Source: Tissierella sp. (GTDB lineage: Bacteria > Bacillota > Clostridia > Tissierellales > Tissierellaceae). From it: a stretch of DNA of 64,000 nt. Shown in pieces: positions 1 through 64,000 of the stretch; within the stretch, counting starts at the first letter, position 1; every line of letters begins with the position of its first letter. A program made the translations under genes and the position numbers. The notes below the pieces were generated by a model. The model searched no databases. It was given only the letters and a program-made list of their open reading frames with translations, and was not told the DNA's origin. The DNA lies in assembly GCF_029266915.1 (NCBI RefSeq), contig NZ_JARIEF010000082.1:1-64000 (forward strand). Direction: 5' to 3'.

Positions 1-35
1 ATTAGATTTCTTTTCATCTTTTCCCTATATGTCAT
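1..35 (-). CDS. 5' end of an unidentified gene, cut by window edge
   Basis: On the minus strand an ATG is preceded by AAGGGGG at a suitable 5-6 base spacing and opens a frame that runs off the left edge of the window (MTYREKMKRNL). Only eleven codons are visible, so no function can be given and it could be a chance start. The AT-rich stretch between this start and the terminator near position 227 would hold its promoter. Confidence 0.4.
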   Translation of the reverse strand, partial: MTYREKMKRNL

Positions 36-226
36 TTTTTCCCCCTTAGATATTAAATTTTTATAATCTTATCTACATCTTTTTATTGCTAATATATTTA
101 TTATATGTCTATATTATAACACTCTATTAACTTTTTTGTAATATTCTATATATTAAATTTATTAAACAAATGTTATTTTAGAAACAAATTTACTATTTCT
201 GCATTTTATAGTTAAAACTTTATAAA

Positions 227-264
227 AAAAGATGTATTTGAGTTTTCTTTCAAATACATCTTTT
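227..264 (-). terminator. Rho-independent terminator after the glyoxalase-family gene
   Basis: A perfect 14-bp inverted repeat (AAAAGATGTATTTG and its complement) with a 10-base loop is followed by a T-run on the minus strand. It lies about 95 bases beyond the stop codon of the VOC-family gene. Positions 36-226 otherwise hold only AT-rich sequence without a recognisable gene. Confidence 0.85.
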
Positions 265-358
265 GAATCAGGATTTCATTAAACAACTTAATTTACATTA
301 AAGTTTTCTAATTATTTTCAGTGTAAATTTAAAATTTGTGGTTAAATAAAATCTAGTT

Positions 359-745
359 TTATTTTGCTGCCCTTATTACTTCTACATCATATCCGTCGGG
401 GTCTGTTACAAAGTAAAATCTAGGTTTCTCTCCTCTTAATCCCATAAGATCAGTTACCTTGTAGCCCATCTCCTTATGAGCTTCTCTTGCTCCTTCTAGA
501 TCTTCTACTGAAACTGCTATATGGCTAAATCCATTTCCTATTTCATAAGGTTTTTCAGTGTCATAGTTATATGTTAATTCCAAGTCATAAGCGTTATCTT
601 CGTCGCTTAAAAATACAAGGGTAAATTTATCCTCTGGAACATCTTTTCTTCTAGTTTCTATAAGTCCTAAAGCTTCTTTGTAGAATTTTAAAGATGCCTC
701 TAAATCCCTTACTCTAAAACATGTATGTAACATTTTTGTTTTCAA
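359..745 (-). CDS. gloA: VOC-family protein, lactoylglutathione lyase (glyoxalase I) type
   Basis: Glyoxalase I of the vicinal oxygen chelate fold isomerises hemithioacetals of methylglyoxal to a lactoyl thioester. In the ORF-track numbering the four expected metal ligands are visible as H10 (MLHTCFRV), E59 (DLELTYN), H78 (FSHIAVSV) and E125 (YDVEVI), and the length of about 130 residues is typical. The track ATG at 754 abuts the ribosome-binding site AAAGGAG with no spacing, whereas the TTG three codons later sits 9 bases away, so TTG at 745 is preferred. A GTTTAA-N12-GGGATA promoter-like element lies about 40 bases upstream, suggesting general-stress control. Clostridia usually lack glutathione, so the natural thiol cofactor is unknown. 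Confidence 0.85.
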   Translation of the reverse strand: MKTKMLHTCFRVRDLEASLKFYKEALGLIETRRKDVPEDKFTLVFLSDEDNAYDLELTYNYDTEKPYEIGNGFSHIAVSVEDLEGAREAHKEMGYKVTDLMGLRGEKPRFYFVTDPDGYDVEVIRAAK

Positions 746-783
746 ATTTCCCATCTCCTTTAATAGTTTAGTCTATCTATTTA

Positions 784-807
784 TATCCCTTATCCGTGTT
801 TTTAAAC
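784..807 (-). promoter_or_regulatory. Sigma-B-like promoter of the glyoxalase-family gene
   Basis: Minus strand GTTTAA (807-802), 12 bases, then GGGATA (789-784), about 40 bases before the preferred start. It matches the GTTTAA/GGGWAW pattern of sigma-B promoters and the other elements of the same kind in this window. Confidence 0.55.
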
Positions 808-987
808 CCAATGCCGCTTAATCATTTAAAGAGTCAATTGTTTTCTTATCTATTAAGTATATATAAAACTCTACAAGGAAAAACATATATGTGAATTTAT
901 AAGAGAACTAATTAGCTTACAACCAAGCTATAGATAGCTATCAAATGGGTATATGATTAGCATATTGGAATTTAAGGAGGTTTTTTG

Positions 988-2247
988 ATGATCATTCGTA
1001 ATGCTAAGCTTCGAGGTAGAAAAGAATTAGCAGATATTATAATAGAAGACGGAAAATTTAAAGAAATTGCCGCTAATTTGAAAGGTGATTTTGAAAGTGA
1101 AGTAGATGCACAGGGAAATCTAGTTTCTCCTCCCTTTGTAGAGTCTCATGTTCATCTTGATTCTGCTTTAACTGTAGGTCAGCCTCGATTTAATGAAAGT
1201 GGAACTTTGCTTGAAGGAATAGAAATCTGGAGCGAGAAAATAGAAACGCTCACTAAGAAAGATATTAAAAAGAATGCTCTAGAGGCTGTAAAATGGCTTA
1301 TAGCAAATGGAGTTTTATCTATTAGAACACATGCAGATTCTACTGAAAGAAGTTTGATGACGTTGGAGGCTATTCTTGAAGTAAAGGAAGAAATGAAAGA
1401 TTATATAGATATACAAGTCGTAGCTTTTCCACAAGTCGGGATATTTCAATATAAGGAAATGGATAGTCTTATGGAGAGTGCCCTTAAAATGGGAGCAGAT
1501 GTTGTCGGAGGAATTCCTCAAGTTGAAATGACTCGGGAAGACGGAATAAAGTCTATAGACTATATCTTCCAAATGGCTAAAAAATATAATAAGCTGATAG
1601 ATATTCATACTGATGAAACTGGTGATGATCAGTCTAGATTCTTAGAGGTAATAGCAAAATATACCATAGAAAATGAAATGCAAGGATTAGTAACTGCAAG
1701 CCATGCTACTGCTATGCATAACTATGATAATGACTATGCAGCAAAGTTAATAGGATTAGTTAAAAGGTCAGGTGTCAACATAGTAACCAATCCTTCTTCC
1801 AATGCCCTACTTCAAAATAGACTCGATGGCTATCCTAGAAAGAGAGGAACTACTAGGGTTGATGAGCTTCTTAAAGAGCATGTCAATGTTAGTATAGGAA
1901 ATGATAATATAATGGACCCCTTTGGTCCTCTTGGAAAAGGGAATATGCTCCAAGCGGCCTATCTCTTAGCCCACACGGCACATTTAAGCGGCAATAAGGA
2001 CATAATCCACCTATTTGATATGATAACTTTTAACGGGGCTAAAACTTTAAATATAAAGGATTATGGCATAAAACAAGGTAACTCAGCAAATTTTATAATC
2101 TTAGATGCAAAAGATGAGCACGAAGCTATAAGACTTACAAGTGAAGTACTCTATGTATTTAAAAATGGAAAGATGATTTTAAATACAAAGCCAGCTAGAA
2201 GAAACTTGAGATTAAGAGAAGATTATATGATTGACTTCAAAATCTAA
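988..2247 (+). CDS. CodA-like amidohydrolase (cytosine deaminase family)
   Basis: Metal-dependent amidohydrolase related to cytosine deaminase, an enzyme hydrolysing an exocyclic amino group from a pyrimidine-like ring. Visible in order: H54 and H56 of HVHLD, H207 and E210 of HTDETGDDQSR, H239 of TASHATAM, D306 of GNDNIMDPF, with a composite beta domain at both ends. Escherichia coli CodA has GHDDV at the last motif; here the second aspartate (D314 of CodA, which contacts the substrate) is Asn307, so cytosine may not be the substrate. ATG 988 is preferred over the track's TTG 985 because AAGGAGG lies 7 bases upstream. It stands alone, ends in a strong terminator, and has an isolated GGGTAT at 947-952 upstream but no matching -35. 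Confidence 0.85.
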   Translation: MIIRNAKLRGRKELADIIIEDGKFKEIAANLKGDFESEVDAQGNLVSPPFVESHVHLDSALTVGQPRFNESGTLLEGIEIWSEKIETLTKKDIKKNALEAVKWLIANGVLSIRTHADSTERSLMTLEAILEVKEEMKDYIDIQVVAFPQVGIFQYKEMDSLMESALKMGADVVGGIPQVEMTREDGIKSIDYIFQMAKKYNKLIDIHTDETGDDQSRFLEVIAKYTIENEMQGLVTASHATAMHNYDNDYAAKLIGLVKRSGVNIVTNPSSNALLQNRLDGYPRKRGTTRVDELLKEHVNVSIGNDNIMDPFGPLGKGNMLQAAYLLAHTAHLSGNKDIIHLFDMITFNGAKTLNIKDYGIKQGNSANFIILDAKDEHEAIRLTSEVLYVFKNGKMILNTKPARRNLRLREDYMIDFKI

Positions 2248-2253
2248 TTAATA

Positions 2254-2285
2254 AAAGCCAGCTTATTTTAAAAGAAGCTGGCTTT
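2254..2285 (+). terminator. Terminator of the CodA-like gene
   Basis: AAAGCCAGCTT and its exact complement flank a 10-base loop seven bases after the stop codon, followed by a T-containing tail. Confidence 0.85.
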
Positions 2286-2352
2286 ACATTTGATAAATTT
2301 AATGCTTTCTTTCTATAAACACAGTCTATTTCCATCTTATGATTTATAATTT

Positions 2353-2410
2353 GTGAACTACACTCTACTTATAGAAGTAGGGGCTTCCTAGCTTTAGTAA
2401 GTTTCTGAGG
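2353..2410 (-). mobile_element. Possible IS200/IS605-type right-end remnant
   Basis: Read on the minus strand this segment contains CTTACTAAAG, GGAAGCCCCTACTT, a CTACTT-CTAT-AAGTAG hairpin and a terminal GTTCAC. That order resembles the right ends (overlapping the omega-RNA 3' part) of clostridial IS605/TnpB elements as I know them. No transposase or TnpB gene and no left end is visible, so at most it is a solo end or a small non-autonomous relic sitting just past the YdcF gene. It could instead only serve as that gene's transcript end. Confidence 0.4.
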
Positions 2411-2449
2411 TGAATTTTACATTACGGATTAAAGAATCTTTGACTACTT

Positions 2450-3031
2450 TTACTTATCTATAAAGAATGTTTTTATTACTGCAAAATATTCCCTTAGATA
2501 GGAAGGAACTATACTTGTTGGAGGAACTTTAGCAGCTAGCCCATATGCCTTAACTCCTGCTCTTTTAGCTATAAACTTGGATCTAAATAGATGAAAGTTA
2601 CTGCTAGCTATTATGATTTCAATATCTTCTCGCTCATCAAAAGATCTTATTTTCTCAAGTCCAAATTTTATATTTTCAAATGTATTTACTGATTTATCTT
2701 CTAGAATTATTCTATACTCTTCTATCCCCTCTTCCAGTAAGTAGCTTTTCATGGACTCTGCTTCTGATATCAACTCATCATGACCCTTTCCCCCTGCTAC
2801 AACAACCTTAACATCTTGATATGTCTTTAAGTATTTTACTCCTACTTTTAATCTTTCTTCCAGAAGCGGAGAAGGTTTTTCTCCATATAGCTTTGCTCCC
2901 AAAATGAATAAATAATCCGTCTTTTCATTATAAGTTTTCTTAGCTTCTTTTATTATAAGACCTTCTATAAATATAAAAGAAATTAAAAAACAAAGGACTA
3001 AAGCTATAAGAATTTTAATATAAATTTTCAT
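2450..3031 (-). CDS. YdcF/SanA-family protein (DUF218), membrane anchored
   Basis: A single N-terminal membrane segment (residues about 5-26) is followed by a DUF218 domain with the typical LFILGAKLYG start, an AGGKG loop, a SEA-type acidic helix and SVNTFENIKFG. Family members are found in envelope biology, and their biochemical role is largely unsettled. The ORF-track start is a TTG four codons upstream that overlaps the ribosome-binding site GGAGG; the ATG at 3031 sits 6 bases from that site and is the better start. It is a single gene, divergent from mnmH. Confidence 0.8.
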   Translation of the reverse strand: MKIYIKILIALVLCFLISFIFIEGLIIKEAKKTYNEKTDYLFILGAKLYGEKPSPLLEERLKVGVKYLKTYQDVKVVVAGGKGHDELISEAESMKSYLLEEGIEEYRIILEDKSVNTFENIKFGLEKIRSFDEREDIEIIIASSNFHLFRSKFIAKRAGVKAYGLAAKVPPTSIVPSYLREYFAVIKTFFIDK

Positions 3032-3111
3032 TTTTTCCTCCAAAAAAGCTATTCTTTATCGATAGTGAATAATATTCATATGCTATGATAGAATCTATTA
3101 TACCGCAATAT

Positions 3112-3141
3112 TTTACAATTTTCACTCCCTTATGATATAAT
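3112..3141 (+). promoter_or_regulatory. Sigma-A promoter of mnmH
   Basis: TTTACA (3112-3117), 18 bases, TATAAT (3136-3141), 60 bases before the mnmH start. Confidence 0.6.
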
Positions 3142-3201
3142 ACTTTACTAATGAGAAAACTAATCTTGCATTAAATAAATATAAAAGAAGGTTTTGTAAA
3201 T

Positions 3202-4221
3202 ATGTTTGAAATAAATTATAGTGATATATCAAGAAATAATACTAATAATGTTTTTATAGATGTTAGAAGCCCCAAAGAGTTTAGTGAAGAAACAATTCCA
3301 GGAGCAGTTAATATACCAATATTTGATAATAAAGAACGAGAACTTATAGGTACTTTATATAAAAACAAGAGTATAGAAGAAGCTAAAAGAACAGGAATAG
3401 ATATAGCTTCTAAAAAGCTTCCCGCGATCTATGAGGAAGTAGCAAAGTATAATGTAGATCACAATCATATCTATATGTTTTGTTCCAGAGGCGGATTTAG
3501 AAGCAGCGCTCTTGCTCCCTTTTTCCATGCCTTGAATATGAGTGTTTTAAAGCTTCATGGCGGCTATAAAAATTATAGGGCCTTTATAAGAGAAAACTTG
3601 CCTGAGATTTCAAAAGATTTACAACTAGTTGTACTCTATGGAAATACAGGCACTGGAAAAACTCATATTCTAAACAATCTTAGAGATAGTGGAATGAATG
3701 TACTAGACCTGGAAGGGTGTGCCAACCATCGTGGTTCTATACTTGGAAGTGTAGGCCTTGGTGAAGCTAATAGCCAAAAGATGTTTGAAAGCTTAGTCTA
3801 CGAACAGTTAGAAAATCGGACTTCTAATCTTGTTTTTGTTGAAGGAGAAAGTAAAAGAATCGGAAAAAGTTTAATACCCGAATTTATATTTGATAAGATG
3901 ATAAATGGGATTAAACTGAAAATTACAGCTCCTATGGAAAAAAGAGTTGAAATAATACAAGAAGATTATGTTAACGGTGCAGATAGTGAACTTACTGAAG
4001 CATTAAATCACATGAGAAACAGACTGGGAAATGAGAAAATCGATCGATATGTTTCTTTAGTCGAGGCTAAAGATTATAGCCCTATTATAAAAGATTTATT
4101 TATAAACTATTACGATCCGCTTTATGAAAAACATAAAAAAGAATTTGTTAAAACTTTCGAAAATCTAGATTCATCTGATACGGCTACTAATATAATTCAA
4201 TGGATAAAAGAAGAAAAATAA
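3202..4221 (+). CDS. mnmH: tRNA 2-selenouridine synthase
   Basis: MnmH (SelU/YbbB) replaces sulfur by selenium in 2-thiouridine at the wobble position of certain tRNAs, using selenophosphate. The N-terminal rhodanese domain (about 1-130) carries the catalytic cysteine C94 in MFCSRGGFRSSA, and the C-terminal domain carries a P-loop GNTGTGKT at 147-154, the diagnostic fusion of this family. Length (339 residues) is normal. Its neighbour, transcribed towards it, is a selenocysteine-containing peroxiredoxin, so selenium is used here both for tRNA modification and for protein. selD, selA, selB and selC must lie outside the window if the organism has them. Confidence 0.93.
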   Translation: MFEINYSDISRNNTNNVFIDVRSPKEFSEETIPGAVNIPIFDNKERELIGTLYKNKSIEEAKRTGIDIASKKLPAIYEEVAKYNVDHNHIYMFCSRGGFRSSALAPFFHALNMSVLKLHGGYKNYRAFIRENLPEISKDLQLVVLYGNTGTGKTHILNNLRDSGMNVLDLEGCANHRGSILGSVGLGEANSQKMFESLVYEQLENRTSNLVFVEGESKRIGKSLIPEFIFDKMINGIKLKITAPMEKRVEIIQEDYVNGADSELTEALNHMRNRLGNEKIDRYVSLVEAKDYSPIIKDLFINYYDPLYEKHKKEFVKTFENLDSSDTATNIIQWIKEEK

Positions 4222-4248
4222 AAGGACTCTAAATTAGAGTCCCTTTTA
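4219..4248. terminator. Shared terminator between mnmH and peroxiredoxin
   Basis: AAAAGGACTCTAA and TTAGAGTCCCTTTT form a hairpin with one bulged base between the two convergent genes, with A- and T-runs on either side, so it can act in both directions. Confidence 0.8.
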
Positions 4249-4254
4249 TTGCTT

Positions 4255-4776
4255 TTATAGTAAGTCGTCTCCCTTTTTCCAGTTAGCTGGAACAAGACCG
4301 TCAGAATTTAGTGCTTCAAGTACTCTTAGTGTTTCATCTACACTTCTTCCAACATTAAGATCGTGTACTACAGAATATCTTATAATTCCTGAAGGATCTA
4401 TTATAAATAATCCTCTAAGCGCTATACCTTCTTCCTCTATCAGTACACCATAGTCTTCTGATACTTCTTTTGTAATGTCAGAAGCCATTGGATAATTTAC
4501 ACACCCAAGTCCCGCTTCAATCCATGCCTTATGAGCATGTTCACTGTCCACACTTACTGATAATATATCTGCATTTAGAGCTTTAAACTCTTCTATCCTA
4601 TCACTGTAGGCTGTAAGTTCAGTAGGTCAAACTACTGTAAAATCTAATGGGTAGAAAAACATTACAAGCCATTTCCCCTCATAATCCTTAAGTTGTACTG
4701 GCTCAAAACTACATCCGTCACCAGTACATGTAGTCATACTAAAATCAGGTGCTTTTTTTCCTACTAATCTGTCCAT
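4255..4776 (-). CDS. prxU: Selenocysteine-containing peroxiredoxin (AhpC/TSA family), in-frame TGA
   Basis: Thiol peroxidase that reduces hydrogen peroxide and organic peroxides. The ORF track lists only 4255-4551; upstream the same frame continues through a single TGA (4629-4627) to ATG 4776 with GGAGGG in front, giving 173 residues. The TGA is codon 50 and falls exactly at the peroxidatic position: [14 protein letters not shown], where other peroxiredoxins have FTFVCPTE. Downstream frame reads [10 protein letters not shown] and LFIIDPSG as expected. The usual C-terminal resolving Cys of VCPANW is absent (GLVPANW), so regeneration must use another thiol; C17, C22 and C92 are available. A selenocysteine peroxiredoxin (PrxU) is known from Eubacterium acidaminophilum. 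A sigma-B-like promoter and a perfect Fur/PerR-type palindrome lie upstream. Confidence 0.9.
4597..4629 (-). promoter_or_regulatory. Candidate bacterial SECIS hairpin in the peroxiredoxin mRNA
   Basis: Directly after the TGA, CCTA and CTG can pair with CAG and TAGG around a 13-base loop, with TGA bulged. A hairpin immediately 3' of the UGA is what SelB needs, but base pairing was judged by eye and the loop is not a textbook match. Confidence 0.35.
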
Positions 4777-4834
4777 ATTAACCCTCCATTTGTTTGATAA
4801 AAATTTATCTTTAACTTATCTTTCCTATATACAT

Positions 4835-4859
4835 ATATCCTTTTTAGACTTTTTTAAAC
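4835..4859 (-). promoter_or_regulatory. Sigma-B-like promoter of the peroxiredoxin gene
   Basis: Minus strand GTTTAA (4859-4854), 13 bases, GGATAT (4840-4835), about 60 bases before the start codon. Confidence 0.5.
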
Positions 4860-4865
4860 ATTAGA

Positions 4866-4880
4866 TGATAATAATTATCA
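4866..4880. promoter_or_regulatory. Fur/PerR-type operator, perfect 7-1-7 palindrome
   Basis: TGATAATAATTATCA is an exact match to the 7-1-7 Fur-family box TGATAAT-N-ATTATCA. It lies 6 bp upstream of the peroxiredoxin -35 element and about 60 bp upstream of the divergent DUF896 gene, so it could control either. Confidence 0.65.
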
Positions 4881-4939
4881 AGTAATAGAAGTTTTATTTA
4901 TATTGACATAATATGATATAATTATAGGGAGGTGATATC

Positions 4940-5170
4940 TTGGACAAGTTATTAAAAAGAATAAATGAACTAGCAAATAAAGCTAAGTCAGAAGAATTAA
5001 GTGATGAAGAAAAAGCAGAGCAAGTTGAACTTAGAAAACAGTATATAAAACAATTCAGAGGTGCTTTTAAAGAAACTCTTATGCATGTAAAAGTAGTAGA
5101 TGAAGAAGGCACTGATGTAACGCCTGCGAAACTAATTGAAGCTCAAAAGAAACACAAAAAAAACTCCTAA
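4940..5170 (+). CDS. DUF896 protein (YnzC/UPF0291 family)
   Basis: A 76-residue helical, highly charged protein with the family features LLKRINELANK, DEEKAEQVELRKQYI and the FRGAF core, followed by a flexible tail with VTPAKL. In Bacillus the family (YnzC, YneP) includes small proteins linked to the SOS-induced yneA operon, but the function is not firmly known. It starts with TTG, supported by GGGAGGTG 5 bases upstream. A TATAAT lies just in front. It is the only gene of its transcription unit and ends in a terminator shared with the convergent CYTH gene. Confidence 0.85.
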   Translation: MDKLLKRINELANKAKSEELSDEEKAEQVELRKQYIKQFRGAFKETLMHVKVVDEEGTDVTPAKLIEAQKKHKKNS

Positions 5171-5187
5171 TTTTAGGAGTTTTTTTA
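5156..5187. terminator. Bidirectional terminator between DUF896 and CYTH genes
   Basis: AAACTCCTAA and TTAGGAGTTT form a hairpin flanked by an A-run and a T-run; it overlaps the last codons of the DUF896 gene and ends eight bases before the CYTH stop. Confidence 0.85.
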
Positions 5188-5194
5188 ATTTATT

Positions 5195-5740
5195 TTACTT
5201 TTGTTTTAACTCTTCTTTAAGCTGTACAATCGATTTGTTAGAAACATTAGCTTGTGGAATCTCCAACAGGTCTATTATTTGCTTCAACTGATTTTCGTCT
5301 TTAACTTCTATCTCCATATATGGGTAAGGATAGGTTTCTTTATCCCACTCATCCAAATCAATCCTGGCACCTTGTAGACTGTAAGATCTTCTTTTTTTAT
5401 GACCTACCTCTATCTTATCAAAACCAAGATTTTCTAATATTTCTAAAACTATAGCTTTATCTTCTATTTTACTGTTTAATTCTATATTTTCTCTTAAGTC
5501 TTTATTTTTTATGTTTTTCTTTAAAGTTAAGACTACATTATTTTCACCATTAAGCAAATCTTTTGTTTCTCTTATTCTCAGATAAGCTTCTATCTTGTTT
5601 TTAATAGGATTTTCACTTGAATCAATCAGAGTATTTATTTGTAGCTCATCTGCTATAAGTTCACCTTGGAGTTCTAATATTTTTTTCTCCATTAGATCTA
5701 AATCCATTTCTAGGATTTTTACTTCTAATTCTTTTTCCAT
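5195..5740 (-). CDS. CYTH-domain protein (class IV adenylate cyclase/triphosphatase fold)
   Basis: The N-terminus carries the CYTH signature ExExK (KELEVKIL), followed by alternating charged strands (YLRIRET, VVLTLKK) and an acidic DEWD...YMEIEVK end, as in triphosphate tunnel enzymes. Members hydrolyse inorganic triphosphate or make cAMP from ATP; which applies here cannot be told. The gene is the last of a four-gene operon and its start overlaps the end of nagA by 16 bases, with GGAGGCAG inside nagA as ribosome-binding site, so the two are translationally coupled. Length 181 residues is normal. Confidence 0.85.
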   Translation of the reverse strand: MEKELEVKILEMDLDLMEKKILELQGELIADELQINTLIDSSENPIKNKIEAYLRIRETKDLLNGENNVVLTLKKNIKNKDLRENIELNSKIEDKAIVLEILENLGFDKIEVGHKKRRSYSLQGARIDLDEWDKETYPYPYMEIEVKDENQLKQIIDLLEIPQANVSNKSIVQLKEELKQK

Positions 5741-6885
5741 GCTAGGCTGCCTCCGATAAACACTCTTTTTATATCTATCTTATCATCAAAAATGATAAAA
5801 TCCGCCTCTTTATCAATTTCTATACTTCCTAAATTCTTATCCATATTTATAGCTTTAGCTGCATTTAGGCTAGCCATTTTTACAGCCTCATTTATAGGAA
5901 CCTGTAGGAAGTTTATCATATTATAAACAGAAAGTTGTAAGTTTAAAGTTGAACCGGCAATGCTTCCTGATTCAAGCTTTGGAAGTTTATCTTTTACAAA
6001 TACTTTTTGTCCACCTAAGTCATATTCTCCATCTTCAAGTCCTGCTGCCATCATAGCGTCAGAAACCAGTACAATTTTTTCATAGCCTTTCATCTTCAAA
6101 GCTATCTTAACTGCAGCGTCATGAAGATGAAATCTATCGTAGATTATCTCGCAATATACTCTCTCATCTGTAAGAGAAGCGCCTATTATCCCGGGCTCTC
6201 TGTGAGTGAAGTTTCTCATTCCATTATAGAGATGTGTTGCCACAGTTATACCGTTTTCTATTCCTTCTTTGGCGGGTTTGTATTCTGCATTAGAGTGAGC
6301 CATAGCAACTACTATATCCTTTTCTCTAAGATGTCTGATAAGGTCCATAGATCCTATTAACTCTGGTGCTAAAGAAACCATCTTAAGCATACCATCTGAT
6401 ACATCCAGTAATTTTTCTATCTTTTCAATGCTTGGAGTATCTATATACTTTTCAGGCTGAGCACCTTTTTTTATAGAATTGAAAAAAGGTCCTTCAAGAT
6501 GAATTCCTACCACTTTGGATTTATCATCTTTATTTTTATAGTCGACTATATTTTCAATTGCCTTAGTTAAATTTTCATATGAGGAAGTTAAGGCTGTTCC
6601 AAGGTAAGAAGTTACTCCGTTAGATATGTGATACTCTCCTATTTTATCCAAAGCTTCTTCTGTAGCATCCATAACATCATATCCTGAGTTTCCATGATTA
6701 TGGATATCTATAAATCCAGGCGCCAAAAACATTCCTTCACCATCTATAATAGTTTCAAATTCTTCAAGTTCTATATTTACATCTTCTACTATATTTTCAA
6801 TTTTTCCGTCCTTTACAATAACACTATGCTCATGTAGGACATCAAAAGGAGTTATTATTTTAATATTTTTAAATAAAGTTTTCAT
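5725..6885 (-). CDS. nagA: N-acetylglucosamine-6-phosphate deacetylase
   Basis: NagA removes acetate from GlcNAc-6-phosphate, giving glucosamine-6-phosphate for NagB. Visible motifs: metal-site PGFIDIHNHG, the GIHLEGPFF glutamate, AHSNAEY and THLYNGM histidines, the catalytic aspartate in VSDAMMAAG, and GSIAGSTLNL. Length 386 is typical. It lies nine bases after nagB in the same direction with AGGAGGT as ribosome-binding site. Together with nagB it feeds amino sugars, probably from peptidoglycan turnover, into glycolysis. No NagE/PTS gene or NagR regulator is present in the operon. Confidence 0.95.
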   Translation of the reverse strand: MKTLFKNIKIITPFDVLHEHSVIVKDGKIENIVEDVNIELEEFETIIDGEGMFLAPGFIDIHNHGNSGYDVMDATEEALDKIGEYHISNGVTSYLGTALTSSYENLTKAIENIVDYKNKDDKSKVVGIHLEGPFFNSIKKGAQPEKYIDTPSIEKIEKLLDVSDGMLKMVSLAPELIGSMDLIRHLREKDIVVAMAHSNAEYKPAKEGIENGITVATHLYNGMRNFTHREPGIIGASLTDERVYCEIIYDRFHLHDAAVKIALKMKGYEKIVLVSDAMMAAGLEDGEYDLGGQKVFVKDKLPKLESGSIAGSTLNLQLSVYNMINFLQVPINEAVKMASLNAAKAINMDKNLGSIEIDKEADFIIFDDKIDIKRVFIGGSLAWKKN

Positions 6886-6894
6886 ATCTACCTC

Positions 6895-7617
6895 CTATGC
6901 TTTATAAGCCGCTTCGTCTACTATTATAGTTACATCATCATGAAGCAGTAAAAACGATGCCGGCAAATCTGTAGTTACAGTTTTACTGTTTAAAAGTTTT
7001 TCAATTATTTCTTTTTTACCAGCTCCGCTTGCTAAAAGCAATATTTTCTTTGCCTTTAGTATGCTTCCAATTCCCATTGTCACAGCAGTTTTTGGTACTT
7101 CCTCCATGGTATCAAAATATCTTGAATTATCAGAGATAGTATTTTCAGTCAGTTTTACTACTGAAGTTCCAACTGAAAGTTCATCTGCAGGCTCATTAAA
7201 AGCTATATGACCATTTGTACCTATTCCAAGGATTTGAATATCTACACCTAACTCATCTATGAGATTATCATATTCTTTTGCAGCTTTATCAAGATCATCT
7301 GCTTTTCCATCAGGTACGTGTGTATTAGACTTATCTATATTTATATGATTAAAAAGATTTTCGTTCATAAAGAATCTATAGCTGTTGGGACTGTTTCCGT
7401 CTAATCCAACATACTCATCCAAGTTAATACTCTTAACCTTAGAGAAGTCTATTTCTTGATCCTTGGATTTTCTAATAATATCTTCATACATTCCAACTGG
7501 TGTACTTCCCGTTGCAAGACCTAAAGTCAACTCTGGATTTTGCTTTACTTCTTGTATTAGTATATCTGCTGCTTTTTTGCTCATACCTTCATAATCTTTT
7601 TCTACTATCAATTTCAT
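6895..7617 (-). CDS. nagB: Glucosamine-6-phosphate deaminase
   Basis: NagB converts glucosamine-6-phosphate to fructose-6-phosphate and ammonia. The phosphate loop GLATGSTPVGMY, the NLDEYVGL motif and GIGTNGHIAFNEP with catalytic residues are all present in the right order, and the 240-residue length matches the short Gram-positive form without the C-terminal allosteric extension of E. coli NagB. It starts three bases after the phosphoesterase stop, with GGAGTG inside that gene, so translation is coupled. Product feeds glycolysis. Confidence 0.95.
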   Translation of the reverse strand: MKLIVEKDYEGMSKKAADILIQEVKQNPELTLGLATGSTPVGMYEDIIRKSKDQEIDFSKVKSINLDEYVGLDGNSPNSYRFFMNENLFNHINIDKSNTHVPDGKADDLDKAAKEYDNLIDELGVDIQILGIGTNGHIAFNEPADELSVGTSVVKLTENTISDNSRYFDTMEEVPKTAVTMGIGSILKAKKILLLASGAGKKEIIEKLLNSKTVTTDLPASFLLLHDDVTIIVDEAAYKA

Positions 7618-7620
7618 GCT

Positions 7621-8313
7621 TTAACACTCCTCATATAAAAGTTTAAGTTCAAATTTCAAATAATCACTTGATAAACACTTGAATTCAATGTTTTCTATTT
7701 CACCTTCTATCACATACTTGTGACCTTCTGCATGAAGGTGCCCATATAGGCATAGATCAATATCGAATTCTTTCATAATTTCTACAAATTCATTAGGTTT
7801 TGAGTTCATATTAAAAGGTGGATAATGGATCATAGCAATCTTTAAGTCTGCATCTTTATCTATACAAGATAGAGAATTTCTTAATCTTAAGAGTTCTCTT
7901 TTGAATATCTTTTCATCTTGTTCATCAAAAAACTCAAAATCTCTCGATCCCCATCCTCTTGTCCCACCTATTCCTATATTTTTATAATTATACCCATTAT
8001 TTTGAATAAAGAATAATGTTTTTAAATCTAAATCGTTCATCTTTTTAATGCTTTGCCACCAATAATCATGGTTTCCTTTTATAAATACCTTTTTTCCTGG
8101 AAGTTCATCTATTCTTTTTAAATCAAAATAAGCCTCTTCAAGTTTTAAGGCCCAGGAAATATCTCCCGGTATAAGGACTATATCTTCTTCCTTAACTTTC
8201 TTTTTCCAATCTTCTATAATCTGTTCTTCATGTTCTATCCAATTATCACCAAAGATATCCATAGCTTTTTCTTTAGAGTAATCAAAATGTAAATCTCCTA
8301 TTCCATAAATCAT
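7621..8313 (-). CDS. Calcineurin-like metallophosphoesterase
   Basis: A cytoplasmic 230-residue phosphoesterase of the predicted phosphohydrolase group. The metal-binding motifs are GDLHFD, PGDISW, GNHDYWW, MIHYPPF and YGHLH. No signal peptide or membrane segment is seen. It is the first gene of the operon with nagB, nagA and the CYTH gene, which suggests, without proving, a phosphorylated sugar or nucleotide substrate linked to amino-sugar recycling. The start ATG is preceded by GAGGTG at good spacing. Confidence 0.85.
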   Translation of the reverse strand: MIYGIGDLHFDYSKEKAMDIFGDNWIEHEEQIIEDWKKKVKEEDIVLIPGDISWALKLEEAYFDLKRIDELPGKKVFIKGNHDYWWQSIKKMNDLDLKTLFFIQNNGYNYKNIGIGGTRGWGSRDFEFFDEQDEKIFKRELLRLRNSLSCIDKDADLKIAMIHYPPFNMNSKPNEFVEIMKEFDIDLCLYGHLHAEGHKYVIEGEIENIEFKCLSSDYLKFELKLLYEEC

Positions 8314-8400
8314 ATATACACCTCGAGCATCTTAATATTTATCTTAATCATATGTCTTAATTTATACTTTTAATATGGCTTATCTTTACATAATACTTTT

Positions 8401-8436
8401 TTTGATAATTTTAAAAGGTCATTAATAATTATCAAA
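8401..8436. repeat. 10-bp inverted repeat upstream of the nag operon
   Basis: TTTGATAATT and AATTATCAAA are perfect inverted copies separated by 16 bases, about 90 bases before the operon start. The right half contains ATTATCA like the Fur-family boxes elsewhere in the window, but the 7-1-7 arrangement is only partly matched. It may be an operator or a leader hairpin. No other feature was seen between the start at 8313 and the terminator at 8499. Confidence 0.4.
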
Positions 8437-8498
8437 TATATTAAATTATCTTTTCTCTACATACATCATACCCATATAAAATATATTAAAATGAAAGA

Positions 8499-8531
8499 AG
8501 CAGAAATGGATATATTTTTTCCATTTCTGCT
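8499..8531 (-). terminator. Terminator of the isochorismatase-family gene
   Basis: AGCAGAAATGG and its complement form a hairpin with an AT-rich loop directly after the stop codon, followed on the minus strand by a T-rich tail. Confidence 0.8.
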
Positions 8532-8534
8532 GGC

Positions 8535-9083
8535 CTACTTAATAAGTTTTGAAATAGTTTTAAATTCTTCTGTACCTGCTTTTTGAAGTAAATCAAATAA
8601 AACTGTCTCAGTATTTGTAATAATACATCCCATTTCTTTTAAAAGATCTAGTCCATTCAAATAGTTGATTTCTGTTCTTGAACCAACAGCATCTCTTACT
8701 ATATATACATCAAGTCCCATATCTAGAAGATCTCTTGCAGTTTGATAAACACATACATGTGTCTCCATACCGGTAAGTATAATCTTGTTTTTATTTGATT
8801 TTTTAATATAGTTCTTTACTTCATCAATACATGCTGAAAATTCTACCTTAGAAAATACTTGCTCGTCTTTTATATATTCTTTTAGAAGTGCTATAGTGTT
8901 GCCCAGACCCTTTGGATACTGTTCAGTTGCTATTTTTTCTATATTCATTAGCTCTGCTGCCTTTAAAAGAGTTAGAGTATTACTGATTACTATATCTGAG
9001 TCCTTAATAGCAGGAGCTAGACGTTCTTGAATATCAATTACAAATAGCAAACTATCTTCTCTTGCAAGTTTAAACTTTTCCAT
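8535..9083 (-). CDS. Isochorismatase-family cysteine hydrolase
   Basis: The catalytic triad of this fold is visible as D17 (FVIDIQER), K79 (VFSKVEFS) and C111 (GMETHVCVYQ), with the cis-peptide preceding the helix. The protein (182 residues) is shorter than nicotinamidase and lacks its metal-site set, fitting the YcaC-like group of hydrolases whose substrates are mostly unknown. It is a single gene with its own sigma-A promoter and terminator. Confidence 0.85.
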   Translation of the reverse strand: MEKFKLAREDSLLFVIDIQERLAPAIKDSDIVISNTLTLLKAAELMNIEKIATEQYPKGLGNTIALLKEYIKDEQVFSKVEFSACIDEVKNYIKKSNKNKIILTGMETHVCVYQTARDLLDMGLDVYIVRDAVGSRTEINYLNGLDLLKEMGCIITNTETVLFDLLQKAGTEEFKTISKLIK

Positions 9084-9115
9084 ATATCTTCCTCCCTATT
9101 TTATCTCTAGATTAG

Positions 9116-9144
9116 ATTATATAGGAATATTTAACAAATTTCAA
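9116..9144 (-). promoter_or_regulatory. Sigma-A promoter of the isochorismatase-family gene
   Basis: Minus strand TTGAAA (9144-9139), 17 bases, TATAAT (9121-9116), about 33 bases before the start codon. Confidence 0.65.
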
Positions 9145-9170
9145 GAAACTTAAGTCTTATCTTTACAAAA

Positions 9171-9215
9171 ACAGACAGAATCTCTTAACTCTATAAGCTA
9201 AAAAATTCTGTCTGT
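9171..9215 (-). terminator. Terminator of the substrate-binding lipoprotein gene
   Basis: ACAGACAGAAT and ATTCTGTCTGT enclose a 23-base loop; on the minus strand the stem is followed by TTTTTG. It lies some 55 bases after the stop codon. Confidence 0.75.
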
Positions 9216-9268
9216 GTGTAGCTTGCTTTATTTTTTTAAAATTTATTTACTAAGCTTATTTATTGATT

Positions 9269-11038
9269 TTATTTATTTATTGGCTTAAGTTCACCATTTA
9301 AAATTTTAAGAACTGTAAAGTTATCATCTCCGGCACTGTTGAGATAAAGTCCATCATCACTTCCCCAGTCTGTACGCATACCCGAGCTGCTTAAATTGTT
9401 GGACCATTTTGTATATATAGGAATATAAGGTACTGTTTCATTTATTGTATATACTATTTTTTCTACTTTTTCTTTTTGTAACTCCTCATCCCAACCTTCT
9501 GTTGCTTCCTTGATAAGTTTTTCAAGGTCAACTTTTCCTGCTATTTCTGTCTCTTGAACCATAGGATAACTAAGCCCCTTACTAACATTTGCATTACTCA
9601 ATAACAAAGCTGTCTCAAAAGCAAATGCCGCATGAGGTTTTCCAGTTCCAAAGAAAGAAAGGGCTAGATCATACTTTCCATCGTCAATATTTGCCTGTCT
9701 TGAATTTGGATCAATTCCATCAAAAGTTGTTTTAATTCCAAAAGCTGTCAGCTGTTGGGAAATTTCATTGGCAGCTGTAGCTGCATCAGACCATGACGAA
9801 GGAGCTTGAAGCGAAAGAGTAAATTCTTTGCCGTCTTCTAGTTGCCAAGTGTCACCTTTTTTTGTAAGTCCTACACTTTCTAGTAATTTACTTGCTTTAT
9901 CAGCATTTACATCATATTCTATCAGCTTAGAAGACTCAACCCAGTCTTCTGTCATTTGGTCTCCAAGACCTGAAAGGTATTTTGTGCCTCTAGTAACTCC
10001 TGGAAGAGCAAATTCTGCAACTCTGTTTCTGTCTATAATATGTGCTAGGGCTTGCCTAACCTCTTTTTTATCGAGAGGTTTTACATCTTGATTTATATAT
10101 AGTCCGATTCCATCTGAGCCTTCAAGTTGAATAGTATTATAACCCGCTTGCTTAAAACTTTCCATCGAAGCTGATGGAAACTGATGAGTTAAATAATCTA
10201 CTTCTTTATTTAACACTAGAGGCGTAAGATCGGCAACGTCGCCATTGTAGACCAATACCTCATCAAAATTAACTTTATCCGCTAAAAAGGATTTATCATT
10301 TTTAGCTAGTTTAACATTTGATTGACTTACATTTGATGGATCAAGATAATAAGGTCCAGTAGCATTAACTATTTCTGGTCTAAAATTTGTAAAATCATTT
10401 ACTAGAGATTCCCATTCACTTGAAGTGTTATCTTTTCCATCTTCTATCAAGGCGGCCAGTTTATCTGAATACTCTCCATAAGTTGCATGGTCGACCATAG
10501 GTTTTCTTAGGATATATCTATATAGCATTGTAGTGCCTTCTTGAATATTAAACTCTACTTCATTATCGCTTATAGCTTCTACCTTGTCTATATAGTTCCA
10601 AACTGAGTCTCCTACAAGTCTGTAAGTTAAAAAAGTAGCTACTACATCTTTAGATGTGAATTTTTCTCCTGATCTCCACTCCACGTCATCTCTTAGAGTT
10701 AATTTCATAGATTTTTTATCATCAGCCAGTTCCCAGCTCTCAGCTAACATAGGAATATATTCTTCTGTATCAGCTCTATAAGTAGCTAGTGGAAGTTGAT
10801 GAAGTTCACGGAAATATTTAAGATCTATTGCATTGGCAATGAACATATTAAAGTGCCCTGTAGGAACAGTTTCATATGGCCAACCACCTGCAAAAACCGC
10901 CTGCGAATTCCCAGCTGAATCAGGCTTATCGGGACCTTTATCCTTATCAGAATCGCCACATGCTGTTACAAAAATCATTACAAAAGCAAGAACAATAATT
11001 AGCATACTTCTAGAAAAAACCTTCTTATTAGTTTTCAT
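9269..11038 (-). CDS. ABC transporter substrate-binding lipoprotein, family 5 (oligopeptide/nickel type)
   Basis: An N-terminal signal with lipobox VTAC is followed by a SBP_bac_5 domain of about 560 residues (LAESWELADDKKSMKLTLRDDVEW, KDVVATFLT, EVRQALAHIIDR). Such proteins bind peptides or related ligands outside the membrane and deliver them to an OppBC-type permease. The ORF-track start at 11053 overlaps GAGGAGG; the ATG at 11038 sits 6 bases downstream of that site and begins the positively charged signal MKTNKK. It lies at the end of the opp cluster, 265 bases from oppF, with a weak GGGTAT element (11149-11144) in the gap, so it may have its own promoter and be made in excess over the permease. 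Confidence 0.9.
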   Translation of the reverse strand: MKTNKKVFSRSMLIIVLAFVMIFVTACGDSDKDKGPDKPDSAGNSQAVFAGGWPYETVPTGHFNMFIANAIDLKYFRELHQLPLATYRADTEEYIPMLAESWELADDKKSMKLTLRDDVEWRSGEKFTSKDVVATFLTYRLVGDSVWNYIDKVEAISDNEVEFNIQEGTTMLYRYILRKPMVDHATYGEYSDKLAALIEDGKDNTSSEWESLVNDFTNFRPEIVNATGPYYLDPSNVSQSNVKLAKNDKSFLADKVNFDEVLVYNGDVADLTPLVLNKEVDYLTHQFPSASMESFKQAGYNTIQLEGSDGIGLYINQDVKPLDKKEVRQALAHIIDRNRVAEFALPGVTRGTKYLSGLGDQMTEDWVESSKLIEYDVNADKASKLLESVGLTKKGDTWQLEDGKEFTLSLQAPSSWSDAATAANEISQQLTAFGIKTTFDGIDPNSRQANIDDGKYDLALSFFGTGKPHAAFAFETALLLSNANVSKGLSYPMVQETEIAGKVDLEKLIKEATEGWDEELQKEKVEKIVYTINETVPYIPIYTKWSNNLSSSGMRTDWGSDDGLYLNSAGDDNFTVLKILNGELKPINK

Positions 11039-11303
11039 TTTAGTCCTCCTCATATACTATTTGTAGAGACAATTTTTATTTTAAATCTTTTACTCTCTTC
11101 AAGACTGGATATTGGAATTTCTGTAGCTAAGTTCTTAATATTTATACCCTTTTATAAGATTTAAAATAATATTTTCTTCTTCGGCTTATATAATATCTTG
11201 AAAATCTATCTTGAAAATTTTTTATATAGAAATTTAGTTTTTCTATTTATCAAAAGTTTTGATTTAGTTTTATATTTTCTTATATACCTTACCTTATTAT
11301 CTC

Positions 11304-12326
11304 TTAAATGCTTTTATCCGAATCTTTTATAGGAATAGATTTACCCTTACTATAGAGATGACATGCTGCAAAATGATCTTCTTCATATTCAATTAGTTCT
11401 GGTATAAGTCTATCGCATATACCTTCCATCATCTGGGGGCATCTTGGATGAAGGGAGCATCCCGAAGGTACGTTTTGAAAAGAAGGTATATCTGCTCCTT
11501 TTAATATATAGTGTTCAAATTCATCTGGATTTCCAAGTAAACCAGATTCTCCTACCGCTGCAAACAATATAGCCTTGGAATAGGGATGCAGTGGTTTTTT
11601 TATAAAATCTTCTGTTTTTGCTTTCTCTATAATTTTTCCCAGATACATAACTATCAGATCCTCTCCCTTAGCAAAATATCTTCCAAGAGCAAGGTCATGG
11701 GTTATAAAAAAGTAGGATACTCCTGTTTTCTCTTGTATCTCTTTTAGTGTGGTCAATAGACTTATCCTAAGAGATGTATCAATCATGCTAGTTGCTTCAT
11801 CTACTACTATAAACTTTGGATCCATAGCCAAAACTCTCGCTATAGAAACTCTTTGTTTTTGTCCTCCCGACAAATTCACAGGGTATTTATCTACAAAGTC
11901 TGTAACAGGTGTCAATCCAACAATTTCAAGCAAGCTAGTCACTTCTTCGTATAGTTTATCAATCTTAGTAATTTTTTTATGTTTTTTTATTGGGTTTGCA
12001 ATTATATCAAATATCATAGTAGTTGGATTTAAAGATTCATAGGGATTTTGATGGATTAATTGGACATGGTTTCTAAACTCATCCCAGTCCTTTCCTTTTA
12101 AATCAACCACTTCTCTTCCTTCATATTTATATGAACCATCGGTATAAGAAAGTAAGCCTGCTAGTATTCTTCCAAGCGTTGTTTTACCGCATCCTGATTC
12201 TCCAACTACACATAGAATCTCGCCCTCTCCTATAGAGACATCTATATCTCTTAGGATTGTAATAGGGTCTCCCTTCCTTTGTGAAAAGCTTTTTTCAATA
12301 TGTTCCATCTTAACTAACTGCTTCAT
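11304..12326 (-). CDS. Peptide-type ABC transporter ATPase, OppF-like
   Basis: Walker A GESGCGKTT near residue 42, signature LSGGQKQR, Walker B FIVVDEAT (alanine in place of the usual proline) and a C-terminal oligopeptide-type extension with CSLHPRCPQM. The ORF-track start lies far inside the preceding gene. The ATG at 12326 (or the adjacent one at 12329) follows GGAGGTG directly and gives MKQLVKMEHIEKSF, a normal N-terminus overlapping the oppD-like gene by 17 bases. It pairs with that ATPase to energise the two permeases upstream. A 265-base gap separates it from the binding-protein gene. Confidence 0.9.
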   Translation of the reverse strand: MKQLVKMEHIEKSFSQRKGDPITILRDIDVSIGEGEILCVVGESGCGKTTLGRILAGLLSYTDGSYKYEGREVVDLKGKDWDEFRNHVQLIHQNPYESLNPTTMIFDIIANPIKKHKKITKIDKLYEEVTSLLEIVGLTPVTDFVDKYPVNLSGGQKQRVSIARVLAMDPKFIVVDEATSMIDTSLRISLLTTLKEIQEKTGVSYFFITHDLALGRYFAKGEDLIVMYLGKIIEKAKTEDFIKKPLHPYSKAILFAAVGESGLLGNPDEFEHYILKGADIPSFQNVPSGCSLHPRCPQMMEGICDRLIPELIEYEEDHFAACHLYSKGKSIPIKDSDKSI

Positions 12327-13377
12327 CATCTTCACCTCCAGAAATTGGGTTGTAACAAGCAAATAAATGCTCTGGAGATTTAGCCTCCTCCATATCAGGC
12401 ATCCGATCTTTGCATATAGGAAGTCTTCTATGGCATCTAGGTTCAAAAGGACATCCTTTTTGAACCTTTACTAGATCTGGAGGTGATCCAGGTATAGAAA
12501 ACAACTCTTCTTCTTCTAGGGAAAGTTTTGGTATAGCTCGGATCAATCCATAGCTGTATGGGTGTTTCGGGTTTTTGAAGAATTCTTCTACCGGTGCCCT
12601 TTCTATTATTCTTCCTGCATACATAGTTATAACAATATCTGCAAGTTCTGAAACTATGCCTAGGTCATGGGTTATAAAGAAATAAGAGAATCCAAATTTA
12701 TCTTTTATATCATTTAAGAGATGGATTATTTTTTGTTGGGTTAAAAGATCAAGAGCCGTTGTGGGTTCATCAAGTATTATAAGTTTGGGTTCAAGTAGAA
12801 GAGCTGATGCCAATAAGGCCCTCTGCTTCATCCCGCCTGAGAGTTCATGGGGAAACGAATCTAATACTCTTTCTCCATCTAACATAACAAGTTCTAAGAG
12901 CTCTTTTGATTTTTTTAATATTTCTCTTTCATTTATGCTAGAATTATGAGCTTTAACAGTATCTATAAAATCCATTTTAACTTTTTTTACTGGATTAAAT
13001 GAACTTTGCGATGCTTGAAACATCATGGCTATTTCACTCCATAAAAGTGGCCTTAACTCGCTTTTCTTTAATCTTAAAAGGTCTACTGCTTTATCATCAT
13101 CTTTTGTAAAAAAAATTTCTCCTCTATTTACATCCGCATTGAGAGGAAGAATATCTACTATAGAAGTAGCAAGAGTTGTTTTTCCACAGCCTGATTCTCC
13201 GATAAGAGCTACTGATTCATTTTCTCTTATAATAAGCGAGGCATCGTTTACTGCCTTTAAATGACCTCTCTTAGTTTTAAAGCTTATAGATAGATTTTTT
13301 ACTTCTAAAAGAGTCTTCTTTATATTTATGGAATTTTCATTTATTGAACTTTTATTTATAACATTCTTATTTATCAT
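12310..13377 (-). CDS. Peptide-type ABC transporter ATPase, OppD-like
   Basis: Walker A GESGCGKTT near residue 60, signature ELSGGMKQRA, Walker B LIILDEPTTALD, H-loop FFITHDLG, and the C-terminal Cys-containing extension GCPFEPRCHRR typical of oligopeptide and dipeptide ATPases. The ATG at 13377 is favoured over the track GTG at 13386 since AGGTGG lies five bases in front of it. About 20 N-terminal residues precede the ABC domain, which is longer than usual. Third gene of the B-C-D-F operon. Confidence 0.9.
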   Translation of the reverse strand: MINKNVINKSSINENSINIKKTLLEVKNLSISFKTKRGHLKAVNDASLIIRENESVALIGESGCGKTTLATSIVDILPLNADVNRGEIFFTKDDDKAVDLLRLKKSELRPLLWSEIAMMFQASQSSFNPVKKVKMDFIDTVKAHNSSINEREILKKSKELLELVMLDGERVLDSFPHELSGGMKQRALLASALLLEPKLIILDEPTTALDLLTQQKIIHLLNDIKDKFGFSYFFITHDLGIVSELADIVITMYAGRIIERAPVEEFFKNPKHPYSYGLIRAIPKLSLEEEELFSIPGSPPDLVKVQKGCPFEPRCHRRLPICKDRMPDMEEAKSPEHLFACYNPISGGEDDEAVS

Positions 13378-13386
13378 ATATACCAC

Positions 13387-14280
13387 CTACTTTCTGAGTG
13401 AAGGATTAAATACATTTTCAAGCGCTTTACCTATCCATACTAGGGATATAATCAACAAGCAAATCATTATTGTAGGAGAGATAATGTAGAGTATTGATTT
13501 ACTGCTGTAAATTACTCCTTGAGTCCAGGCCTGATTAATCATAACACCCCAATTTTGATTAAGAGGCAATATCCCAAGAAAAACTAATCCAACCTGAGAA
13601 TATATCGAACCCCTCATTAGGAGTGTAAAGTTTACAGCTATAAATCCCATTATATTGGGAGTGATTTCTTTAAATACAATATGAGATTTGGATAGGTTCT
13701 GCATAAATGTTGCTTCAATAAAATCTCTTTCTCTTAGAGAAAGAACTTCTGACCTTATAGTTCTATATATTCCTGCCCATGAAAGTACGGCTAAAAGCAG
13801 GGCCAGTTTTAGATTATCAAGTCTTATAAAGGCTGATATAACAACCAAGAGAGGTAATCTTGGAATAGATAGCCATACATCGGCTAAAAATAGAAGTCCT
13901 CCGTCTAACCGTCCACCAATAATTGCTGAAAAAGATCCAAGCATTACACCTAGAAACATTCCAAGGCTGGCTGTTATAAAGGCCATAACTAAAAGCTCTC
14001 TGCCTCCATTTGCTATTTGAGCCCATATATCCCTTCCTAGTTGATCTGTTCCAAGTATATGTGATGCGCTAGGAGCTTGAAAAACTTTAGCAGGGTTTGA
14101 AACTTTGTCCAGGGGAAATACCACTGGTGCTACAATCGATAATATTATTATTGATGCCAGAATTATAAAACCTATCATGCCAGATGTATCATGAAAAACA
14201 GCATATTTAATCTGACTAAACAGTTTCTTCAAACGACTTGATTGAGAAATAGTTACATAGGGTGTCTTATCTTTTTCCAT
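13387..14280 (-). CDS. Peptide-type ABC transporter permease, OppC-like
   Basis: A 297-residue inner-membrane permease with an N-terminal cytoplasmic stretch and six predicted membrane segments, the short periplasmic loop with GTDQLGRDIW near residue 78, and the ATPase-contact motif around REVLSLRERDFIEA. It follows the OppB-like gene by two bases (GAGGTG ribosome-binding site in the overlap) and precedes the OppD-like ATPase. Substrate class (peptide, nickel complex or other) cannot be told. Confidence 0.9.
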   Translation of the reverse strand: MEKDKTPYVTISQSSRLKKLFSQIKYAVFHDTSGMIGFIILASIIILSIVAPVVFPLDKVSNPAKVFQAPSASHILGTDQLGRDIWAQIANGGRELLVMAFITASLGMFLGVMLGSFSAIIGGRLDGGLLFLADVWLSIPRLPLLVVISAFIRLDNLKLALLLAVLSWAGIYRTIRSEVLSLRERDFIEATFMQNLSKSHIVFKEITPNIMGFIAVNFTLLMRGSIYSQVGLVFLGILPLNQNWGVMINQAWTQGVIYSSKSILYIISPTIMICLLIISLVWIGKALENVFNPSLRK

Positions 14281-14282
14281 AA

Positions 14283-15323
14283 TTACACCTCTCTTTTGCT
14301 TTTAATTCTAGGATCTAAAAATACATAAAGAAGTTCTGCTATAAAGCTGCTAAGTACTATAGCGATAGTCATTATAAGAAAAATCCCCTGCATAAGAGGA
14401 TAATCTTGCCCATTTGTAGCTTTTAAAAGTTCCAGGCCTATACCTTGATATACAAATAGTTGTTCAATTATAAGAGCGCCTCCTACTATAAAGCCAAGCC
14501 TCATGGCAAATTCTGTAACTATAGGAAGCATGGCATTTCTTGCAACATATGATGTAAGTATCTTTCTGGGTTTAAGTCCTCGTACTCTAGCCATAGTTAC
14601 ATAGTCCGATGAAAGTGTGCTTGTTGTACTGCCCTTCATCAGAAGAACCCAGATTCCAAGTTGAGAAACTGTATAAGTTAGGATGGGAAGTATTCCATGC
14701 TTAAGAGCGTCTATTATAAAAGGAAAATTGAAACCAGGAGTTACACCCATACTGTAGTTACCCCTTAGCATATTTATAGGAACTATAGTACCTCTTCCTC
14801 CCCAAGTTACTACCCCAAAAAACAAAAGTAAGAAAATTGCAATTAAGAAGTCAGGTATAGCACTAAGAAAAGATGCTATTCCTGAAACAATAGGTTCATA
14901 CCACTTGTCCCTCTTATAGGCCATAATAGTTCCAATTGAAATTCCAATTACAAAAGATAGGATAAGGCCTGTTCCAACTGTAAATAAGGTCCAGGGAAGC
15001 CTCTGAGCTATTATATCCATAACGGGTACTCCGGGTGAAAGTAGCGAGTTTCCAAAATCAAGTTTTGCTGCCTTTATCAGGTATCCAAAATACTGCTCTA
15101 TTAAGGGTTTCTCCAAGTCTACTGAAAAAAGAAATGAAGCTCTTGACTGTGCTTCTTCTAGACTTATACCATACTGTATCATTTGTTCTTGGACATAGTT
15201 TTCTACTGGATTAGAAGGCATAAGTCTTATTAGAAAAAATACAAGAGTCATAACTACCCAAATTGTAAATAACATTTTTAAAAATCTTTTTACAATATGC
15301 AAAAAAGTACTATTTATCTTCAT
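14283..15323 (-). CDS. Peptide-type ABC transporter permease, OppB-like
   Basis: First gene of the transporter operon. It shows an N-terminal membrane segment, an extracellular domain (MPSNPVENYVQEQM), GNSLLSPGVPVMDII, and an ATPase-contact loop DYVTMARVRGLKPRKI typical of the DppB/OppB group. Length 346 is slightly above average because of a longer extracellular loop. The ribosome-binding site is GAGAGGGA. A good sigma-B-like promoter lies about 130 bases upstream. Confidence 0.9.
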   Translation of the reverse strand: MKINSTFLHIVKRFLKMLFTIWVVMTLVFFLIRLMPSNPVENYVQEQMIQYGISLEEAQSRASFLFSVDLEKPLIEQYFGYLIKAAKLDFGNSLLSPGVPVMDIIAQRLPWTLFTVGTGLILSFVIGISIGTIMAYKRDKWYEPIVSGIASFLSAIPDFLIAIFLLLFFGVVTWGGRGTIVPINMLRGNYSMGVTPGFNFPFIIDALKHGILPILTYTVSQLGIWVLLMKGSTTSTLSSDYVTMARVRGLKPRKILTSYVARNAMLPIVTEFAMRLGFIVGGALIIEQLFVYQGIGLELLKATNGQDYPLMQGIFLIMTIAIVLSSFIAELLYVFLDPRIKSKREV

Positions 15324-15450
15324 ACAATCCCTCTCTTTCCAATAAATATAAATACTAAGTCCTATAATTTTATATCCGTCTCGGATTTATACTAAAACTT
15401 CGATAGCTAAGTTAGATATCTCTTTGAAAATGTGTAAATGTATTTCTATA

Positions 15451-15475
15451 ATACCCTTATTGAGATAGTTTTAAC
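15451..15475 (-). promoter_or_regulatory. Sigma-B-like promoter of the opp operon
   Basis: Minus strand GTTAAA (15475-15470), 13 bases, GGGTAT (15456-15451). The leader to the first start codon would be about 120 bases. Confidence 0.55.
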
Positions 15476-15546
15476 ATTTATGTGCTATTATAGATTTATA
15501 TAATGAAAGATTTTAAAGCCCAATACTGAAGCTTTACAAAAACAAC

Positions 15547-15575
15547 TTGTTAATAACTCTTCTATTAAGTATAAT
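15547..15575 (+). promoter_or_regulatory. Sigma-A promoter of sdaAB-sdaAA
   Basis: TTGTTA (15547-15552), 17 bases, TATAAT (15570-15575), leaving a leader of about 85 bases before sdaAB. Confidence 0.65.
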
Positions 15576-15667
15576 TAATCTAGTTACAAGACAATTTTAT
15601 AAAAATAAAAATATGCATAAAAGTTTCAATAAGGACTTTTAGAAATATTTGACTAGGAGGAATACAT

Positions 15668-16336
15668 ATGAAGGATTATAGCGTATTTGATATATTAGGA
15701 CCTATCATGATAGGCCCATCAAGTTCTCACACCGCAGGCGCTGCAAGACTTGCTCTAATATCTAAGGAAATTGCTGGAGAAGGTTTTTATAGAGTAGATT
15801 TCCTGCTTCATGGATCGTTTGCTAAAACCTATAAAGGTCACGGAACTGACAAAGCACTTGTTGGCGGAGTGCTTGGCATGTCACCAGATGATGAAGATAT
15901 AAAGATCTCTTTAGACCTTGCAATAGAAAAAGGTATAGAGGTATCATTTGAAGAAGTAGATTTAGGATATGTTCATCCAAATACAGTAAAGCTAATATTT
16001 AAATATCATGATCGAGATGATTTTTATATAATTGGATCATCTATTGGTGGAGGTAATATAGTTATTATGGATATAAATGATAACATTGTTAACTTTACTG
16101 CTGATAAACCTACCATGCTTTTAAAATATAATGACAGAAAAGGTGTTATAAGTGAAGTAAGTGCTATTTTTTCAAGAAATGGTTTAAATATAGCAAGTAT
16201 GAAAGTTACCAGAGAGAAAAAAATAGCTACTATTATATGTGAACTCGATACACTTATAAACGAGGAATCTATAGAAGATATAAGAAAAATAGAAGATATA
16301 TTTTATATAAATTCTATTAATCCAATAGAGAGGTGA
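15668..16336 (+). CDS. sdaAB: L-serine dehydratase, iron-sulfur-dependent, beta subunit
   Basis: Beta subunit of the two-component oxygen-sensitive L-serine ammonia-lyase that turns serine into pyruvate and ammonia. The start DILGPIMIGPSSSHTAGA is the family signature, with the serine-rich loop that binds near the cluster, and the C-terminal third is an ACT domain (KYNDRKGVISEVSAIFSRNG). Typical length of 222 residues. The gene is followed after four bases by sdaAA. This split enzyme is common in amino-acid-fermenting Clostridia. Confidence 0.95.
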   Translation: MKDYSVFDILGPIMIGPSSSHTAGAARLALISKEIAGEGFYRVDFLLHGSFAKTYKGHGTDKALVGGVLGMSPDDEDIKISLDLAIEKGIEVSFEEVDLGYVHPNTVKLIFKYHDRDDFYIIGSSIGGGNIVIMDINDNIVNFTADKPTMLLKYNDRKGVISEVSAIFSRNGLNIASMKVTREKKIATIICELDTLINEESIEDIRKIEDIFYINSINPIER

Positions 16337-16340
16337 TAAA

Positions 16341-17210
16341 ATGTTTAATAAAGCTCAAGAAATATTAGAAGTTTGCAATGATGAAAATAAATCTATAGCC
16401 GATGTAATCATAGAAAAAGAAATGGAAAGCTTAAATCTTTCTAAAGAAGAACTTATTGAAAAGATGAGAGAATCACTTGAAGTTATGAAGCACTCTGCGA
16501 CCGAAGCCTTAGATAAGGAAGTAAAGAGTATTTCAGGCTTAACTGGAGGAAATTCTAAAAAAATCCAGGACTATACCAATAAAAATAAAACTCTCAGCGG
16601 AGTCTTTATAAATGCCGCAATGGCAAAAGCATTTTCTACGTCTGAAGTAAATGCAGGTATGGGTAAGATAGTAGCTGCTCCTACAGCTGGAGCTTCCGGC
16701 ATACTACCAAGTGCTTTTTTATCTGCCAAAGAGAAGTTAGATTTAAATGATGAAGATCTTATCCGGGGACTTTTTACAGCTGCCGGCGTTGGAGAGATAA
16801 TAGCAAAAAATGCCACTATTTCAGGAGCTGAAGGAGGATGTCAAGCAGAGTGCGGATCTGCAGCTGCTATGGCCGCAGCAGCTATAGTTGAAATGGCTGG
16901 GGGAAGTCCTGAAGATTCTTTTAATGCCGCTTCTTTTGCCCTGACTAATATAATGGGTCTTGTGTGTGATCCAATAGCAGGACTGGTAGAGTATCCTTGC
17001 GCATTAAGGAATGCTTCTGGAGTTGTAAACGCTATGATATCAGCTGATATGGCTCTTGCCCAAGTACAATCCCTGGTTCCTTTTGATGAAGTAGTTGAGG
17101 CAATGTATAAAGTGGGTAAAGCTCTTCCAGAGTCTTTAAGGGAAACAGCACTTGGAGGACTTGCAGCAACTCCTACAGGAAAACAATGCAGTAAAAGAAT
17201 TCTAGGATAA
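16341..17210 (+). CDS. sdaAA: L-serine dehydratase, iron-sulfur-dependent, alpha subunit
   Basis: Catalytic subunit holding the [4Fe-4S] cluster. Conserved cysteines appear in GGCQAECGSA and in VCDPIAGLVEYPCALRN, together with the glycine-rich GLTGGN and APTAGASGILPS motifs. Length of 289 residues is standard. It begins four bases after sdaAB with GAGAGGTG overlapping that gene's end. Transcription ends in a hairpin built from REP-like sequence immediately after the stop codon. Confidence 0.95.
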   Translation: MFNKAQEILEVCNDENKSIADVIIEKEMESLNLSKEELIEKMRESLEVMKHSATEALDKEVKSISGLTGGNSKKIQDYTNKNKTLSGVFINAAMAKAFSTSEVNAGMGKIVAAPTAGASGILPSAFLSAKEKLDLNDEDLIRGLFTAAGVGEIIAKNATISGAEGGCQAECGSAAAMAAAAIVEMAGGSPEDSFNAASFALTNIMGLVCDPIAGLVEYPCALRNASGVVNAMISADMALAQVQSLVPFDEVVEAMYKVGKALPESLRETALGGLAATPTGKQCSKRILG

Positions 17211-17217
17211 ATAAAAA

Positions 17218-17287
17218 GAGAGATCCTTCGGCAGGCTCAGGATGACTAATCGTCATTCAAAGAGCTTGACTGAAGGATCTTTTTTTA
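17218..17287 (+). terminator. Terminator of sdaAA built from two opposed REP-like elements
   Basis: A minus-oriented REP-like copy (17218-17250, AGATCCTTCGGCAGGCTC then AGGATGAC) is followed at 17252-17280 by a plus-oriented copy (GTCATTCAAAGAGCTTGACT then GAAGGATCT). AGATCCTTC pairs with GAAGGATCT and GATGAC with GTCATT, and the stem is followed by seven T. The two head-to-head repeats thus make a functional-looking rho-independent terminator. Confidence 0.75.
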
Positions 17288-17315
17288 TTGTTCATTCTAC
17301 AATGCTTATTTTTCT

Positions 17316-17500
17316 AGTTCTTTAAGCAGCCTAATATAAGAATGTCTATTTTTATCATTTCAACTAGACTAGAGAAGTCACTATATTCTTGTCTTTCCAA
17401 ATTCAGTGGAGGAATCTATCTCCTCTTGTCATTCCGACCTAAGTGAAGGAATCTCTCTCCTCCTGTCATTCCGACCTAAGTGAAGGAGTCCCGGGTTTAT
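17316..17500 (+). repeat. REP-like tandem array, left block (37-bp units)
   Basis: Units begin at 17390, 17427 and 17464, exactly 37 bp apart; degenerate units can be aligned at 17353 and, weakly, 17316. The best unit starts TGTCATTCCGACCTAAGTG and continues AAGGAATCTCTCTCCTC. Each contains an imperfect hairpin (ATTCC / GGAAT). No long ORF covers it. Confidence 0.8.
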
Positions 17501-17521
17501 TTGTATTAGTAAAGTCAAAAC

Positions 17522-17553
17522 AGAGATCCTTCGACAAGCTCAGGATGACTAAT
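17522..17553 (-). repeat. Solo minus-oriented REP-like element between the two array blocks
   Basis: AGATCCTTCGACAAGCTCAG followed by GATGACTAAT. On the minus strand it reads GTCATCCTGAGCTTGTCGAA then GGATCTCT, the same layout as the 37-bp units but with the stem CATCC/GGATC replacing CATTCC/GGAATC. It interrupts the phase of the tandem array. Confidence 0.8.
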
Positions 17554-17554
17554 A

Positions 17555-17739
17555 TTTCATTCCGACTTTATTGGAGAATTCACTCTGTTATTGTAATTAA
17601 AATTTTATCTTAGGAATATTTCTGCTCTTGTAATCGCAATTTCACCAGTGGAATGTCTCTCCTCTTGTCATTCCGACCTAAGTGAAGGAATGTCTCTCCT
17701 TTTGTCATTCCGACCTCAGTGGAGGAATCTCTCTTTTAT
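17555..17739 (+). repeat. REP-like tandem array, right block (five 37-bp units)
   Basis: Units start at 17555, 17592, 17629, 17666 and 17703, all exactly 37 bp apart, the last two nearly perfect and the earlier ones increasingly decayed. The block runs up to the stop codon of the MATE gene and would lie in the 3' end of its transcript. Confidence 0.85.
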
Positions 17740-19103
17740 CTTATTACTATATATTTCCATTTACCTGTTCTAAATCTATAGTTTACAAGTATCCATCTTA
17801 TAAACTGATCTATCATCACCGCAATCCAAGCTCCTATAAGACCCATACCCGCTATCATTACTAGATAATAGGCAATAGCTACTCTTACAATTAAGATACC
17901 TATAAAGGTTGAAACCAGAGTAAATATAGTGTCACCTGCTCCTCTAAGTCCTCCAGCTACTATAAGTGAGGAACTTTGGAAGGGTTGAATAATGGCTATA
18001 AGCTTTAGGATATCTCCCGCTTGTTTTATTACTTCGGGATCGTTTGTATAAAGACTTGCTATAGCTCCTCCAAAGAAGAAGAATATCAGTCCCATAATTG
18101 CCGAAGCAAAAGAACCTATCTTGCTACATGATTTTATATATTTTTCAGCTAATTTAGAGTCTTTAGACCCTAAACTTCTACCTGTTAAAGTTGCAGCGGC
18201 TATACCAAAAGCTTGTCCTGGGGTAAATGACAAACTCAATATATTAATTGCTATTTGATGAGTCGCATATGCTACAGTACCCAGGGAAGCTACAATTCTA
18301 ATAAATAATAGTATTCCAACTCTCATTGCAATTTGTTCTAGAGAAGCTGGCACTCCAATCTTTACCAGATTATATATTATATCTTTTTGAATTTTAAATT
18401 TCTTTTTTAAGTTGATATGAATAGTACTGTCTTTTTTAAATATATATCTAAGACAAAGAACTGTTGCTACAACTTGAGAAAGTGCTGTAGATATACCTGC
18501 TCCAGTTACTCCAAGTGCTGGAAGTCCAAATAATCCATATATAAGTATTAAATTTCCAAATACATTTAATAAATTTACTAATATATTTATTTTCATAGGC
18601 GTTTTTGTATCTCCTGCTCCTCTTAAAGATGCAAATATAGAGAAGTTAAAGGCTTGAAATACAAATCCCATAATAATTACTCTAAAATAAGAACTTCCTA
18701 TTGCAATAGTATCAGGATGAGCTCCTAGGAACTTCATAATAGTTGGAGCAAAGCTTATGCCTAAAATAACTATTGGTACTGCTAAAAAGATTTGTGTCAA
18801 AAGTATAATATGTTTTACTACAGACTCAACCTTATCTTGTCTATGCCCACCTATGTATCTTGCTATCATGGCTGTAGCGCCTATATTTAAAGACTGAACT
18901 AATGATAATCCAATCAGAATTAATTGATTGGTTATACCTACCGATGCTATTCCCGCTGCAGATGTAGCATTATTTCCAAAATTTCCAAGCATTATCATAT
19001 CTACCATTCCAAATAAAGTTCCCATTAGGAGCTCTATAAAAACTGGCCCTGCTATCCTGTTTATTTCTGATCTTATAGCTTTTTTCGAATGCAAATCTTC
19101 CAT
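17736..19103 (-). CDS. MATE family efflux transporter
   Basis: Multidrug and toxin extrusion protein with twelve predicted membrane segments in two homologous halves, exporting cationic or other compounds with Na+ or H+. The signature GTLFGMVDMIMLGNFG and the mirrored SLRGAGDTKTP / GLRGAGDT loops of the two halves are seen. Of the three clustered start codons (19112 GTG, 19109 ATG, 19103 ATG) the last has AGGG at 8 bases and yields MEDLHSKKAIRSEI. The gene's 3' end abuts the repeat array. Substrate unknown. Confidence 0.92.
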   Translation of the reverse strand: MEDLHSKKAIRSEINRIAGPVFIELLMGTLFGMVDMIMLGNFGNNATSAAGIASVGITNQLILIGLSLVQSLNIGATAMIARYIGGHRQDKVESVVKHIILLTQIFLAVPIVILGISFAPTIMKFLGAHPDTIAIGSSYFRVIIMGFVFQAFNFSIFASLRGAGDTKTPMKINILVNLLNVFGNLILIYGLFGLPALGVTGAGISTALSQVVATVLCLRYIFKKDSTIHINLKKKFKIQKDIIYNLVKIGVPASLEQIAMRVGILLFIRIVASLGTVAYATHQIAINILSLSFTPGQAFGIAAATLTGRSLGSKDSKLAEKYIKSCSKIGSFASAIMGLIFFFFGGAIASLYTNDPEVIKQAGDILKLIAIIQPFQSSSLIVAGGLRGAGDTIFTLVSTFIGILIVRVAIAYYLVMIAGMGLIGAWIAVMIDQFIRWILVNYRFRTGKWKYIVIR

Positions 19104-19177
19104 ATACATCACCCTATTTTATTTTTTTAGATAAACTATTTCGATTATCTAAATATTATATCATAATGCAAAAAAAA

Positions 19178-19206
19178 TACAAACCCTTATCATCTAAGAG
19201 TTTGTA
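19178..19206 (-). terminator. Terminator of nfnB
   Basis: TACAAAC-CTT pairs with AAG-GTTTGTA around a 7-base loop; on the minus strand eight T follow the stem, right after the nfnB stop codon. Confidence 0.85.
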
Positions 19207-19212
19207 CCTTTA

Positions 19213-20610
19213 TTAAACTAAAACTTTTTCTTGTTTCTTTATATACTCATCTATTGCCTTGGCAGCATCTTTTCCTGCTCCCATAGCAAGGATTACAGTA
19301 GCAGAACCTGTTACTATATCTCCTCCTGCAAAAACAGCTTCTTTAGAAGTTTCACCTGTTTCCTCTTGAGTTATAATTCTATTTTTACTATCTACATCTA
19401 AGTTTTTAGTTGTAGTTGATATAACAGGATTTGGTGTAGTTCCAAGTGCCATTATAACAACATCTACATCAAAATCAAATTCAGAGTTTTCTATAACTAC
19501 AGGAGATTTTCTTCCTGAAGCATCTTCCTCTCCAAGAACCATTCTTTGACATTTAATAGCTTTTACCGAACCCTTATCGTCACCTAATATCTCTAAAGGA
19601 TTTGTAAGAAATTCAAAATGTATTCCCTCTTCCATAGCATTTTCAACTTCTTCTTCTCTCGCCGGAAGTTCGTCCTTGGTTCTTCTATAGATAACATGAA
19701 CTTCAGATCCAAGTCTCTTAGCAGTTCTAGCTGCATCCATAGCAACATTTCCTCCGCCTATTACAGCTACCTTTTTACCTTTTTTTATAGGAGTATCTGT
19801 ATCTTCTCTAAAAGCATTCATTAGGTTGTTTCTAGTTAAATACTCATTAGCTGAAAATACACCATTCAAGTTGACCCCTGGTATATCTAAAAACAAAGGC
19901 AGTCCTGCTCCCGATCCTATAAAAATCGCTTCATATCCCTCTTCGAATATATCTTCTATTGTCATTGTTCTTCCTACTATAACATTTGTTTCTATTTCAA
20001 CACCCATATGTTTAAGATTTTCAATTTCAACTTCTACTATTTTCTCACTTGGAAGTCTAAACTCTGGTATTCCATATACTAAAACTCCGCCTGGTTTATG
20101 AAGAGCTTCAAATATCTTAACTTCATAGCCTTCTTTTGCAAGTTCCCCGGCGCAGGAAACTCCAGCTGGACCAGAACCTATAACAGCTACTTTGTGTCCA
20201 TTTGATTCTTTTTTATTTGAAAACGCTATCCCATTTTCTATCGCATAGTCAGCTGCAAATCTTTCCAGCTTTCCTATAGCTATAGCATCACCTTTTATTC
20301 CTAAGATACAAGTCTTCTCACACTGATCTTCTTGAGGACAAACTCTTCCGCAAACCGCCGGAAGTGATGAATACTCGTTTAAGATTTCAGCTGATCTTTC
20401 AAAATTTTCTTTGGCTATTTCATCTATAAATCCAGGTATGTCTATAGATACCGGACACATAGGTACACATCTTGGATTTTTGCATTGTATGCATCTTTTA
20501 GCCTCGGCTATTGCCTCTTCACGAGTATATCCCAGACAAACTTCCTCAAAATTATGTATTCTCTCATCTGGATCTTGGTATTGAACGGGTATTCTAGCAG
20601 CTTTACTCAT
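19213..20610 (-). CDS. nfnB: NfnB: NADPH-binding subunit of electron-bifurcating ferredoxin:NAD(P) transhydrogenase (GltD-like)
   Basis: Member of the glutamate synthase small-subunit family. Two [4Fe-4S] clusters are expected from C40-C43-C48-C52 (CIQCKNPRCVPMC) and C87-C91-C97-C101; FAD site GSGPAG at 145-150 and NADPH site VIGGGNVAMDAARTA follow. Because it overlaps an NfnA-type gene, and no glutamate synthase large subunit is present, the NfnAB assignment is preferred over GltD: the complex couples NADPH, NADH and reduced ferredoxin pools in anaerobes. ATG 20610 is preferred to the track TTG at 20613; GGAGGA lies inside the end of nfnA. Confidence 0.88.
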   Translation of the reverse strand: MSKAARIPVQYQDPDERIHNFEEVCLGYTREEAIAEAKRCIQCKNPRCVPMCPVSIDIPGFIDEIAKENFERSAEILNEYSSLPAVCGRVCPQEDQCEKTCILGIKGDAIAIGKLERFAADYAIENGIAFSNKKESNGHKVAVIGSGPAGVSCAGELAKEGYEVKIFEALHKPGGVLVYGIPEFRLPSEKIVEVEIENLKHMGVEIETNVIVGRTMTIEDIFEEGYEAIFIGSGAGLPLFLDIPGVNLNGVFSANEYLTRNNLMNAFREDTDTPIKKGKKVAVIGGGNVAMDAARTAKRLGSEVHVIYRRTKDELPAREEEVENAMEEGIHFEFLTNPLEILGDDKGSVKAIKCQRMVLGEEDASGRKSPVVIENSEFDFDVDVVIMALGTTPNPVISTTTKNLDVDSKNRIITQEETGETSKEAVFAGGDIVTGSATVILAMGAGKDAAKAIDEYIKKQEKVLV

Positions 20611-21469
20611 CAAGCATTCCTCCTGTAAGTTCGCAGTGTTTATGATCCATCTCTATTTCTTCATCTCTATATTGAGTTTGGCGTCTTAAAGCTTCGTCAA
20701 AATCTATTAAATGTCCGTCGAACTCAGGTCCGTCAACACAAGCAAATTTTGTCTCTCCGCCAACTGTAACTCTGCAAGCTCCGCACATACCTGTTCCATC
20801 CACCATTATTGGGTTCATGGATACAACTGTTGGTATGCCAAGTTTTTTAGTAGTCATAGCGGTAAACTTCATCATAATCATAGGTCCTATTATAACGCAT
20901 CTGTCATAGTGATTACCTCTGTTTACAAGTTCTTCTATAGCATGAGTTACCATACCATGAAAACCATAGCTTCCATCATCAGTTGCAATGAAAACGTTTT
21001 CTGTAATAGCTCTAAATTCATCTTCTAATATAACAAGACTCTTGTCCTTAGAACCTGTTACTATATGAACATCTACTCCTCTTTCTTTAAGCCATTTTGC
21101 CTGTGGAAGTAATGGTGCAACACCAACTCCTCCCCCTGCTAAAAGTATTGTTTGCTTTCTTAAATCTTCAATATCTTCGTTTACAAAATCAGAAGGCTTT
21201 CCAAGCGGTCCTACAAAATCTTTTATGCTGTCTCCTACTTCTTTATCAGTAAGCTTTTTTGTAGAAGTACCCATTGTTTGAGTAACTATGTTTACAGTAC
21301 CTTTTTCTTTATCAGTGTCGCAAATAGTAAGAGGCACTCTTTCACCCTTATCATCTACTATAACTATGATAAACTGTCCTGGAAGTGCTGCTTTTGCAAC
21401 TCTTGGTGCTAGTATGTCTATTGAGTAAATATTAGGAGCTAGCAACTTTTTACCTGCAATCTTATACAA
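20603..21469 (-). CDS. nfnA: NfnA: FAD/[2Fe-2S] subunit of electron-bifurcating ferredoxin:NAD(P) transhydrogenase
   Basis: Ferredoxin-NADP reductase-like protein of the dihydroorotate dehydrogenase electron-transfer (PyrK) type: FAD-binding barrel at residues 1-95 (VPLTICDTD), NAD-binding GGGVGVAPLL near 111, and a C-terminal [2Fe-2S] site CGACRVTVGG plus later Cys. The C-terminal extension with HCELTGGMLDE is typical for NfnA/sulfide dehydrogenase subunits. It starts with TTG, supported by AAGGGGG seven bases away, and overlaps nfnB by eight bases. A sulfide dehydrogenase role is the main alternative. Confidence 0.88.
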   Translation of the reverse strand: MYKIAGKKLLAPNIYSIDILAPRVAKAALPGQFIIVIVDDKGERVPLTICDTDKEKGTVNIVTQTMGTSTKKLTDKEVGDSIKDFVGPLGKPSDFVNEDIEDLRKQTILLAGGGVGVAPLLPQAKWLKERGVDVHIVTGSKDKSLVILEDEFRAITENVFIATDDGSYGFHGMVTHAIEELVNRGNHYDRCVIIGPMIMMKFTAMTTKKLGIPTVVSMNPIMVDGTGMCGACRVTVGGETKFACVDGPEFDGHLIDFDEALRRQTQYRDEEIEMDHKHCELTGGMLDE

Positions 21470-21623
21470 AACTATTCCCCCTTATTTTATGTTATAAATA
21501 TATCTAACTTCATTCTGAGTTTAACATAAATACAATATTTATTCAATAGTTTAAATATTGCTTAATCTCTATACACTGTGTTTTATAGTTTTTAAATTCT
21601 ATATCAAGCCTGGTATTATAAAT

Positions 21624-21656
21624 AAAGACGGTTCCAATAATTTGGGAACCGTCTTT
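21624..21656 (-). terminator. Terminator of the phosphoglucomutase gene
   Basis: AAAGACGGTTCC and GGAACCGTCTTT form a 12-bp stem with a 9-base loop, ten bases after the stop codon, with a T-containing tail. Confidence 0.85.
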
Positions 21657-21666
21657 ATTTATAAAT

Positions 21667-23364
21667 CTATTCTACACTCATAAGCTTTTCAGTTACTGTT
21701 TTTTCTATTAATTCTATCTTTCTATCTGCTTCTTCTTCATCTTTATCTTTACTGTAAATATAAAGCTTAATCTTTGGTTCAGTTCCAGATGGTCTTACTG
21801 TATACCATGATCCATCATCAAGCATATATTGAAGCACATTGCTCTTTCCTATTCCAGTATCATCATTTTCATAGTCTATAAGATGGTCAAGACTCATGCT
21901 TCCGATTTTGTCTATAGGATTCTTTCTGAAGTGATCCATCATTCTTTCAATTCTCTTGCTTCCTTCTATGCCTTCAAATACTAATGATATAAGGTTTTCT
22001 TTATAGTATCCAAACTCTTGATAGATTTCTTCTAATACTTCTAGAAGATTTTTACTTTGTTTTTTATAATATGCTGCCATTTCTACTATTATCATAGTTG
22101 AAATAACTGCATCTTTGTCCCTTACAAGCGTTCCGTAAGTGTAGCCTATACTCTCCTCATATCCAAATACAAAGTTGTGCTCATTTGTATTTTCCCATTC
22201 ATTTGCTTTAGCACATATATTTTTAAATCCAGTCAGAGTATTAAAAGTCTCAACACCATATTTTTCTGCTATTACCTTTCCAAGGTCTCCAGTTACTATA
22301 CTCTTTACAATAGCAGGATTCTTGGGAAGCTCTTTATTTTCATGGAGTGAGCTTATTATATAGTTTACTAAAAGCGCTCCAGTCTGGTTTCCGTTTAAAA
22401 ATATATATTCTCCTTTTCTATCTCTTACCATCATAGCTATTCTATCTGCATCTGGATCAGTTGCAACTAGTATATCTGCATCTTTTTCTTTTCCAAGTTC
22501 TACAGAAAGTTTAAATGCTTTTGGATCTTCCGGATTTGGGTAACCCACTGTTGTGAAGTTTGGATCTGGATTTTCTTGCTCGGCAACTACAAATATATTT
22601 TTAAATCCTCTATCATCTAGTACACGCCTTACGGGCTTGTTTCCAGTACCATTAAGAGGTGTATAAACTACCCTTATATCTTTGTCTAGTTCTTCAGTTT
22701 TTCTTATGCTTCTGGCTAATATTTCAGCGTTATATTTATCATCTATTTCTTTTCCTATAATTTCTATAAGACCTTTTTCCTTAGCTTCTTCTAAATCCAT
22801 CATTTTTACATCTTTAAAGTGTTCAACTTGCCCCATCTCGTAAAGGATTTCCGAAGCTATTTCGTCTAATATCTGGGAACCTTCTTCCCAGTAAGCTTTA
22901 TATCCATTATATTCTCTAGGGTTGTGACTTGCCGTAACTACTATTCCTGAAATAGTACCAAGCTCACGCACTGTATAAGAAAGCACTGGAGTAGGTCTTA
23001 TTCCGTCAAATAAATATGTCTTAATTCCATTAGCCGCAAGAACTCTAGCTGCTGTTTCTGCAAACTGGTCTGAATACTGCCTAACGTCATAGGCTATAGC
23101 TACACCTTTATCCATAGCTTTTTGTCCTTTATTTACTATGGTAGATGCAAGACCTTGAGTTGCAAGAGCAACTGTATACTTGTTCATTCTATTAGTTCCA
23201 GCACCTATCTTACCTCTAAGACCTGCTGTTCCAAAAGAAAGGTCTGTATAAAATCTGTCTTCTATTTCATCCTTGTCATCTCTTATAGCTTTTAATTCAG
23301 CTTTTGTTTCCTCATCAAAAAACTCATCTTCCATCCACATATCATATTTTTTCATATAATCCAT
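21667..23364 (-). CDS. pgcA: Alpha-phosphoglucomutase/phosphomannomutase
   Basis: Alpha-D-phosphohexomutase interconverting hexose 1- and 6-phosphates. The phosphoserine loop VTASHNPREYNGYK, metal loop ATDPDADRIA, sugar loop FGYEESIGYT and phosphate-binding RPSGTEPKIKLY are all present in order. Its 565-residue length and order match Bacillus PgcA. A start ATG with AGGAGGA lies seven bases off. It shares an operon-like arrangement with the ybaK gene 13 bases upstream. Confidence 0.93.
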   Translation of the reverse strand: MDYMKKYDMWMEDEFFDEETKAELKAIRDDKDEIEDRFYTDLSFGTAGLRGKIGAGTNRMNKYTVALATQGLASTIVNKGQKAMDKGVAIAYDVRQYSDQFAETAARVLAANGIKTYLFDGIRPTPVLSYTVRELGTISGIVVTASHNPREYNGYKAYWEEGSQILDEIASEILYEMGQVEHFKDVKMMDLEEAKEKGLIEIIGKEIDDKYNAEILARSIRKTEELDKDIRVVYTPLNGTGNKPVRRVLDDRGFKNIFVVAEQENPDPNFTTVGYPNPEDPKAFKLSVELGKEKDADILVATDPDADRIAMMVRDRKGEYIFLNGNQTGALLVNYIISSLHENKELPKNPAIVKSIVTGDLGKVIAEKYGVETFNTLTGFKNICAKANEWENTNEHNFVFGYEESIGYTYGTLVRDKDAVISTMIIVEMAAYYKKQSKNLLEVLEEIYQEFGYYKENLISLVFEGIEGSKRIERMMDHFRKNPIDKIGSMSLDHLIDYENDDTGIGKSNVLQYMLDDGSWYTVRPSGTEPKIKLYIYSKDKDEEEADRKIELIEKTVTEKLMSVE

Positions 23365-23377
23365 AAGTATCCTCCTA

Positions 23378-23845
23378 TTATTTAGTTATGTCTACAAATT
23401 CTGCATCTATAACATTTTTTATATCTAAGGGCTCAATTTGTATCTGGGATCCAATCTTGCCGCCACTTACAATTATTTCCTTTAAAGCAAGGCTATCTTT
23501 TTGAATAAAAGTCTTATAGTCTTTTTTCATACCAATAGGTGAACAACCTCCCCTTACATAGCCTGTTATAGCTAGTATATCACTTATATTTATAAATTCT
23601 ATCTTTTTCTCTTTTGCAACTTTTGCAGCCTTTTTTAAGTCAAGATGCTGATCTACTGGAATTATAAATACATACACATTGCTTGAGCCTCTAGTTACTA
23701 AAGTTTTATATACTTCTTCTACATTTTTATTAATTTTTTTACTAACAGATATCCCATCAATTTGTCCATCTTCTATTGAATAATTAATTATCTTATAATT
23801 TATAGCTTTTGCATCCAATATTCTCATTGCATTTGTCTTTTTCAT
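23378..23845 (-). CDS. ybaK: Cys-tRNA(Pro)/Cys-tRNA(Cys) deacylase YbaK-type
   Basis: Trans-editing enzyme hydrolysing mischarged Cys-tRNA(Pro). The lysine-containing VYKTLVTRG motif, VPVDQHLDLKKAAK-like segment (IPVDQHLDL) and GYVRGGCSPIGMKK are YbaK signatures. Length 155 is typical. It lies just upstream of the phosphoglucomutase gene and probably shares its mRNA. A weak GGGTAT (23873-23868) sits upstream without a good -35. Confidence 0.9.
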   Translation of the reverse strand: MKKTNAMRILDAKAINYKIINYSIEDGQIDGISVSKKINKNVEEVYKTLVTRGSSNVYVFIIPVDQHLDLKKAAKVAKEKKIEFINISDILAITGYVRGGCSPIGMKKDYKTFIQKDSLALKEIIVSGGKIGSQIQIEPLDIKNVIDAEFVDITK

Positions 23846-24287
23846 AATTTCTCTCCTAATTTATACTATACCCATTTTTCTATAAATAACTTATTAGTTA
23901 AAGCTTTTATAAGTTTCAAAATAACACTAGTTATTCTTTATAAGATATTTTCTTTTATCACAGTTTAGTATTTTCTACTTATTAATACTTTTATAGCTAG
24001 GTTAAAGAACAAAAAAAAAGGAAAGAATATAAAATCTATTCCATCCATAAATAACATCTGAGCTTTAACCTATTTAGTTGTATAATTTTCTACTTATACC
24101 CAAGAATCATATCTATATATAGAATGAATTTTGAAAGTAAGATCTGACTTAGTAAAGGTTGTTTCTTTTCATAAAATACTATTTCTCATCTTCATTGAAC
24201 ACATCTTAATACTATTATTAAATTTCTTAAATCAATTAGGCCAAATCATCTATCACAGAATTAAAGCTTAAAATATTTAGCCCCTTC
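23846..24287. other. Non-coding gap with a 10-bp inverted repeat
   Basis: No ORF is supported in these 442 bases. TAGGTTAAAG (23998-24007) and CTTTAACCTA (24063-24072) are perfect inverted copies 55 bases apart and flank an A-run and AT-rich sequence; this could be a relic of a small element or an RNA structure. The DUF2254 gene ends at the right edge without a clear terminator. Confidence 0.4.
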
Positions 24288-25565
24288 CTACACATCTATA
24301 CTGTATCTTGATCTATTTATTAAATCTATATCAAATTTATGCTTAAAATTATCTATACTGATATCATATACATAATTGCTAAAGTCTCTTAATATCTCAA
24401 GATTGTTTTCTGAAGCTATGTTTCCTATTCTGTTTAATGTTTGAAGAAGCGAAACAACTACTGAGACATCTTCTTTTCCATAGTGGACAACCTGATAAAA
24501 TGTAAAGTATAGGTCTTCAGCAAAGTTAAAGTCTTCATATATTACAACTCCTTTAGAATCTTCTTCCCTTATAGCTGTATAATTTTCTTTTATTTCACTT
24601 AGCTTACCAAGTAAAACGCCTAATATATTAATGCAGTGGATAGCAGTATTAGGATCATTTATTCCTGGCGAAATAGCTCTAAGTGTTATATCTACTATTT
24701 TTTGAAGAGAGTATTTGTAGTCATTCATCGAAAGCCTTTCATTTCCAAAGGTCAGTTTATTCATTATATCTTCTTTTAAATCTTCATCTAGTTCTTCTTC
24801 ATTGTGATATAGAGTTCCTATGTTTTGATTTAAGGTAACAAAATCCCCAATATGAGAATGAATAATAAGCTTTGAATCAATATCTTTTATCTCGCTTAGG
24901 AGTGAATCCAAATTCATCAGCTGAAGATAACCATTTTGATTTGAATATACTTCCACCTTATTTTTATAAGCTTTTACTTTATATTCTTCCAAGGTTTCTT
25001 TTTCTTTTTTATATTTAAGTGAGTCTTCTATGATTTCATAGGACTCGTCATATACTCTTTTAATAAGTTTTGTAGCCTGTATAGAAGAGGATACCCTATA
25101 GATAAACCTTACAAAATACATTATAGAAAATATAGCATATAAAACTCCTATGGTCGCTGAAATTACTAGATATTCTGAAAAACTGTTTTTCATAAAAAAT
25201 AGAGTTACTATACAATAGATAAATCCTCCTACAAATACACCTAATACTTTCATAGAGATTTTATCTGTTAGAAAGTTGTTTACAACCCTAGGTGAAAAGT
25301 CTGATGAATACATGGTCAATACAACCATGATAGTTGAAAATGTAAATGTAGTTATAGTCAGCAGAGCGCCCGCTAATGTTCCAAGAATAACTTTTGCCAG
25401 ATCAACACTTGTTAAAAATATAGAAGGGATATTCTCCAGTATGGGAACAGTTCTTGTGTCTATAAGTATAGCTATGGCGCAAAGAATTATAGATATGACT
25501 ATATATTTAAGTAAATATAAAATTACCCTGTTGTTAGAATAGATTTTTTTAATCTTATCTGCCAT
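24288..25565 (-). CDS. DUF2254 family membrane protein
   Basis: The N-terminal third has four membrane segments with the family's AGALLTITTFTFSTIMVVLTMYSSDFSPR stretch around residues 65-90, and the rest is a soluble domain with a conserved AISPGINDPNTA motif near residue 305. Function is unknown for the family. The start lies within the last codons of the AIR-synthase-like gene (11-base overlap) with AAGGAGA nine bases upstream, so the two genes are translationally coupled. Confidence 0.85.
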   Translation of the reverse strand: MADKIKKIYSNNRVILYLLKYIVISIILCAIAILIDTRTVPILENIPSIFLTSVDLAKVILGTLAGALLTITTFTFSTIMVVLTMYSSDFSPRVVNNFLTDKISMKVLGVFVGGFIYCIVTLFFMKNSFSEYLVISATIGVLYAIFSIMYFVRFIYRVSSSIQATKLIKRVYDESYEIIEDSLKYKKEKETLEEYKVKAYKNKVEVYSNQNGYLQLMNLDSLLSEIKDIDSKLIIHSHIGDFVTLNQNIGTLYHNEEELDEDLKEDIMNKLTFGNERLSMNDYKYSLQKIVDITLRAISPGINDPNTAIHCINILGVLLGKLSEIKENYTAIREEDSKGVVIYEDFNFAEDLYFTFYQVVHYGKEDVSVVVSLLQTLNRIGNIASENNLEILRDFSNYVYDISIDNFKHKFDIDLINRSRYSIDV

Positions 25566-26574
25566 CTATATCTATCTCCTTTTTCAACTTAGCAATAGCT
25601 GAGTATAACTCATCTGCCTGCGGAGGTTCAATTTCTTCTAATCTTTCGCCCCTTTCTATATAGACCCCTTTGTCTGTTACTTCTCCTATTATAGATGCAG
25701 AAATATCCATAGCTTCCAACTTTTCTATCATCTCTTTTATAATTCTTTCATCTCCAATAACCAGCATACTGCCGCTTGAAATAAGTCTCATGGGATTTAT
25801 TCCCAAGATGCTGCACATGGTTTTAGTTGTATCAGTTATAGGAATTGATTTTTCATATATCTGTATTCCCATTTTTATTGCCTTATGAGCTTCCCAAACA
25901 GCTCCTAGAATTCCTCCTTCTGTTATATCATGCATATAGTTTACATGTAGGAGTCCTCCAAGCCTTCCCTCTTCTTTTACAGAAATCTTCTCTCCATAAC
26001 CCTTTCCTTCTTCTATCATCTTAGAATCCATTTTATCTTTAAAAAAGCTTTCATAGTCATTTAGCAGAATTGAAGTTCCTTCTATTCCTATGGATTTAGT
26101 GACCATTACCTTGTCTCCATTTTTAATCTCATGAATTTTAAGTATATCCTTCTTTTTAACCTTACCGATTACAGTTGTGGAAACCACTACTTTATTTACA
26201 GCATCTGTTATTTCAGTATGTCCTCCCATTATTTCTACGTTTAATCTTTCTGCAGTTTCGCCGGCATCTTTCATTATCTGCTCTATATCTTCATAGCTGG
26301 TTCCCTTTGGAGCTAAGATGGTCATAAGTACTCCTATAGCCTCCCCTCCGCTGGTAGATATATCATTGACTGATATCTCTAGGGCAAGCCTTCCTATGTC
26401 CCCTGCAGCGCCTGTGATAGGGTCTGTAGAAAGTACAGCTACCTCTTCACCAAAGTCGACCAAGGCATTATCTTCTCCAACACTTGCACCCGTTAATATA
26501 TCATCTCTAGTATGCTTTATATATTTAAATACTTTTTCCTCTAATAAATCATTTGGTAGTTTTCCAGTAATCAA
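25555..26574 (-). CDS. AIR synthase-related protein (PurM/HypE-like fold)
   Basis: ATP-binding PurM-superfamily protein: acidic nucleotide motif LSTDPITG, then ISVNDISTSGGEAIGV, GGHTEITDAV and DITEGGILGAVWEAH. The pattern is nearest to HypE/ThiL-like proteins of unknown function. It lacks the N-terminal Cys/Sec-Gly motif of SelD and the C-terminal cysteine of true HypE, so neither name is applied. The track ATG (26580) is only two bases from AAGGAG; the TTG at 26574 has eight bases and gives MITGKLPNDLLEE, the usual family start. Overlaps the DUF2254 gene. Confidence 0.75.
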   Translation of the reverse strand: MITGKLPNDLLEEKVFKYIKHTRDDILTGASVGEDNALVDFGEEVAVLSTDPITGAAGDIGRLALEISVNDISTSGGEAIGVLMTILAPKGTSYEDIEQIMKDAGETAERLNVEIMGGHTEITDAVNKVVVSTTVIGKVKKKDILKIHEIKNGDKVMVTKSIGIEGTSILLNDYESFFKDKMDSKMIEEGKGYGEKISVKEEGRLGGLLHVNYMHDITEGGILGAVWEAHKAIKMGIQIYEKSIPITDTTKTMCSILGINPMRLISSGSMLVIGDERIIKEMIEKLEAMDISASIIGEVTDKGVYIERGERLEEIEPPQADELYSAIAKLKKEIDIDGR

Positions 26575-26665
26575 ATCCATCTCTCCTTAATCAATCATAA
26601 ATTTATTTTATCTATATTTAAACTTTTCTTTTAATTATCTCTATTGTAGCATTTATAACTATATT

Positions 26666-26690
26666 TTACCCCTTTTTGCCTCTCATACAC
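26666..26690 (-). promoter_or_regulatory. Possible sigma-B-like promoter of the AIR-synthase-like gene
   Basis: Minus strand GTGTAT (26690-26685), 13 bases, GGGTAA (26671-26666). The -35 differs from GTTTAT by one base. Confidence 0.35.
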
Positions 26691-26727
26691 AAGACTAGAT
26701 TTTAGTAAAGCTTTTTTACGAATTAGA

Positions 26728-26756
26728 ATAGCTCCTTTAATCTATAAAAGAGCTAT
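26728..26756 (-). terminator. Possible terminator of the membrane phosphoesterase gene
   Basis: ATAGCTC and GAGCTAT form a 7-bp stem with a 15-base loop ten bases after the stop codon; the T-tail is poor. Confidence 0.4.
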
Positions 26757-26765
26757 CGACTGGGT

Positions 26766-27617
26766 CTATTTTTCACTTTTTAAAGTTACTTCTACTATTT
26801 CAGGCCTGTTAAATATCCTAACAGGTATTATACTATTTCCCAGTCCCCTGCTTACTATCAAAGTTGAACTCTTTATATTGTGGCTTCCGCTTGTATACTC
26901 TGGAAACAAACCCTGATCCGGTGCAACTAATCCCCCCAGAAATGGGATTCTAAACTGCCCGCCGTGAGCATGTCCTGCAAAGGCCAAATCTATATCATTT
27001 TGAGCATATAGAGAAAACAGCTCTGGTCTATGAGAAAGCAGAATCTGAAAGTTATCGCTCTGAGATAAACTCTCTAGTGATTTTTCAAGACTCGATAAGT
27101 TGCTTCCATCTAAATAGTTTGAAGTCAAAAACGCCGGATCTTTTAATCCTAGTATCTCTATAGTTGAATTATCTATGCTTATATCTCTTTTTTCGTCATC
27201 TAAAACTATGACACCCGATTTTACTAGTTTCTCCTTAATAGTTTCATATTGTCCTGACCATGCTTCGTGATTGCCTGAAACATAATATACTGGAGCAATA
27301 TCTACTGCTCCATCTATAAAAATCATAGCTTTTTCAAGATCATATCTTCGTCTATCTATTAGGTCGCCAGTTATAACTATTATCTGCGGCTTAGCTGATA
27401 TTATTTTTTGTAAAATCTTTTCTTGGCCCTTTCCAAACATCTTATTGTGAAGATCTGATATATGTACTATTTTAAAGTTATCAAATTTCTTTGATATTTT
27501 CTCGTTTTTATATACCACACTCGTAGTAACTAGATCATTGTTTTGCCAAATAAAAAACATAGCAAAGCCTATCATTATCATCAATGTTACAACTAGCTTA
27601 TTTTTAAAAAAATTCAT
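26766..27617 (-). CDS. Membrane-anchored metallophosphoesterase (YkuE/YaeI type)
   Basis: One N-terminal membrane segment (residues 8-27) anchors a calcineurin-like domain facing outward. Motifs: VHISDLHN, TGDLIDRRR, SGNHEAW, ILLSHRPE and AGHAHGGQFRIP with the QGLFPEY tail, which is typical of YkuE-like enzymes that act at the cell wall or on lipid-linked phosphates. Length 283. Single gene; start preceded by AGAGGA. Confidence 0.88.
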   Translation of the reverse strand: MNFFKNKLVVTLMIMIGFAMFFIWQNNDLVTTSVVYKNEKISKKFDNFKIVHISDLHNKMFGKGQEKILQKIISAKPQIIVITGDLIDRRRYDLEKAMIFIDGAVDIAPVYYVSGNHEAWSGQYETIKEKLVKSGVIVLDDEKRDISIDNSTIEILGLKDPAFLTSNYLDGSNLSSLEKSLESLSQSDNFQILLSHRPELFSLYAQNDIDLAFAGHAHGGQFRIPFLGGLVAPDQGLFPEYTSGSHNIKSSTLIVSRGLGNSIIPVRIFNRPEIVEVTLKSEK

Positions 27618-27802
27618 AAATCCTCTTCCTTTTTTTGTATTTTCTATTATTATAGCATGAATGTATGCAATATTATAGATGCTTATCTACTGTAGGAAAA
27701 CTCTAAGGGCTAGAAATTATAAAATATTTACCTAATATAGGGTCAATTAAAAGTTTAAATATGATAAACTCTAAGGTAGAATAGTATTAAGGAGGGTGAA
27801 TC

Positions 27803-28246
27803 ATGAAAATATTTATCGATGCAGATGGATGTCCTGTAGTTGCTATAGCTATAGAACTTGCAAAAGAGTTCAACTTGGAAATAATAATAGTTAAAAATTT
27901 TGCCCATAAAATTACTGATTCTTATGCTGAGGTTGTTTCAGTTGATATAGAAAACGACAGCGCAGATTTTTACATAGTAAACCATCTCACTCAAGGAGAT
28001 CTTGTAGTTACTCAAGACTATGGACTAGCTGCTCTTGTTCTAGCTAAAGGAGCTTACCCCATCAATCAAAACGGTCTTATCTATACAGGTGATAATATAG
28101 ATGGAATGCTTAACACCCGTCACGTTCACCAGCAGCTTAGAAGGGCCGGAAAACATCATAGCAATGCTAAAAAAAGAATAAAAGAAAATGATGACAAGTT
28201 TAGATTTAATTTTAAAAGATATATAGAAGAGAAAATACAGCTATAA
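27803..28246 (+). CDS. YaiI/YqxD family protein (UPF0178)
   Basis: The family core is plain: MKIFIDADGCPV at the start with a PIN-like acidic site, then GDLVVTQDYGLA and HVHQQLRRAGK. The basic C-terminal tail KKRIKENDDKFR matches relatives. A nuclease-like role is suggested by the fold but not established. ATG with AAGGAGG; ends in a strong bidirectional terminator shared with the sugar permease gene. Confidence 0.88.
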   Translation: MKIFIDADGCPVVAIAIELAKEFNLEIIIVKNFAHKITDSYAEVVSVDIENDSADFYIVNHLTQGDLVVTQDYGLAALVLAKGAYPINQNGLIYTGDNIDGMLNTRHVHQQLRRAGKHHSNAKKRIKENDDKFRFNFKRYIEEKIQL

Positions 28247-28287
28247 AATATGCACCATGAAGAATCAAATCTTCATGGTGCATATTT
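28246..28287. terminator. Bidirectional terminator between yaiI-like gene and rbsC
   Basis: AAATATGCACCATGAAGA and TCTTCATGGTGCATATTT pair over 18 bp with a 6-base loop, with A-rich and T-rich flanks. Confidence 0.9.
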
Positions 28288-28311
28288 TTATCTTTAATCT
28301 TTTTTTCTTTT

Positions 28312-29244
28312 TTACTTTTTTGAAATATTGTCTATTCCAACTGCTGCTAGAAGAACAAGTCCCTTTACTACTGTTTGGAAATATGTATCTACACCAAGCA
28401 GTGTCATACCATTAGAAAGTATGGCTATAATCAATAATCCAATCACTACACCCTGAAGTTTTCCCTCTCCTCCATTTACGCTTACGCCTCCCAGTACTAC
28501 TGCCGTTACAACATCAAATTCAAGACCTACTCCTATACTAGGTAGGGCACTGCCTACTCTTGAAAGCATAACAACTGATGCAAGTGAAGCCAATAAACCT
28601 GAAACCATGTAGACCATATACTTCATCTTTACAACGTCTACTCCAGAGAGAACTGATGCTTTCTCATTTGCTCCTATTCCATATAAGTATCTTCCAAACC
28701 TTGTATTGTTAAGCAGAAAAAAACCAAATCCATATACAAGCACTAATATTATTATTGGAACAGGTACCTTAAATACATAACCTTGTCCTATCCATGAAAA
28801 ATTATCAGGAAAACCAAATATCCCTACTCCCTTAGTAACTATAAAAGCAATACCGCTATAGATTGTCATAGTTCCCAGAGTTGATATAAGGGGAGAGATA
28901 TTTAATTTATTTATTAAAAAGCCATTAAATAAACCCAAAATCATACCAGAAATAAGTGTTATCAATATAGCTAAAGGGATGCACACTCCTGCTACCATAA
29001 GTTTTGCTAAAACAACTGAGGTAAGACTTAAGATTGAACCAACCGATAGATCTATTCCTCCTGTAAGAATTACCATAGTCATACTTACAGTTACAATACC
29101 AACTACAGCCACCTGTCTTAAAACCTTAGTTAAGTTATCCAAAGTTAAAAAGTAGGGACTGCTTAGAGATAAGCCAATAAACAAAACTACTAAAAATATT
29201 AATATTCCATAAGTAAAAATTCCACTTCTCTTAATTTTATCCAT
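28312..29244 (-). CDS. rbsC: Ribose-type sugar ABC transporter permease
   Basis: A 310-residue permease of the RbsC/BPD_transp_2 family with eight to ten membrane segments; LTGGIDLSVGSI near residue 60 and the C-terminal VLGGVSVNGGEG are family marks. It overlaps the ATPase gene by eight bases and has AGGAGC inside it. No ribokinase or pyranase gene adjoins, so the sugar is uncertain. Confidence 0.9.
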   Translation of the reverse strand: MDKIKRSGIFTYGILIFLVVLFIGLSLSSPYFLTLDNLTKVLRQVAVVGIVTVSMTMVILTGGIDLSVGSILSLTSVVLAKLMVAGVCIPLAILITLISGMILGLFNGFLINKLNISPLISTLGTMTIYSGIAFIVTKGVGIFGFPDNFSWIGQGYVFKVPVPIIILVLVYGFGFFLLNNTRFGRYLYGIGANEKASVLSGVDVVKMKYMVYMVSGLLASLASVVMLSRVGSALPSIGVGLEFDVVTAVVLGGVSVNGGEGKLQGVVIGLLIIAILSNGMTLLGVDTYFQTVVKGLVLLAAVGIDNISKK

Positions 29245-30745
29245 AACTCTGCTCCTTTAATAGACTCGCTGAATCTATAAAAATCTTTTCCGCAGTTATC
29301 TCGGAAGGTTTATATTCTGAAACTATCTGCCCATTACTCATAACTAATATTCTATCAGATATACTAATTACCTCTTCCATCTCTGAAGAAATCATTATAA
29401 TAGACTTTCCCTGTCTTGTTAAATCTCTTAGTAGAGCGTATATCTCTTCTTTAGCACCAACATCTATTCCTCTAGTAGGTTCATCAAAGATAAATATAGA
29501 AGCATCTGAAAGAAGCCATTTTGCTATTACTACTTTTTGCTGATTTCCTCCGCTTAAGTTCAGTACCTTTTCATCGATGGAAGAATATTTTACTTGAAGT
29601 TTTTCTAGAATATCCTCTACTAACTTCTTTTCTCTTTTCTTATCAATAATTCCCATTTTACTTATATTTTCAAGTGAGGAATAGGTTACATTATCTAAGA
29701 CAGATCTGTCTAACAAAAGCCCTAAAGACTTTCTATCTTCTGTTACAAATGCTATCTTTTTATCTATAGCATCTTTTGGAGATTTTATATTTTCTAGACT
29801 GCCATTAATCAAAAGCTCTCCTGAGACAATCTTATCCACCCCAAATATAGCTTCTGCAAGTTCTGTTCTTCCTGAACCTATAAGACCTGCTATTCCAAGT
29901 ATTTCACCTTTTTTTAAGTTGAAATTTATGTTCTTTATCTTTTGAGTGCTTACATTCTTAAATTCTAAAACATTCTCATCTGAGCTTCCTCTACTTGGAT
30001 TTTTTTGATCCAAATTAAGCTCCCGACCAACCATTGTCTTTATTAACTCTTCTTCATTAAAGTCATTTGTTCTTCTAGTTTCAATTACCCTGCCGTCTCT
30101 TAAAACAGTAATATAGTCTGATATTTTCAATACTTCGTCAAGTCTGTGAGATATATATATTATAGTTACCCCTTTGCCCTTCAAATCATCTATTATCCTA
30201 AACAAGTTTTTTATCTCATTTTCAGTTATAGATGCGGTAGGTTCATCTAATATTAGTACTTCTACATTTCTTACAAGTGCTTTTGATATCTCTACAAGCT
30301 GCTGGTTGCCTATACCCAAGTCTCTTATCTTAGTTTCAGGAGATGAGTTAAGGCCCACTTCTTTTAGCAGTTCAGCTGTCTTTTTATACATATATTTTTT
30401 ATCCAAAAACACCCCATTAACCCTCTCATTTCCATAAAAGACATTCTCTGCAATGGAAAGCGTGGGAATCATATTTAATTCCTGATATACAGGTATTATA
30501 CCTAAGTTTAAACTTTCTATTGGAGAGTTTTTCTCCATAGACTTTCCTCTATAATAAATTTCACCTGATGTTTTATCTACTGCACCGGTGATCATCTTTA
30601 TCATGGTAGATTTACCTGCTCCATTCTCTCCGACAAGTGCATGAATTTTTCCTTTTTCAAATTCTATATCTGCTCCGTCTAAGGCTATAACTCCAGGATA
30701 TTCTTTGGTAAGATTTTCTAATTTTAAAATGGTCTCTTTCTTCAT
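29237..30745 (-). CDS. rbsA: Ribose-type sugar ABC transporter ATPase, two ABC domains
   Basis: Two fused nucleotide-binding domains: the first with Walker A GENGAGKST and signature LGIGNQQL, Walker B LILDEPTA; the second with degenerate Walker A GLIGSGRTE, signature NLSGGNQQK and FIFDEPTRGID, as in RbsA/MglA. The track start at 30784 lies inside the upstream terminator stem; GTGAGGAAG points to ATG 30745 (or 30751), giving MKKETILKLENLTKEYPGV. It sits between rbsB and rbsC. Confidence 0.9.
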   Translation of the reverse strand: MKKETILKLENLTKEYPGVIALDGADIEFEKGKIHALVGENGAGKSTMIKMITGAVDKTSGEIYYRGKSMEKNSPIESLNLGIIPVYQELNMIPTLSIAENVFYGNERVNGVFLDKKYMYKKTAELLKEVGLNSSPETKIRDLGIGNQQLVEISKALVRNVEVLILDEPTASITENEIKNLFRIIDDLKGKGVTIIYISHRLDEVLKISDYITVLRDGRVIETRRTNDFNEEELIKTMVGRELNLDQKNPSRGSSDENVLEFKNVSTQKIKNINFNLKKGEILGIAGLIGSGRTELAEAIFGVDKIVSGELLINGSLENIKSPKDAIDKKIAFVTEDRKSLGLLLDRSVLDNVTYSSLENISKMGIIDKKREKKLVEDILEKLQVKYSSIDEKVLNLSGGNQQKVVIAKWLLSDASIFIFDEPTRGIDVGAKEEIYALLRDLTRQGKSIIMISSEMEEVISISDRILVMSNGQIVSEYKPSEITAEKIFIDSASLLKEQSYG

Positions 30746-30769
30746 TTCCATCTTCCTCACTTCTTTTAT

Positions 30770-30816
30770 AAAAAGATCCTCCATTTATAAGCTCACTATA
30801 TATGGAGGATCTTTTT
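30770..30816 (-). terminator. Hairpin between rbsB and rbsA (partial terminator)
   Basis: AAAAAGATCCTCCAT pairs perfectly with ATGGAGGATCTTTTT over 15 bp around a 17-base loop and is followed by TTTTTAT on the minus strand. It starts at the rbsB stop codon and ends 25 bases before the rbsA start, so it would lower rbsA-rbsC expression relative to rbsB and protect the rbsB mRNA end. Confidence 0.85.
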
Positions 30817-30817
30817 A

Positions 30818-31786
30818 TTATTTATTTAAAAACTCATCTACATTTTCAACCGTTACCTTGGTAACCGGGAATTCTATTAAGTCTTTTATAGGTCCATCTT
30901 CAACTACTTTTTTCGCAGTTTCCACTATAACCTTACCACTTTCAAAGGGAGCTATATCTATCGTTCCTCTATATATTCCACCTTCTTTAACTTTTAAAAG
31001 AGCTTCCTCTATAGCATCAAATCCTACTAAAACTATATCATCACCATCTTTACCAGCAGTCATCATAGCCTGGTAAGCTCCAAGAACCGCGTCATCATTT
31101 ATTCCTAAGATTACATTTAAATCAGGATTAGATTGTAAAAGTGTTTCTATAGTATTTAATCCAAGTTCTCTTGTATGTGCATCGGGTTCTGCAATTATTT
31201 CCGCATCAGGAGCAATTGAAAGAAGACCTTCTTTTTGCCCTTTTGTTCTCTCTAGTGCTGCCGGAATAGTACTAAAGTTAAGGATGGCCACATTTGCCTT
31301 GCCATTTAAATTATCCTTTATATATTGACCCGCAATCTCTCCAGCTTGAAAACCATTATCGTATTCTATAGATCCAATAAATGCATCCGGATCTCCTACT
31401 TCAGCATTTGCAGCTATAACTCTTATACCAGCTGCTTTAGCTTCTTGAATCATAGGATTTAGTGCAGTTGAATCATTTGCACTTAAGATTATTGCGTCCA
31501 CCTTTTGAGTTATTAAATCTTCCATAGCCTTTATTTGAGGCTCTACTTCGTTTTTTCCATCAATTACACTTAATTCTATATTTAATTCAGCTGCTTTTTC
31601 TTTCATTCCATCTATCAGCCTAACAAAGTATGGGTTTCCAAGGTCCATTGTAATATAACCCATCCTTAATTTTTCTCCGCCTCCTGTATCGTTTGGAGTT
31701 TCAACTGGATCTTTCCCCTCAGGTGTGCATGCTGCTAAAGTAAATGCCAATACTAGTATCATCATTGCTGTAATTATTTTTTTCAT
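30818..31786 (-). CDS. rbsB: Ribose-type sugar-binding lipoprotein
   Basis: Signal peptide with lipobox LAACT, then a type I periplasmic-binding domain (MGYITMDLGNPYFVRLIDGM, ILSANDSTALNPMIQEAKAAG, FIGSIEYDNGFQAG, ILGINDDAVLGAYQA). It captures a sugar for the RbsAC transporter. It begins 41 bases after the YdbC gene in the same direction, so it may be co-transcribed with it or have a promoter inside it. Confidence 0.9.
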   Translation of the reverse strand: MKKIITAMMILVLAFTLAACTPEGKDPVETPNDTGGGEKLRMGYITMDLGNPYFVRLIDGMKEKAAELNIELSVIDGKNEVEPQIKAMEDLITQKVDAIILSANDSTALNPMIQEAKAAGIRVIAANAEVGDPDAFIGSIEYDNGFQAGEIAGQYIKDNLNGKANVAILNFSTIPAALERTKGQKEGLLSIAPDAEIIAEPDAHTRELGLNTIETLLQSNPDLNVILGINDDAVLGAYQAMMTAGKDGDDIVLVGFDAIEEALLKVKEGGIYRGTIDIAPFESGKVIVETAKKVVEDGPIKDLIEFPVTKVTVENVDEFLNK

Positions 31787-31827
31787 ATTAAGTCTCCTAT
31801 CTAAAATTTTTATTTAATTTCTACTCC

Positions 31828-32049
31828 TTACACTCTATCCATATCATTTAAAGCTTCTTTTAGTTTTTCACATTCTTCATCAGTTAATGTTATACCTTTT
31901 CTCATCTTACCATCTTCATGGTTCCAATCTCGAAGATCAAATTTAGCAGGACGGTTATTCCAACTAACCTTGTTTAACTCTTTTGTCCAATCACCTTTCT
32001 CTGAAAGAACTGCTAGCTTTTCTACAATATCATATGTTATTTCAGCCAT
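31828..32049 (-). CDS. PC4/YdbC-family single-stranded-DNA-binding protein
   Basis: This 73-residue protein has the PC4-like beta-sheet pattern with WTKELNKVSWNNRPAKFDLRDW and KGITLTDEECEKL, as in Bacillus YdbC. The family binds single-stranded nucleic acids. Two promoters are suggested: a sigma-B-like one and a weak TATAAT further upstream (32119-32114) whose -35 area falls in the first LexA-like box. It is divergent from the YdjM-like gene. Confidence 0.85.
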   Translation of the reverse strand: MAEITYDIVEKLAVLSEKGDWTKELNKVSWNNRPAKFDLRDWNHEDGKMRKGITLTDEECEKLKEALNDMDRV

Positions 32050-32086
32050 TATTTACACTCCTCTTTTCTTTATTCAATACTACTTT

Positions 32087-32110
32087 ATACCCTTAGATTA
32101 CAATTTAAAG
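32087..32110 (-). promoter_or_regulatory. Sigma-B-like promoter of the PC4/YdbC gene
   Basis: Minus strand CTTTAA (32110-32105), 12 bases, GGGTAT (32092-32087), about 38 bases before the start codon. Confidence 0.5.
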
Positions 32111-32139
32111 CATATTATATAACTTTTCCAACTTAAAAT

Positions 32140-32151
32140 GAATGTATGTTC
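32140..32151. promoter_or_regulatory. LexA-like box 1
   Basis: GAATGTATGTTC differs from the Firmicute LexA core GAAC-N4-GTTC by one base. It is centred 24 bp from a second such box and lies where the -35 of a minus-strand TATAAT (32119-32114) would be. Confidence 0.55.
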
Positions 32152-32161
32152 AAAACATGTC

Positions 32162-32190
32162 TTGAATATACGTTCTAAAAGCGATATAAT
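32162..32190 (+). promoter_or_regulatory. Sigma-A promoter of the YdjM-like gene, overlapped by LexA-like box
   Basis: TTGAAT (32162-32167), 17 bases, TATAAT (32185-32190). The second LexA-like box covers the end of the -35 and the start of the spacer. Confidence 0.65.
32164..32175. promoter_or_regulatory. LexA-like box 2
   Basis: GAATATACGTTC, one base off GAAC-N4-GTTC, positioned over the -35/spacer of the plus-strand promoter, where LexA binding would block transcription. Confidence 0.6.
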
Positions 32191-32234
32191 GTAATTCATG
32201 CACATTGCTAAATTTAAATGATTGAGGTGAAACT

Positions 32235-32819
32235 ATGACAGGAAAAACTCATATAGCTATAGGTGTTGCGGCAGGTCTTACTATGGCCTATGGTAAGCCT
32301 GTAAATGATCAACTTATAATTATAGCTGCTTCTACACTTGGTTCTTTAATACCTGACCTAGATCATCCAAAGTCAAAATTAAATCAAAAATTGTTGTTTT
32401 TAAAAAACGAACTCTATCGTATAATGTTTTTCATATCTATAGCTGCCTTATTCCTATATATGTATTTACAATATAAGAATAGTATCTTTGCCTTATTATC
32501 TATTATATTCTTGTTTATAGGCACATCTACCCACAGAGGATTTACTCATAGTATTATGGGGTTTTTAATATTTACCTACGTACTAAGAACGATCACCCTC
32601 CAATATGGAATAAACTATCTTTATGAAAGTATAAGCCTAGGATACTTGCTTCATCTGTTAGCAGACTTCTTAACTCCAAGAGGAATAAAATTATTTTATC
32701 CTTTGAATGTAAATATAGCATCGCCTATAATTATAAATCCAAATAGCGGAATAGACAGTGTAATCTTTACACTTGCAAGTATATATTCTCTGCTCCTTCT
32801 CTTTAGATTTATCTTATAA
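32235..32819 (+). CDS. YdjM/YvsG-like membrane-bound metal-dependent hydrolase (DUF457)
   Basis: Multi-pass membrane protein of 194 residues with the conserved metal-type motifs THIAIG at the N-terminus, LGSLIPDLDHP near 36-46 and THRGFTHS near 98-105, followed by LHLLADFLTPRG. E. coli YdjM is a LexA-regulated membrane protein of unknown biochemical role; here too two LexA-like boxes sit in front of the gene. GAGGTG precedes the ATG. Confidence 0.85.
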   Translation: MTGKTHIAIGVAAGLTMAYGKPVNDQLIIIAASTLGSLIPDLDHPKSKLNQKLLFLKNELYRIMFFISIAALFLYMYLQYKNSIFALLSIIFLFIGTSTHRGFTHSIMGFLIFTYVLRTITLQYGINYLYESISLGYLLHLLADFLTPRGIKLFYPLNVNIASPIIINPNSGIDSVIFTLASIYSLLLLFRFIL

Positions 32820-32845
32820 AGGCCTTTGAATTTAGAGGCCTCTTT
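32818..32845. terminator. Probable terminator between ydjM-like and kinase genes
   Basis: AAAGGCCT and AGGCCTCTTT can pair around an AT-rich loop between the two convergent genes. The stem is short and imperfect. Confidence 0.5.
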
Positions 32846-32849
32846 AAGA

Positions 32850-34508
32850 TTAATAGAGTTTAAAGGATGCCCCTCCTATAAACTCTCTAAGAATAGAATT
32901 GGGAGGTATTGCACTTTCATCCTCCACATCTACAAAATATTCCAAGAATTTTATTAACTTTCTAGCTTCACTATAATGTATGCTGGTTTGATCAACTTCC
33001 TTTAATAAGGGAAGTATATATTTTTTAAGCACACTCATCTCATAAACTAATGATGAGTTAAACATTATATCTGCTTGCTCTTGATACGGAAATATATACC
33101 TCTCTTCCCCTCTCCTTACCCCTGTCCAAAGTTCCAAGGTTCTCAAAGGACCATTGCCTCTGTATTTTACATCTCTTACCATTCTTCTTACTAGTCTTAT
33201 ATCTGTAGTGGATATGCGATTATGAGGATCGAGATTAATACCTGTAAGAGCTGAAATATATATCTTGAATTTGTTTTTTTCAGGTATCATTTTAGTAAGC
33301 TCTGGATTTAGTCCATGTATGCCTTCAATTATAATAGGATGATCTTTATCTAATTTTACTATCTTTCCTGATTTTCCTCTTTTACCAGTTACAAAGTCAA
33401 ATTTCGGAAGTTCTAGATTCTTTCCTTCTATTAACTTTACAAGGTCCATATTAAGAAGCTCTATATCTATTGCATCTATAGTTTCAAAGTTTGGTGTTCC
33501 GTCCTTATTTAAAGGCGTTTTATCCCTGTCTACAAAATAATCATCAAGAGAAATAGTAATTGGTCTCTGACCGTTGACATTCATCTGAACCTTAAGTCTG
33601 TTTGCAAATGTTGTTTTACCAGAGGACGAAGGACCTGCTATTTGTATTATATTAATATCCTTATCTTTATAGATTATATCTGCAATTTCAGATACTTTTT
33701 TCTCATGATGAGCTTCAGATATTTGAATAATATCATCTATCCCACCGTTTTGTATTTTTTCATTTAGGGAGCCCACATATGATAAGTCCAATATCTCCAA
33801 CCACTGGTCTGTATCTTCAAATATTTTAGCCAGTTTTTTTTGTTCTTTAAAGTTCTCTATATCATAATTATTTTTCTTACTTGGAAAGAGAATTATAATT
33901 CCAGGATAGTAATATTTCAATTTAAAATCTTTTACGTAACCTGTAGACGCTGCTAAGTAACCATGAAAAGAATCATAATGTCCATTTATTTTATAGATAC
34001 TTATTTCTTCTTTCTCTGTTGTTTCAAACAATCTTAACTTATCTGCATATCCATATTCTCGAAATACTTCAAGTGCTTCTTCTCTTTTGTATCTTTCCCT
34101 TTTTATAGGATAGTCACTTTTAATAATATCTTCCATTTTCTTTTCTATCTTTATTAAATCATTAAAACTTATAGGATAATCTTTTCCAAGTTTTCCATAT
34201 AGTCCAGGTCCTAAAAAGTATTCTATACTTACCCGGCTATTGGGATAAAGTTCCTTACAAGCCATTATAAATACAGCTGAGATCGTCTTGGTATATATTC
34301 TATACCCATCTACGTCTCGGTTGTCTATAAATTCTATCTTTGTATCTTCTTGTAATTCTGTATCCAGGTTATATATCCTGTTGTTTATTCTAGCACCTAG
34401 ATATTTCTTATAGTCATCACCAAATGTTTTTTTTGATAGGTCCAAAAGATTTATGCCCTTTTCAACTTGTATCTTTTTTAAACCTTTAATATCTACTTCT
34501 ATAGCCAT
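32850..34508 (-). CDS. Uridine-kinase-like protein with N-terminal TGS/threonyl-tRNA-synthetase-like region
   Basis: A 552-residue fusion seen in many Firmicutes: an N-terminal TGS-like ubiquitin fold (residues 1-60), a threonyl/alanyl-tRNA-synthetase second-additional-domain-like region with an H-x-x-x-H type site (residues about 60-260), and a C-terminal P-loop kinase domain with IAGPSSSGKTTFANRL and the SLDDYFVDR substrate motif of uridine/phosphoribulokinases. The true substrate is not established. AAGGGGGA points to ATG 34508; the track's extra 15 residues are not supported. Single gene. Confidence 0.85.
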   Translation of the reverse strand: MAIEVDIKGLKKIQVEKGINLLDLSKKTFGDDYKKYLGARINNRIYNLDTELQEDTKIEFIDNRDVDGYRIYTKTISAVFIMACKELYPNSRVSIEYFLGPGLYGKLGKDYPISFNDLIKIEKKMEDIIKSDYPIKRERYKREEALEVFREYGYADKLRLFETTEKEEISIYKINGHYDSFHGYLAASTGYVKDFKLKYYYPGIIILFPSKKNNYDIENFKEQKKLAKIFEDTDQWLEILDLSYVGSLNEKIQNGGIDDIIQISEAHHEKKVSEIADIIYKDKDINIIQIAGPSSSGKTTFANRLKVQMNVNGQRPITISLDDYFVDRDKTPLNKDGTPNFETIDAIDIELLNMDLVKLIEGKNLELPKFDFVTGKRGKSGKIVKLDKDHPIIIEGIHGLNPELTKMIPEKNKFKIYISALTGINLDPHNRISTTDIRLVRRMVRDVKYRGNGPLRTLELWTGVRRGEERYIFPYQEQADIMFNSSLVYEMSVLKKYILPLLKEVDQTSIHYSEARKLIKFLEYFVDVEDESAIPPNSILREFIGGASFKLY

Positions 34509-34556
34509 AAAATCCCCCTTTAAGCTTTTTCTTCCCAATAAGTATTGTATCATATT

Positions 34557-34605
34557 AAAACTTAGTAGAAGTCTTGGGCCAGGCTCCAGACTTCTACTAA
34601 GTTTA
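34557..34605 (-). terminator. Long hairpin terminator after the SIMPL gene
   Basis: AAACTTAGTAGAAGTCT and AGACTTCTACTAAGTTT pair over 17 bp around a GC-rich loop (TGGGCCAGGCTCC) that can itself pair. T-runs flank it on both sides. The GC-rich loop in an AT-rich genome resembles a repeat-type insertion. Confidence 0.8.
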
Positions 34606-34655
34606 TTATTATTTATAATTTTCCTTGTGATGATCTTTTTTTTATGATAAGCCCT

Positions 34656-35303
34656 CTATATCTCTATTTGCCAAGTTATCTCTACAGTATCTGTCTGCTG
34701 TAAATCTTCCGCTACTATTGAAATGTTATCACTCATAACTGACATACTTTTTTGGAGACTTAAAGGAGATCTGTAAACTTCATCTTCATCAAAGCTATAA
34801 TTTATTACGATAATTTCTCCCAGCTTTACTCCAGAAGCCTCTGCTATTAAAGCCGCCTTTTCTCTTGAATTACTTATAGCATCCTTTAGGATCATCTCTT
34901 TAAATGATTTACTATCTTTTAATTTATAAACAATTGAGAACTCTGGATTTGCTTTAGATCTAGCTAAAGCATTTAAAACTCCACTCAATTTTTCCTCATT
35001 ATTATCAAATTCAATTGTCAAAGAATGATGGATTTCATAGCCTATAAATTTTCTCTTACTATTAAATTCCCTTGTTTCATTTTCATACTTTGTGTCTACA
35101 CTAAAATTTATTGTTTTTATAGATTCTTTTTCAAAACCTTCTTCTCCTAAAGCTGTCCTTAAGTTCTCAAGGTCATAGTTTGCCTTCTTTAATGACTTTT
35201 CATAAGTATCATCCAAAGATTTAATTTCTATATTTATTTTTATCATATCAGGAGGTATAGACGCTTGTCCTACACCTTTGACTTTTATAATTCTATTTTC
35301 CAT
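34656..35303 (-). CDS. SIMPL-domain protein (DUF541)
   Basis: A 215-residue protein with the family start IKVKGVGQASIPPDMIKINI and repeated short alternating strands (NFSVDTKYEN, ISIVAEDLQQT). No clear signal peptide, so it is probably cytoplasmic, unlike the secreted Gram-negative relatives such as oxidative-stress protein YggE. Function unknown. A sigma-B-like element about 40 bases upstream hints at stress expression. Confidence 0.85.
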   Translation of the reverse strand: MENRIIKVKGVGQASIPPDMIKINIEIKSLDDTYEKSLKKANYDLENLRTALGEEGFEKESIKTINFSVDTKYENETREFNSKRKFIGYEIHHSLTIEFDNNEEKLSGVLNALARSKANPEFSIVYKLKDSKSFKEMILKDAISNSREKAALIAEASGVKLGEIIVINYSFDEDEVYRSPLSLQKSMSVMSDNISIVAEDLQQTDTVEITWQIEI

Positions 35304-35338
35304 AATAATCCTCCTATCAATATATTCTATTAATAGAT

Positions 35339-35362
35339 ATACCCACTAACGAAGGATTTAAT
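35339..35362 (-). promoter_or_regulatory. Sigma-B-like promoter of the SIMPL gene
   Basis: Minus strand ATTAAA (35362-35357), 12 bases, GGGTAT (35344-35339). Confidence 0.45.
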
Positions 35363-35553
35363 ATTTAATAATTTTTATTTAATAGTTTTTTTGAAGTTAT
35401 TTATTTTATTTCCAAAATAAATAAACCTACTATAGTGGCACCAATTAATAAACACTGAATCTTTGTCAGTTTTCTTAAAAATATAAGCGATTTTTTTCAA
35501 AAGCTATAAAATACAATCATAATTAATGGATTTGTAAGAGTTTTATTAATTTA

Positions 35554-35582
35554 TTATTTACCACAAAAAATTATGGTATAAT
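35554..35582 (+). promoter_or_regulatory. Probable promoter of the cystine symporter gene
   Basis: TATAAT at 35577-35582 with a weak -35 (TTATTT) 17 bases upstream. Confidence 0.4.
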
Positions 35583-35655
35583 GTTTTGTAGTTATGATTA
35601 TTTTAGCTTCAATATAAGTAATTGTAACTATAAAATATTTTAAGGAGGCAAATTT

Positions 35656-37044
35656 ATGAATACTACTATTTTAGTATTAATCAACGTTTTAGTTATGGCA
35701 GCGATCATTTTTACTTTGATATTTCTAAAGAAAAGAAATTTCTCTTTTACTTTTAGAGTTATTTCAGCCATGGTTGTTGGTATAATTTTTGGAGCTGCGC
35801 TTCAAATGATTTATGGAGGAACGTCAGAAATAGTTTTAAAATCCAATGATTGGTTCGCAGTCGTAGGGACAGGTTATGTAAGGTTATTAAGGATGATAGT
35901 TATTCCTTTGATATTTGTATCAATTACCAGCGCTATAATAAACCAAGATTCTAAAAATCTAGGAAAAATGGCTACACAGATAATATTGATCCTAGTAATT
36001 ACTACTGCTATTTCAGCATTTGTAGGAGCTATGACTGCTAACGCATTCAATTTAACTGCTGAAGGGCTTCAATCAGGTGAAACTGAAACTCAAGCTGGTG
36101 AAAGTTTAGAAGGAAGACTCGAAGAATACCAGTCAAGAACTATTCAGGAGCAGATTGTAGAAATAATACCTACAAATCCATTCTTTTCCATGACAGGTCA
36201 AGGAAGTTCTGCTACTCTATCTGTAGTTGTATTTGCAGCATTTATATCTGTAGCAGCTCTTGGTGTTAGAAGTAAAAAGCCCGAATCTGCAAAGATATTT
36301 TCAGACCTCATTCAGTCTCTGCACGATGTAGTAATGAGAATGGTGACTATGATACTAAGACTTACACCTTATGGAGTTTTAGCTCTTATGACCAGGATGG
36401 TTTCAACCAGTAATTTTAAAGATATACTAAGACTTATTAATTTTGTAATAGCTTCTTATGTAGCTTTAGCTATAGTATTTGTTATTCATTTATTATTACT
36501 GCTAGTGTTTGGTATAAACCCAGGAATTTATATAAAGAAATCAGCAACAGCTTTAATGTTTGCTTTTAGTTCGAGGTCCTCAGCGGGAGCACTTCCAATA
36601 AACATTCAAACTCAGACAGATAAGTTTGGTGTTTCACCCGGACAAGCTAATCTCTCAGCTTCACTTGGAACAAGCATCGGACAAAACGGATGTGCCGGAG
36701 TATATCCTGCCATGCTAGCTGTTATGATTGCACCCACAGTGGGTATAAATCCAATGGATCCGGCTTTCTTAATAAAATTAATTGTTATAACAGCCATAGC
36801 TTCATTTGGTATAGCTGGAGTTGGAGGGGGAGCTACTTTCGCAGCCCTTACAGTACTCTCTTCTATGGGCCTTCCTGTAGGGTTAGTAGGTCTTCTTATA
36901 GCAATAGAACCACTTATAGATATGGGTAGAACAGTTGTTAACGTAAGCGACTCTATGGTTGCAGGACTTATATCAAGCAAGCTTATGGGCGAGCTAGATA
37001 TGAAAAAATATAATACAGCAATGGTAGATACCGAGGAGGTATAA
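35656..37044 (+). CDS. tcyP: Sodium/proton:dicarboxylate-type symporter, L-cystine TcyP-like
   Basis: A 462-residue member of the DAACS family with the re-entrant hairpin region AFSSRSSAGALPINIQ in place of the serine-rich aspartate/glutamate hairpin, the GNGCAG-type tip (GQNGCAGVYPAM) and C-terminal GRTVVNVSDSM. These and the N-terminal layout fit TcyP-type L-cystine importers better than glutamate carriers. The gene ends one base before a HesB-like selenoprotein gene whose ribosome-binding site GAGGAGG lies in its last codons, so cystine uptake and the selenoprotein are co-expressed. Confidence 0.85.
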   Translation: MNTTILVLINVLVMAAIIFTLIFLKKRNFSFTFRVISAMVVGIIFGAALQMIYGGTSEIVLKSNDWFAVVGTGYVRLLRMIVIPLIFVSITSAIINQDSKNLGKMATQIILILVITTAISAFVGAMTANAFNLTAEGLQSGETETQAGESLEGRLEEYQSRTIQEQIVEIIPTNPFFSMTGQGSSATLSVVVFAAFISVAALGVRSKKPESAKIFSDLIQSLHDVVMRMVTMILRLTPYGVLALMTRMVSTSNFKDILRLINFVIASYVALAIVFVIHLLLLLVFGINPGIYIKKSATALMFAFSSRSSAGALPINIQTQTDKFGVSPGQANLSASLGTSIGQNGCAGVYPAMLAVMIAPTVGINPMDPAFLIKLIVITAIASFGIAGVGGGATFAALTVLSSMGLPVGLVGLLIAIEPLIDMGRTVVNVSDSMVAGLISSKLMGELDMKKYNTAMVDTEEV

Positions 37045-37045
37045 T

Positions 37046-37330
37046 ATGAAAATAATTATTGATGAAAAAGCTCAAAAATATATTAAATCAAAAGGTGAGA
37101 ATTCTATTACTGCTTGGCTTGAGGGATGTTCTTCGTGAGGCACCAGTGAACCTCAACCATCAGTTAAGATGGGAAAACCAGAAAATACTGCAGATTATGA
37201 AAAATATAGAATAAATGAAGTAGATGCTTATATAAAATCAGATGTCAAAGCTAAAGATGATTCTTTAAAAATAAAGTATTCTAAAATGCTTTGGATGGAA
37301 AAACTTGTAGTAGAAGGAATTATATTTTAA
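37046..37330 (+). CDS. HesB-like selenoprotein with CSSU motif, in-frame TGA
   Basis: Not in the ORF track. ATG 37046 follows GAGGAGG and opens a 94-residue frame with a single in-frame TGA (37136-37138, codon 31) in AWLEGCSSU-GTSEPQPSV, ending at TAA 37330. The frame before and after TGA is continuous and similar in character (KIIIDEKAQKYIKSK ... DDSLKIKYSKMLWME), the A-type iron-sulfur carrier (HesB/IscA) layout. C28-x-x-U31 makes a thioredoxin-like redox pair. HesB-like selenoproteins have been reported in surveys of bacterial selenoproteomes. Its direct coupling to a cystine importer suggests a role in thiol or selenium handling; this is inference. Confidence 0.85.
37136..37155 (+). promoter_or_regulatory. 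Candidate bacterial SECIS hairpin of the HesB-like selenoprotein
   Basis: UGAGG, including the Sec codon, pairs with CCUCA; the 10-base loop CACCAGUGAA contains a further CAC/GUG pairing. A compact stem at the UGA fits SelB-dependent recoding, though the loop is not classical. Confidence 0.45.
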
Positions 37331-37363
37331 AAAAACTCCCAGGCCTAGGCCTGGGAGTTTTTT
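37329..37363. terminator. Bidirectional terminator after the HesB-like selenoprotein
   Basis: AAAAAACTCCCAGGCC and GGCCTGGGAGTTTTTT form a nearly loopless GC-rich stem with A- and T-runs, overlapping the stop codons of both convergent genes. Confidence 0.9.
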
Positions 37364-38363
37364 AAGATCTTCTTATTCTTTTAATGCTTACATCTTTAAG
37401 TTGTTCTATATTATATATACCATCTAATGAAAATGCAGAATAGGTAAGCTTAACATCATGTACATCATTAGACTTTATAGTCTTTTCTACTATACATTTC
37501 CAAGAAAGCCCAGTATTTAACTCTTTCATCTCTGGATAATCTTTTATTCCGGTGCTTATTAAGTGAGTTATTATGCAGGAGGTAAGTATATCTATCATAT
37601 TTTCAAAATCATTATAGTAGTCTTTGAGCATAAGCAAAGCATGTATACTTGTTATACAATGAAGTATTACTATATTTCCTTTTTCATAAAAAAGGGGTAT
37701 AAGAAACTTTAGAAGCGTTTTAATCTTTATATCTTCCCCGCCTTTTATAGTAAATCCTTTTTTTATATAGTCTTCATCGTCATAAAGCTCTCTTATTGTT
37801 TGTCCAAGAGTATTATTATTTTCAAGTATTTCTCTTATATGTACATCTCTTGATAGTTTTTCTATTTCTTGTCTAAATTCATCTGGATCTATTTCTCTTT
37901 TAAATTCTTTAGCTTCTCTATAAGCTGTAATATAATAAGCTAATCCCCTTAAAAGTTCATCCTTAAGTTCTGGTTTTTCTTTATATCCTTCCACTCCATA
38001 GGCAACTCTTATAAGTGTATGAAATAAACCGGAGCTCATTCCAAGGGGATATTTATTTATTATATCTCGAGTAATTATTTCTATATCTAGTGTTAAAGCT
38101 TGTTTTTTCAAAAAGTCCAAAGTACCTTCGTACAATTCTCTATTTCCCAGGGCAGATTCTATAGACTCAACCTTCTTATAATCTTTTTTCACTTTATTTA
38201 CACTGCTTCTTGAAAGGTATTTTTTAGTAAATTTATCTACAGTATCCCTGTCTTGTGATAGTTTATATACTGCCCATTGAGCCATGGGTAGATGATTTAC
38301 AAGATCACCCATATATGGAGAATACTCTGCTCCCGTCTCATTTATTATTTCTTCAACTGTCAT
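37362..38363 (-). CDS. Questin-oxidase-like protein (DUF4243 family)
   Basis: Residues near the start (YSPYMGDLVNHLPMAQWAVYKL) and in the middle (MSSGLFHTLIRVAYGVEGY), as well as LHCITSIHALL near residue 250, match the questin oxidase family known from fungal aromatic polyketide oxidation and of unknown role in bacteria. Conserved histidines recur in H-rich helical repeats; no cofactor motif is visible. The track start TTG at 38381 is 6 codons upstream of ATG 38363, which AGAGGT supports. A very good sigma-B-like promoter precedes it. Confidence 0.75.
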   Translation of the reverse strand: MTVEEIINETGAEYSPYMGDLVNHLPMAQWAVYKLSQDRDTVDKFTKKYLSRSSVNKVKKDYKKVESIESALGNRELYEGTLDFLKKQALTLDIEIITRDIINKYPLGMSSGLFHTLIRVAYGVEGYKEKPELKDELLRGLAYYITAYREAKEFKREIDPDEFRQEIEKLSRDVHIREILENNNTLGQTIRELYDDEDYIKKGFTIKGGEDIKIKTLLKFLIPLFYEKGNIVILHCITSIHALLMLKDYYNDFENMIDILTSCIITHLISTGIKDYPEMKELNTGLSWKCIVEKTIKSNDVHDVKLTYSAFSLDGIYNIEQLKDVSIKRIRRS

Positions 38364-38433
38364 AAATATACCTCTTTTCAATCAATTTATTTTACATAAG
38401 CATTACATATTAATTACAATACACAAGTATCAT

Positions 38434-38457
38434 ATACCCATTTATATAACTTTAAAC
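38434..38457 (-). promoter_or_regulatory. Sigma-B-like promoter of the questin-oxidase-like gene
   Basis: Minus strand GTTTAA (38457-38452), 12 bases, GGGTAT (38439-38434): the best match in this window, 70 bases before the start. Confidence 0.65.
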
Positions 38458-38480
38458 AAAGTTTATTAAAATTTTAATAA

Positions 38481-38512
38481 ACAAAACCAGATAAAAATTT
38501 ATCTGGTTTTGT
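38481..38512 (-). terminator. Terminator of the superoxide dismutase gene
   Basis: ACAAAACCAGAT and ATCTGGTTTTGT pair around an AT loop 20 bases after the stop codon with a T-rich tail on the minus strand. Confidence 0.85.
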
Positions 38513-38532
38513 AGGTTTCTATTTGTTTTTAT

Positions 38533-39147
38533 TTATTTCGCTTCTTTAAGTCTTTTTGCTACTTCATCCCAGTTTATAACATTCCAAAATGCTTCAACAT
38601 AATCTGGTCTCTTGTTTTGATACTTTAGATAGTAAGCATGCTCCCATACATCCAGTCCCATTACAGGGAACATTCCTTCAGATACTGGGTTGTTTTGATT
38701 TGGAGTTGACATAACTGCCAGTTTTCCATCTTCAAGTACAAGCCATGCCCATCCACTTCCGAATCTAGTAGCTGCAGCCTTATTAAATACTTCTTTAAAG
38801 TTATCAAATCCACCTAAATCTTCATCTATCTTTTTAGCTAGTTCTCCCTCTGGCTTTCCTCCACCATTTGGAGACATAATCTTCCAAAATATTGAGTGAT
38901 TATAGTGTCCACCAACATTATTGATTACTGCAAATTTTATACTATCTGGTAATTTCTCTAAGTTTTCTTTCTTTAATACTTCTTCTGGACTCATATTCTC
39001 AAATTCTGAATGTCCTTCTAAAGCATTATTTGCATTGTTTACATATCCTTGATGATGCTTACTGTGGTGAATCTCCATAGTCTGTGCATCAATATAAGGT
39101 TCAAGTGCGTCATAAGCATAATCTAATTCCGGTAATTTAAAAGTCAT
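38533..39147 (-). CDS. sodA: Superoxide dismutase, Fe/Mn type
   Basis: Converts superoxide to oxygen and hydrogen peroxide. Metal ligands H27 (EIHHSKHH), H85 ([10 protein letters not shown]) and the D/H pair of [14 protein letters not shown] are present, and [11 protein letters not shown] is the Mn-type variant of that loop. Length 204 is standard for cytoplasmic SOD; no signal peptide. Upstream lie a sigma-B-like promoter and a Fur-family box overlapping its -35, so oxidative or iron control is likely. Confidence 0.95.
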
Positions 39148-39205
39148 TTAATATCTCTCCTTTAATTTATATAATCTTTTTTAAAAGTTTCTCTCTATAG
39201 TATAT

Positions 39206-39230
39206 ATATCCAATTTTCTAATTGATAAAC
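39206..39230 (-). promoter_or_regulatory. Sigma-B-like promoter of sodA
   Basis: Minus strand GTTTAT (39230-39225), 13 bases, GGATAT (39211-39206), about 60 bases before the start. Confidence 0.5.
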
Positions 39231-39237
39231 ATTATCA
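39223..39237. promoter_or_regulatory. Fur/PerR-type operator at sodA
   Basis: TGATAAACATTATCA matches the 7-1-7 box TGATAAT-N-ATTATCA at all but one defined position and covers the -35 element. Confidence 0.6.
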
Positions 39238-39280
39238 TCCAAAATTATTAAAATAAGTTGCAAATTTTAAGCAACTTTCC

Positions 39281-39844
39281 TTATAAATCCCTATAATTAG
39301 TCATTTCTACTCGCTTAAAATCTTTTTCATCTACAGAAACTATATTTATACTTCCATTTTCAATTTTAAATTTAAAGAAATAGTTTATATCATCAAATAC
39401 CCAACAAAGAACAAGTCTTATAATGCCAGCATGAGTAACTAATACTACAGATTCATCTTTTTCTATAATTTCTTCCAAAAAGTCCTTTACTCTATCATAA
39501 ACTATTTCAAGGCTTTCTCCATCTTCAATGATATATTTATTTTGATTTCTGTTCCACTGATCATATTCTTTTGGATATTCTTCTTCTATTTCTTCAAAGT
39601 TCATGCCCGCAAACTTACCAAAGTTATACTCTCCTATTCTGGAGTCAGATTTTCCATCTAGCTGTAAAATTTCTAATGTCTGTATTGTTCTTTTAAAAGG
39701 ACTGTAGTAGACCCTAGAATAATCAAAGTCCTTCAATCGTTCTCTAGTTTTTTCTATCTGATGTTTTCCTTTTTCAGATAGTGAACTATTATATGTTCCA
39801 AAAACTCCTTCTACATTATCTTCGGATTGACCGTGACGAATCAT
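39281..39844 (-). CDS. Histidine phosphatase family protein
   Basis: Phosphoglycerate-mutase-like phosphatase: catalytic RHGQSEDN at the N-terminus, YYSPFKRTIQTLEIL, the FGKFAGMNFEEIEEEYP segment, and VLVTHAGIIRLVL with the second histidine. Length about 187 fits the alpha-ribazole phosphatase/CobC-like group, although no cobalamin genes adjoin. The track's TTG (39856) is less likely than ATG 39844, which has GGAG seven bases upstream and starts at the canonical MIRHG. Confidence 0.85.
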   Translation of the reverse strand: MIRHGQSEDNVEGVFGTYNSSLSEKGKHQIEKTRERLKDFDYSRVYYSPFKRTIQTLEILQLDGKSDSRIGEYNFGKFAGMNFEEIEEEYPKEYDQWNRNQNKYIIEDGESLEIVYDRVKDFLEEIIEKDESVVLVTHAGIIRLVLCWVFDDINYFFKFKIENGSINIVSVDEKDFKRVEMTNYRDL

Positions 39845-39975
39845 TATTATCTCCAATTATCCACCTCCGCTACAAATAAATTATATTTATTATCTACCCT
39901 TTTGATCTGATAGTAATCTGCGAAGACCTTTTTAAATTTGATTATTCCTTAAAAAGACTATTAAATAAGACTATT

Positions 39976-39997
39976 AAAAAGACGCATAAAATGCATC
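39976..39997 (-). terminator. Terminator upstream of the histidine phosphatase gene, ends the DMT transporter transcript region
   Basis: On the minus strand GATGCAT-TTT-ATGCGTC is followed by TTTTT; an outer AGACTATTA/TAATAGTCT stem (39968-40010) encloses it. It lies downstream of the DMT transporter gene. Confidence 0.75.
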
Positions 39998-40068
39998 TCT
40001 CTAATAGTCTATAATTTTTAATTATCTAAGGGTTTCCTCTATAGCTGTTTCATCTTAAAAATGAAAAA

Positions 40069-40968
40069 TTAAATTAAAAATAAGACACCCACACCAACTA
40101 CTGAAAGCACGGCTCCTAATACTTCTCTAGCTGTGATTTTTTCTTTAAATAAGATTATAGAAAAGGGTATTATTATTACCGGGGTTATGGAGGTAATGGT
40201 TGCAGTTATACCCGCGCTTGTATGTTGAAGTGATGTCAGCTGCATAGAAACACCCAGAAAAGATCCAAATATAGATCCCAAAGCTATTATTGCAAGGGCC
40301 TTCTTGTTCTCAAAGACCTTCTTTAAATCGTCCCATTTATTTAGATATAAAAAAAGCAGAAAGAAAGAAATAAATCCAGCTATAATCCTTATCTGAGTTG
40401 CCGCAAATGGATTATATCCATTCATGCCATATTTACTGGCTATAGTTCCAAGAGACTGACCTATCGCTCCTAAGAATGCATATCCAATACCTTTCGCAGA
40501 ATGATTTAATTTTATTTTTTCTCCTTTTTTACCTCCGCTTAGGATAACTATAGATATTCCCAAAATAGTTATTATCATTCCTATTATTCCAAGGGGGGCA
40601 ATTTCTTCTTGTAAAAAAATAAATCCAAGTATAGCCGTTAAAGGAGGACTACTTGCCATTATAAGCAGACTAATACGGGTTCCTAGTTCTACATATGCTC
40701 TAAAAAGAAAAAAATCTCCTAAAAAAAATCCTACTATTCCTGATAGGCTGAGAAATGTCCAATTTTGTAAACTAGCATCTATAGGAAATAAGTGACCTCT
40801 GGCAAAATATGTATAGGTACTGATAAAAACAAAACCAAAGACAAGTGTAATAAAATTTACTGCAAGTGAACCTACTTTTTTGCCGGCCGATTCAAAAGAC
40901 AGACCAGTTATAGTCCAGCAAAATGCTGCTATTAGTGCTGTTATTTCTCCTATTCTTGAACTAAGCAT
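40069..40968 (-). CDS. DMT superfamily transporter (EamA repeats)
   Basis: Ten membrane segments in two EamA repeats; GEITALIAAFCWTITGLSFE opens the first and GAIGQSLGTIASKYGMNGYNP the second. Such proteins export or import small metabolites; substrate unknown. The track ATG (40977) touches AGGA, while ATG 40968 has a 9-base spacing and is preferred. Next upstream in the same direction is the Cys-rich small protein. Confidence 0.88.
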   Translation of the reverse strand: MLSSRIGEITALIAAFCWTITGLSFESAGKKVGSLAVNFITLVFGFVFISTYTYFARGHLFPIDASLQNWTFLSLSGIVGFFLGDFFLFRAYVELGTRISLLIMASSPPLTAILGFIFLQEEIAPLGIIGMIITILGISIVILSGGKKGEKIKLNHSAKGIGYAFLGAIGQSLGTIASKYGMNGYNPFAATQIRIIAGFISFFLLFLYLNKWDDLKKVFENKKALAIIALGSIFGSFLGVSMQLTSLQHTSAGITATITSITPVIIIPFSIILFKEKITAREVLGAVLSVVGVGVLFLI

Positions 40969-41011
40969 TCTTTTCATTCCTCATTTTTATGTATTTTGGG
41001 TAAATCTACTT

Positions 41012-41293
41012 CTACTTATCTTCCTTTCCTCTGTTAAAGCTTTCAGCAACTCTTTTTTCGTTTATTTCCCCTATTTTTTTATTTATATAGTCATAACCAT
41101 TTACCTTGTGGGGTATTAAGCAATCTGAACAATCTTTTATACCATGGATGTTTTTATAATTGCCACCACATTCTTCTAAAAAATATAGGGGGCAATAGCA
41201 AAACATACAGTTAAAATCTTCTGTTGAATCTACCTTGTGGCAGGGAAGATACATACAATCTTTATTTGTATAAAATCTATAAGAATTTTCCAT
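41012..41293 (-). CDS. Cysteine-rich small-domain protein (PF04071 type)
   Basis: A 93-residue protein with ordered cysteines and histidines: NKDCMYLPCHK, NCMFCYCPLYFLEECGG, and GIKDCSDCLIPH, the pattern of the Cys-rich small domain thought to bind metal, often found near cobalamin genes or fused to CobZ-type proteins. The role is unknown. ATG preceded by AGGAG. It is followed by the DMT transporter and may form an operon with it. Confidence 0.8.
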   Translation of the reverse strand: MENSYRFYTNKDCMYLPCHKVDSTEDFNCMFCYCPLYFLEECGGNYKNIHGIKDCSDCLIPHKVNGYDYINKKIGEINEKRVAESFNRGKEDK

Positions 41294-41667
41294 CTTTTTA
41301 CAACTCCTTTTAATATTATTTACCTAAAAATCTAATTTCTCTTAGACTCATTTTTAAAAAATACTTTAAAACTTTCCTATGCTTATATAATATCATCTTT
41401 ACTAGAAATATTAAAGAGGCTTAAGAATTATTAAAAGCTAATATTGATAGTATTATCGCGCTTAAAGTATTATAATTGTATATGTTGCTTTTTATAAGCT
41501 TCTTGCCATTTAAAAAAATCATACTTATAATAGTATTGTAAGATTTTAAATAAGTTAAATTTGTATATTAAAATTTAAAGATCAAATAAAATAATCAATA
41601 ACGATAAAATATGATTAGAAGAATCAATAAAATTGCTTCTAAACATATATCACTAGGAGGAATGTTG
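41294..41667. other. Non-coding gap before ddl
   Basis: A TATAAT at 41471-41476 is the likely -10 for ddl-murF, with no convincing -35. The ORF-track extension of ddl back to 41611 lacks a ribosome-binding site. Nothing else is recognisable in these 374 bases. Confidence 0.4.
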
Positions 41668-42744
41668 ATGAAAACAAATATGTATGTACTATACGGTGGC
41701 AGATCTGTCGAACATGAAATATCTATCATCTCAGCAACTGCCGTTTTAAATGCAGTAGATAAAGATACTTATAATGTCTATCCTGTATTTATCACTAAAG
41801 AAGGAAAATGGTGTCCATTTGGAAAGCTAGATTCAGATGTAAAAGAAGAAGATTTAGAATTATCAAGTGATATGAGCGTCACACAATCAATGGGTGCCTT
41901 TATTTCTTCTATAGATTTAGATCAAAGCAATTTAGTTTTCCCAGTTCTTCACGGCAATAACGGAGAGGATGGAACTATACAAGGACTTTTAGAATTAATA
42001 GACCTTCCCTATATTGGAAATGAAGTTTTAGCTTCTGCTCTTTGCATGGACAAGGTTATGACAAGCGATATTTTAAAAGCTCATAATATTCCTCAAGCAA
42101 ATTATACAAGTGTAAGAAAGCATCTTTGGGATCAAGACCTAGACTCTTCAATAGATAGAGTCCTTGAAAGAGTCAAGCTTCCTGTCTTTGTTAAACCTGC
42201 CAATGCTGGTTCAAGTGTAGGTATAAGTAAGGCTTCAACCAGGCAAGAGCTTGTAGAGAGTGTAAAACTAGCCTTTACTTATGATGTGAAATTACTTATT
42301 CAAGAAGAAGTTGTCGGAAAAGAAGTAGAAACTTGTATAATCGGAAATAACTCTCCCCTAGCTTCTTTTTCAGGAGAATTAGAAATGGAAGATGCTTTTT
42401 ATGATTACGAAGCAAAATATATTAAAAAAGCTGCTATCCCTGTTATTCCAGCCTTGCTTGATGAAGCTACAAGTAAAAAAGTAAGAGAAATAGCTCTTAA
42501 AACATACAGGGTACTAGATTGCCGAGGAATTGCTAGAGTAGATATATTTGTAAACCGAGATAACCAGATCTTAATAAATGAAATCAATACTATGCCTGGC
42601 TTTACTTCAATAAGTATGGCACCTATGCTATGGAAGGAAACTGATGGATCTAATTTTAAACAGCTTGTTGAAAGACTAGTAGAATATGCTTTAGATAGGC
42701 ATCGTGAAAAAACTTCAATTTCAAAGGTTAAGGTGACAGATTAA
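41668..42744 (+). CDS. ddl: D-alanine--D-alanine ligase
   Basis: ATP-grasp ligase making the D-Ala-D-Ala dipeptide for peptidoglycan. LYGGRSVEHEISIISA at the N-terminus, HGNNGEDGTIQGLLEL, VKPANAGSSVGISK and the C-terminal INEINTMPGFTSISM are diagnostic. AGGAGGA seven bases upstream supports ATG 41668 rather than the track start 19 codons earlier. The stop codon overlaps the murF start (TAATG), so the two are coupled and act in consecutive steps. Confidence 0.95.
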   Translation: MKTNMYVLYGGRSVEHEISIISATAVLNAVDKDTYNVYPVFITKEGKWCPFGKLDSDVKEEDLELSSDMSVTQSMGAFISSIDLDQSNLVFPVLHGNNGEDGTIQGLLELIDLPYIGNEVLASALCMDKVMTSDILKAHNIPQANYTSVRKHLWDQDLDSSIDRVLERVKLPVFVKPANAGSSVGISKASTRQELVESVKLAFTYDVKLLIQEEVVGKEVETCIIGNNSPLASFSGELEMEDAFYDYEAKYIKKAAIPVIPALLDEATSKKVREIALKTYRVLDCRGIARVDIFVNRDNQILINEINTMPGFTSISMAPMLWKETDGSNFKQLVERLVEYALDRHREKTSISKVKVTD

Positions 42745-44126
42745 TGATAAGAAAAAATTTAAAAGAAATAGAAATCTACTCTGGTGGATATGATCTTTTA
42801 GAGAAGTTTTATGAAAGGTCTATAGAAGGAGTCTCTAATGATACTAGAAATATATCAAAAGGTAATTTATATGTTCCTATTATAGGAGAAAACTTTGATG
42901 GACACGACTTTTTAAATCTTGCTATAGAAAATGGAGCTGTCGCTTCTCTTTGGCAAAAAGATATTCCACTGCCTGAACAAGATTTTCCTCTTATAATAGT
43001 AAATGATACTCTTTTAGCCCTACAAAGTCTTTCCAAAAACTACAGAGATAGTTTAGGTGATATAAAAATAATAGGGATAACAGGAAGTAATGGTAAAACT
43101 TCTACTAAAGATATAATGGATGGAATAATTTCTAGCCGATTTAAAACGCAAAAAACAAGGGGTAATTTAAATAATCATATAGGGGTTCCTCTAACTCTTT
43201 TGGATTTACAAGAAGATACCGAGGTTGCTATAGTTGAAATGGGTACAGATGGTTTTGGTCAAATAGAAACTATTACCAAGCTTGCAAGTCCAGATATAGC
43301 TATGATTACAAATATTGGTCCCTCTCATCTAGATCTACTTAAAACTACCGAGAATGTAGCTCGCGCTAAGTTTGAAATCTTAGATGGCTTGAAAAAAGAT
43401 GGACTTTTCATCTATAATAATGACGACCTAGTTTTAAAAGAAGTTATCAAGGAATACAACATATTCCAAAAAACATTAACCTTTGGAAAATCAGATTTTA
43501 GTGATTTTAGGGTAGAATTAATAAAAGAAGGAATAGATGGAATAGACTTTATGGTCTTTGAAGGAAGTGAATCCCATAAGCTTCATATTCCCATGCTAGG
43601 ACGTCACAATATATATAACGCAGCAGTAAGTATTGCAACTGCTAGAGAACTAGGTTTAAATTATGAAGATATTCAAAAAGGTCTCTACAATATAAATGCA
43701 ACTGAAATGAGAAATGAGATTATAAAAACACAAAACTTTGATATTTTAAATGATGCCTATAAATCAAACCCAGATAGTCTTCTAGCAGCTCTTGATACTC
43801 TCTATAGTATTGAAGGCTATAAGCATAAGGCGGTAGTCCTTGGAGATATGGTAGACCTAGGGGACCATGTGGTATCTCTTCATAAGGAAATTGGTCCTAA
43901 AATAGATAACAATAAAATAGATAAGATATTTACAATAGGAAGTCTGGCAGAACATATAGGTAAATCAGCCCTGGTTAACTTTAAAGCAGAATCTATCTAT
44001 CACTCAGAGACTAAGGATCAACTTGTTCAAACTATCTTAGAAAACATAGAAAAAGATACTCTCTTACTAGTAAAAGCATCTCGTTCTGTAGCCCTTGAGG
44101 ATGTTATAGCTAGATTAGTACAATAG
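42744..44126 (+). CDS. murF: UDP-MurNAc-tripeptide--D-Ala-D-Ala ligase
   Basis: Mur ligase adding D-Ala-D-Ala to UDP-MurNAc-tripeptide in the cytoplasm. N-terminal DTRNISKGNLYVPI domain, P-loop GITGSNGKTSTKD near residue 111, MGTDGFGQI, NDAYKSNPDSLLAALD and a C-terminal domain with LLVKASRSV. Length 460 is normal. Starts within the ddl stop codon; transcription ends at a good terminator 37 bases on. Confidence 0.95.
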   Translation: MIRKNLKEIEIYSGGYDLLEKFYERSIEGVSNDTRNISKGNLYVPIIGENFDGHDFLNLAIENGAVASLWQKDIPLPEQDFPLIIVNDTLLALQSLSKNYRDSLGDIKIIGITGSNGKTSTKDIMDGIISSRFKTQKTRGNLNNHIGVPLTLLDLQEDTEVAIVEMGTDGFGQIETITKLASPDIAMITNIGPSHLDLLKTTENVARAKFEILDGLKKDGLFIYNNDDLVLKEVIKEYNIFQKTLTFGKSDFSDFRVELIKEGIDGIDFMVFEGSESHKLHIPMLGRHNIYNAAVSIATARELGLNYEDIQKGLYNINATEMRNEIIKTQNFDILNDAYKSNPDSLLAALDTLYSIEGYKHKAVVLGDMVDLGDHVVSLHKEIGPKIDNNKIDKIFTIGSLAEHIGKSALVNFKAESIYHSETKDQLVQTILENIEKDTLLLVKASRSVALEDVIARLVQ

Positions 44127-44163
44127 TTTATCAGATTATTAATTTTATAACAATATACTCCAC

Positions 44164-44207
44164 TAAAATGCCTGTAATAATTCAATTAAATTATTACAGG
44201 CATTTTT
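44164..44207 (+). terminator. Terminator of ddl-murF
   Basis: AAAATGCCTGTAATAAT and ATTATTACAGGCATTTTT pair around a short loop with a T-tail. Confidence 0.88.
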
Positions 44208-44392
44208 AGATAATTATTTACTTTTTATATATTTTAATATTAGCTGCTCTTACTATTTTTTACTTTTTTAATTATGTGACATTTTAAAAATCTGAAGACT
44301 TTAGCTAGTTTTTAAATTTTAAGTTTTTGTAGTTTTCCTTTATACAATTTTATTGAATCAATTTCTAAGAAATAACTTTTATCAAAGATCCT

Positions 44393-44833
44393 TTAATTCA
44401 AATCAATATAAACTGTTTCATCCTCAATATCATCTTTATCTATATCGGGTAATCCATTGTCAGCTCTCCACTTCCTGTAAACCTCCAGCTCACTTTTAAT
44501 TCTCTTTATAACATAGCCTAAAACCAATATATCATCTAGGTATTTTAAAGGTACAAATTTAGGTATAATACTCATGGGGCTTAGGATATATAAAAATCCT
44601 ATAGCTATTATAGTTATACTATCTTTTGATAGCTCTTTATAGTCTCCACTGATCCAATCTTTGAGCATCTCTAGTGTTAGTTTTAAATCTGATCCTACAG
44701 AATCAAAGATCTTATTATCTTTTATTTTTTCAGTAAATTCATCTATAAGCTCTCCAAACTTCTCACTATCACCGTAAAAAGAACTTGCTTTCTCACTAAA
44801 TTCATTTTTGATTTGTTCAAAATCGATTTTCAA
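44393..44833 (-). CDS. YkvA family protein (DUF1232), first copy
   Basis: An acidic 70-residue N-terminal helical part precedes a DUF1232 domain: IAIGFLYILSPMSIIPKFVPLKYLDDILVLGYVIKRI, a membrane-associated hairpin. The usual PxDxIPD is altered to SPMSIIPK, so this is a divergent copy; a canonical copy lies at 55619. Function unknown. TTG start at 44833 is supported by GGAGGAG eight bases away, and a strong sigma-B-like promoter lies about 35 bases upstream. Confidence 0.8.
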   Translation of the reverse strand: MKIDFEQIKNEFSEKASSFYGDSEKFGELIDEFTEKIKDNKIFDSVGSDLKLTLEMLKDWISGDYKELSKDSITIIAIGFLYILSPMSIIPKFVPLKYLDDILVLGYVIKRIKSELEVYRKWRADNGLPDIDKDDIEDETVYIDLN

Positions 44834-44866
44834 TTTATCACTCCTCCTATTCCTTATATTGGATTT

Positions 44867-44891
44867 TTACCCTTTAAATCCCATTTTTAAC
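44867..44891 (-). promoter_or_regulatory. Sigma-B-like promoter of the first ykvA-like gene
   Basis: Minus strand GTTAAA (44891-44886), 13 bases, GGGTAA (44872-44867). Confidence 0.6.
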
Positions 44892-44899
44892 CTAACAGT

Positions 44900-45712
44900 C
44901 TACTTTAGCTCCATTATAGCTGCAAGACTTCCGGTCTTACCATGGTCTCCCCTGTGAGAGAAGAATATATCTTTATTGCACATGGTACATATATTGCTAA
45001 GTGTTATATTATCTTCTAAAACTCCCATTTCTAAAAACTGGTCTTTATTTAAGTTCCATAAGTCTAGCATAAACTTGCCATTATCTTTTTTATTGAAGTA
45101 TTCTTCTGCTTGCTCAAAATTTTCTTTTATTATCTCTATAACTTCACCACCTACTTCAAAACAACACTTTCCTATAGAAGGTCCTATTGCTATAAGCACA
45201 TCTTTTGGATCTGTCCCATAAGTTTGCATCATTCTTTTGAGAGTTTTTTCTCCTATACGACTTACCGTACCTTTCCAGCCGGCATGAACAAGTCCTATAG
45301 ACTTATTTATAGGATCCAATAAGAATACAGGAACGCAATCTGCGTAAAATGTAACCAGAGCTACATTTCTCTTGTTAGTTATAAAACCATCTATACCCTT
45401 TATATCACTTTCCTTGATCAATCCCTTTCCTCTATCACTCTCATCTACTTCCAGTATATTATCCTTATGAACTTGATCTGTTAAAACAAGGTTTTCTAGA
45501 TTTATTCCTAAACTTTTTGTAAATATTTTATAATTATCTAGTTTATTTTTTCTAGGTTCGTTTTTTTTCATTCCAAGATTTAAACTAGTTAAATCTCCCT
45601 TACTTACTCCACCAAGCCTAGTTGAGAATCCATGATTTACAAGCTCCGTCCCTTGGAAGGATTCTATAGTATAGTAAACTAATTCTCCATCTTGATTTTT
45701 TACAAATGCCAT
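44900..45712 (-). CDS. pgeF: Peptidoglycan editing factor PgeF (YfiH family)
   Basis: Purine-nucleoside-type oxidoreductase fold that corrects peptidoglycan precursors carrying L-Ser instead of L-Ala. Zinc-site residues are in LTDQVHKDN, FYADCVPVFL and LVHAGWKGTV; IGPSIGKCCFEVG and FFSHRGDHGKTG close the domain. Length 270. ATG with AGAGGTG. Its location near ddl-murF fits a wall-related role. Confidence 0.93.
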   Translation of the reverse strand: MAFVKNQDGELVYYTIESFQGTELVNHGFSTRLGGVSKGDLTSLNLGMKKNEPRKNKLDNYKIFTKSLGINLENLVLTDQVHKDNILEVDESDRGKGLIKESDIKGIDGFITNKRNVALVTFYADCVPVFLLDPINKSIGLVHAGWKGTVSRIGEKTLKRMMQTYGTDPKDVLIAIGPSIGKCCFEVGGEVIEIIKENFEQAEEYFNKKDNGKFMLDLWNLNKDQFLEMGVLEDNITLSNICTMCNKDIFFSHRGDHGKTGSLAAIMELK

Positions 45713-45792
45713 GCTAACACCTCTTTTTCTTAATCTTTCATTTTAATTATATCATAATTAAGTTAACATTTTAAAGAAAATGAGTTTATTTT

Positions 45793-45817
45793 GATTATAT
45801 TAGACTCTCTTGGGTAA
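45793..45817 (+). promoter_or_regulatory. Sigma-B-like promoter of csbD
   Basis: GATTAT (45793-45798), 13 bases, GGGTAA (45812-45817). A TATAAT (45822-45827) also follows and is followed by the hairpin GGCCGCAAGAGGCC. Confidence 0.45.
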
Positions 45818-45895
45818 ATTATATAATAGGCCGCAAGAGGCCGGTATAAATATATCAATTAATAAAAAATTAAATTCTAATAGGAGGAATTAATT

Positions 45896-46093
45896 ATGAA
45901 CGAAGATACTCTTAAAGGTAATTGGAAACAATTTAAAGGAAAAGCTAAAAAGCAGTGGGGTAAACTTACAGATGACGACCTAGATATTGTTGAAGGTAAC
46001 GCTGATATACTAGCTGGTAAGATCCAAGAAAGATATGGGATTAGTAAAGATGAAGCTAAAAAGCAAATTGATGAACACAAGTGGGAAGACTAA
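45896..46093 (+). CDS. csbD: CsbD family general stress protein
   Basis: A 65-residue hydrophilic protein with the family core LKGNWKQFKGKAKKQWGKLTDDDLD and GKIQERYGISKDEAKKQID. In Bacillus, CsbD is made under sigma-B control; its molecular role is unknown. AGGAGG precedes the ATG by 8 bases. Own terminator. Confidence 0.9.
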   Translation: MNEDTLKGNWKQFKGKAKKQWGKLTDDDLDIVEGNADILAGKIQERYGISKDEAKKQIDEHKWED

Positions 46094-46110
46094 AATTAAA
46101 TAGATAAAAT

Positions 46111-46137
46111 AAAAACACTTCCTCGGAAGTGTTTTTT
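46111..46137 (+). terminator. Terminator of csbD
   Basis: AAAAACACTTCC and GGAAGTGTTTTT pair with a 2-base loop and seven T. A close relative of this hairpin ends the yihY gene at 49101. Confidence 0.9.
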
Positions 46138-46312
46138 TCTTATACTTATTAATATAATCATGTGAGTATAAAATAATATTTAAGCCCTAAGACTATTAAA
46201 TACATGAAACTAGCCGCATAATAAAATCTTATCCAATCTTTAATATTTTCGGACTCATATCAATTTATATTGTTTTATTTTCATTGTTTTATTGTTTATT
46301 TTATCAAAAATC

Positions 46313-47485
46313 CTATAATCTTCTCAATGCGTCGATTGGATTAAGTCTACTGGCTTTTCTAGCTGGTGCGTAGCCAAAGACTATACCGACCACGGATGAA
46401 AATCCAATAGCTATAAATAAGGTAGTTGCTGAAACTGCAAATGGATAGCCTATAGTTGTAGCTGCTATATAAGCTATTAAAAGTCCTAGAATCAGTCCAA
46501 ACAATCCTCCAAAGAGAGATAGAAATATTGATTCCAGAATAAACTGAAGTTGTATTCTATTTGGTTCAGCTCCTAACGCCTTTCTAAGTCCTATTTCAGA
46601 AGTTCTTTCCGTAACCGAAACTAGCATCATATTCATAATACCAATCCCTCCCACTACCAAAGATATAGAAGCTATACCCGCTAGAAGAAGAGTCATAAGA
46701 CCTGTTATATCTCCAATTGCATCTATAACATCTTCAAAGTTAAATATAAAAAAAGCATTGTCCTTATAGTTAAAGGATCTATTTAGAACCACTTTTATAT
46801 CTTCTATAATCTTGTCTGATTTAGAACTATCATTCATATACACATCTACTTCATTTATAGTACTCTTACCCAGAGTGGTTCTTGCTGTTGTATAAGGAAT
46901 GAATATGGTATCATTGTCTGAAGAAAAATCAAACTCACTTCCTGGTTTTAGCATCCCTATTATCTTATAACTTGTACCATTGATCATTATATCTTTATCA
47001 ATAGGATTTTCATCTAAAAATAAATCTCTATTGATATTACTTCCTAATATGGCAACCTTTGTCTTTCTTTCTAAATCCAAAGGATTAAATCCTCTTCCGA
47101 AATCTATAGATTCACTTTCTTTTTCAAAAAATACATTGTTTCTTCCCTTTATATCAATGTTCTGCATAGTTTTTTTATTAGATGCTACAGAAACCTTACT
47201 AGAAATAGTTGGAGAAACTCCATCTATATCCTCTATCTCTTTTAAATACTCCAAATCACTATTGCTAAGCCCTTGTTTTAAAGCTGTACCCGGAGCATTA
47301 ATCGTAATAGTGTCTGCGCCAAGACTTGAAACTTGATTTGTAATCTCATCTGTTGCTCCCTGAACTATTGTTATAAGAGCTATAATTGATGCTACACCTA
47401 TTACTATACCTAAAATAGTTAAAAAAGATCTTACCTTGTTACTTATAATATTATCCCATGACATTTTTATACTATCTTTTATCAT
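46313..47485 (-). CDS. MacB-like ABC transporter permease (FtsX domain)
   Basis: One N-terminal membrane segment (SFLTILGIVIGVASIIALITIV), a large extracellular MacB-type domain, and a C-terminal FtsX domain of three segments with GIGIMNMMLVSVTERTSEIGLRKALGA, the typical coupling motif, and YAPARKASRLNPIDALR at the end. Together with the ATPase and adaptor genes it forms a tripartite YknXYZ/MacAB-type system in a Gram-positive cell. ATG 47485 preferred over the GTG at 47494. Overlaps the ATPase gene by 14 bases. Confidence 0.9.
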   Translation of the reverse strand: MIKDSIKMSWDNIISNKVRSFLTILGIVIGVASIIALITIVQGATDEITNQVSSLGADTITINAPGTALKQGLSNSDLEYLKEIEDIDGVSPTISSKVSVASNKKTMQNIDIKGRNNVFFEKESESIDFGRGFNPLDLERKTKVAILGSNINRDLFLDENPIDKDIMINGTSYKIIGMLKPGSEFDFSSDNDTIFIPYTTARTTLGKSTINEVDVYMNDSSKSDKIIEDIKVVLNRSFNYKDNAFFIFNFEDVIDAIGDITGLMTLLLAGIASISLVVGGIGIMNMMLVSVTERTSEIGLRKALGAEPNRIQLQFILESIFLSLFGGLFGLILGLLIAYIAATTIGYPFAVSATTLFIAIGFSSVVGIVFGYAPARKASRLNPIDALRRL

Positions 47486-48167
47486 AGAGTTCACCGCTTT
47501 CAGTCATCTTTCCATCTACAATATTTACAATTCTATCCCCATATTGGGCAATACTCTTATCATGAGTTATCATAATAATAGTTCTGCCCTCATTATGAAG
47601 TTCTTTGAAAAACTCCAATATTTTAATCCCGGTCTCTTGATCTAAAGCACCAGTAGGTTCATCTGCTAAAAGTATGGACGGTTCAGTTGAGATGGCTCTT
47701 GCTATAGCAACTCTTTGCTGCTGTCCACCTGATAATTGGGTAGGAAGATTATTAACCTTGTCTCCTAGACCTACTTTTGTCAATATTTCCTTTGATATTT
47801 CTTTTCTTCTGCTGGAATTGACCCCTGAGTAGATCAAGGGAAGTTCTACATTTTGAGCAGCTGATAATCTAGGCAAAAGTTGGAAAGATTGAAATATAAA
47901 CCCTATCTCTTTATTTCTTATTCTTGCCAGTTCCTTTTCATCAAGACCGGCAACTTTTTGCCCAGAAAGAGTATATTCCCCCATAGTTGGAGTATCAAGA
48001 CAGCCTATGATATTCATAAGAGTTGACTTTCCAGAGCCTGATGGTCCCAGTATAGATACAAATTCTCCTTTATTTATGGTTAGATTGACTCTATCAAGTG
48101 CAACAACTTTCTCTGTACCCATTTCATATATCTTGGAGATATCTTTCATTTCAAGTATCTTAGTCAT
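47472..48167 (-). CDS. MacB/LolD-type ABC transporter ATPase
   Basis: Walker [11 protein letters not shown]-loop, [25 protein letters not shown] and MITHDKS are standard for the LolD/YknY group. GGAG nine bases upstream selects ATG 48167, which overlaps the adaptor gene by eight bases. Middle gene of the three-gene efflux operon. Confidence 0.92.
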
Positions 48168-49041
48168 TTCTATCATCTCCAGATTCATCTCTTGAATCTC
48201 TTACTCCTTCAGGGGGTCCAAAGTTACTCTGCACTTTTCTAGGAATAAATACCTTATCCCCTATCTTAAGACCTGATACTACTTCCACATTTACTCCATC
48301 AGTAATTCCTATCTCTATTTGCCTCTCCTCCACTTTCTCTTCACCCTTAACTTCTACATAAGGAGAGTTGTCATTCTTAAATTTTATGGTCTTCATAGGA
48401 AGTATAGCGGCATTTTTTGCTTCTTGATCAAGCACCTTAGCCTCTGCACTCATTCCTATTCTTATATCATCTAATTTTTCAATAGAGATCGTAGTTTCAA
48501 ATAAGGTAATTCCATTTATATATTCACCTTGTTTTGCTATATCTGAAACTTCACCTTTAACAGTTTTATCTAATGCATTTATAGCTACTTCCACTTCACT
48601 TCCAACTTTTATAGATTTTAAGTCATATTCATCTACATTTACCTTTAGCTCCAGATTATTGTAGTCTACAATTTCCATTATCTTACTGCCAGGAGCTATC
48701 TGTTCGTCTTCTTCTGCTTCTATTTTATAAACTTCTCCATCTATCTCAGATTTTACCTCTTCACCTAGAGATGTTTTATAAATTATATCTCCTTCCTCTA
48801 CCTTCTCACCTTCTTCAAATAGGAACTCCTTAACTTGTAGAGGCATTTCTGCAAATAAGACACTTCGATTTCTTGCACTGATGCTTCCTGAAAAGTTATA
48901 ATAAGTAGCTATATCTCCTTCTTCTACCTCTATCTCTTCACCTTTAACTTCATCTTTTCTGGTCACCCTAAATACTAAAAAAGCTAATAGAGCTACAACT
49001 AATATACCTATGATCCATTTTCCTGTATTTTTATTTTTCAC
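48160..49041 (-). CDS. HlyD/MacA-type membrane fusion adaptor
   Basis: An N-terminal membrane anchor (residues 9-26), two lipoyl-like half motifs around NRSVLFAEMPLQVKEFLFEEGEKVEEGDIIYK, a short rather than long helical hairpin, and a beta-barrel/membrane-proximal part (IGITDGVNVEVVSGLKIGDKVFIP). It begins with GTG after GGAGGGG. First gene of the operon, just downstream of a strong sigma-B-like promoter. Confidence 0.88.
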   Translation of the reverse strand: MKNKNTGKWIIGILVVALLAFLVFRVTRKDEVKGEEIEVEEGDIATYYNFSGSISARNRSVLFAEMPLQVKEFLFEEGEKVEEGDIIYKTSLGEEVKSEIDGEVYKIEAEEDEQIAPGSKIMEIVDYNNLELKVNVDEYDLKSIKVGSEVEVAINALDKTVKGEVSDIAKQGEYINGITLFETTISIEKLDDIRIGMSAEAKVLDQEAKNAAILPMKTIKFKNDNSPYVEVKGEEKVEERQIEIGITDGVNVEVVSGLKIGDKVFIPRKVQSNFGPPEGVRDSRDESGDDRND

Positions 49042-49074
49042 TTTCTCCCCTCCGATTTTCTTTACTAGATACTT

Positions 49075-49099
49075 TTACCCTGTTTTTCTATAATTTAAC
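49075..49099 (-). promoter_or_regulatory. Sigma-B-like promoter of the MacAB-like operon
   Basis: Minus strand GTTAAA (49099-49094), 13 bases, GGGTAA (49080-49075), only about 35 bases before the GTG start. Confidence 0.6.
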
Positions 49100-49100
49100 G

Positions 49101-49138
49101 AGATAAAAAACACTTCCGAAGAAGTGTTTTTCTTATCT
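49101..49138 (-). terminator. Terminator of the yihY-like gene
   Basis: AGATAA and AACACTTC pair with GAAGTGTT and TTATCT around CGAA; T-rich on both sides. It directly abuts the efflux promoter. Confidence 0.88.
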
Positions 49139-49178
49139 CATGGTTATTAATCTTTTATCATACTCTTTTTTCCATTTT

Positions 49179-50114
49179 TTAAGCTTCTTCTGCGAATTCC
49201 TTATCCTTGTCCTCTTCTGATTCTTTTTTTATCATTTTTATTCTCTTTCCTTTCTTGTTCTGCATGGAAAGCAGGGTCGCATTTACTTCTGCACCAAGGA
49301 CTATGACTATACTACTCATATAGAGCCATATTAAAAATGCAATTATACCTCCAAGACTTCCATAGGTTTTAGAGTAGTTACCAAAATTGCTTACATAAAA
49401 TGAAAATCCTGCTGATAGTACTACCCACAAAATACTTGCAAATATAGCACCAGGGATACTTTCTGAAAACTTTATTTTTATTTCATCTTTTATAGATGGT
49501 GAATACTTATACAGTATAGTAAATACAAGTACCATAAAGCTAATTGGTATCAATATTTTCAATATTTTCCATATGACGAGGGTTGGCCAGGTATAGGAAA
49601 CAAAAATCTTGTTAAATATGACCTCTCCAAAAACAAGAACTGTAAAAGCAATTATAAGAATGAAAAACAATCCTATAGTAAATAGTATGGATAGTCCCTT
49701 CAATTTAAAATAGGGCCTGCTCTCATCTAAGTCAAGAGCTCTGTTTATAGCTTTCATAACTGCCATAACTCCATTTGAAGAAGACCATATACTTCCTATC
49801 GCACCAAATGATAAAAGCGCAACACTACCATCGTCTATTATTCCTTTTATAAGATTATAGAAAAGATCCCTTGTCTCAGCTGGAAGCGGAGAAAGGAGTC
49901 TTTGTAGTATATTTACATCCGCTAAAGGAGTAAACTGCAATATACTTAAGAAAAATATTATGAATGGAAATATAGCTAGTGTTAAATAGTATGTCAGCTG
50001 TGCTCCAATTTCTGAAACTCCATCATCCTCATATCTATATATAAGTTGTTCAATAAATGTTATCCACTTTTTATCTCCAAATTTGTCCCGAGCTTTATCA
50101 ATTACTTTTTCCAC
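49179..50114 (-). CDS. YihY/BrkB family membrane protein
   Basis: Six membrane segments with the family features GVSEIGAQLTYYLTLAIFPFI near residue 35, GAIGSIWSSSNGVMAVMKAINRA near 103 and YGSLGGIIAFLIWLYMSSIVIVLGAEVNA near 240, with a charged C-terminus. Function uncertain; often annotated wrongly as ribonuclease BN. It starts with GTG after GGAGGTG, 5 bases spacing. Divergent from the yflT-like gene. Confidence 0.9.
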   Translation of the reverse strand: MEKVIDKARDKFGDKKWITFIEQLIYRYEDDGVSEIGAQLTYYLTLAIFPFIIFFLSILQFTPLADVNILQRLLSPLPAETRDLFYNLIKGIIDDGSVALLSFGAIGSIWSSSNGVMAVMKAINRALDLDESRPYFKLKGLSILFTIGLFFILIIAFTVLVFGEVIFNKIFVSYTWPTLVIWKILKILIPISFMVLVFTILYKYSPSIKDEIKIKFSESIPGAIFASILWVVLSAGFSFYVSNFGNYSKTYGSLGGIIAFLIWLYMSSIVIVLGAEVNATLLSMQNKKGKRIKMIKKESEEDKDKEFAEEA

Positions 50115-50196
50115 AAAAACACCTCCAAAAAAATTTCTTAATTATCTTATACCCCTTCATTAATTTTCTTATTCATTTGCTTATTAATTTGCATGA

Positions 50197-50220
50197 GTAG
50201 TAATAAGATTTTATGGGTAT
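50197..50220 (+). promoter_or_regulatory. Possible sigma-B-like promoter of the yflT-like gene
   Basis: GGGTAT (50215-50220) with GTAGTA 12 bases upstream (weak -35), about 38 bases before the start. A mirror GGGTAT (50154-50149) with GAATAA 14 bases away faces the yihY gene. Confidence 0.4.
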
Positions 50221-50258
50221 ATTTACACTAACCTTAATAATAGAAAGGAGCAACAATT

Positions 50259-50825
50259 ATGCTAGAGAGTAAAGTAGAGTTATTTGATAATGAAGTTGAA
50301 GTTGCAAAAAGAATAGACGATTTAAAAAGAGAAGGCTACGAAGAAGAAGATATGTATATTATAGTAGATGATGATGAAGAAATTTCAATGCTCAAAGGCT
50401 ATACTGGAGTTATGATAAAGGAAGATGACGATTCAATCTTTGATAGATTTAAGAGTTTTTTAAAGGGAAGCGATTCAATAGTAGATGCTTTTAATAAAAT
50501 GGACTTGAATGAAGAGTACAGAGATGCTTGTTATGAAGAAGTTCAAAGCGGAAGAATACTTCTCCTTGTAAATGATAACTATAAGAGCAAGTTTGAACTA
50601 ACTGAAGAAGGAATTCCTGTTCCGCTAAAAGATACTGAACCTACCGTTCCAGGTACTACCTTAGATAGAGATATGAAGCTTGACTCATCAAAGGTTGATT
50701 CATCCGTATCAGATTTTTCTGATGATATGAGACAAGATCTGGGCTTTGAGATTAATGAAAAAAGAAGCAATACAGATACCTTAATAAGTGAACAAATAGC
50801 TGATAATGATATAACTAACAGATAA
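50259..50825 (+). CDS. YflT/general stress protein 17M-like protein
   Basis: N-terminal domain of about 100 residues in the pattern of the heat-induced stress protein YflT family (VELFDNEVEVAKRIDDLKREGYEEEDMYIIV, FKSFLKGSD, GRILLLVND), followed by a low-complexity acidic tail rich in Ser and Asp. Bacillus YflT belongs to the sigma-B regulon. Function unknown. AAAGGAG precedes the ATG. Own terminator. Confidence 0.82.
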   Translation: MLESKVELFDNEVEVAKRIDDLKREGYEEEDMYIIVDDDEEISMLKGYTGVMIKEDDDSIFDRFKSFLKGSDSIVDAFNKMDLNEEYRDACYEEVQSGRILLLVNDNYKSKFELTEEGIPVPLKDTEPTVPGTTLDRDMKLDSSKVDSSVSDFSDDMRQDLGFEINEKRSNTDTLISEQIADNDITNR

Positions 50826-50833
50826 CATCTTAA

Positions 50834-50872
50834 AAATACTCTTTTCTCTTTCCAAAAAAGAAAAGAGTATTC
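50834..50872 (+). terminator. Terminator of the yflT-like gene
   Basis: AATACTCTTTTC and GAAAAGAGTATT form a 12-bp stem with a loop of 14 bases and a following T-run. Confidence 0.85.
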
Positions 50873-50954
50873 TTTTATTGTCTAATATAAGAAATAGTAT
50901 ATAATAATACTAATACATCCAAGAGAAGTTAGTAAAATAATAGGAGGTTATGAT

Positions 50955-53867
50955 TTGAATTTTGAAACTAATAAAATATATAAGGGATTTAAATTCTTAG
51001 AAGAAAAAGATGTCAAAGAAGTAAACTCTACTTATAGACTCTTTATCCATGAAAAAACCGGTGCAAAACTTATCTATCTCTCTAATGAAGATAATAATAA
51101 AGTTTTTACCATAGGCTTTAGAACACCACCTGAAGACAGCACGGGAGCTCCACATATAATTGAACACTCTGTTTTATCAGGTTCAAAAAAATACAGAACT
51201 AAAGAGCCTTTTATGGATTTAATAAAAGGCTCCCTTCAAACTTTTTTAAATGCTATGACTTATCCTGATAAGACAATATATCCTATAGCTAGCAGAAATA
51301 ATAAAGACTTCCAAAATTTAATGGACGTTTATTTAGATGCTGTTTTCAATCCAAGGATATATGATATGCCCGAAATATTTATGCAGGAAGGGTGGCATCA
51401 TGAAATAACTGATAAGGATAGCCCTATAGAATATAAAGGTGTAGTTTATAACGAAATGCGCGGAGCTTATTCTTCACCTGAGTCACTCTTAACTGAAAGA
51501 ATCTCACAGTCGCTCTTTCCAGATACAATCTACAAATATTCATCTGGAGGTGATCCATATTCTATACCAGACCTTAGCTATGAGAATTTTTTAGATTTCC
51601 ACAGCAAATACTATCACCCTTCAAATAGTTATATCTATCTTTATGGAGATGGGGATGTATTAGAACACCTTGAATATATAGATAATGAATATCTCAGTTC
51701 TTATGATAAGAAAGAAATAGATACGGAAATAAAACTTCAAGAGCCTTTGAAAAGTTCTTTAGTAGAATACTATCCTATTTCTGGTGAAGAAAGCGATGAA
51801 AACCGTGACTATCTTGCTCTTAACTTTGTACTTGGAAACGCAACTGATAAAAAAGATAATCTAATGAATGACATACTAAATGATATACTGATAAACTCAT
51901 CTGCAGCCCCTCTAAAAGAGGCACTTATAGATGCTGGAATAGGAGAAGATATACTAGGATTCTCATCTGGAGGAATTCAGCCTACCTTTAGTATAATTGC
52001 TAAAAATGCAAAGGAAGATCAAAAAGATAAATTTAAAGAAATAATATTAGATACCTTAAAAGATCTTATAAAGGATGGAATAGATAAAAAGCTTATCGAA
52101 GCTACTATAAACAAATTAGAATATAGTTTAAGAGAAGCTGGTGGATACTCAACGGTTGGTATACTTTACGGATTTAACATCTTTGATAGCTGGTTATACG
52201 ATGGAGACCCACTAGCCAACTTAGAATATGAAGAAACTCTTACCTTCTTTAGAGAAGCTTTAAAAACTAGTTATTATGAAGACTATATAGAAGAACACTT
52301 TATGAAAAATGTTCATAATTCCATGGTAGTACTAAAACCTCAAAAAGGTTTAGCAGAAGAAAAAGATCTTGTTCTCACTGAAAGATTAGCAGCTTACAAA
52401 GCTTCTTTATCTCAAGATGAACTGGATAGTTTAATCGAAAAAAATAAAGCACTGGAAAAATTCCAGTTATCTGAAGACACTATAGAAGATAAAAATACTA
52501 TACCAAAACTTTCAATAGATGATGTAAATAGTACACCTCTTCATATAGATCAAGAAGTTTACAATGAAGAAGATATTACTCTGATTCATCATGATCTATT
52601 TACAAGCGGCATAACTTACCTCGACTTAGTGTTTGATTTAAAGCATATCGATAAGGAGTTAGTTCCTTATATAAGCTTATTAACCCAGTTACTTGGAAGT
52701 ATAGATACTAAAAACTATAAATATGGAGATCTCTCCAATGAAATTTATATAAACACAGGCGGAATATACTTTAGTGCCACTGCTCTGAGTGATAATAAGT
52801 CTGATAACTACTATCCAAAGCTTATAGTGAGCAGTAAAGTTATAAGAACAAAAACAACTGAGCTCTTTAAGCTTATAAAAGAACTTATAAACAACACTAA
52901 AATTGAAGATAAGAAAAGAATAAAAGAGATTATAAATCAAATAAAATCAAGAATAGAAATGAATATATTCTCCTCAGGCAATGCAGTAGCTCAAGGAAGA
53001 GTGAATTCTTATTTCTCTGAGGTAGGCAAATATTTAGAACTTCTTTCAGGACTTGACTTCTTATGGTTTATAGACGATTTAGCTAAAAACTTTGATCAAG
53101 ACTCTGATGAGATCTTGTCTAATCTGCAAAAAGTTTATGATTTAGTATTTAATAAAAACAATATGATAGTAAATGTTACAGGCGAAAAAGAAGATCTAGA
53201 ATTAGTAAAAGAAAACTTTAATATTGTAAAAGATATATTAAAAGAAGACAAACACCAAGAAGCTAAGCTAGATTTAAAGGTAGAACGATTAAACGAAGGT
53301 ATCATGTCCTCATCCAATGTTCAGTATGTTTCTAAAGGATACAATTTAAAGAAACTTGGCTATGAATATAATGGAACCATGGCTGTACTATCTACTATCT
53401 TAAGCAGAGACTATCTTCATAACTGGATAAGAGCAAAAGGTGGAGCATATGGAGCAGGTATAAGCTTCAACCGCAAGGGTGACGTTTCAACCTACTCCTA
53501 TAGAGACCCTAATCTGGTAGATACTCTTAAAGTTTATGATGGATTATCTGATTATCTTAAGAATATAAAATTAAATAAAGAAGATCTTACCACATATGTA
53601 ATAGGCACCATGAATAAATTAGATCCTCCTTTAACAGCTTCTCAAAAAGGTCAAATTGGTCTGAGCCGTTATATAACTAATTTGGCGTTTGAAGATGTTA
53701 AAAAACAAATGGAAGAAGTTTTATCTACCAGTGAAGATCAAATCAAAGGATATGCAGTTTTGTTAGATGAAATAATGAAAGAAAATTATATATGTGTATT
53801 TGGTAATGAAAATAAAATAAAAGAAAACAAGGAAGTATTTTTAAATCTAGTAGCATTAAAAAAATAA
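50955..53867 (+). CDS. M16C metallopeptidase (PreP/Cym1-like, insulinase family)
   Basis: A 970-residue zinc peptidase with the inverted motif H67-x-x-E70-H71 (PHIIEHSVLSGS) and third ligand E167 (VVYNEMRGAYSS), followed by two further M16 half-domains and the M16C_assoc linker, ending in a domain with the R/Y pair (GGAYGAGISFNRKG). Cytosolic members degrade peptides up to medium size in a closed chamber. TTG start is supported by AGGAGG seven bases upstream. Single gene, sigma-A type -10 ahead. Confidence 0.93.
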   Translation: MNFETNKIYKGFKFLEEKDVKEVNSTYRLFIHEKTGAKLIYLSNEDNNKVFTIGFRTPPEDSTGAPHIIEHSVLSGSKKYRTKEPFMDLIKGSLQTFLNAMTYPDKTIYPIASRNNKDFQNLMDVYLDAVFNPRIYDMPEIFMQEGWHHEITDKDSPIEYKGVVYNEMRGAYSSPESLLTERISQSLFPDTIYKYSSGGDPYSIPDLSYENFLDFHSKYYHPSNSYIYLYGDGDVLEHLEYIDNEYLSSYDKKEIDTEIKLQEPLKSSLVEYYPISGEESDENRDYLALNFVLGNATDKKDNLMNDILNDILINSSAAPLKEALIDAGIGEDILGFSSGGIQPTFSIIAKNAKEDQKDKFKEIILDTLKDLIKDGIDKKLIEATINKLEYSLREAGGYSTVGILYGFNIFDSWLYDGDPLANLEYEETLTFFREALKTSYYEDYIEEHFMKNVHNSMVVLKPQKGLAEEKDLVLTERLAAYKASLSQDELDSLIEKNKALEKFQLSEDTIEDKNTIPKLSIDDVNSTPLHIDQEVYNEEDITLIHHDLFTSGITYLDLVFDLKHIDKELVPYISLLTQLLGSIDTKNYKYGDLSNEIYINTGGIYFSATALSDNKSDNYYPKLIVSSKVIRTKTTELFKLIKELINNTKIEDKKRIKEIINQIKSRIEMNIFSSGNAVAQGRVNSYFSEVGKYLELLSGLDFLWFIDDLAKNFDQDSDEILSNLQKVYDLVFNKNNMIVNVTGEKEDLELVKENFNIVKDILKEDKHQEAKLDLKVERLNEGIMSSSNVQYVSKGYNLKKLGYEYNGTMAVLSTILSRDYLHNWIRAKGGAYGAGISFNRKGDVSTYSYRDPNLVDTLKVYDGLSDYLKNIKLNKEDLTTYVIGTMNKLDPPLTASQKGQIGLSRYITNLAFEDVKKQMEEVLSTSEDQIKGYAVLLDEIMKENYICVFGNENKIKENKEVFLNLVALKK

Positions 53868-53904
53868 AAAAACTGCATCGCCTTAGTGGCGATGCAGTTT
53901 TTTA
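53868..53904. terminator. Bidirectional terminator after the M16C peptidase
   Basis: AAAAAACTGCATCGCC and GGCGATGCAGTTTTTT form a 16-bp stem around TTAGT. Confidence 0.92.
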
Positions 53905-53943
53905 TAATAACTTTAATATTTTTCTAATTAATTTTACTTATTC

Positions 53944-54816
53944 TTATTTAAATATTGAATTGAAAAAGTTCTGTATAGCATCAAATATTTTTGCTAACCA
54001 TCCCTTTACCTCTTCATTGTTTTTTAAAGTATCATCTAGTTTTTGTCCTATATCCTTGAGTTGATCTTTTATAGTTTCTGTATTTAGATCAAGATTTGAT
54101 ATTTTCTCCATAAGACCACCTATTTTTTCAAGTTGTTCCGTCTTTAGTGTAATATCAAGTTTAGCTGCTATTTCTATTATTATTTTTTTAATTTCTTCAG
54201 GATCTTTTACTCCCTTTTCAATTATCTGCTCTTTTACCTCTTTAATAAGTTCTGCTGCCTTATCTTGCCCTACCTCTTCTCCAAGTTCACCTACTCTTAC
54301 TACTTCCTCATTGGCAACCTTCTTTTGGTCTTCATCTATAGTTTCACCTGTAGCTTTTTCAAAAGCTTTTAATATACCTGTAAGGGCTCCTGTTCCTGAA
54401 ACTGGGAATGGCGCAGCTGCTATTACCTTGGCATTTGTAACTCCTGCTGTAGCAAGGGCACTTGCATACATTTCTTTTGTTACCCAAGAAATATTATGTG
54501 TCTCTACTTCTATACCTGAACCTTCTTCTAATAGTTCTACATAAGCCGAACTCATAGTTATCTTTCCGAGTTGTTCTTCAGAAGCAACTCCCTCTAAATA
54601 CTGTCTTTCTTCTTGGTTATTTACCTCTATAATAGTCGTCTTATCCTTGTCCACTTTAAATATTTCTAATATCTGCTTTCTCTGCGCTTCATCTAAATTT
54701 TTTCCAAGTGTAACTACGGTATCGCTATCTGCATAAGCAAAACTTCCCATAATACCTATTATAAATATAAAAGACAAAATCATACTTATAGTTTTCATTG
54801 TTTTATTGTTTTTCAT
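53944..54816 (-). CDS. DUF1002 exported protein
   Basis: A signal peptide (MKTISMILSFIFIIGIMGSFAYA) is followed by the DUF1002 region: VVTLGKNLDEAQRKQILEIF, the LEGVASEEQLGKITMSSAYVE segment and AAPFPVSGTGALTGILKAFE. The C-terminal third is predicted helical (LDLNTETIKDQLKDIGQKLDD). Function unknown; Bacillus YpuA is a relative. ATG with AGAGGTG. Confidence 0.88.
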   Translation of the reverse strand: MKNNKTMKTISMILSFIFIIGIMGSFAYADSDTVVTLGKNLDEAQRKQILEIFKVDKDKTTIIEVNNQEERQYLEGVASEEQLGKITMSSAYVELLEEGSGIEVETHNISWVTKEMYASALATAGVTNAKVIAAAPFPVSGTGALTGILKAFEKATGETIDEDQKKVANEEVVRVGELGEEVGQDKAAELIKEVKEQIIEKGVKDPEEIKKIIIEIAAKLDITLKTEQLEKIGGLMEKISNLDLNTETIKDQLKDIGQKLDDTLKNNEEVKGWLAKIFDAIQNFFNSIFK

Positions 54817-54885
54817 TTTGCACCTCTTCTAATATTTTATTTACTCCTACTCTTAATTTTATCATATATCCAGATTTAATCCTAT

Positions 54886-55461
54886 TTAATTTTCAATTTT
54901 AAAAGTTTCAATTATACCTGGGACTTCCTCTACCATTTTACTTATAGTTCGTAAGTATTTATCATTTTCTTCTTCCAAAACATCTACTGGAGGTTCCATA
55001 GCCTGAAGGTAGGCGTAAGTTTTTCCACCCTTTTCTGCTATATAGATTAAAAATGGATCATCCCACTCTTCATACTTTATAGTTTCATCAAATATAATTA
55101 CAGTAAATATATTACTATATATATCTCCATCTTCAAAGTTAAAACTTACACTTGTGCTCACCTCATCAAACCAAGCTTCCTCCTCTATTTTATAAGAACC
55201 TGACCACCAGCCTGGCAACCTTAAATTAAAACCATGGCCAGTATTTTCATATAAAACATCTTCTTGCTTAGGAGATTCTTCTATCGGAACTTTAACCTCT
55301 TCTCCTTGAGGTTCTTCCTTAGATATATCTTCTTTTATATCTATGTCAGGCTTATTATCAGGATTTACAGCATCTCCACTAGCCCCATCTTTATCTCTAA
55401 CACATCCATGCATTACAAGTATACTAAAACTCAATCCTAATATTATTAATAACTTTTTCAT
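54886..55461 (-). CDS. Putative lipoprotein, unknown function
   Basis: GGGGG seven bases upstream selects ATG 55461, giving a signal peptide with a lipobox (ILVMHGC). An acidic, Pro/Glu-rich linker of about 50 residues precedes a globular domain (NTGHGFNLRLPGWWSGSYKIEEEAWFDEVS) that resembles lipoprotein domains of unknown function found in Firmicutes. The track's 16 extra residues lack a ribosome-binding site. Lies 70 bases upstream of the DUF1002 gene. Confidence 0.75.
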   Translation of the reverse strand: MKKLLIILGLSFSILVMHGCVRDKDGASGDAVNPDNKPDIDIKEDISKEEPQGEEVKVPIEESPKQEDVLYENTGHGFNLRLPGWWSGSYKIEEEAWFDEVSTSVSFNFEDGDIYSNIFTVIIFDETIKYEEWDDPFLIYIAEKGGKTYAYLQAMEPPVDVLEEENDKYLRTISKMVEEVPGIIETFKIEN

Positions 55462-55618
55462 ACTGCTTCCCCCTAGATGATAAACAACAATTTGACTTCT
55501 TATATACATAGTTTACCCAATTAATTGGAATTATTTCTTATAAATCCATATTGTAACCTTTGTAACCTTTTTGGGGGAAGCTATTTATAATATTAAGTTT
55601 TATGAACGCCTCTATAGT

Positions 55619-56056
55619 TTACTCTTGCTCTTGGTCTTGGTCTTTACTTTTCTTTTTTTTCTTCCTTATTTTTTCATTTATATCTTTTAATAAATTTTCA
55701 TCATAATCTCCAAAGAGATCTTTTAATTTTGATTTAGATTTTTCCTTCGACTCTTCATCTATATACATAGCAACTACTCCTATAGCAGCAATCAGAACTG
55801 TCAGGTCGTCTGTATATCCTGCCATAGGTATAAAGTCAGGTATCAGGTCTATCGGCAATATAAAGTATCCTAGAGAGCCCATGACTAATGCTTTTAATTT
55901 TTTAGGCAAGCTTGGGTTTTGCAGAGTATAAAACAGCAGTAATCCTACATAGATTACATTTATACCAGCTGCTTTTGCATAATTAAGAACCTTCTCTAAA
56001 AAATCTTTATCACTGTAATGTTTAGCATATTCTTTTATTTTTTCTATATTTTTCAT
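55619..56056 (-). CDS. YkvA family protein (DUF1232), second copy
   Basis: The canonical domain motif LGYFILPIDLIPDFIPMAGYTDDLTVLIAAIGVV is preserved, followed by a highly charged tail of Lys and Glu/Gln repeats. Function unknown. GGAGGG precedes the ATG. About 40% shorter in the N-terminal part than the first copy at 44393, and it lacks a sigma-B-like promoter. Confidence 0.85.
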   Translation of the reverse strand: MKNIEKIKEYAKHYSDKDFLEKVLNYAKAAGINVIYVGLLLFYTLQNPSLPKKLKALVMGSLGYFILPIDLIPDFIPMAGYTDDLTVLIAAIGVVAMYIDEESKEKSKSKLKDLFGDYDENLLKDINEKIRKKKKKSKDQDQEQE

Positions 56057-56119
56057 TATTTCCCTCCATCTCAGTTTTTATAGTTCTTAGGTCTATTATA
56101 TAATATTTATAGGATTTAA

Positions 56120-56153
56120 AAAAGGCTTTGATTTCTTTAAACCAAAGCCTTTT
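56120..56153 (-). terminator. Terminator of the class I aldolase gene
   Basis: AAAAGGCTTTG and CAAAGCCTTTT pair around a 12-base loop; six T follow on the minus strand. Confidence 0.88.
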
Positions 56154-56207
56154 ACTATAATTATTTTGTTTTATACTAAATTTATTTTTATAGAAGCACC
56201 ACTAAGC

Positions 56208-57095
56208 TTATATAATTGATGCATTATAAATCTCTTCTACAGCGGTAGATAGAGTTTTATCAAATTCTTTTTCATCTTGATCTACATTTATATCTGAAAG
56301 AAGTGCTCTTGAAAAACTAGCTATAAGTCCCGGATTCTTCTCCAACAATCTGACAGACTCCTCTCTACTGTATCCTCCTGAAAGAGCTACTACTCTCATA
56401 ACTTGAGGATGCGCTATAAGTTCAGCAAAGAAATCATCTTTAGTTGGTATTGAAAGTTTTAACATTACTATTTCATCTTTAGATAGTTTATCAAGATGCT
56501 TTAATATTTCTTCTTTCATAATCTTTTCAGATTCTTCTTTGTCTTTGCTGTGGATATCAACTTCAGGTTCAAGTATGGGAACTAAACCTTTTTTAATTAT
56601 TTGCTTTCCAACTTCAAACTGTTGGTCTACTATTTTTGCAATAGCTTCTGGATTTGCTTCTTTTATAACAGATCTCATCTTTGTTCCAAATATATTTCTC
56701 TCTACTGCTCTATCTAGTAAATCATCAAGTTCCGGCATTGATTTCATCATTTGAACTCCATTTTCAAGTTCAGCTAAGCCGCTGTCTACTTTCAGTATTG
56801 GAAGAATACCTTTTTTCTCCCATAAATAGTCTCCTGTATACATTCCCTCTATTTTACTGTCCATAGTCTGCTTAAATAGTATAGCAGCTAGAATATGTTC
56901 TGAATCAAAGGCAGGACTTGTTATTATTCTAGTTCTCATTTGATGAACCATATCAAACATTTCTTCATCATTGCTATACTTATCTTCCGTAACTCCATAT
57001 CCCAATAATGCCTTTGGAGTAGATCCTCCACTTTGGTCTAACGCAGCAATAAATCCTTTACCATTTCTCATCTTATCCATTTTTTTCTTATCCAT
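56208..57095 (-). CDS. fda: Fructose-bisphosphate aldolase, class I
   Basis: Schiff-base aldolase of the bacterial single-domain class I group (Fda), cleaving fructose-1,6-bisphosphate. [17 protein letters not shown] at the N-terminus, LPILKVDSG (Schiff-base region), [10 protein letters not shown] and MLKLSIPT, with GGYSREESV near the end, match the family; 295 residues is the usual length. ATG with AGGAGTG. Confidence 0.92.
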
Positions 57096-57319
57096 TTATT
57101 ACACTCCTTTTTTTTATACATCTATATAATCTTTTTTATGCATCTACATAATCTAATGTTTTATATATTATTTAGTTTTCTTTACCCTATCTACACTTAT
57201 ACCCAATTAATAGAAGTATAATTATAAAAGATACAAGTTAGATTTTTATCTTTCAATAATGCATATCGGTTTTGAAATAATAACTTTCATTCAAATTTCA
57301 TAAAGTAACTTCTATTTCA

Positions 57320-57348
57320 TTGTCTTTACATCCTCTATTTGGTATTAT
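57320..57348 (+). promoter_or_regulatory. Sigma-A promoter of the RsmH-like gene
   Basis: TTGTCT (57320-57325), 17 bases, TATTAT (57343-57348), leaving a leader of about 20 bases. Confidence 0.6.
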
Positions 57349-57373
57349 TAGGTATGGAAGGTGGTAGAAAATA

Positions 57374-58432
57374 ATGGACAAGCAAGATAAAAGCGAAATT
57401 AAACATAAAAGACGTGTCAGATATAAAGGAACTCATCCTAAAAAGTTTAAAGATAAGTATAAAGAACTCAATCCAGAAGAATATCCAGATACTGTAGAGA
57501 GGGTAATGCAAAAAGGCAGTACACCAGCAGGTATGCACAGATCAATTTGTGTAGAAGAAATCTTAGAGTTTTTAGAAATAACTCCAGGACAAACAGGACT
57601 TGACGCAACTCTAGGTTATGGAGGACACACACTTGAGATGCTTAAATGTTTAGATTCTAAGGGATCACTTTACGCAACTGATGTAGACCCAATTGAGCTA
57701 CCTAAAACCCAACAAAGATTAAAAGAGTTAGGCTATGGTCCTGAAATATTAAAAGTCCGTCAAATGAATTTTTCAGATATTGATAAAATAGTTGAAGAAT
57801 CAGGACCTCTTGATTTCATCTTAGCTGACCTTGGAGTATCCTCTATGCAGATAGACAATCCGGAGAGAGGATTTTCTTTTAAAACTGAAGGTCCGCTTGA
57901 TTTAAGATTGAACCCCAAAGAAGGAGAATCTGCATCAGAGAGACTAATGCATTTTTCTGAAGATGAACTAGAAGGTATGCTAATAGAAAATGCAGATGAA
58001 CCTCATGCTAGAAAAATATCTAAAGCTATAATAAAGCATATTAATAAGGGTAGGTCAATAGATACAACCACTGATCTTCAAGAAATAATAACCGAAGCTT
58101 TAAGCTTTATACCTGAGAATAAAAGAGATAATGAAATTAAGAAATCATGCCAAAGATCTTTTCAAGCCTTGAGAATAGACATCAATGATGAATTTGAGGT
58201 CCTCTATGAGTTCTTAGAGAAGATACCAGCAGCACTAGCTCCAGGCGGTAGAGTAGCTATATTATCCTTCCACTCAGGAGAAGATAGATTAGTAAAAAAA
58301 TCTTTTAAGTATTTCTCTCGTCAAGGGCTCTATAGTGAAATAGCTCCTAAGCCTATAAGGCCAAGTGCAGAAGAATCGGCCTCTAACGGCCGGGCAAGAT
58401 CTGCAAAACTTCGTTGGGCTATCAAGGCTTAA
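57374..58432 (+). CDS. RsmH-like 16S rRNA (cytosine-N4)-methyltransferase, with N-terminal extension
   Basis: The AdoMet-binding DATLGYGGHT (residues 77-86), TDVDPIEL, ADLGVSSMQID, RGFSFKTEGPLDLRLN and RSFQALRIDIN are those of RsmH/MraW, which methylates C1402 of 16S rRNA. Two things are odd: it is far from a division (dcw) cluster, and a basic Lys/Arg-rich extension of about 50 residues precedes the usual start (GMHRSICVEEIL replaces HVPVLLNEV). It may be a second RsmH-like enzyme with another target. ATG with GGTGG; alternative start codons are not supported. Confidence 0.8.
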   Translation: MDKQDKSEIKHKRRVRYKGTHPKKFKDKYKELNPEEYPDTVERVMQKGSTPAGMHRSICVEEILEFLEITPGQTGLDATLGYGGHTLEMLKCLDSKGSLYATDVDPIELPKTQQRLKELGYGPEILKVRQMNFSDIDKIVEESGPLDFILADLGVSSMQIDNPERGFSFKTEGPLDLRLNPKEGESASERLMHFSEDELEGMLIENADEPHARKISKAIIKHINKGRSIDTTTDLQEIITEALSFIPENKRDNEIKKSCQRSFQALRIDINDEFEVLYEFLEKIPAALAPGGRVAILSFHSGEDRLVKKSFKYFSRQGLYSEIAPKPIRPSAEESASNGRARSAKLRWAIKA

Positions 58433-58460
58433 ATAAAACTTTAAACAAATTTTCTATAAA

Positions 58461-58517
58461 AAAAGACTTCTTCTATATTAAATTATTATTTAATATATAT
58501 ACAATAGGGAAGTCTTT
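58461..58517 (+). terminator. Terminator of the RsmH-like gene
   Basis: AAAGACTTC and GAAGTCTTT form the outer stem; an inner TATTAAAT/ATTTAATA pair extends it. Confidence 0.65.
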
Positions 58518-58751
58518 CGCTTTATTTAAAAGCTCTTGTAATAATTCTTTGTTTAAATCATCTTAACTATTCTTTTAAAAGAAAATCTTATTATTCTCTA
58601 TTGATTATTTAATGATTAACGAGTAATATATAATAGCTAGATTTAAATAATTACTTAATTTAAAATTCAAGTAAATTGGCATAATAGGAAGTCTGATATA
58701 TAGGTAAAAGACCTATATATATTTAACGCTAAATTCTATAAGGGGATGTTT
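58518..58751 (+). other. Leader region of the MASE3 phosphatase gene with a 10-bp hairpin
   Basis: Between the terminator and the start codon lies an AT-rich leader. ATATATAGGT (58696-58705) and ACCTATATAT (58711-58720) make a perfect 10-bp hairpin with a 5-base loop, about 20 bases before the ribosome-binding site AGGGG. CATAAT at 58680 is a possible -10. Hairpin function is unknown. Confidence 0.45.
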
Positions 58752-60437
58752 ATGGATACATACAAGAGAAGATTTCTAGATATCTTTAAAATCTACAAAA
58801 AAATAGCTTTTGTATTTGTTTTTTCAATAGCTATTTATATTTTAGCCGCAATTTTCAACAATTCATTTGGTAAGATTATGCCAGAAGCAAGTTTTTTAAC
58901 TTGGCATACTTTATTTGAATTTGCCAGCATCCTGGTCTCTTTCTCTATCTTTTCAGTCACTTACTTTATATATGAAGAGTCTAGAAGTTTGAGAATGCTT
59001 ATATTTGCTTCAGCATTTTTATTGACTGGATGCTTAGATATATTTCATACTTTCAGCTATAAAGGGATGCCATATTTTCTTATAGCTAACGTTACTGCTA
59101 ACAGATCCACTGTTCTATGGATTTTATCTAGATTGCTAGGAAATTTATTGTTTATAGCAGCTATACTTACACCTTCAAAAATAATATCTAATATAAGAAA
59201 AGAATTAGTTGCAGTCATAACAATACTTTTTTCAATTGTATTGGTTTTGTTAGTAACATACTATCCAAACTTATTTCCTACTATGTATATAGAGGGTCAA
59301 GGACTTACTAGAGTTAAAATACTTATAGAATACTTTATAATGCTAATTCTTACAATAGCTTTTATTATTATATCCATTGAATATAATAAAACTAAAGCTA
59401 AAAATGAATTTAAACTGATGCTGGCAATAATATTATTAATCTTCAGCGAATTTGCATTTACAAGTTACGGAAGTATTTATGATGCTTTTAATTATATCGG
59501 TCATCTTTATAAGCTTATAGGCTACAGCATATTATATAAAGCAATATATATTAAGAATGTAATTACTCCCTTTCGAGAAATAAAGCGAACTAAAAATGAA
59601 TTAAAAAAATATTCAGAAAATCTTAATTTCTTAGTAAGTCAAAGAACTAAACAGCTAGAGGATTTAAATAAGGTTCTCCTTAGCGACATAGAATATGCAA
59701 AAGAGATGCAGCTTTGTCTGCTGCCTGAAAAAATGCCGACAAATATGTCCGTTGACTTTAAGGCAGAATACTTGCCTGCTGATAATTTAAGCGGTGATTT
59801 TTATAATGTAGTTAAACTCGATGAAGAAAATATTGCAGTTTATATAGGTGATGTATCAGGTCACGGTATCTCTGCGGCTATGCTTACCGTTTTTGCCTAT
59901 CAAAATGTTATACATTTAAATGAAAAGGATGGAACGGATAAAGAACTTATAGAACCTGGTTTTGTTTTAAAAAATATTTATAATAGTTTTAATGAAACCA
60001 ACATAAATGAAGAAAAGTATATAGTAATGCTCTATGGTATTTATAATACTAGTCATAAGACCTTCCAATATGCATCCGCTGGAATCAATGTAGAACCCTA
60101 TATAATTAAACATTCCGGAGAAGTACATCCTATGAAGGTAAAAGGATTTCCCATCTGCAAGCTTGGAGATATGGTAAATCCATTTTATAAAAATGAAACT
60201 GTACAGCTAGAGATAGGAGACAAGATTTTATTTTATTCAGATGGCTTGGTAGAGGCAAAAAATAAAGAAGGAAAAGATTATGGACAAGAGAAGCTGAAAG
60301 CTTTTTTGGAAAATAATTATACCTTAGGACCGTCTGATCTTAACTCTGCTATAAAGAATGATTTCTTCAAGTTTAAAAACTATAACAAAGAACTTTCCGA
60401 TGATGTAACTTTTTTAACAATGGATATCTTGAAGTAA
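58752..60437 (+). CDS. MASE3 sensor domain fused to SpoIIE-type PP2C phosphatase
   Basis: Residues 1-270 form an eight-segment MASE3-type membrane sensor (WHTLFEFASILVSFSIF, GCLDIFHTFSYKGMPYF); a coiled coil (275-320, KNELKKYSENLNFLVSQRTKQLEDL) leads to a SpoIIE/PP2C domain with metal aspartates in SGDFYN (D349), IGDVSGHG (D367), YSDGLVEA and DDVTFL. Such proteins (RsbU, RsbP) dephosphorylate anti-anti-sigma factors like RsbV. Sigma-B-like promoters are frequent in this window, so it could feed that pathway; no rsb genes are adjacent. AGGGG with six bases spacing selects ATG 58752. Confidence 0.88.
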   Translation: MDTYKRRFLDIFKIYKKIAFVFVFSIAIYILAAIFNNSFGKIMPEASFLTWHTLFEFASILVSFSIFSVTYFIYEESRSLRMLIFASAFLLTGCLDIFHTFSYKGMPYFLIANVTANRSTVLWILSRLLGNLLFIAAILTPSKIISNIRKELVAVITILFSIVLVLLVTYYPNLFPTMYIEGQGLTRVKILIEYFIMLILTIAFIIISIEYNKTKAKNEFKLMLAIILLIFSEFAFTSYGSIYDAFNYIGHLYKLIGYSILYKAIYIKNVITPFREIKRTKNELKKYSENLNFLVSQRTKQLEDLNKVLLSDIEYAKEMQLCLLPEKMPTNMSVDFKAEYLPADNLSGDFYNVVKLDEENIAVYIGDVSGHGISAAMLTVFAYQNVIHLNEKDGTDKELIEPGFVLKNIYNSFNETNINEEKYIVMLYGIYNTSHKTFQYASAGINVEPYIIKHSGEVHPMKVKGFPICKLGDMVNPFYKNETVQLEIGDKILFYSDGLVEAKNKEGKDYGQEKLKAFLENNYTLGPSDLNSAIKNDFFKFKNYNKELSDDVTFLTMDILK

Positions 60438-60463
60438 AATTAAGTTTTAAGTAGAATTATTTA

Positions 60464-60500
60464 AAAAAAGATATGGCAAATTTCTAAGCCATATCTTTTT
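60464..60500. terminator. Bidirectional terminator between phosphatase and cphA
   Basis: AAAAAGATATGGC and GCCATATCTTTTT form the stem around a 10-base loop with A- and T-runs. Confidence 0.85.
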
Positions 60501-60508
60501 TATTTTAA

Positions 60509-63115
60509 TCAAACCTTTATTTTTTCTTTATATGCCAACACATCTTTTATAACTTGATTTAAATCATCTACCTGTACTACTACTAAGTCTCCCTTTATTG
60601 CCATATCAAGAGCAACATTAATAGCTTCTCTTTCATTTATGACTATATTTATAGCATCTAAATTGAATCCAGCCTTTATTAATCCTTCTTTTATAATTTT
60701 AGCTGTCTCCCCTGTCTCTCTTTTTCTTGGGTCAGGGTCGCAGATAATCATATAATCGTAGTATTTTGAAAGAACTCTTCCAAATTCTAATATATCTTTT
60801 TTTCTTCTATTTCCAATACTAGAAGCTACTCTTATTTTCCTTCCCGGCATTAAACTATTTATAAAATCTCCAGTCGCCTCAATAGCACCAGGATTATGTC
60901 CATAATCAATTACAACCTTAAAGTCACCCATATCTATGATATTCATTCTGCCCGGTGACTGATCTATGGATGGATTAAAACTTATAAGCCCTTGTCTAAT
61001 TTGATTTTCATCTAGGCCAAGAGCAGTAGCAGCAGCAACTGCAGCCAGAACATTATCAATATTAAATATTGCCTTACCATTAAAAGTAATAGGTATTTCT
61101 TTTACATTGCATACTGTTATCATTTGTTCCTTTTTTTGAATCATTATTGTATCATGCATTAATATTACATTTAAATTGCCTTTTTTATAATTTATCTTAA
61201 GAGCTTTATTTCCTGGATCCTTAGAAAACAATATTGGATTTGCCTTGGTTTTTTCAACACAAGAAAGTACTAAGGGGTCATCTGCATTAAAAACTGCATA
61301 GCCCGATGGCTTTACAGCTTCTGTAACTGTTGATTTTAATCTGGTCAGCTCTTCCAAGGTTTCAATTCCCCCTTCACCCAGATGGTCAGATGATATATTA
61401 AGTAAAATCCCTATATCACTTTTCTTAAATCCTAAACCACGTCTTAAAATACCACCTCTGGCTACTTCAAGGACCGCATGGTCTACGCTTGAATCCATCA
61501 TAACTTTAGAAGCCCCGCTAGGTCCGCTATAGTCACCTTTAAGAATAGGCACTTGATTAATAGTTACAGCATCCGTAGATGTCATTCCAACTACACTTCC
61601 ATTAGTTTCTAATATATGAGTTATAATCCTTACGGTAGTTGTCTTTCCATTGGTTCCCGTTACTGCAACAATAGGAATGGAGTGAGGTTTTCCTGGAGGA
61701 AAAAGCATATCCACAACATTCTCTGCAATATTTCTTTTTTTGCCTTCAGTTGGATTAAGATGCATTCTAAATCCCGGCGCTGCATTTACTTCCAAAACAC
61801 CTGCAAACTCCTCATTAAGTGGTTTTTCAAGTGTATTTGCGATAATATCAATTCCCATTACATCTAGATTTACTATCTTGCTTATTCTCTCAGCCATAGC
61901 CCTGTTTAATGGATGAACACTCTCTGTAACATCCTTAGCCGTTCCTCCGGCACTTATATTAGCTGTTGATTTAATATACACTTTTCTTCCAACTTCAAGT
62001 ATAGTTTTCAGTTTTAAATGTTCCATTTTTAGCAATCGCTCTGTCATGTAATCAATATTTATCTTGGTTAAGTTTTTTTCATGTCCCAATCCTCTATCAG
62101 GATTTTGATTAATTTCTTCAATTAATTCTTCAATTGTATTTACTCCATTTCCAACTACAAAAGCTGGTTCACGAAGAGCTGCTGCAACAAATTTATAATT
62201 AATTACAAGTATTCTAAAATCAAATCCAAGCAAATATTTTTCAATTATGCAGCTCGAACATACTTCTTTAGCTTTTTTAAGTGCAAGCATTAATTCCTCA
62301 GATTCAGAAATATCAATAGTAATTCCTCGGCCGTGGTTTCCGCTTAAAGGTTTTACAACTACCGGATATCCTATCTCTTCCGCTGCTTTTAAAGCTTCCT
62401 CTTCAGTTTCTACAATCTTACCCTGGGCTACAGGAATTCCCATTGAAGATAGTAGTTCTTTTGTATATGCCTTATCATCTGCAATCTCTACTCCAAGAGC
62501 AGATGTAGAGTCCATCATTGTTGCTTGTATTCTCCTTTGATAAGCTCCTTGCCCTAGTTGCACATAACTATCCTCATTAAGTCTTATATGAGGTATACCA
62601 CGTCTTTCAGCTTCATCTACAATTGATTTAGTTGAAGGCCCCATCATACTTTCTTGACTTATATCCTTTAATTCAGCTATCAAAGGGTTTATATCTGTGG
62701 TCTCCCCTTGAAATAACTTTTTAGTGATTTCTACTGCCATCTCTCCTGCGCGCAAACCTGTATTTTCATCTATATATCTATAAACCACATTATAAAACCC
62801 TTCTTGGTCTAGTGTAAAAGTTTTTCCAAAAGTAATTTCATGCCCTGAAAGACACTGTAGTTCTATAGCAATGTGTTCTGCTACATGACCTGCCCAGGTT
62901 CCTCTTTCCAGTCTTTCATAAAATCCTCCAATACTTCCGGGAGAACATGTATGTGAATAAAGACTGGGCATCATTGACGATATCTTTTCTTTAAACCCCT
63001 CAACCATATCTGTAGGTCTTTCTTCTAGCTCTTCAATATCAAGCTTCATTATTATAACTGGATCGTTGCTATAATAATTTGGTCCTCTCAAAGCTCTCAT
63101 CTCAATGATTTTCAT
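60509..63115 (-). CDS. cphA: Cyanophycin synthetase
   Basis: CphA polymerises aspartate and arginine into multi-L-arginyl-poly-L-aspartate, a nitrogen store. The preferred start MKIIEMRALRGPNYYSND matches the family and gives 868 residues; the track's 24 extra residues read through AT-poor sequence unlike other starts. Domains: N-terminal CphA domain with SIGGFYERLERGTWAGHVAEHIAIELQ; ATP-grasp (VVKPLSGNHGRG near 253-264); Mur-ligase domain with P-loop VTGTNGKTTT at 485-494 and YGHNPGAIEA. No cyanophycinase gene (cphB) is in the window. A Fur-family box lies 57 bases upstream. Confidence 0.95.
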   Translation of the reverse strand: MKIIEMRALRGPNYYSNDPVIIMKLDIEELEERPTDMVEGFKEKISSMMPSLYSHTCSPGSIGGFYERLERGTWAGHVAEHIAIELQCLSGHEITFGKTFTLDQEGFYNVVYRYIDENTGLRAGEMAVEITKKLFQGETTDINPLIAELKDISQESMMGPSTKSIVDEAERRGIPHIRLNEDSYVQLGQGAYQRRIQATMMDSTSALGVEIADDKAYTKELLSSMGIPVAQGKIVETEEEALKAAEEIGYPVVVKPLSGNHGRGITIDISESEELMLALKKAKEVCSSCIIEKYLLGFDFRILVINYKFVAAALREPAFVVGNGVNTIEELIEEINQNPDRGLGHEKNLTKINIDYMTERLLKMEHLKLKTILEVGRKVYIKSTANISAGGTAKDVTESVHPLNRAMAERISKIVNLDVMGIDIIANTLEKPLNEEFAGVLEVNAAPGFRMHLNPTEGKKRNIAENVVDMLFPPGKPHSIPIVAVTGTNGKTTTVRIITHILETNGSVVGMTSTDAVTINQVPILKGDYSGPSGASKVMMDSSVDHAVLEVARGGILRRGLGFKKSDIGILLNISSDHLGEGGIETLEELTRLKSTVTEAVKPSGYAVFNADDPLVLSCVEKTKANPILFSKDPGNKALKINYKKGNLNVILMHDTIMIQKKEQMITVCNVKEIPITFNGKAIFNIDNVLAAVAAATALGLDENQIRQGLISFNPSIDQSPGRMNIIDMGDFKVVIDYGHNPGAIEATGDFINSLMPGRKIRVASSIGNRRKKDILEFGRVLSKYYDYMIICDPDPRKRETGETAKIIKEGLIKAGFNLDAINIVINEREAINVALDMAIKGDLVVVQVDDLNQVIKDVLAYKEKIKV

Positions 63116-63171
63116 CTCTCTATCCCTCTCTGCAACCCTGCCTCCTCTTACTATAGAAGGGTTGCTATATT

Positions 63172-63186
63172 TTATAATCATTATCA
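63172..63186. promoter_or_regulatory. Fur/PerR-like operator upstream of cphA
   Basis: TTATAATCATTATCA matches the 7-1-7 palindrome (PerR TTATAAT-N-ATTATAA or Fur TGATAAT-N-ATTATCA) at all but one position. Confidence 0.45.
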
Positions 63187-63200
63187 ATTTAGAGTAAACT

Positions 63201-63226
63201 AAAACCGCCTGCTTTCCCGGCGGTTT
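63201..63226 (-). terminator. Terminator of the dodecin gene
   Basis: AAACCGCC and GGCGGTTT form an 8-bp GC-rich stem with T-tail on the minus strand, 48 bases after the dodecin stop. Confidence 0.8.
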
Positions 63227-63272
63227 ATTCTTATATTTAAATTTATCTTATTTTTTATTACTTTTTTCTTTA

Positions 63273-63476
63273 TTATTCTTTAACTAAAAATGAAATCTTA
63301 GCATTAACTCGATATTTTACAACATTATTGTCTTCTACTACTGCTTGAAAATCTTTAACATAAACACCCTGGATGTTTTTAACTGTTTTTGATACCTCTC
63401 TAACCGCAACTTGTGCTGCATCTTCCCAGCTTTCAGTTGACTCTGCTATTATCTCAATAACTTTTACTACTCCCAT
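63273..63476 (-). CDS. Dodecin family flavin-binding protein
   Basis: A 67-residue protein with the dodecin pattern VVKVIEIIAESTESWEDAAQVAVREVSKTVKNIQGVYVKDFQAVVEDN. Dodecins form hollow dodecamers that store flavins or coenzyme A. It has a sigma-B-like promoter and ends in a terminator just before the start region of cphA, so it is a separate unit. ATG with AAAGGAG. Confidence 0.9.
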   Translation of the reverse strand: MGVVKVIEIIAESTESWEDAAQVAVREVSKTVKNIQGVYVKDFQAVVEDNNVVKYRVNAKISFLVKE

Positions 63477-63522
63477 TTAAATCTCTCCTTTAAATTTTTA
63501 GGTTTTATATCTTATTAATTTA

Positions 63523-63548
63523 ATACCCTGCTTATAAAACGCTCAAAC
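63523..63548 (-). promoter_or_regulatory. Sigma-B-like promoter of the dodecin gene
   Basis: Minus strand GTTTGA (63548-63543), 14 bases, GGGTAT (63528-63523). Confidence 0.45.
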
Positions 63549-63691
63549 AGTTTATATCATTAAAACTAATTGCAGAAGGTACTAAACGCACTGCATTTCT
63601 TATTATATATTCATTTATAATATCAAAATATTATTCTACATCATCTTTATACTTTATGGCATAATTAATTCCCTAAAGATATATTGGATCA

Positions 63692-63731
63692 TTTGTAATT
63701 CTTTTGTAACTTATTTGTAACTAAATTGTAT
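63692..63731 (+). promoter_or_regulatory. Pho-box-like array of four heptamers at 11-bp spacing
   Basis: TTTGTAA at 63692, 63703 and 63714, and ATTGTAT at 63725, each 7 bp with 4-bp gaps, ending 7 bp before the -35 element of the next gene. The 7+4 phasing is that of tandem sites bound by PhoB/PhoP-type response regulators. Confidence 0.6.
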
Positions 63732-63738
63732 TTTAGAC

Positions 63739-63767
63739 TTGTTTTTTATTTTTTATAGGTATATAAT
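63739..63767 (+). promoter_or_regulatory. Promoter of the gene starting at 63911
   Basis: TTGTTT (63739-63744), 17 bases, TATAAT (63762-63767), directly downstream of the heptamer array. Confidence 0.6.
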
Positions 63768-63910
63768 TCTTCTTATAATTGAAGATTATACATAATATTA
63801 AACTTGGTTATCTATCTCAAATCTGCTAAGTGATTCCAATATGATCTTATTTATGATTATCAATTACTCGCAGATTCTTACTCATACATTTTACAAGGAG
63901 GAACACATTA

Positions 63911-64000
63911 ATGTTTAAATTTTCAAAAGCAGCAACTGCAAGATTATTAGTTATCACCATGATTATGGGCATCTTTTTTTCAAGCATATCACCAATATCT
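63911..64000 (+). CDS. 5' end of a gene for an exported protein, cut by window edge
   Basis: ATG 63911 follows AAGGAGG by nine bases and opens a frame reading MFKFSKAATARLLVITMIMG then IFFSSISPIS to the window edge. Two basic residues followed by a hydrophobic run are a classical signal peptide without a visible lipobox. The identity is unknown; the upstream Pho-box-like array suggests a phosphate-starvation gene, for example a secreted phosphatase. Confidence 0.8.
   Translation, partial: MFKFSKAATARLLVITMIMGIFFSSISPIS

Follow-up and report, generated by a model that had tools for sequence, protein, structure and literature searches.

The 12-mer GAATATACGTTC (box 2, 32164–32175, forward strand) is very probably a LexA operator of ydjM, which encodes a 194-aa membrane protein (32235–32819, forward strand) in the window, the 64-kb stretch of Tissierella sp. 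DNA that was analysed. The significance of this box rests on its position at the ydjM promoter and on its conservation upstream of ydjM in related bacteria. In undamaged cells, LexA bound to box 2 would lie over the end of the -35 element and the spacer and would block RNA polymerase. After DNA damage, RecA-stimulated self-cleavage of LexA would free the promoter and YdjM would be made.

The ydjM promoter and the LexA consensus of the genome

The intergenic region that holds the LexA-like boxes (32050–32234) is flanked on one side by ydjM (Pfam YdjM PF04307, E 6e-33) and on the other by a minus-strand gene (31828–32049) encoding a 73-aa single-stranded-DNA-binding protein of the PC4/YdbC family (Pfam PC4, E 4.3e-11). 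The ydjM promoter (32162–32190, forward strand) is composed of a -35 TTGAAT (32162–32167) and a -10 TATAAT (32185–32190) separated by 17 bp; it scores 10/12 in the promoter scan and is kept in relatives. Four bases of the -35 (32164–32167) and the beginning of the spacer lie inside box 2, so sequence and promoter scan agree with an earlier sequence-only reading that had placed this box over the -35 and spacer. The same reading had described twin 12-mers, each one base off the LexA core and 24 bp apart, and both were found where it had located them. Box 1 (GAATGTATGTTC, 32140–32151, forward strand) and box 2 each differ from GAACNNNNGTTC by a single mismatch, a T for C at position 4, with a centre-to-centre distance of 24 bp. 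The motif match alone is unremarkable for either box and proves nothing, because one-mismatch sites are common in the window (17 vs 13.1 expected).

The host genome (2.15 Mb in 122 contigs, 88.9% complete with a contamination estimate of 6.8%) encodes both lexA (C19:29023–29631, E 1.3e-70) and recA (C19:37893–38852). The regulon was mapped with pattern searches for GAAYN4GTTC and RAACN4GTTC, together with the stretches around the sites. Only seven perfect GAACN4GTTC palindromes were identified in the genome. Of these, C19:29803 lies in the lexA promoter, C19:38907 precedes recA by approximately 40 bp and C115:1255 is found where uvrB starts. The remaining four are intragenic or, in the case of C46:7788 (GAACAATTGTTC, L356 around 2289), part of a terminator-like hairpin, and the latter was rejected as an operator and regarded as a false positive of the motif scan. 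The lexA promoter also contains the boxes AAACN4GTTC, GAACN4GTTT and GCACN4GTTC, and a box array is likewise present in nearly all of 29 relatives. Sites of the form GAATN4GTTC are mostly intragenic across the genome. The perfect GAACN4GTTC boxes at this genome's lexA, recA and uvrB exclude a different LexA consensus; judged from these promoters, the cognate consensus is GAAC-N4-GTTC, which both boxes upstream of ydjM match with one mismatch.

Position 4 is a C in 91 of the 92 lexA boxes of the order and a T in both window boxes. The lone T among the lexA boxes belongs to GAATATATGTTC, a variant of the ydjM type in the lexA promoter of one relative (L026, G023), where it stands beside two other boxes. 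A T at position 4 may set a weaker operator, and given this base the affinity of the window boxes for LexA may be low.

A further LexA-type box, GAACGTTTGTTT, is located between an S4-domain gene and recF (L357 2203–2214; G000:C24:4202–4213) with a TATAAT-like sequence nearby. The ATG scan of this locus gave only a 129-aa piece of RecF, which may mean that the reading frame is interrupted in the assembly.

Conservation of the ydjM box

Orthologues of ydjM were taken from 60 relatives and supplemented with 80 loci found among 84,980 named species, and boxes with at most one mismatch were counted up to 200 bp upstream of the gene, with first-order shuffles as the control. A box was found at 29/35 ydjM loci of Tissierellales (shuffle mean 0.67, maximum 4) and at 15/47 loci of Clostridiaceae and similar bacteria (shuffle mean 1.14, maximum 5), both counts being inflated by the relatedness of the genomes. 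Relatives without any ydjM box exist, for example at loci L181, L187 and L203. Box density upstream of ydjM is 2.7/kb compared with 0.19/kb elsewhere in the same loci, a 14-fold difference, though the rest of these loci is largely coding, which makes the shuffles and permutations more suitable as controls. When the half-site was permuted, GAAC was found at 28/34 ydjM loci and every other permutation at 0–4, and gap lengths other than 4 yielded 0–2. The box is kept among orthologues and is placed to block the promoter, either on the -35 or in the start region. These comparisons support the conservation of a predicted ydjM operator across Tissierellales and part of Clostridiaceae.

Box 1 and the PC4/YdbC gene

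The role of box 1 is uncertain, as it could be an extra operator of ydjM or an operator of the PC4 gene. It would most likely be an accessory second site for the same regulator, acquired within the lineage, or else a chance match. That box 1 is such a match without function, with box 2 working alone, is a distinct possibility. The box is not conserved at its position in orthologous promoters, and intergenic DNA of such composition is expected to hold about 0.13 boxes/kb, or roughly 2% for the region; against this, four other loci (L058, L180, L185 and L191) have the identical 12-mer as their ydjM box and Salmonella ydjM is reported with doubled boxes (PMC8072944). A genome of the same genus has one ydjM box and no PC4 match. 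The YdjM of Tissierella creatinophila DSM 6911, the closest named relative in culture, shares 82% identity with that of the window.

Rather unlikely is a single divergent SOS operator, in which the PC4/YdbC gene would be repressed through box 1 and ydjM through box 2, bringing a single-stranded-DNA-binding protein into the damage response. Box 1 is located about 100 bp upstream of the PC4 gene near a minus-strand TATAAT (32119–32114), a possible -10 read from the sequence, and had been proposed to lie at the -35 of that promoter. The TATAAT is present, but the -35 is a poor TTCATT (32142–32137) that overlaps box 1 by 3 bp, and the promoter scan does not list this promoter. Across the order, 4/91 PC4 promoters, the window included, carry a box (shuffle mean 3.1), which is no enrichment; these promoters double as a negative control for the ydjM box count, and the survey led to the rejection of PC4 as a general SOS gene. 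The box is not conserved among PC4 orthologues, and the four PC4 genes closest to that of the window in the survey of relatives have none. The divergent arrangement of ydjM and PC4 was seen only in this genome among the loci surveyed. The two genes are convergent and about 640 bp apart in another genome (G010), where a toxin-antitoxin-like gene pair (76 and 81 aa; L093 1786–2254) lies between them.

The divergent operator draws support from two genomes of another family (f3), in which a perfect LexA box is located 33–36 bp upstream of PC4 at the head of an operon-like run, with about 0.08 such boxes expected in the survey. The same-strand gene run that follows (L254 5261–9501 in G059; L255 2611–6960 in G046) encodes proteins of 366 and 339 aa, a B12-binding radical SAM protein and a methyltransferase-like product, and is possibly a damage-inducible biosynthetic operon. 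The 366- and 339-aa proteins gave no Pfam match in G059, the genome tested. The closeness of PC4 and uvrB in a further f3 genome (G019) had raised the idea that PC4 heads a uvrB operon in this family; this was rejected, as uvrB carries a separate box there and the G019 PC4 carries none, and the PC4 runs of G046 and G059 lead to other genes.

The window PC4 protein itself is a member of its family (PF02229, 42.6 bits with a cut-off of 25). Its solved relatives are 3pm7 (E 3.3e-19), 2l3a (SP_0782) and 2ltd (YdbC), and like the latter two it belongs to the PC4/YdbC family, with which its 73 residues align over nearly the whole length. Within that family LexA control is supported in two f3 genomes at most, and the papers searched describe no bacterial PC4 gene controlled by LexA. 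A few lineages may thus have placed PC4 under LexA, but this is not the rule, and the link of the PC4/YdbC gene to LexA is weak. The single-stranded-DNA-binding partner that had been suggested for ydjM is not borne out, since the PC4 box is not enriched, box 1 is not conserved and the divergent pair was found in this genome only.

Promoter architectures and predicted SOS control of YdjM

The surroundings of box 2 recur in 13 divergent ydjM promoters that share cTTGAAT-N-tatGTTCg (2.0 bits for the fixed positions), with little conservation around it and a constant 17-bp spacing between TTGAAT and TATAAT. Three ydjM architectures are seen overall. The -35 lies in the left half of the box in the TTGAAT type, and apparently in the right half in ydjM of Caloramator and several Tissierellia, where AAACACTTGTTC puts TTGTTC at the expected -35 position. 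In the third type, represented by ydjM of Anaeromonas, Thermohalobacter and Caloranaerobacter, the box follows the -10 immediately and reads as a perfect GAACTAACGTTC or a near variant of it. Because placement of the box on the promoter differs in other families, it appears to be the operator itself that is conserved at ydjM, not merely the promoter. The changing architecture argues against simple inheritance of the box, and a box sequence that is kept while moving relative to the promoter would be best explained by LexA control. It is highly improbable that conservation concerns just the TTGAAT/TATAAT promoter, or a site for some other regulator, with an incidental likeness to LexA boxes: the left half-site does serve as the -35 in Tissierella-type promoters and the T at position 4 is unlike the lexA boxes, but tatGTTCg is kept although it is outside the hexamers, other families place the box after the -10 or use the opposite half as the -35, several of their ydjM boxes are perfect GAACN4GTTC, and changed half-site permutations and gaps give nothing.

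The product of the gene under this predicted LexA control scores 114 bits against PF04307 (curated cut-off 29). Its AlphaFold2 model is mostly helical (pLDDT 93), and a Foldseek comparison of the model with the PDB found no solved relative (best E 1.4). The invariant residues include H6, D41, H44, H100, R101, H105, H140 and D144, which would suit a metal site. YdjM, an inner-membrane protein, is probably a metal-dependent hydrolase whose substrate would lie in the membrane or envelope, an activity suggested by the conserved His and Asp residues; hydrolase function is a prediction that is repeated for the E. coli protein in PMC11442139. YdjM is an SOS gene without an established job, and an operator that is kept and re-placed across Tissierellales and part of Clostridiaceae, alongside the cases described in E. 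coli, Salmonella and S. aureus, argues that the protein is useful in very different bacteria when damaged, which makes functional studies of YdjM worthwhile.

Earlier reports place ydjM under SOS control in E. coli, where it is listed as a LexA target (PMC4576408), in Salmonella, where it is a LexA target with two boxes (PMC8072944), and in S. aureus, where a YdjM-UDPGP-HlyIII operon has the SOS box CGAAAATATGTTCG (PMC11442139). The link across phyla put forward in the sequence-only reading is therefore real and had been described before, and the ydjM box found here, for which the comparative support is good, would extend it. What is common across phyla is the regulation and not the box, because the E. 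coli LexA motif differs, being CTGTN8ACAG according to PMC4234289. It is doubtful that YdjM is a general SOS effector, repeatedly re-recruited under unrelated LexA motifs and in at least three architectures, with the doubled operator placing PC4 under damage control in this lineage.

The Tissierella locus resembles those of E. coli and Salmonella in having a YdjM-family membrane protein under a predicted LexA operator, with GAACN4GTTC in place of the CTGTN8ACAG-type motif (PMC4234289). With S. aureus it shares a box of the Gram-positive type whose left half deviates at its fourth position and which precedes a YdjM-motif gene (PMC11442139). Bacillus subtilis uses the same type of box. The window ydjM is followed by a convergent gene of the uridine kinase family and therefore does not form an operon of the S. 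aureus kind, and the PC4 gene is divergent. Literature searches that combined LexA with Tissierella returned unrelated papers only, and those for clostridial LexA and a metal-dependent hydrolase returned none. The regulons of C. difficile (PMC4234289) and C. acetobutylicum (PMC3828012), as far as the excerpts of these papers go, likewise have GAACN4GTTC/T boxes and lexA, recA and uvrB-type targets, with no YdjM gene named among them. In contrast to these clostridial regulons, ydjM is a predicted LexA target in most Tissierellales and in some Clostridium and Caloramator.
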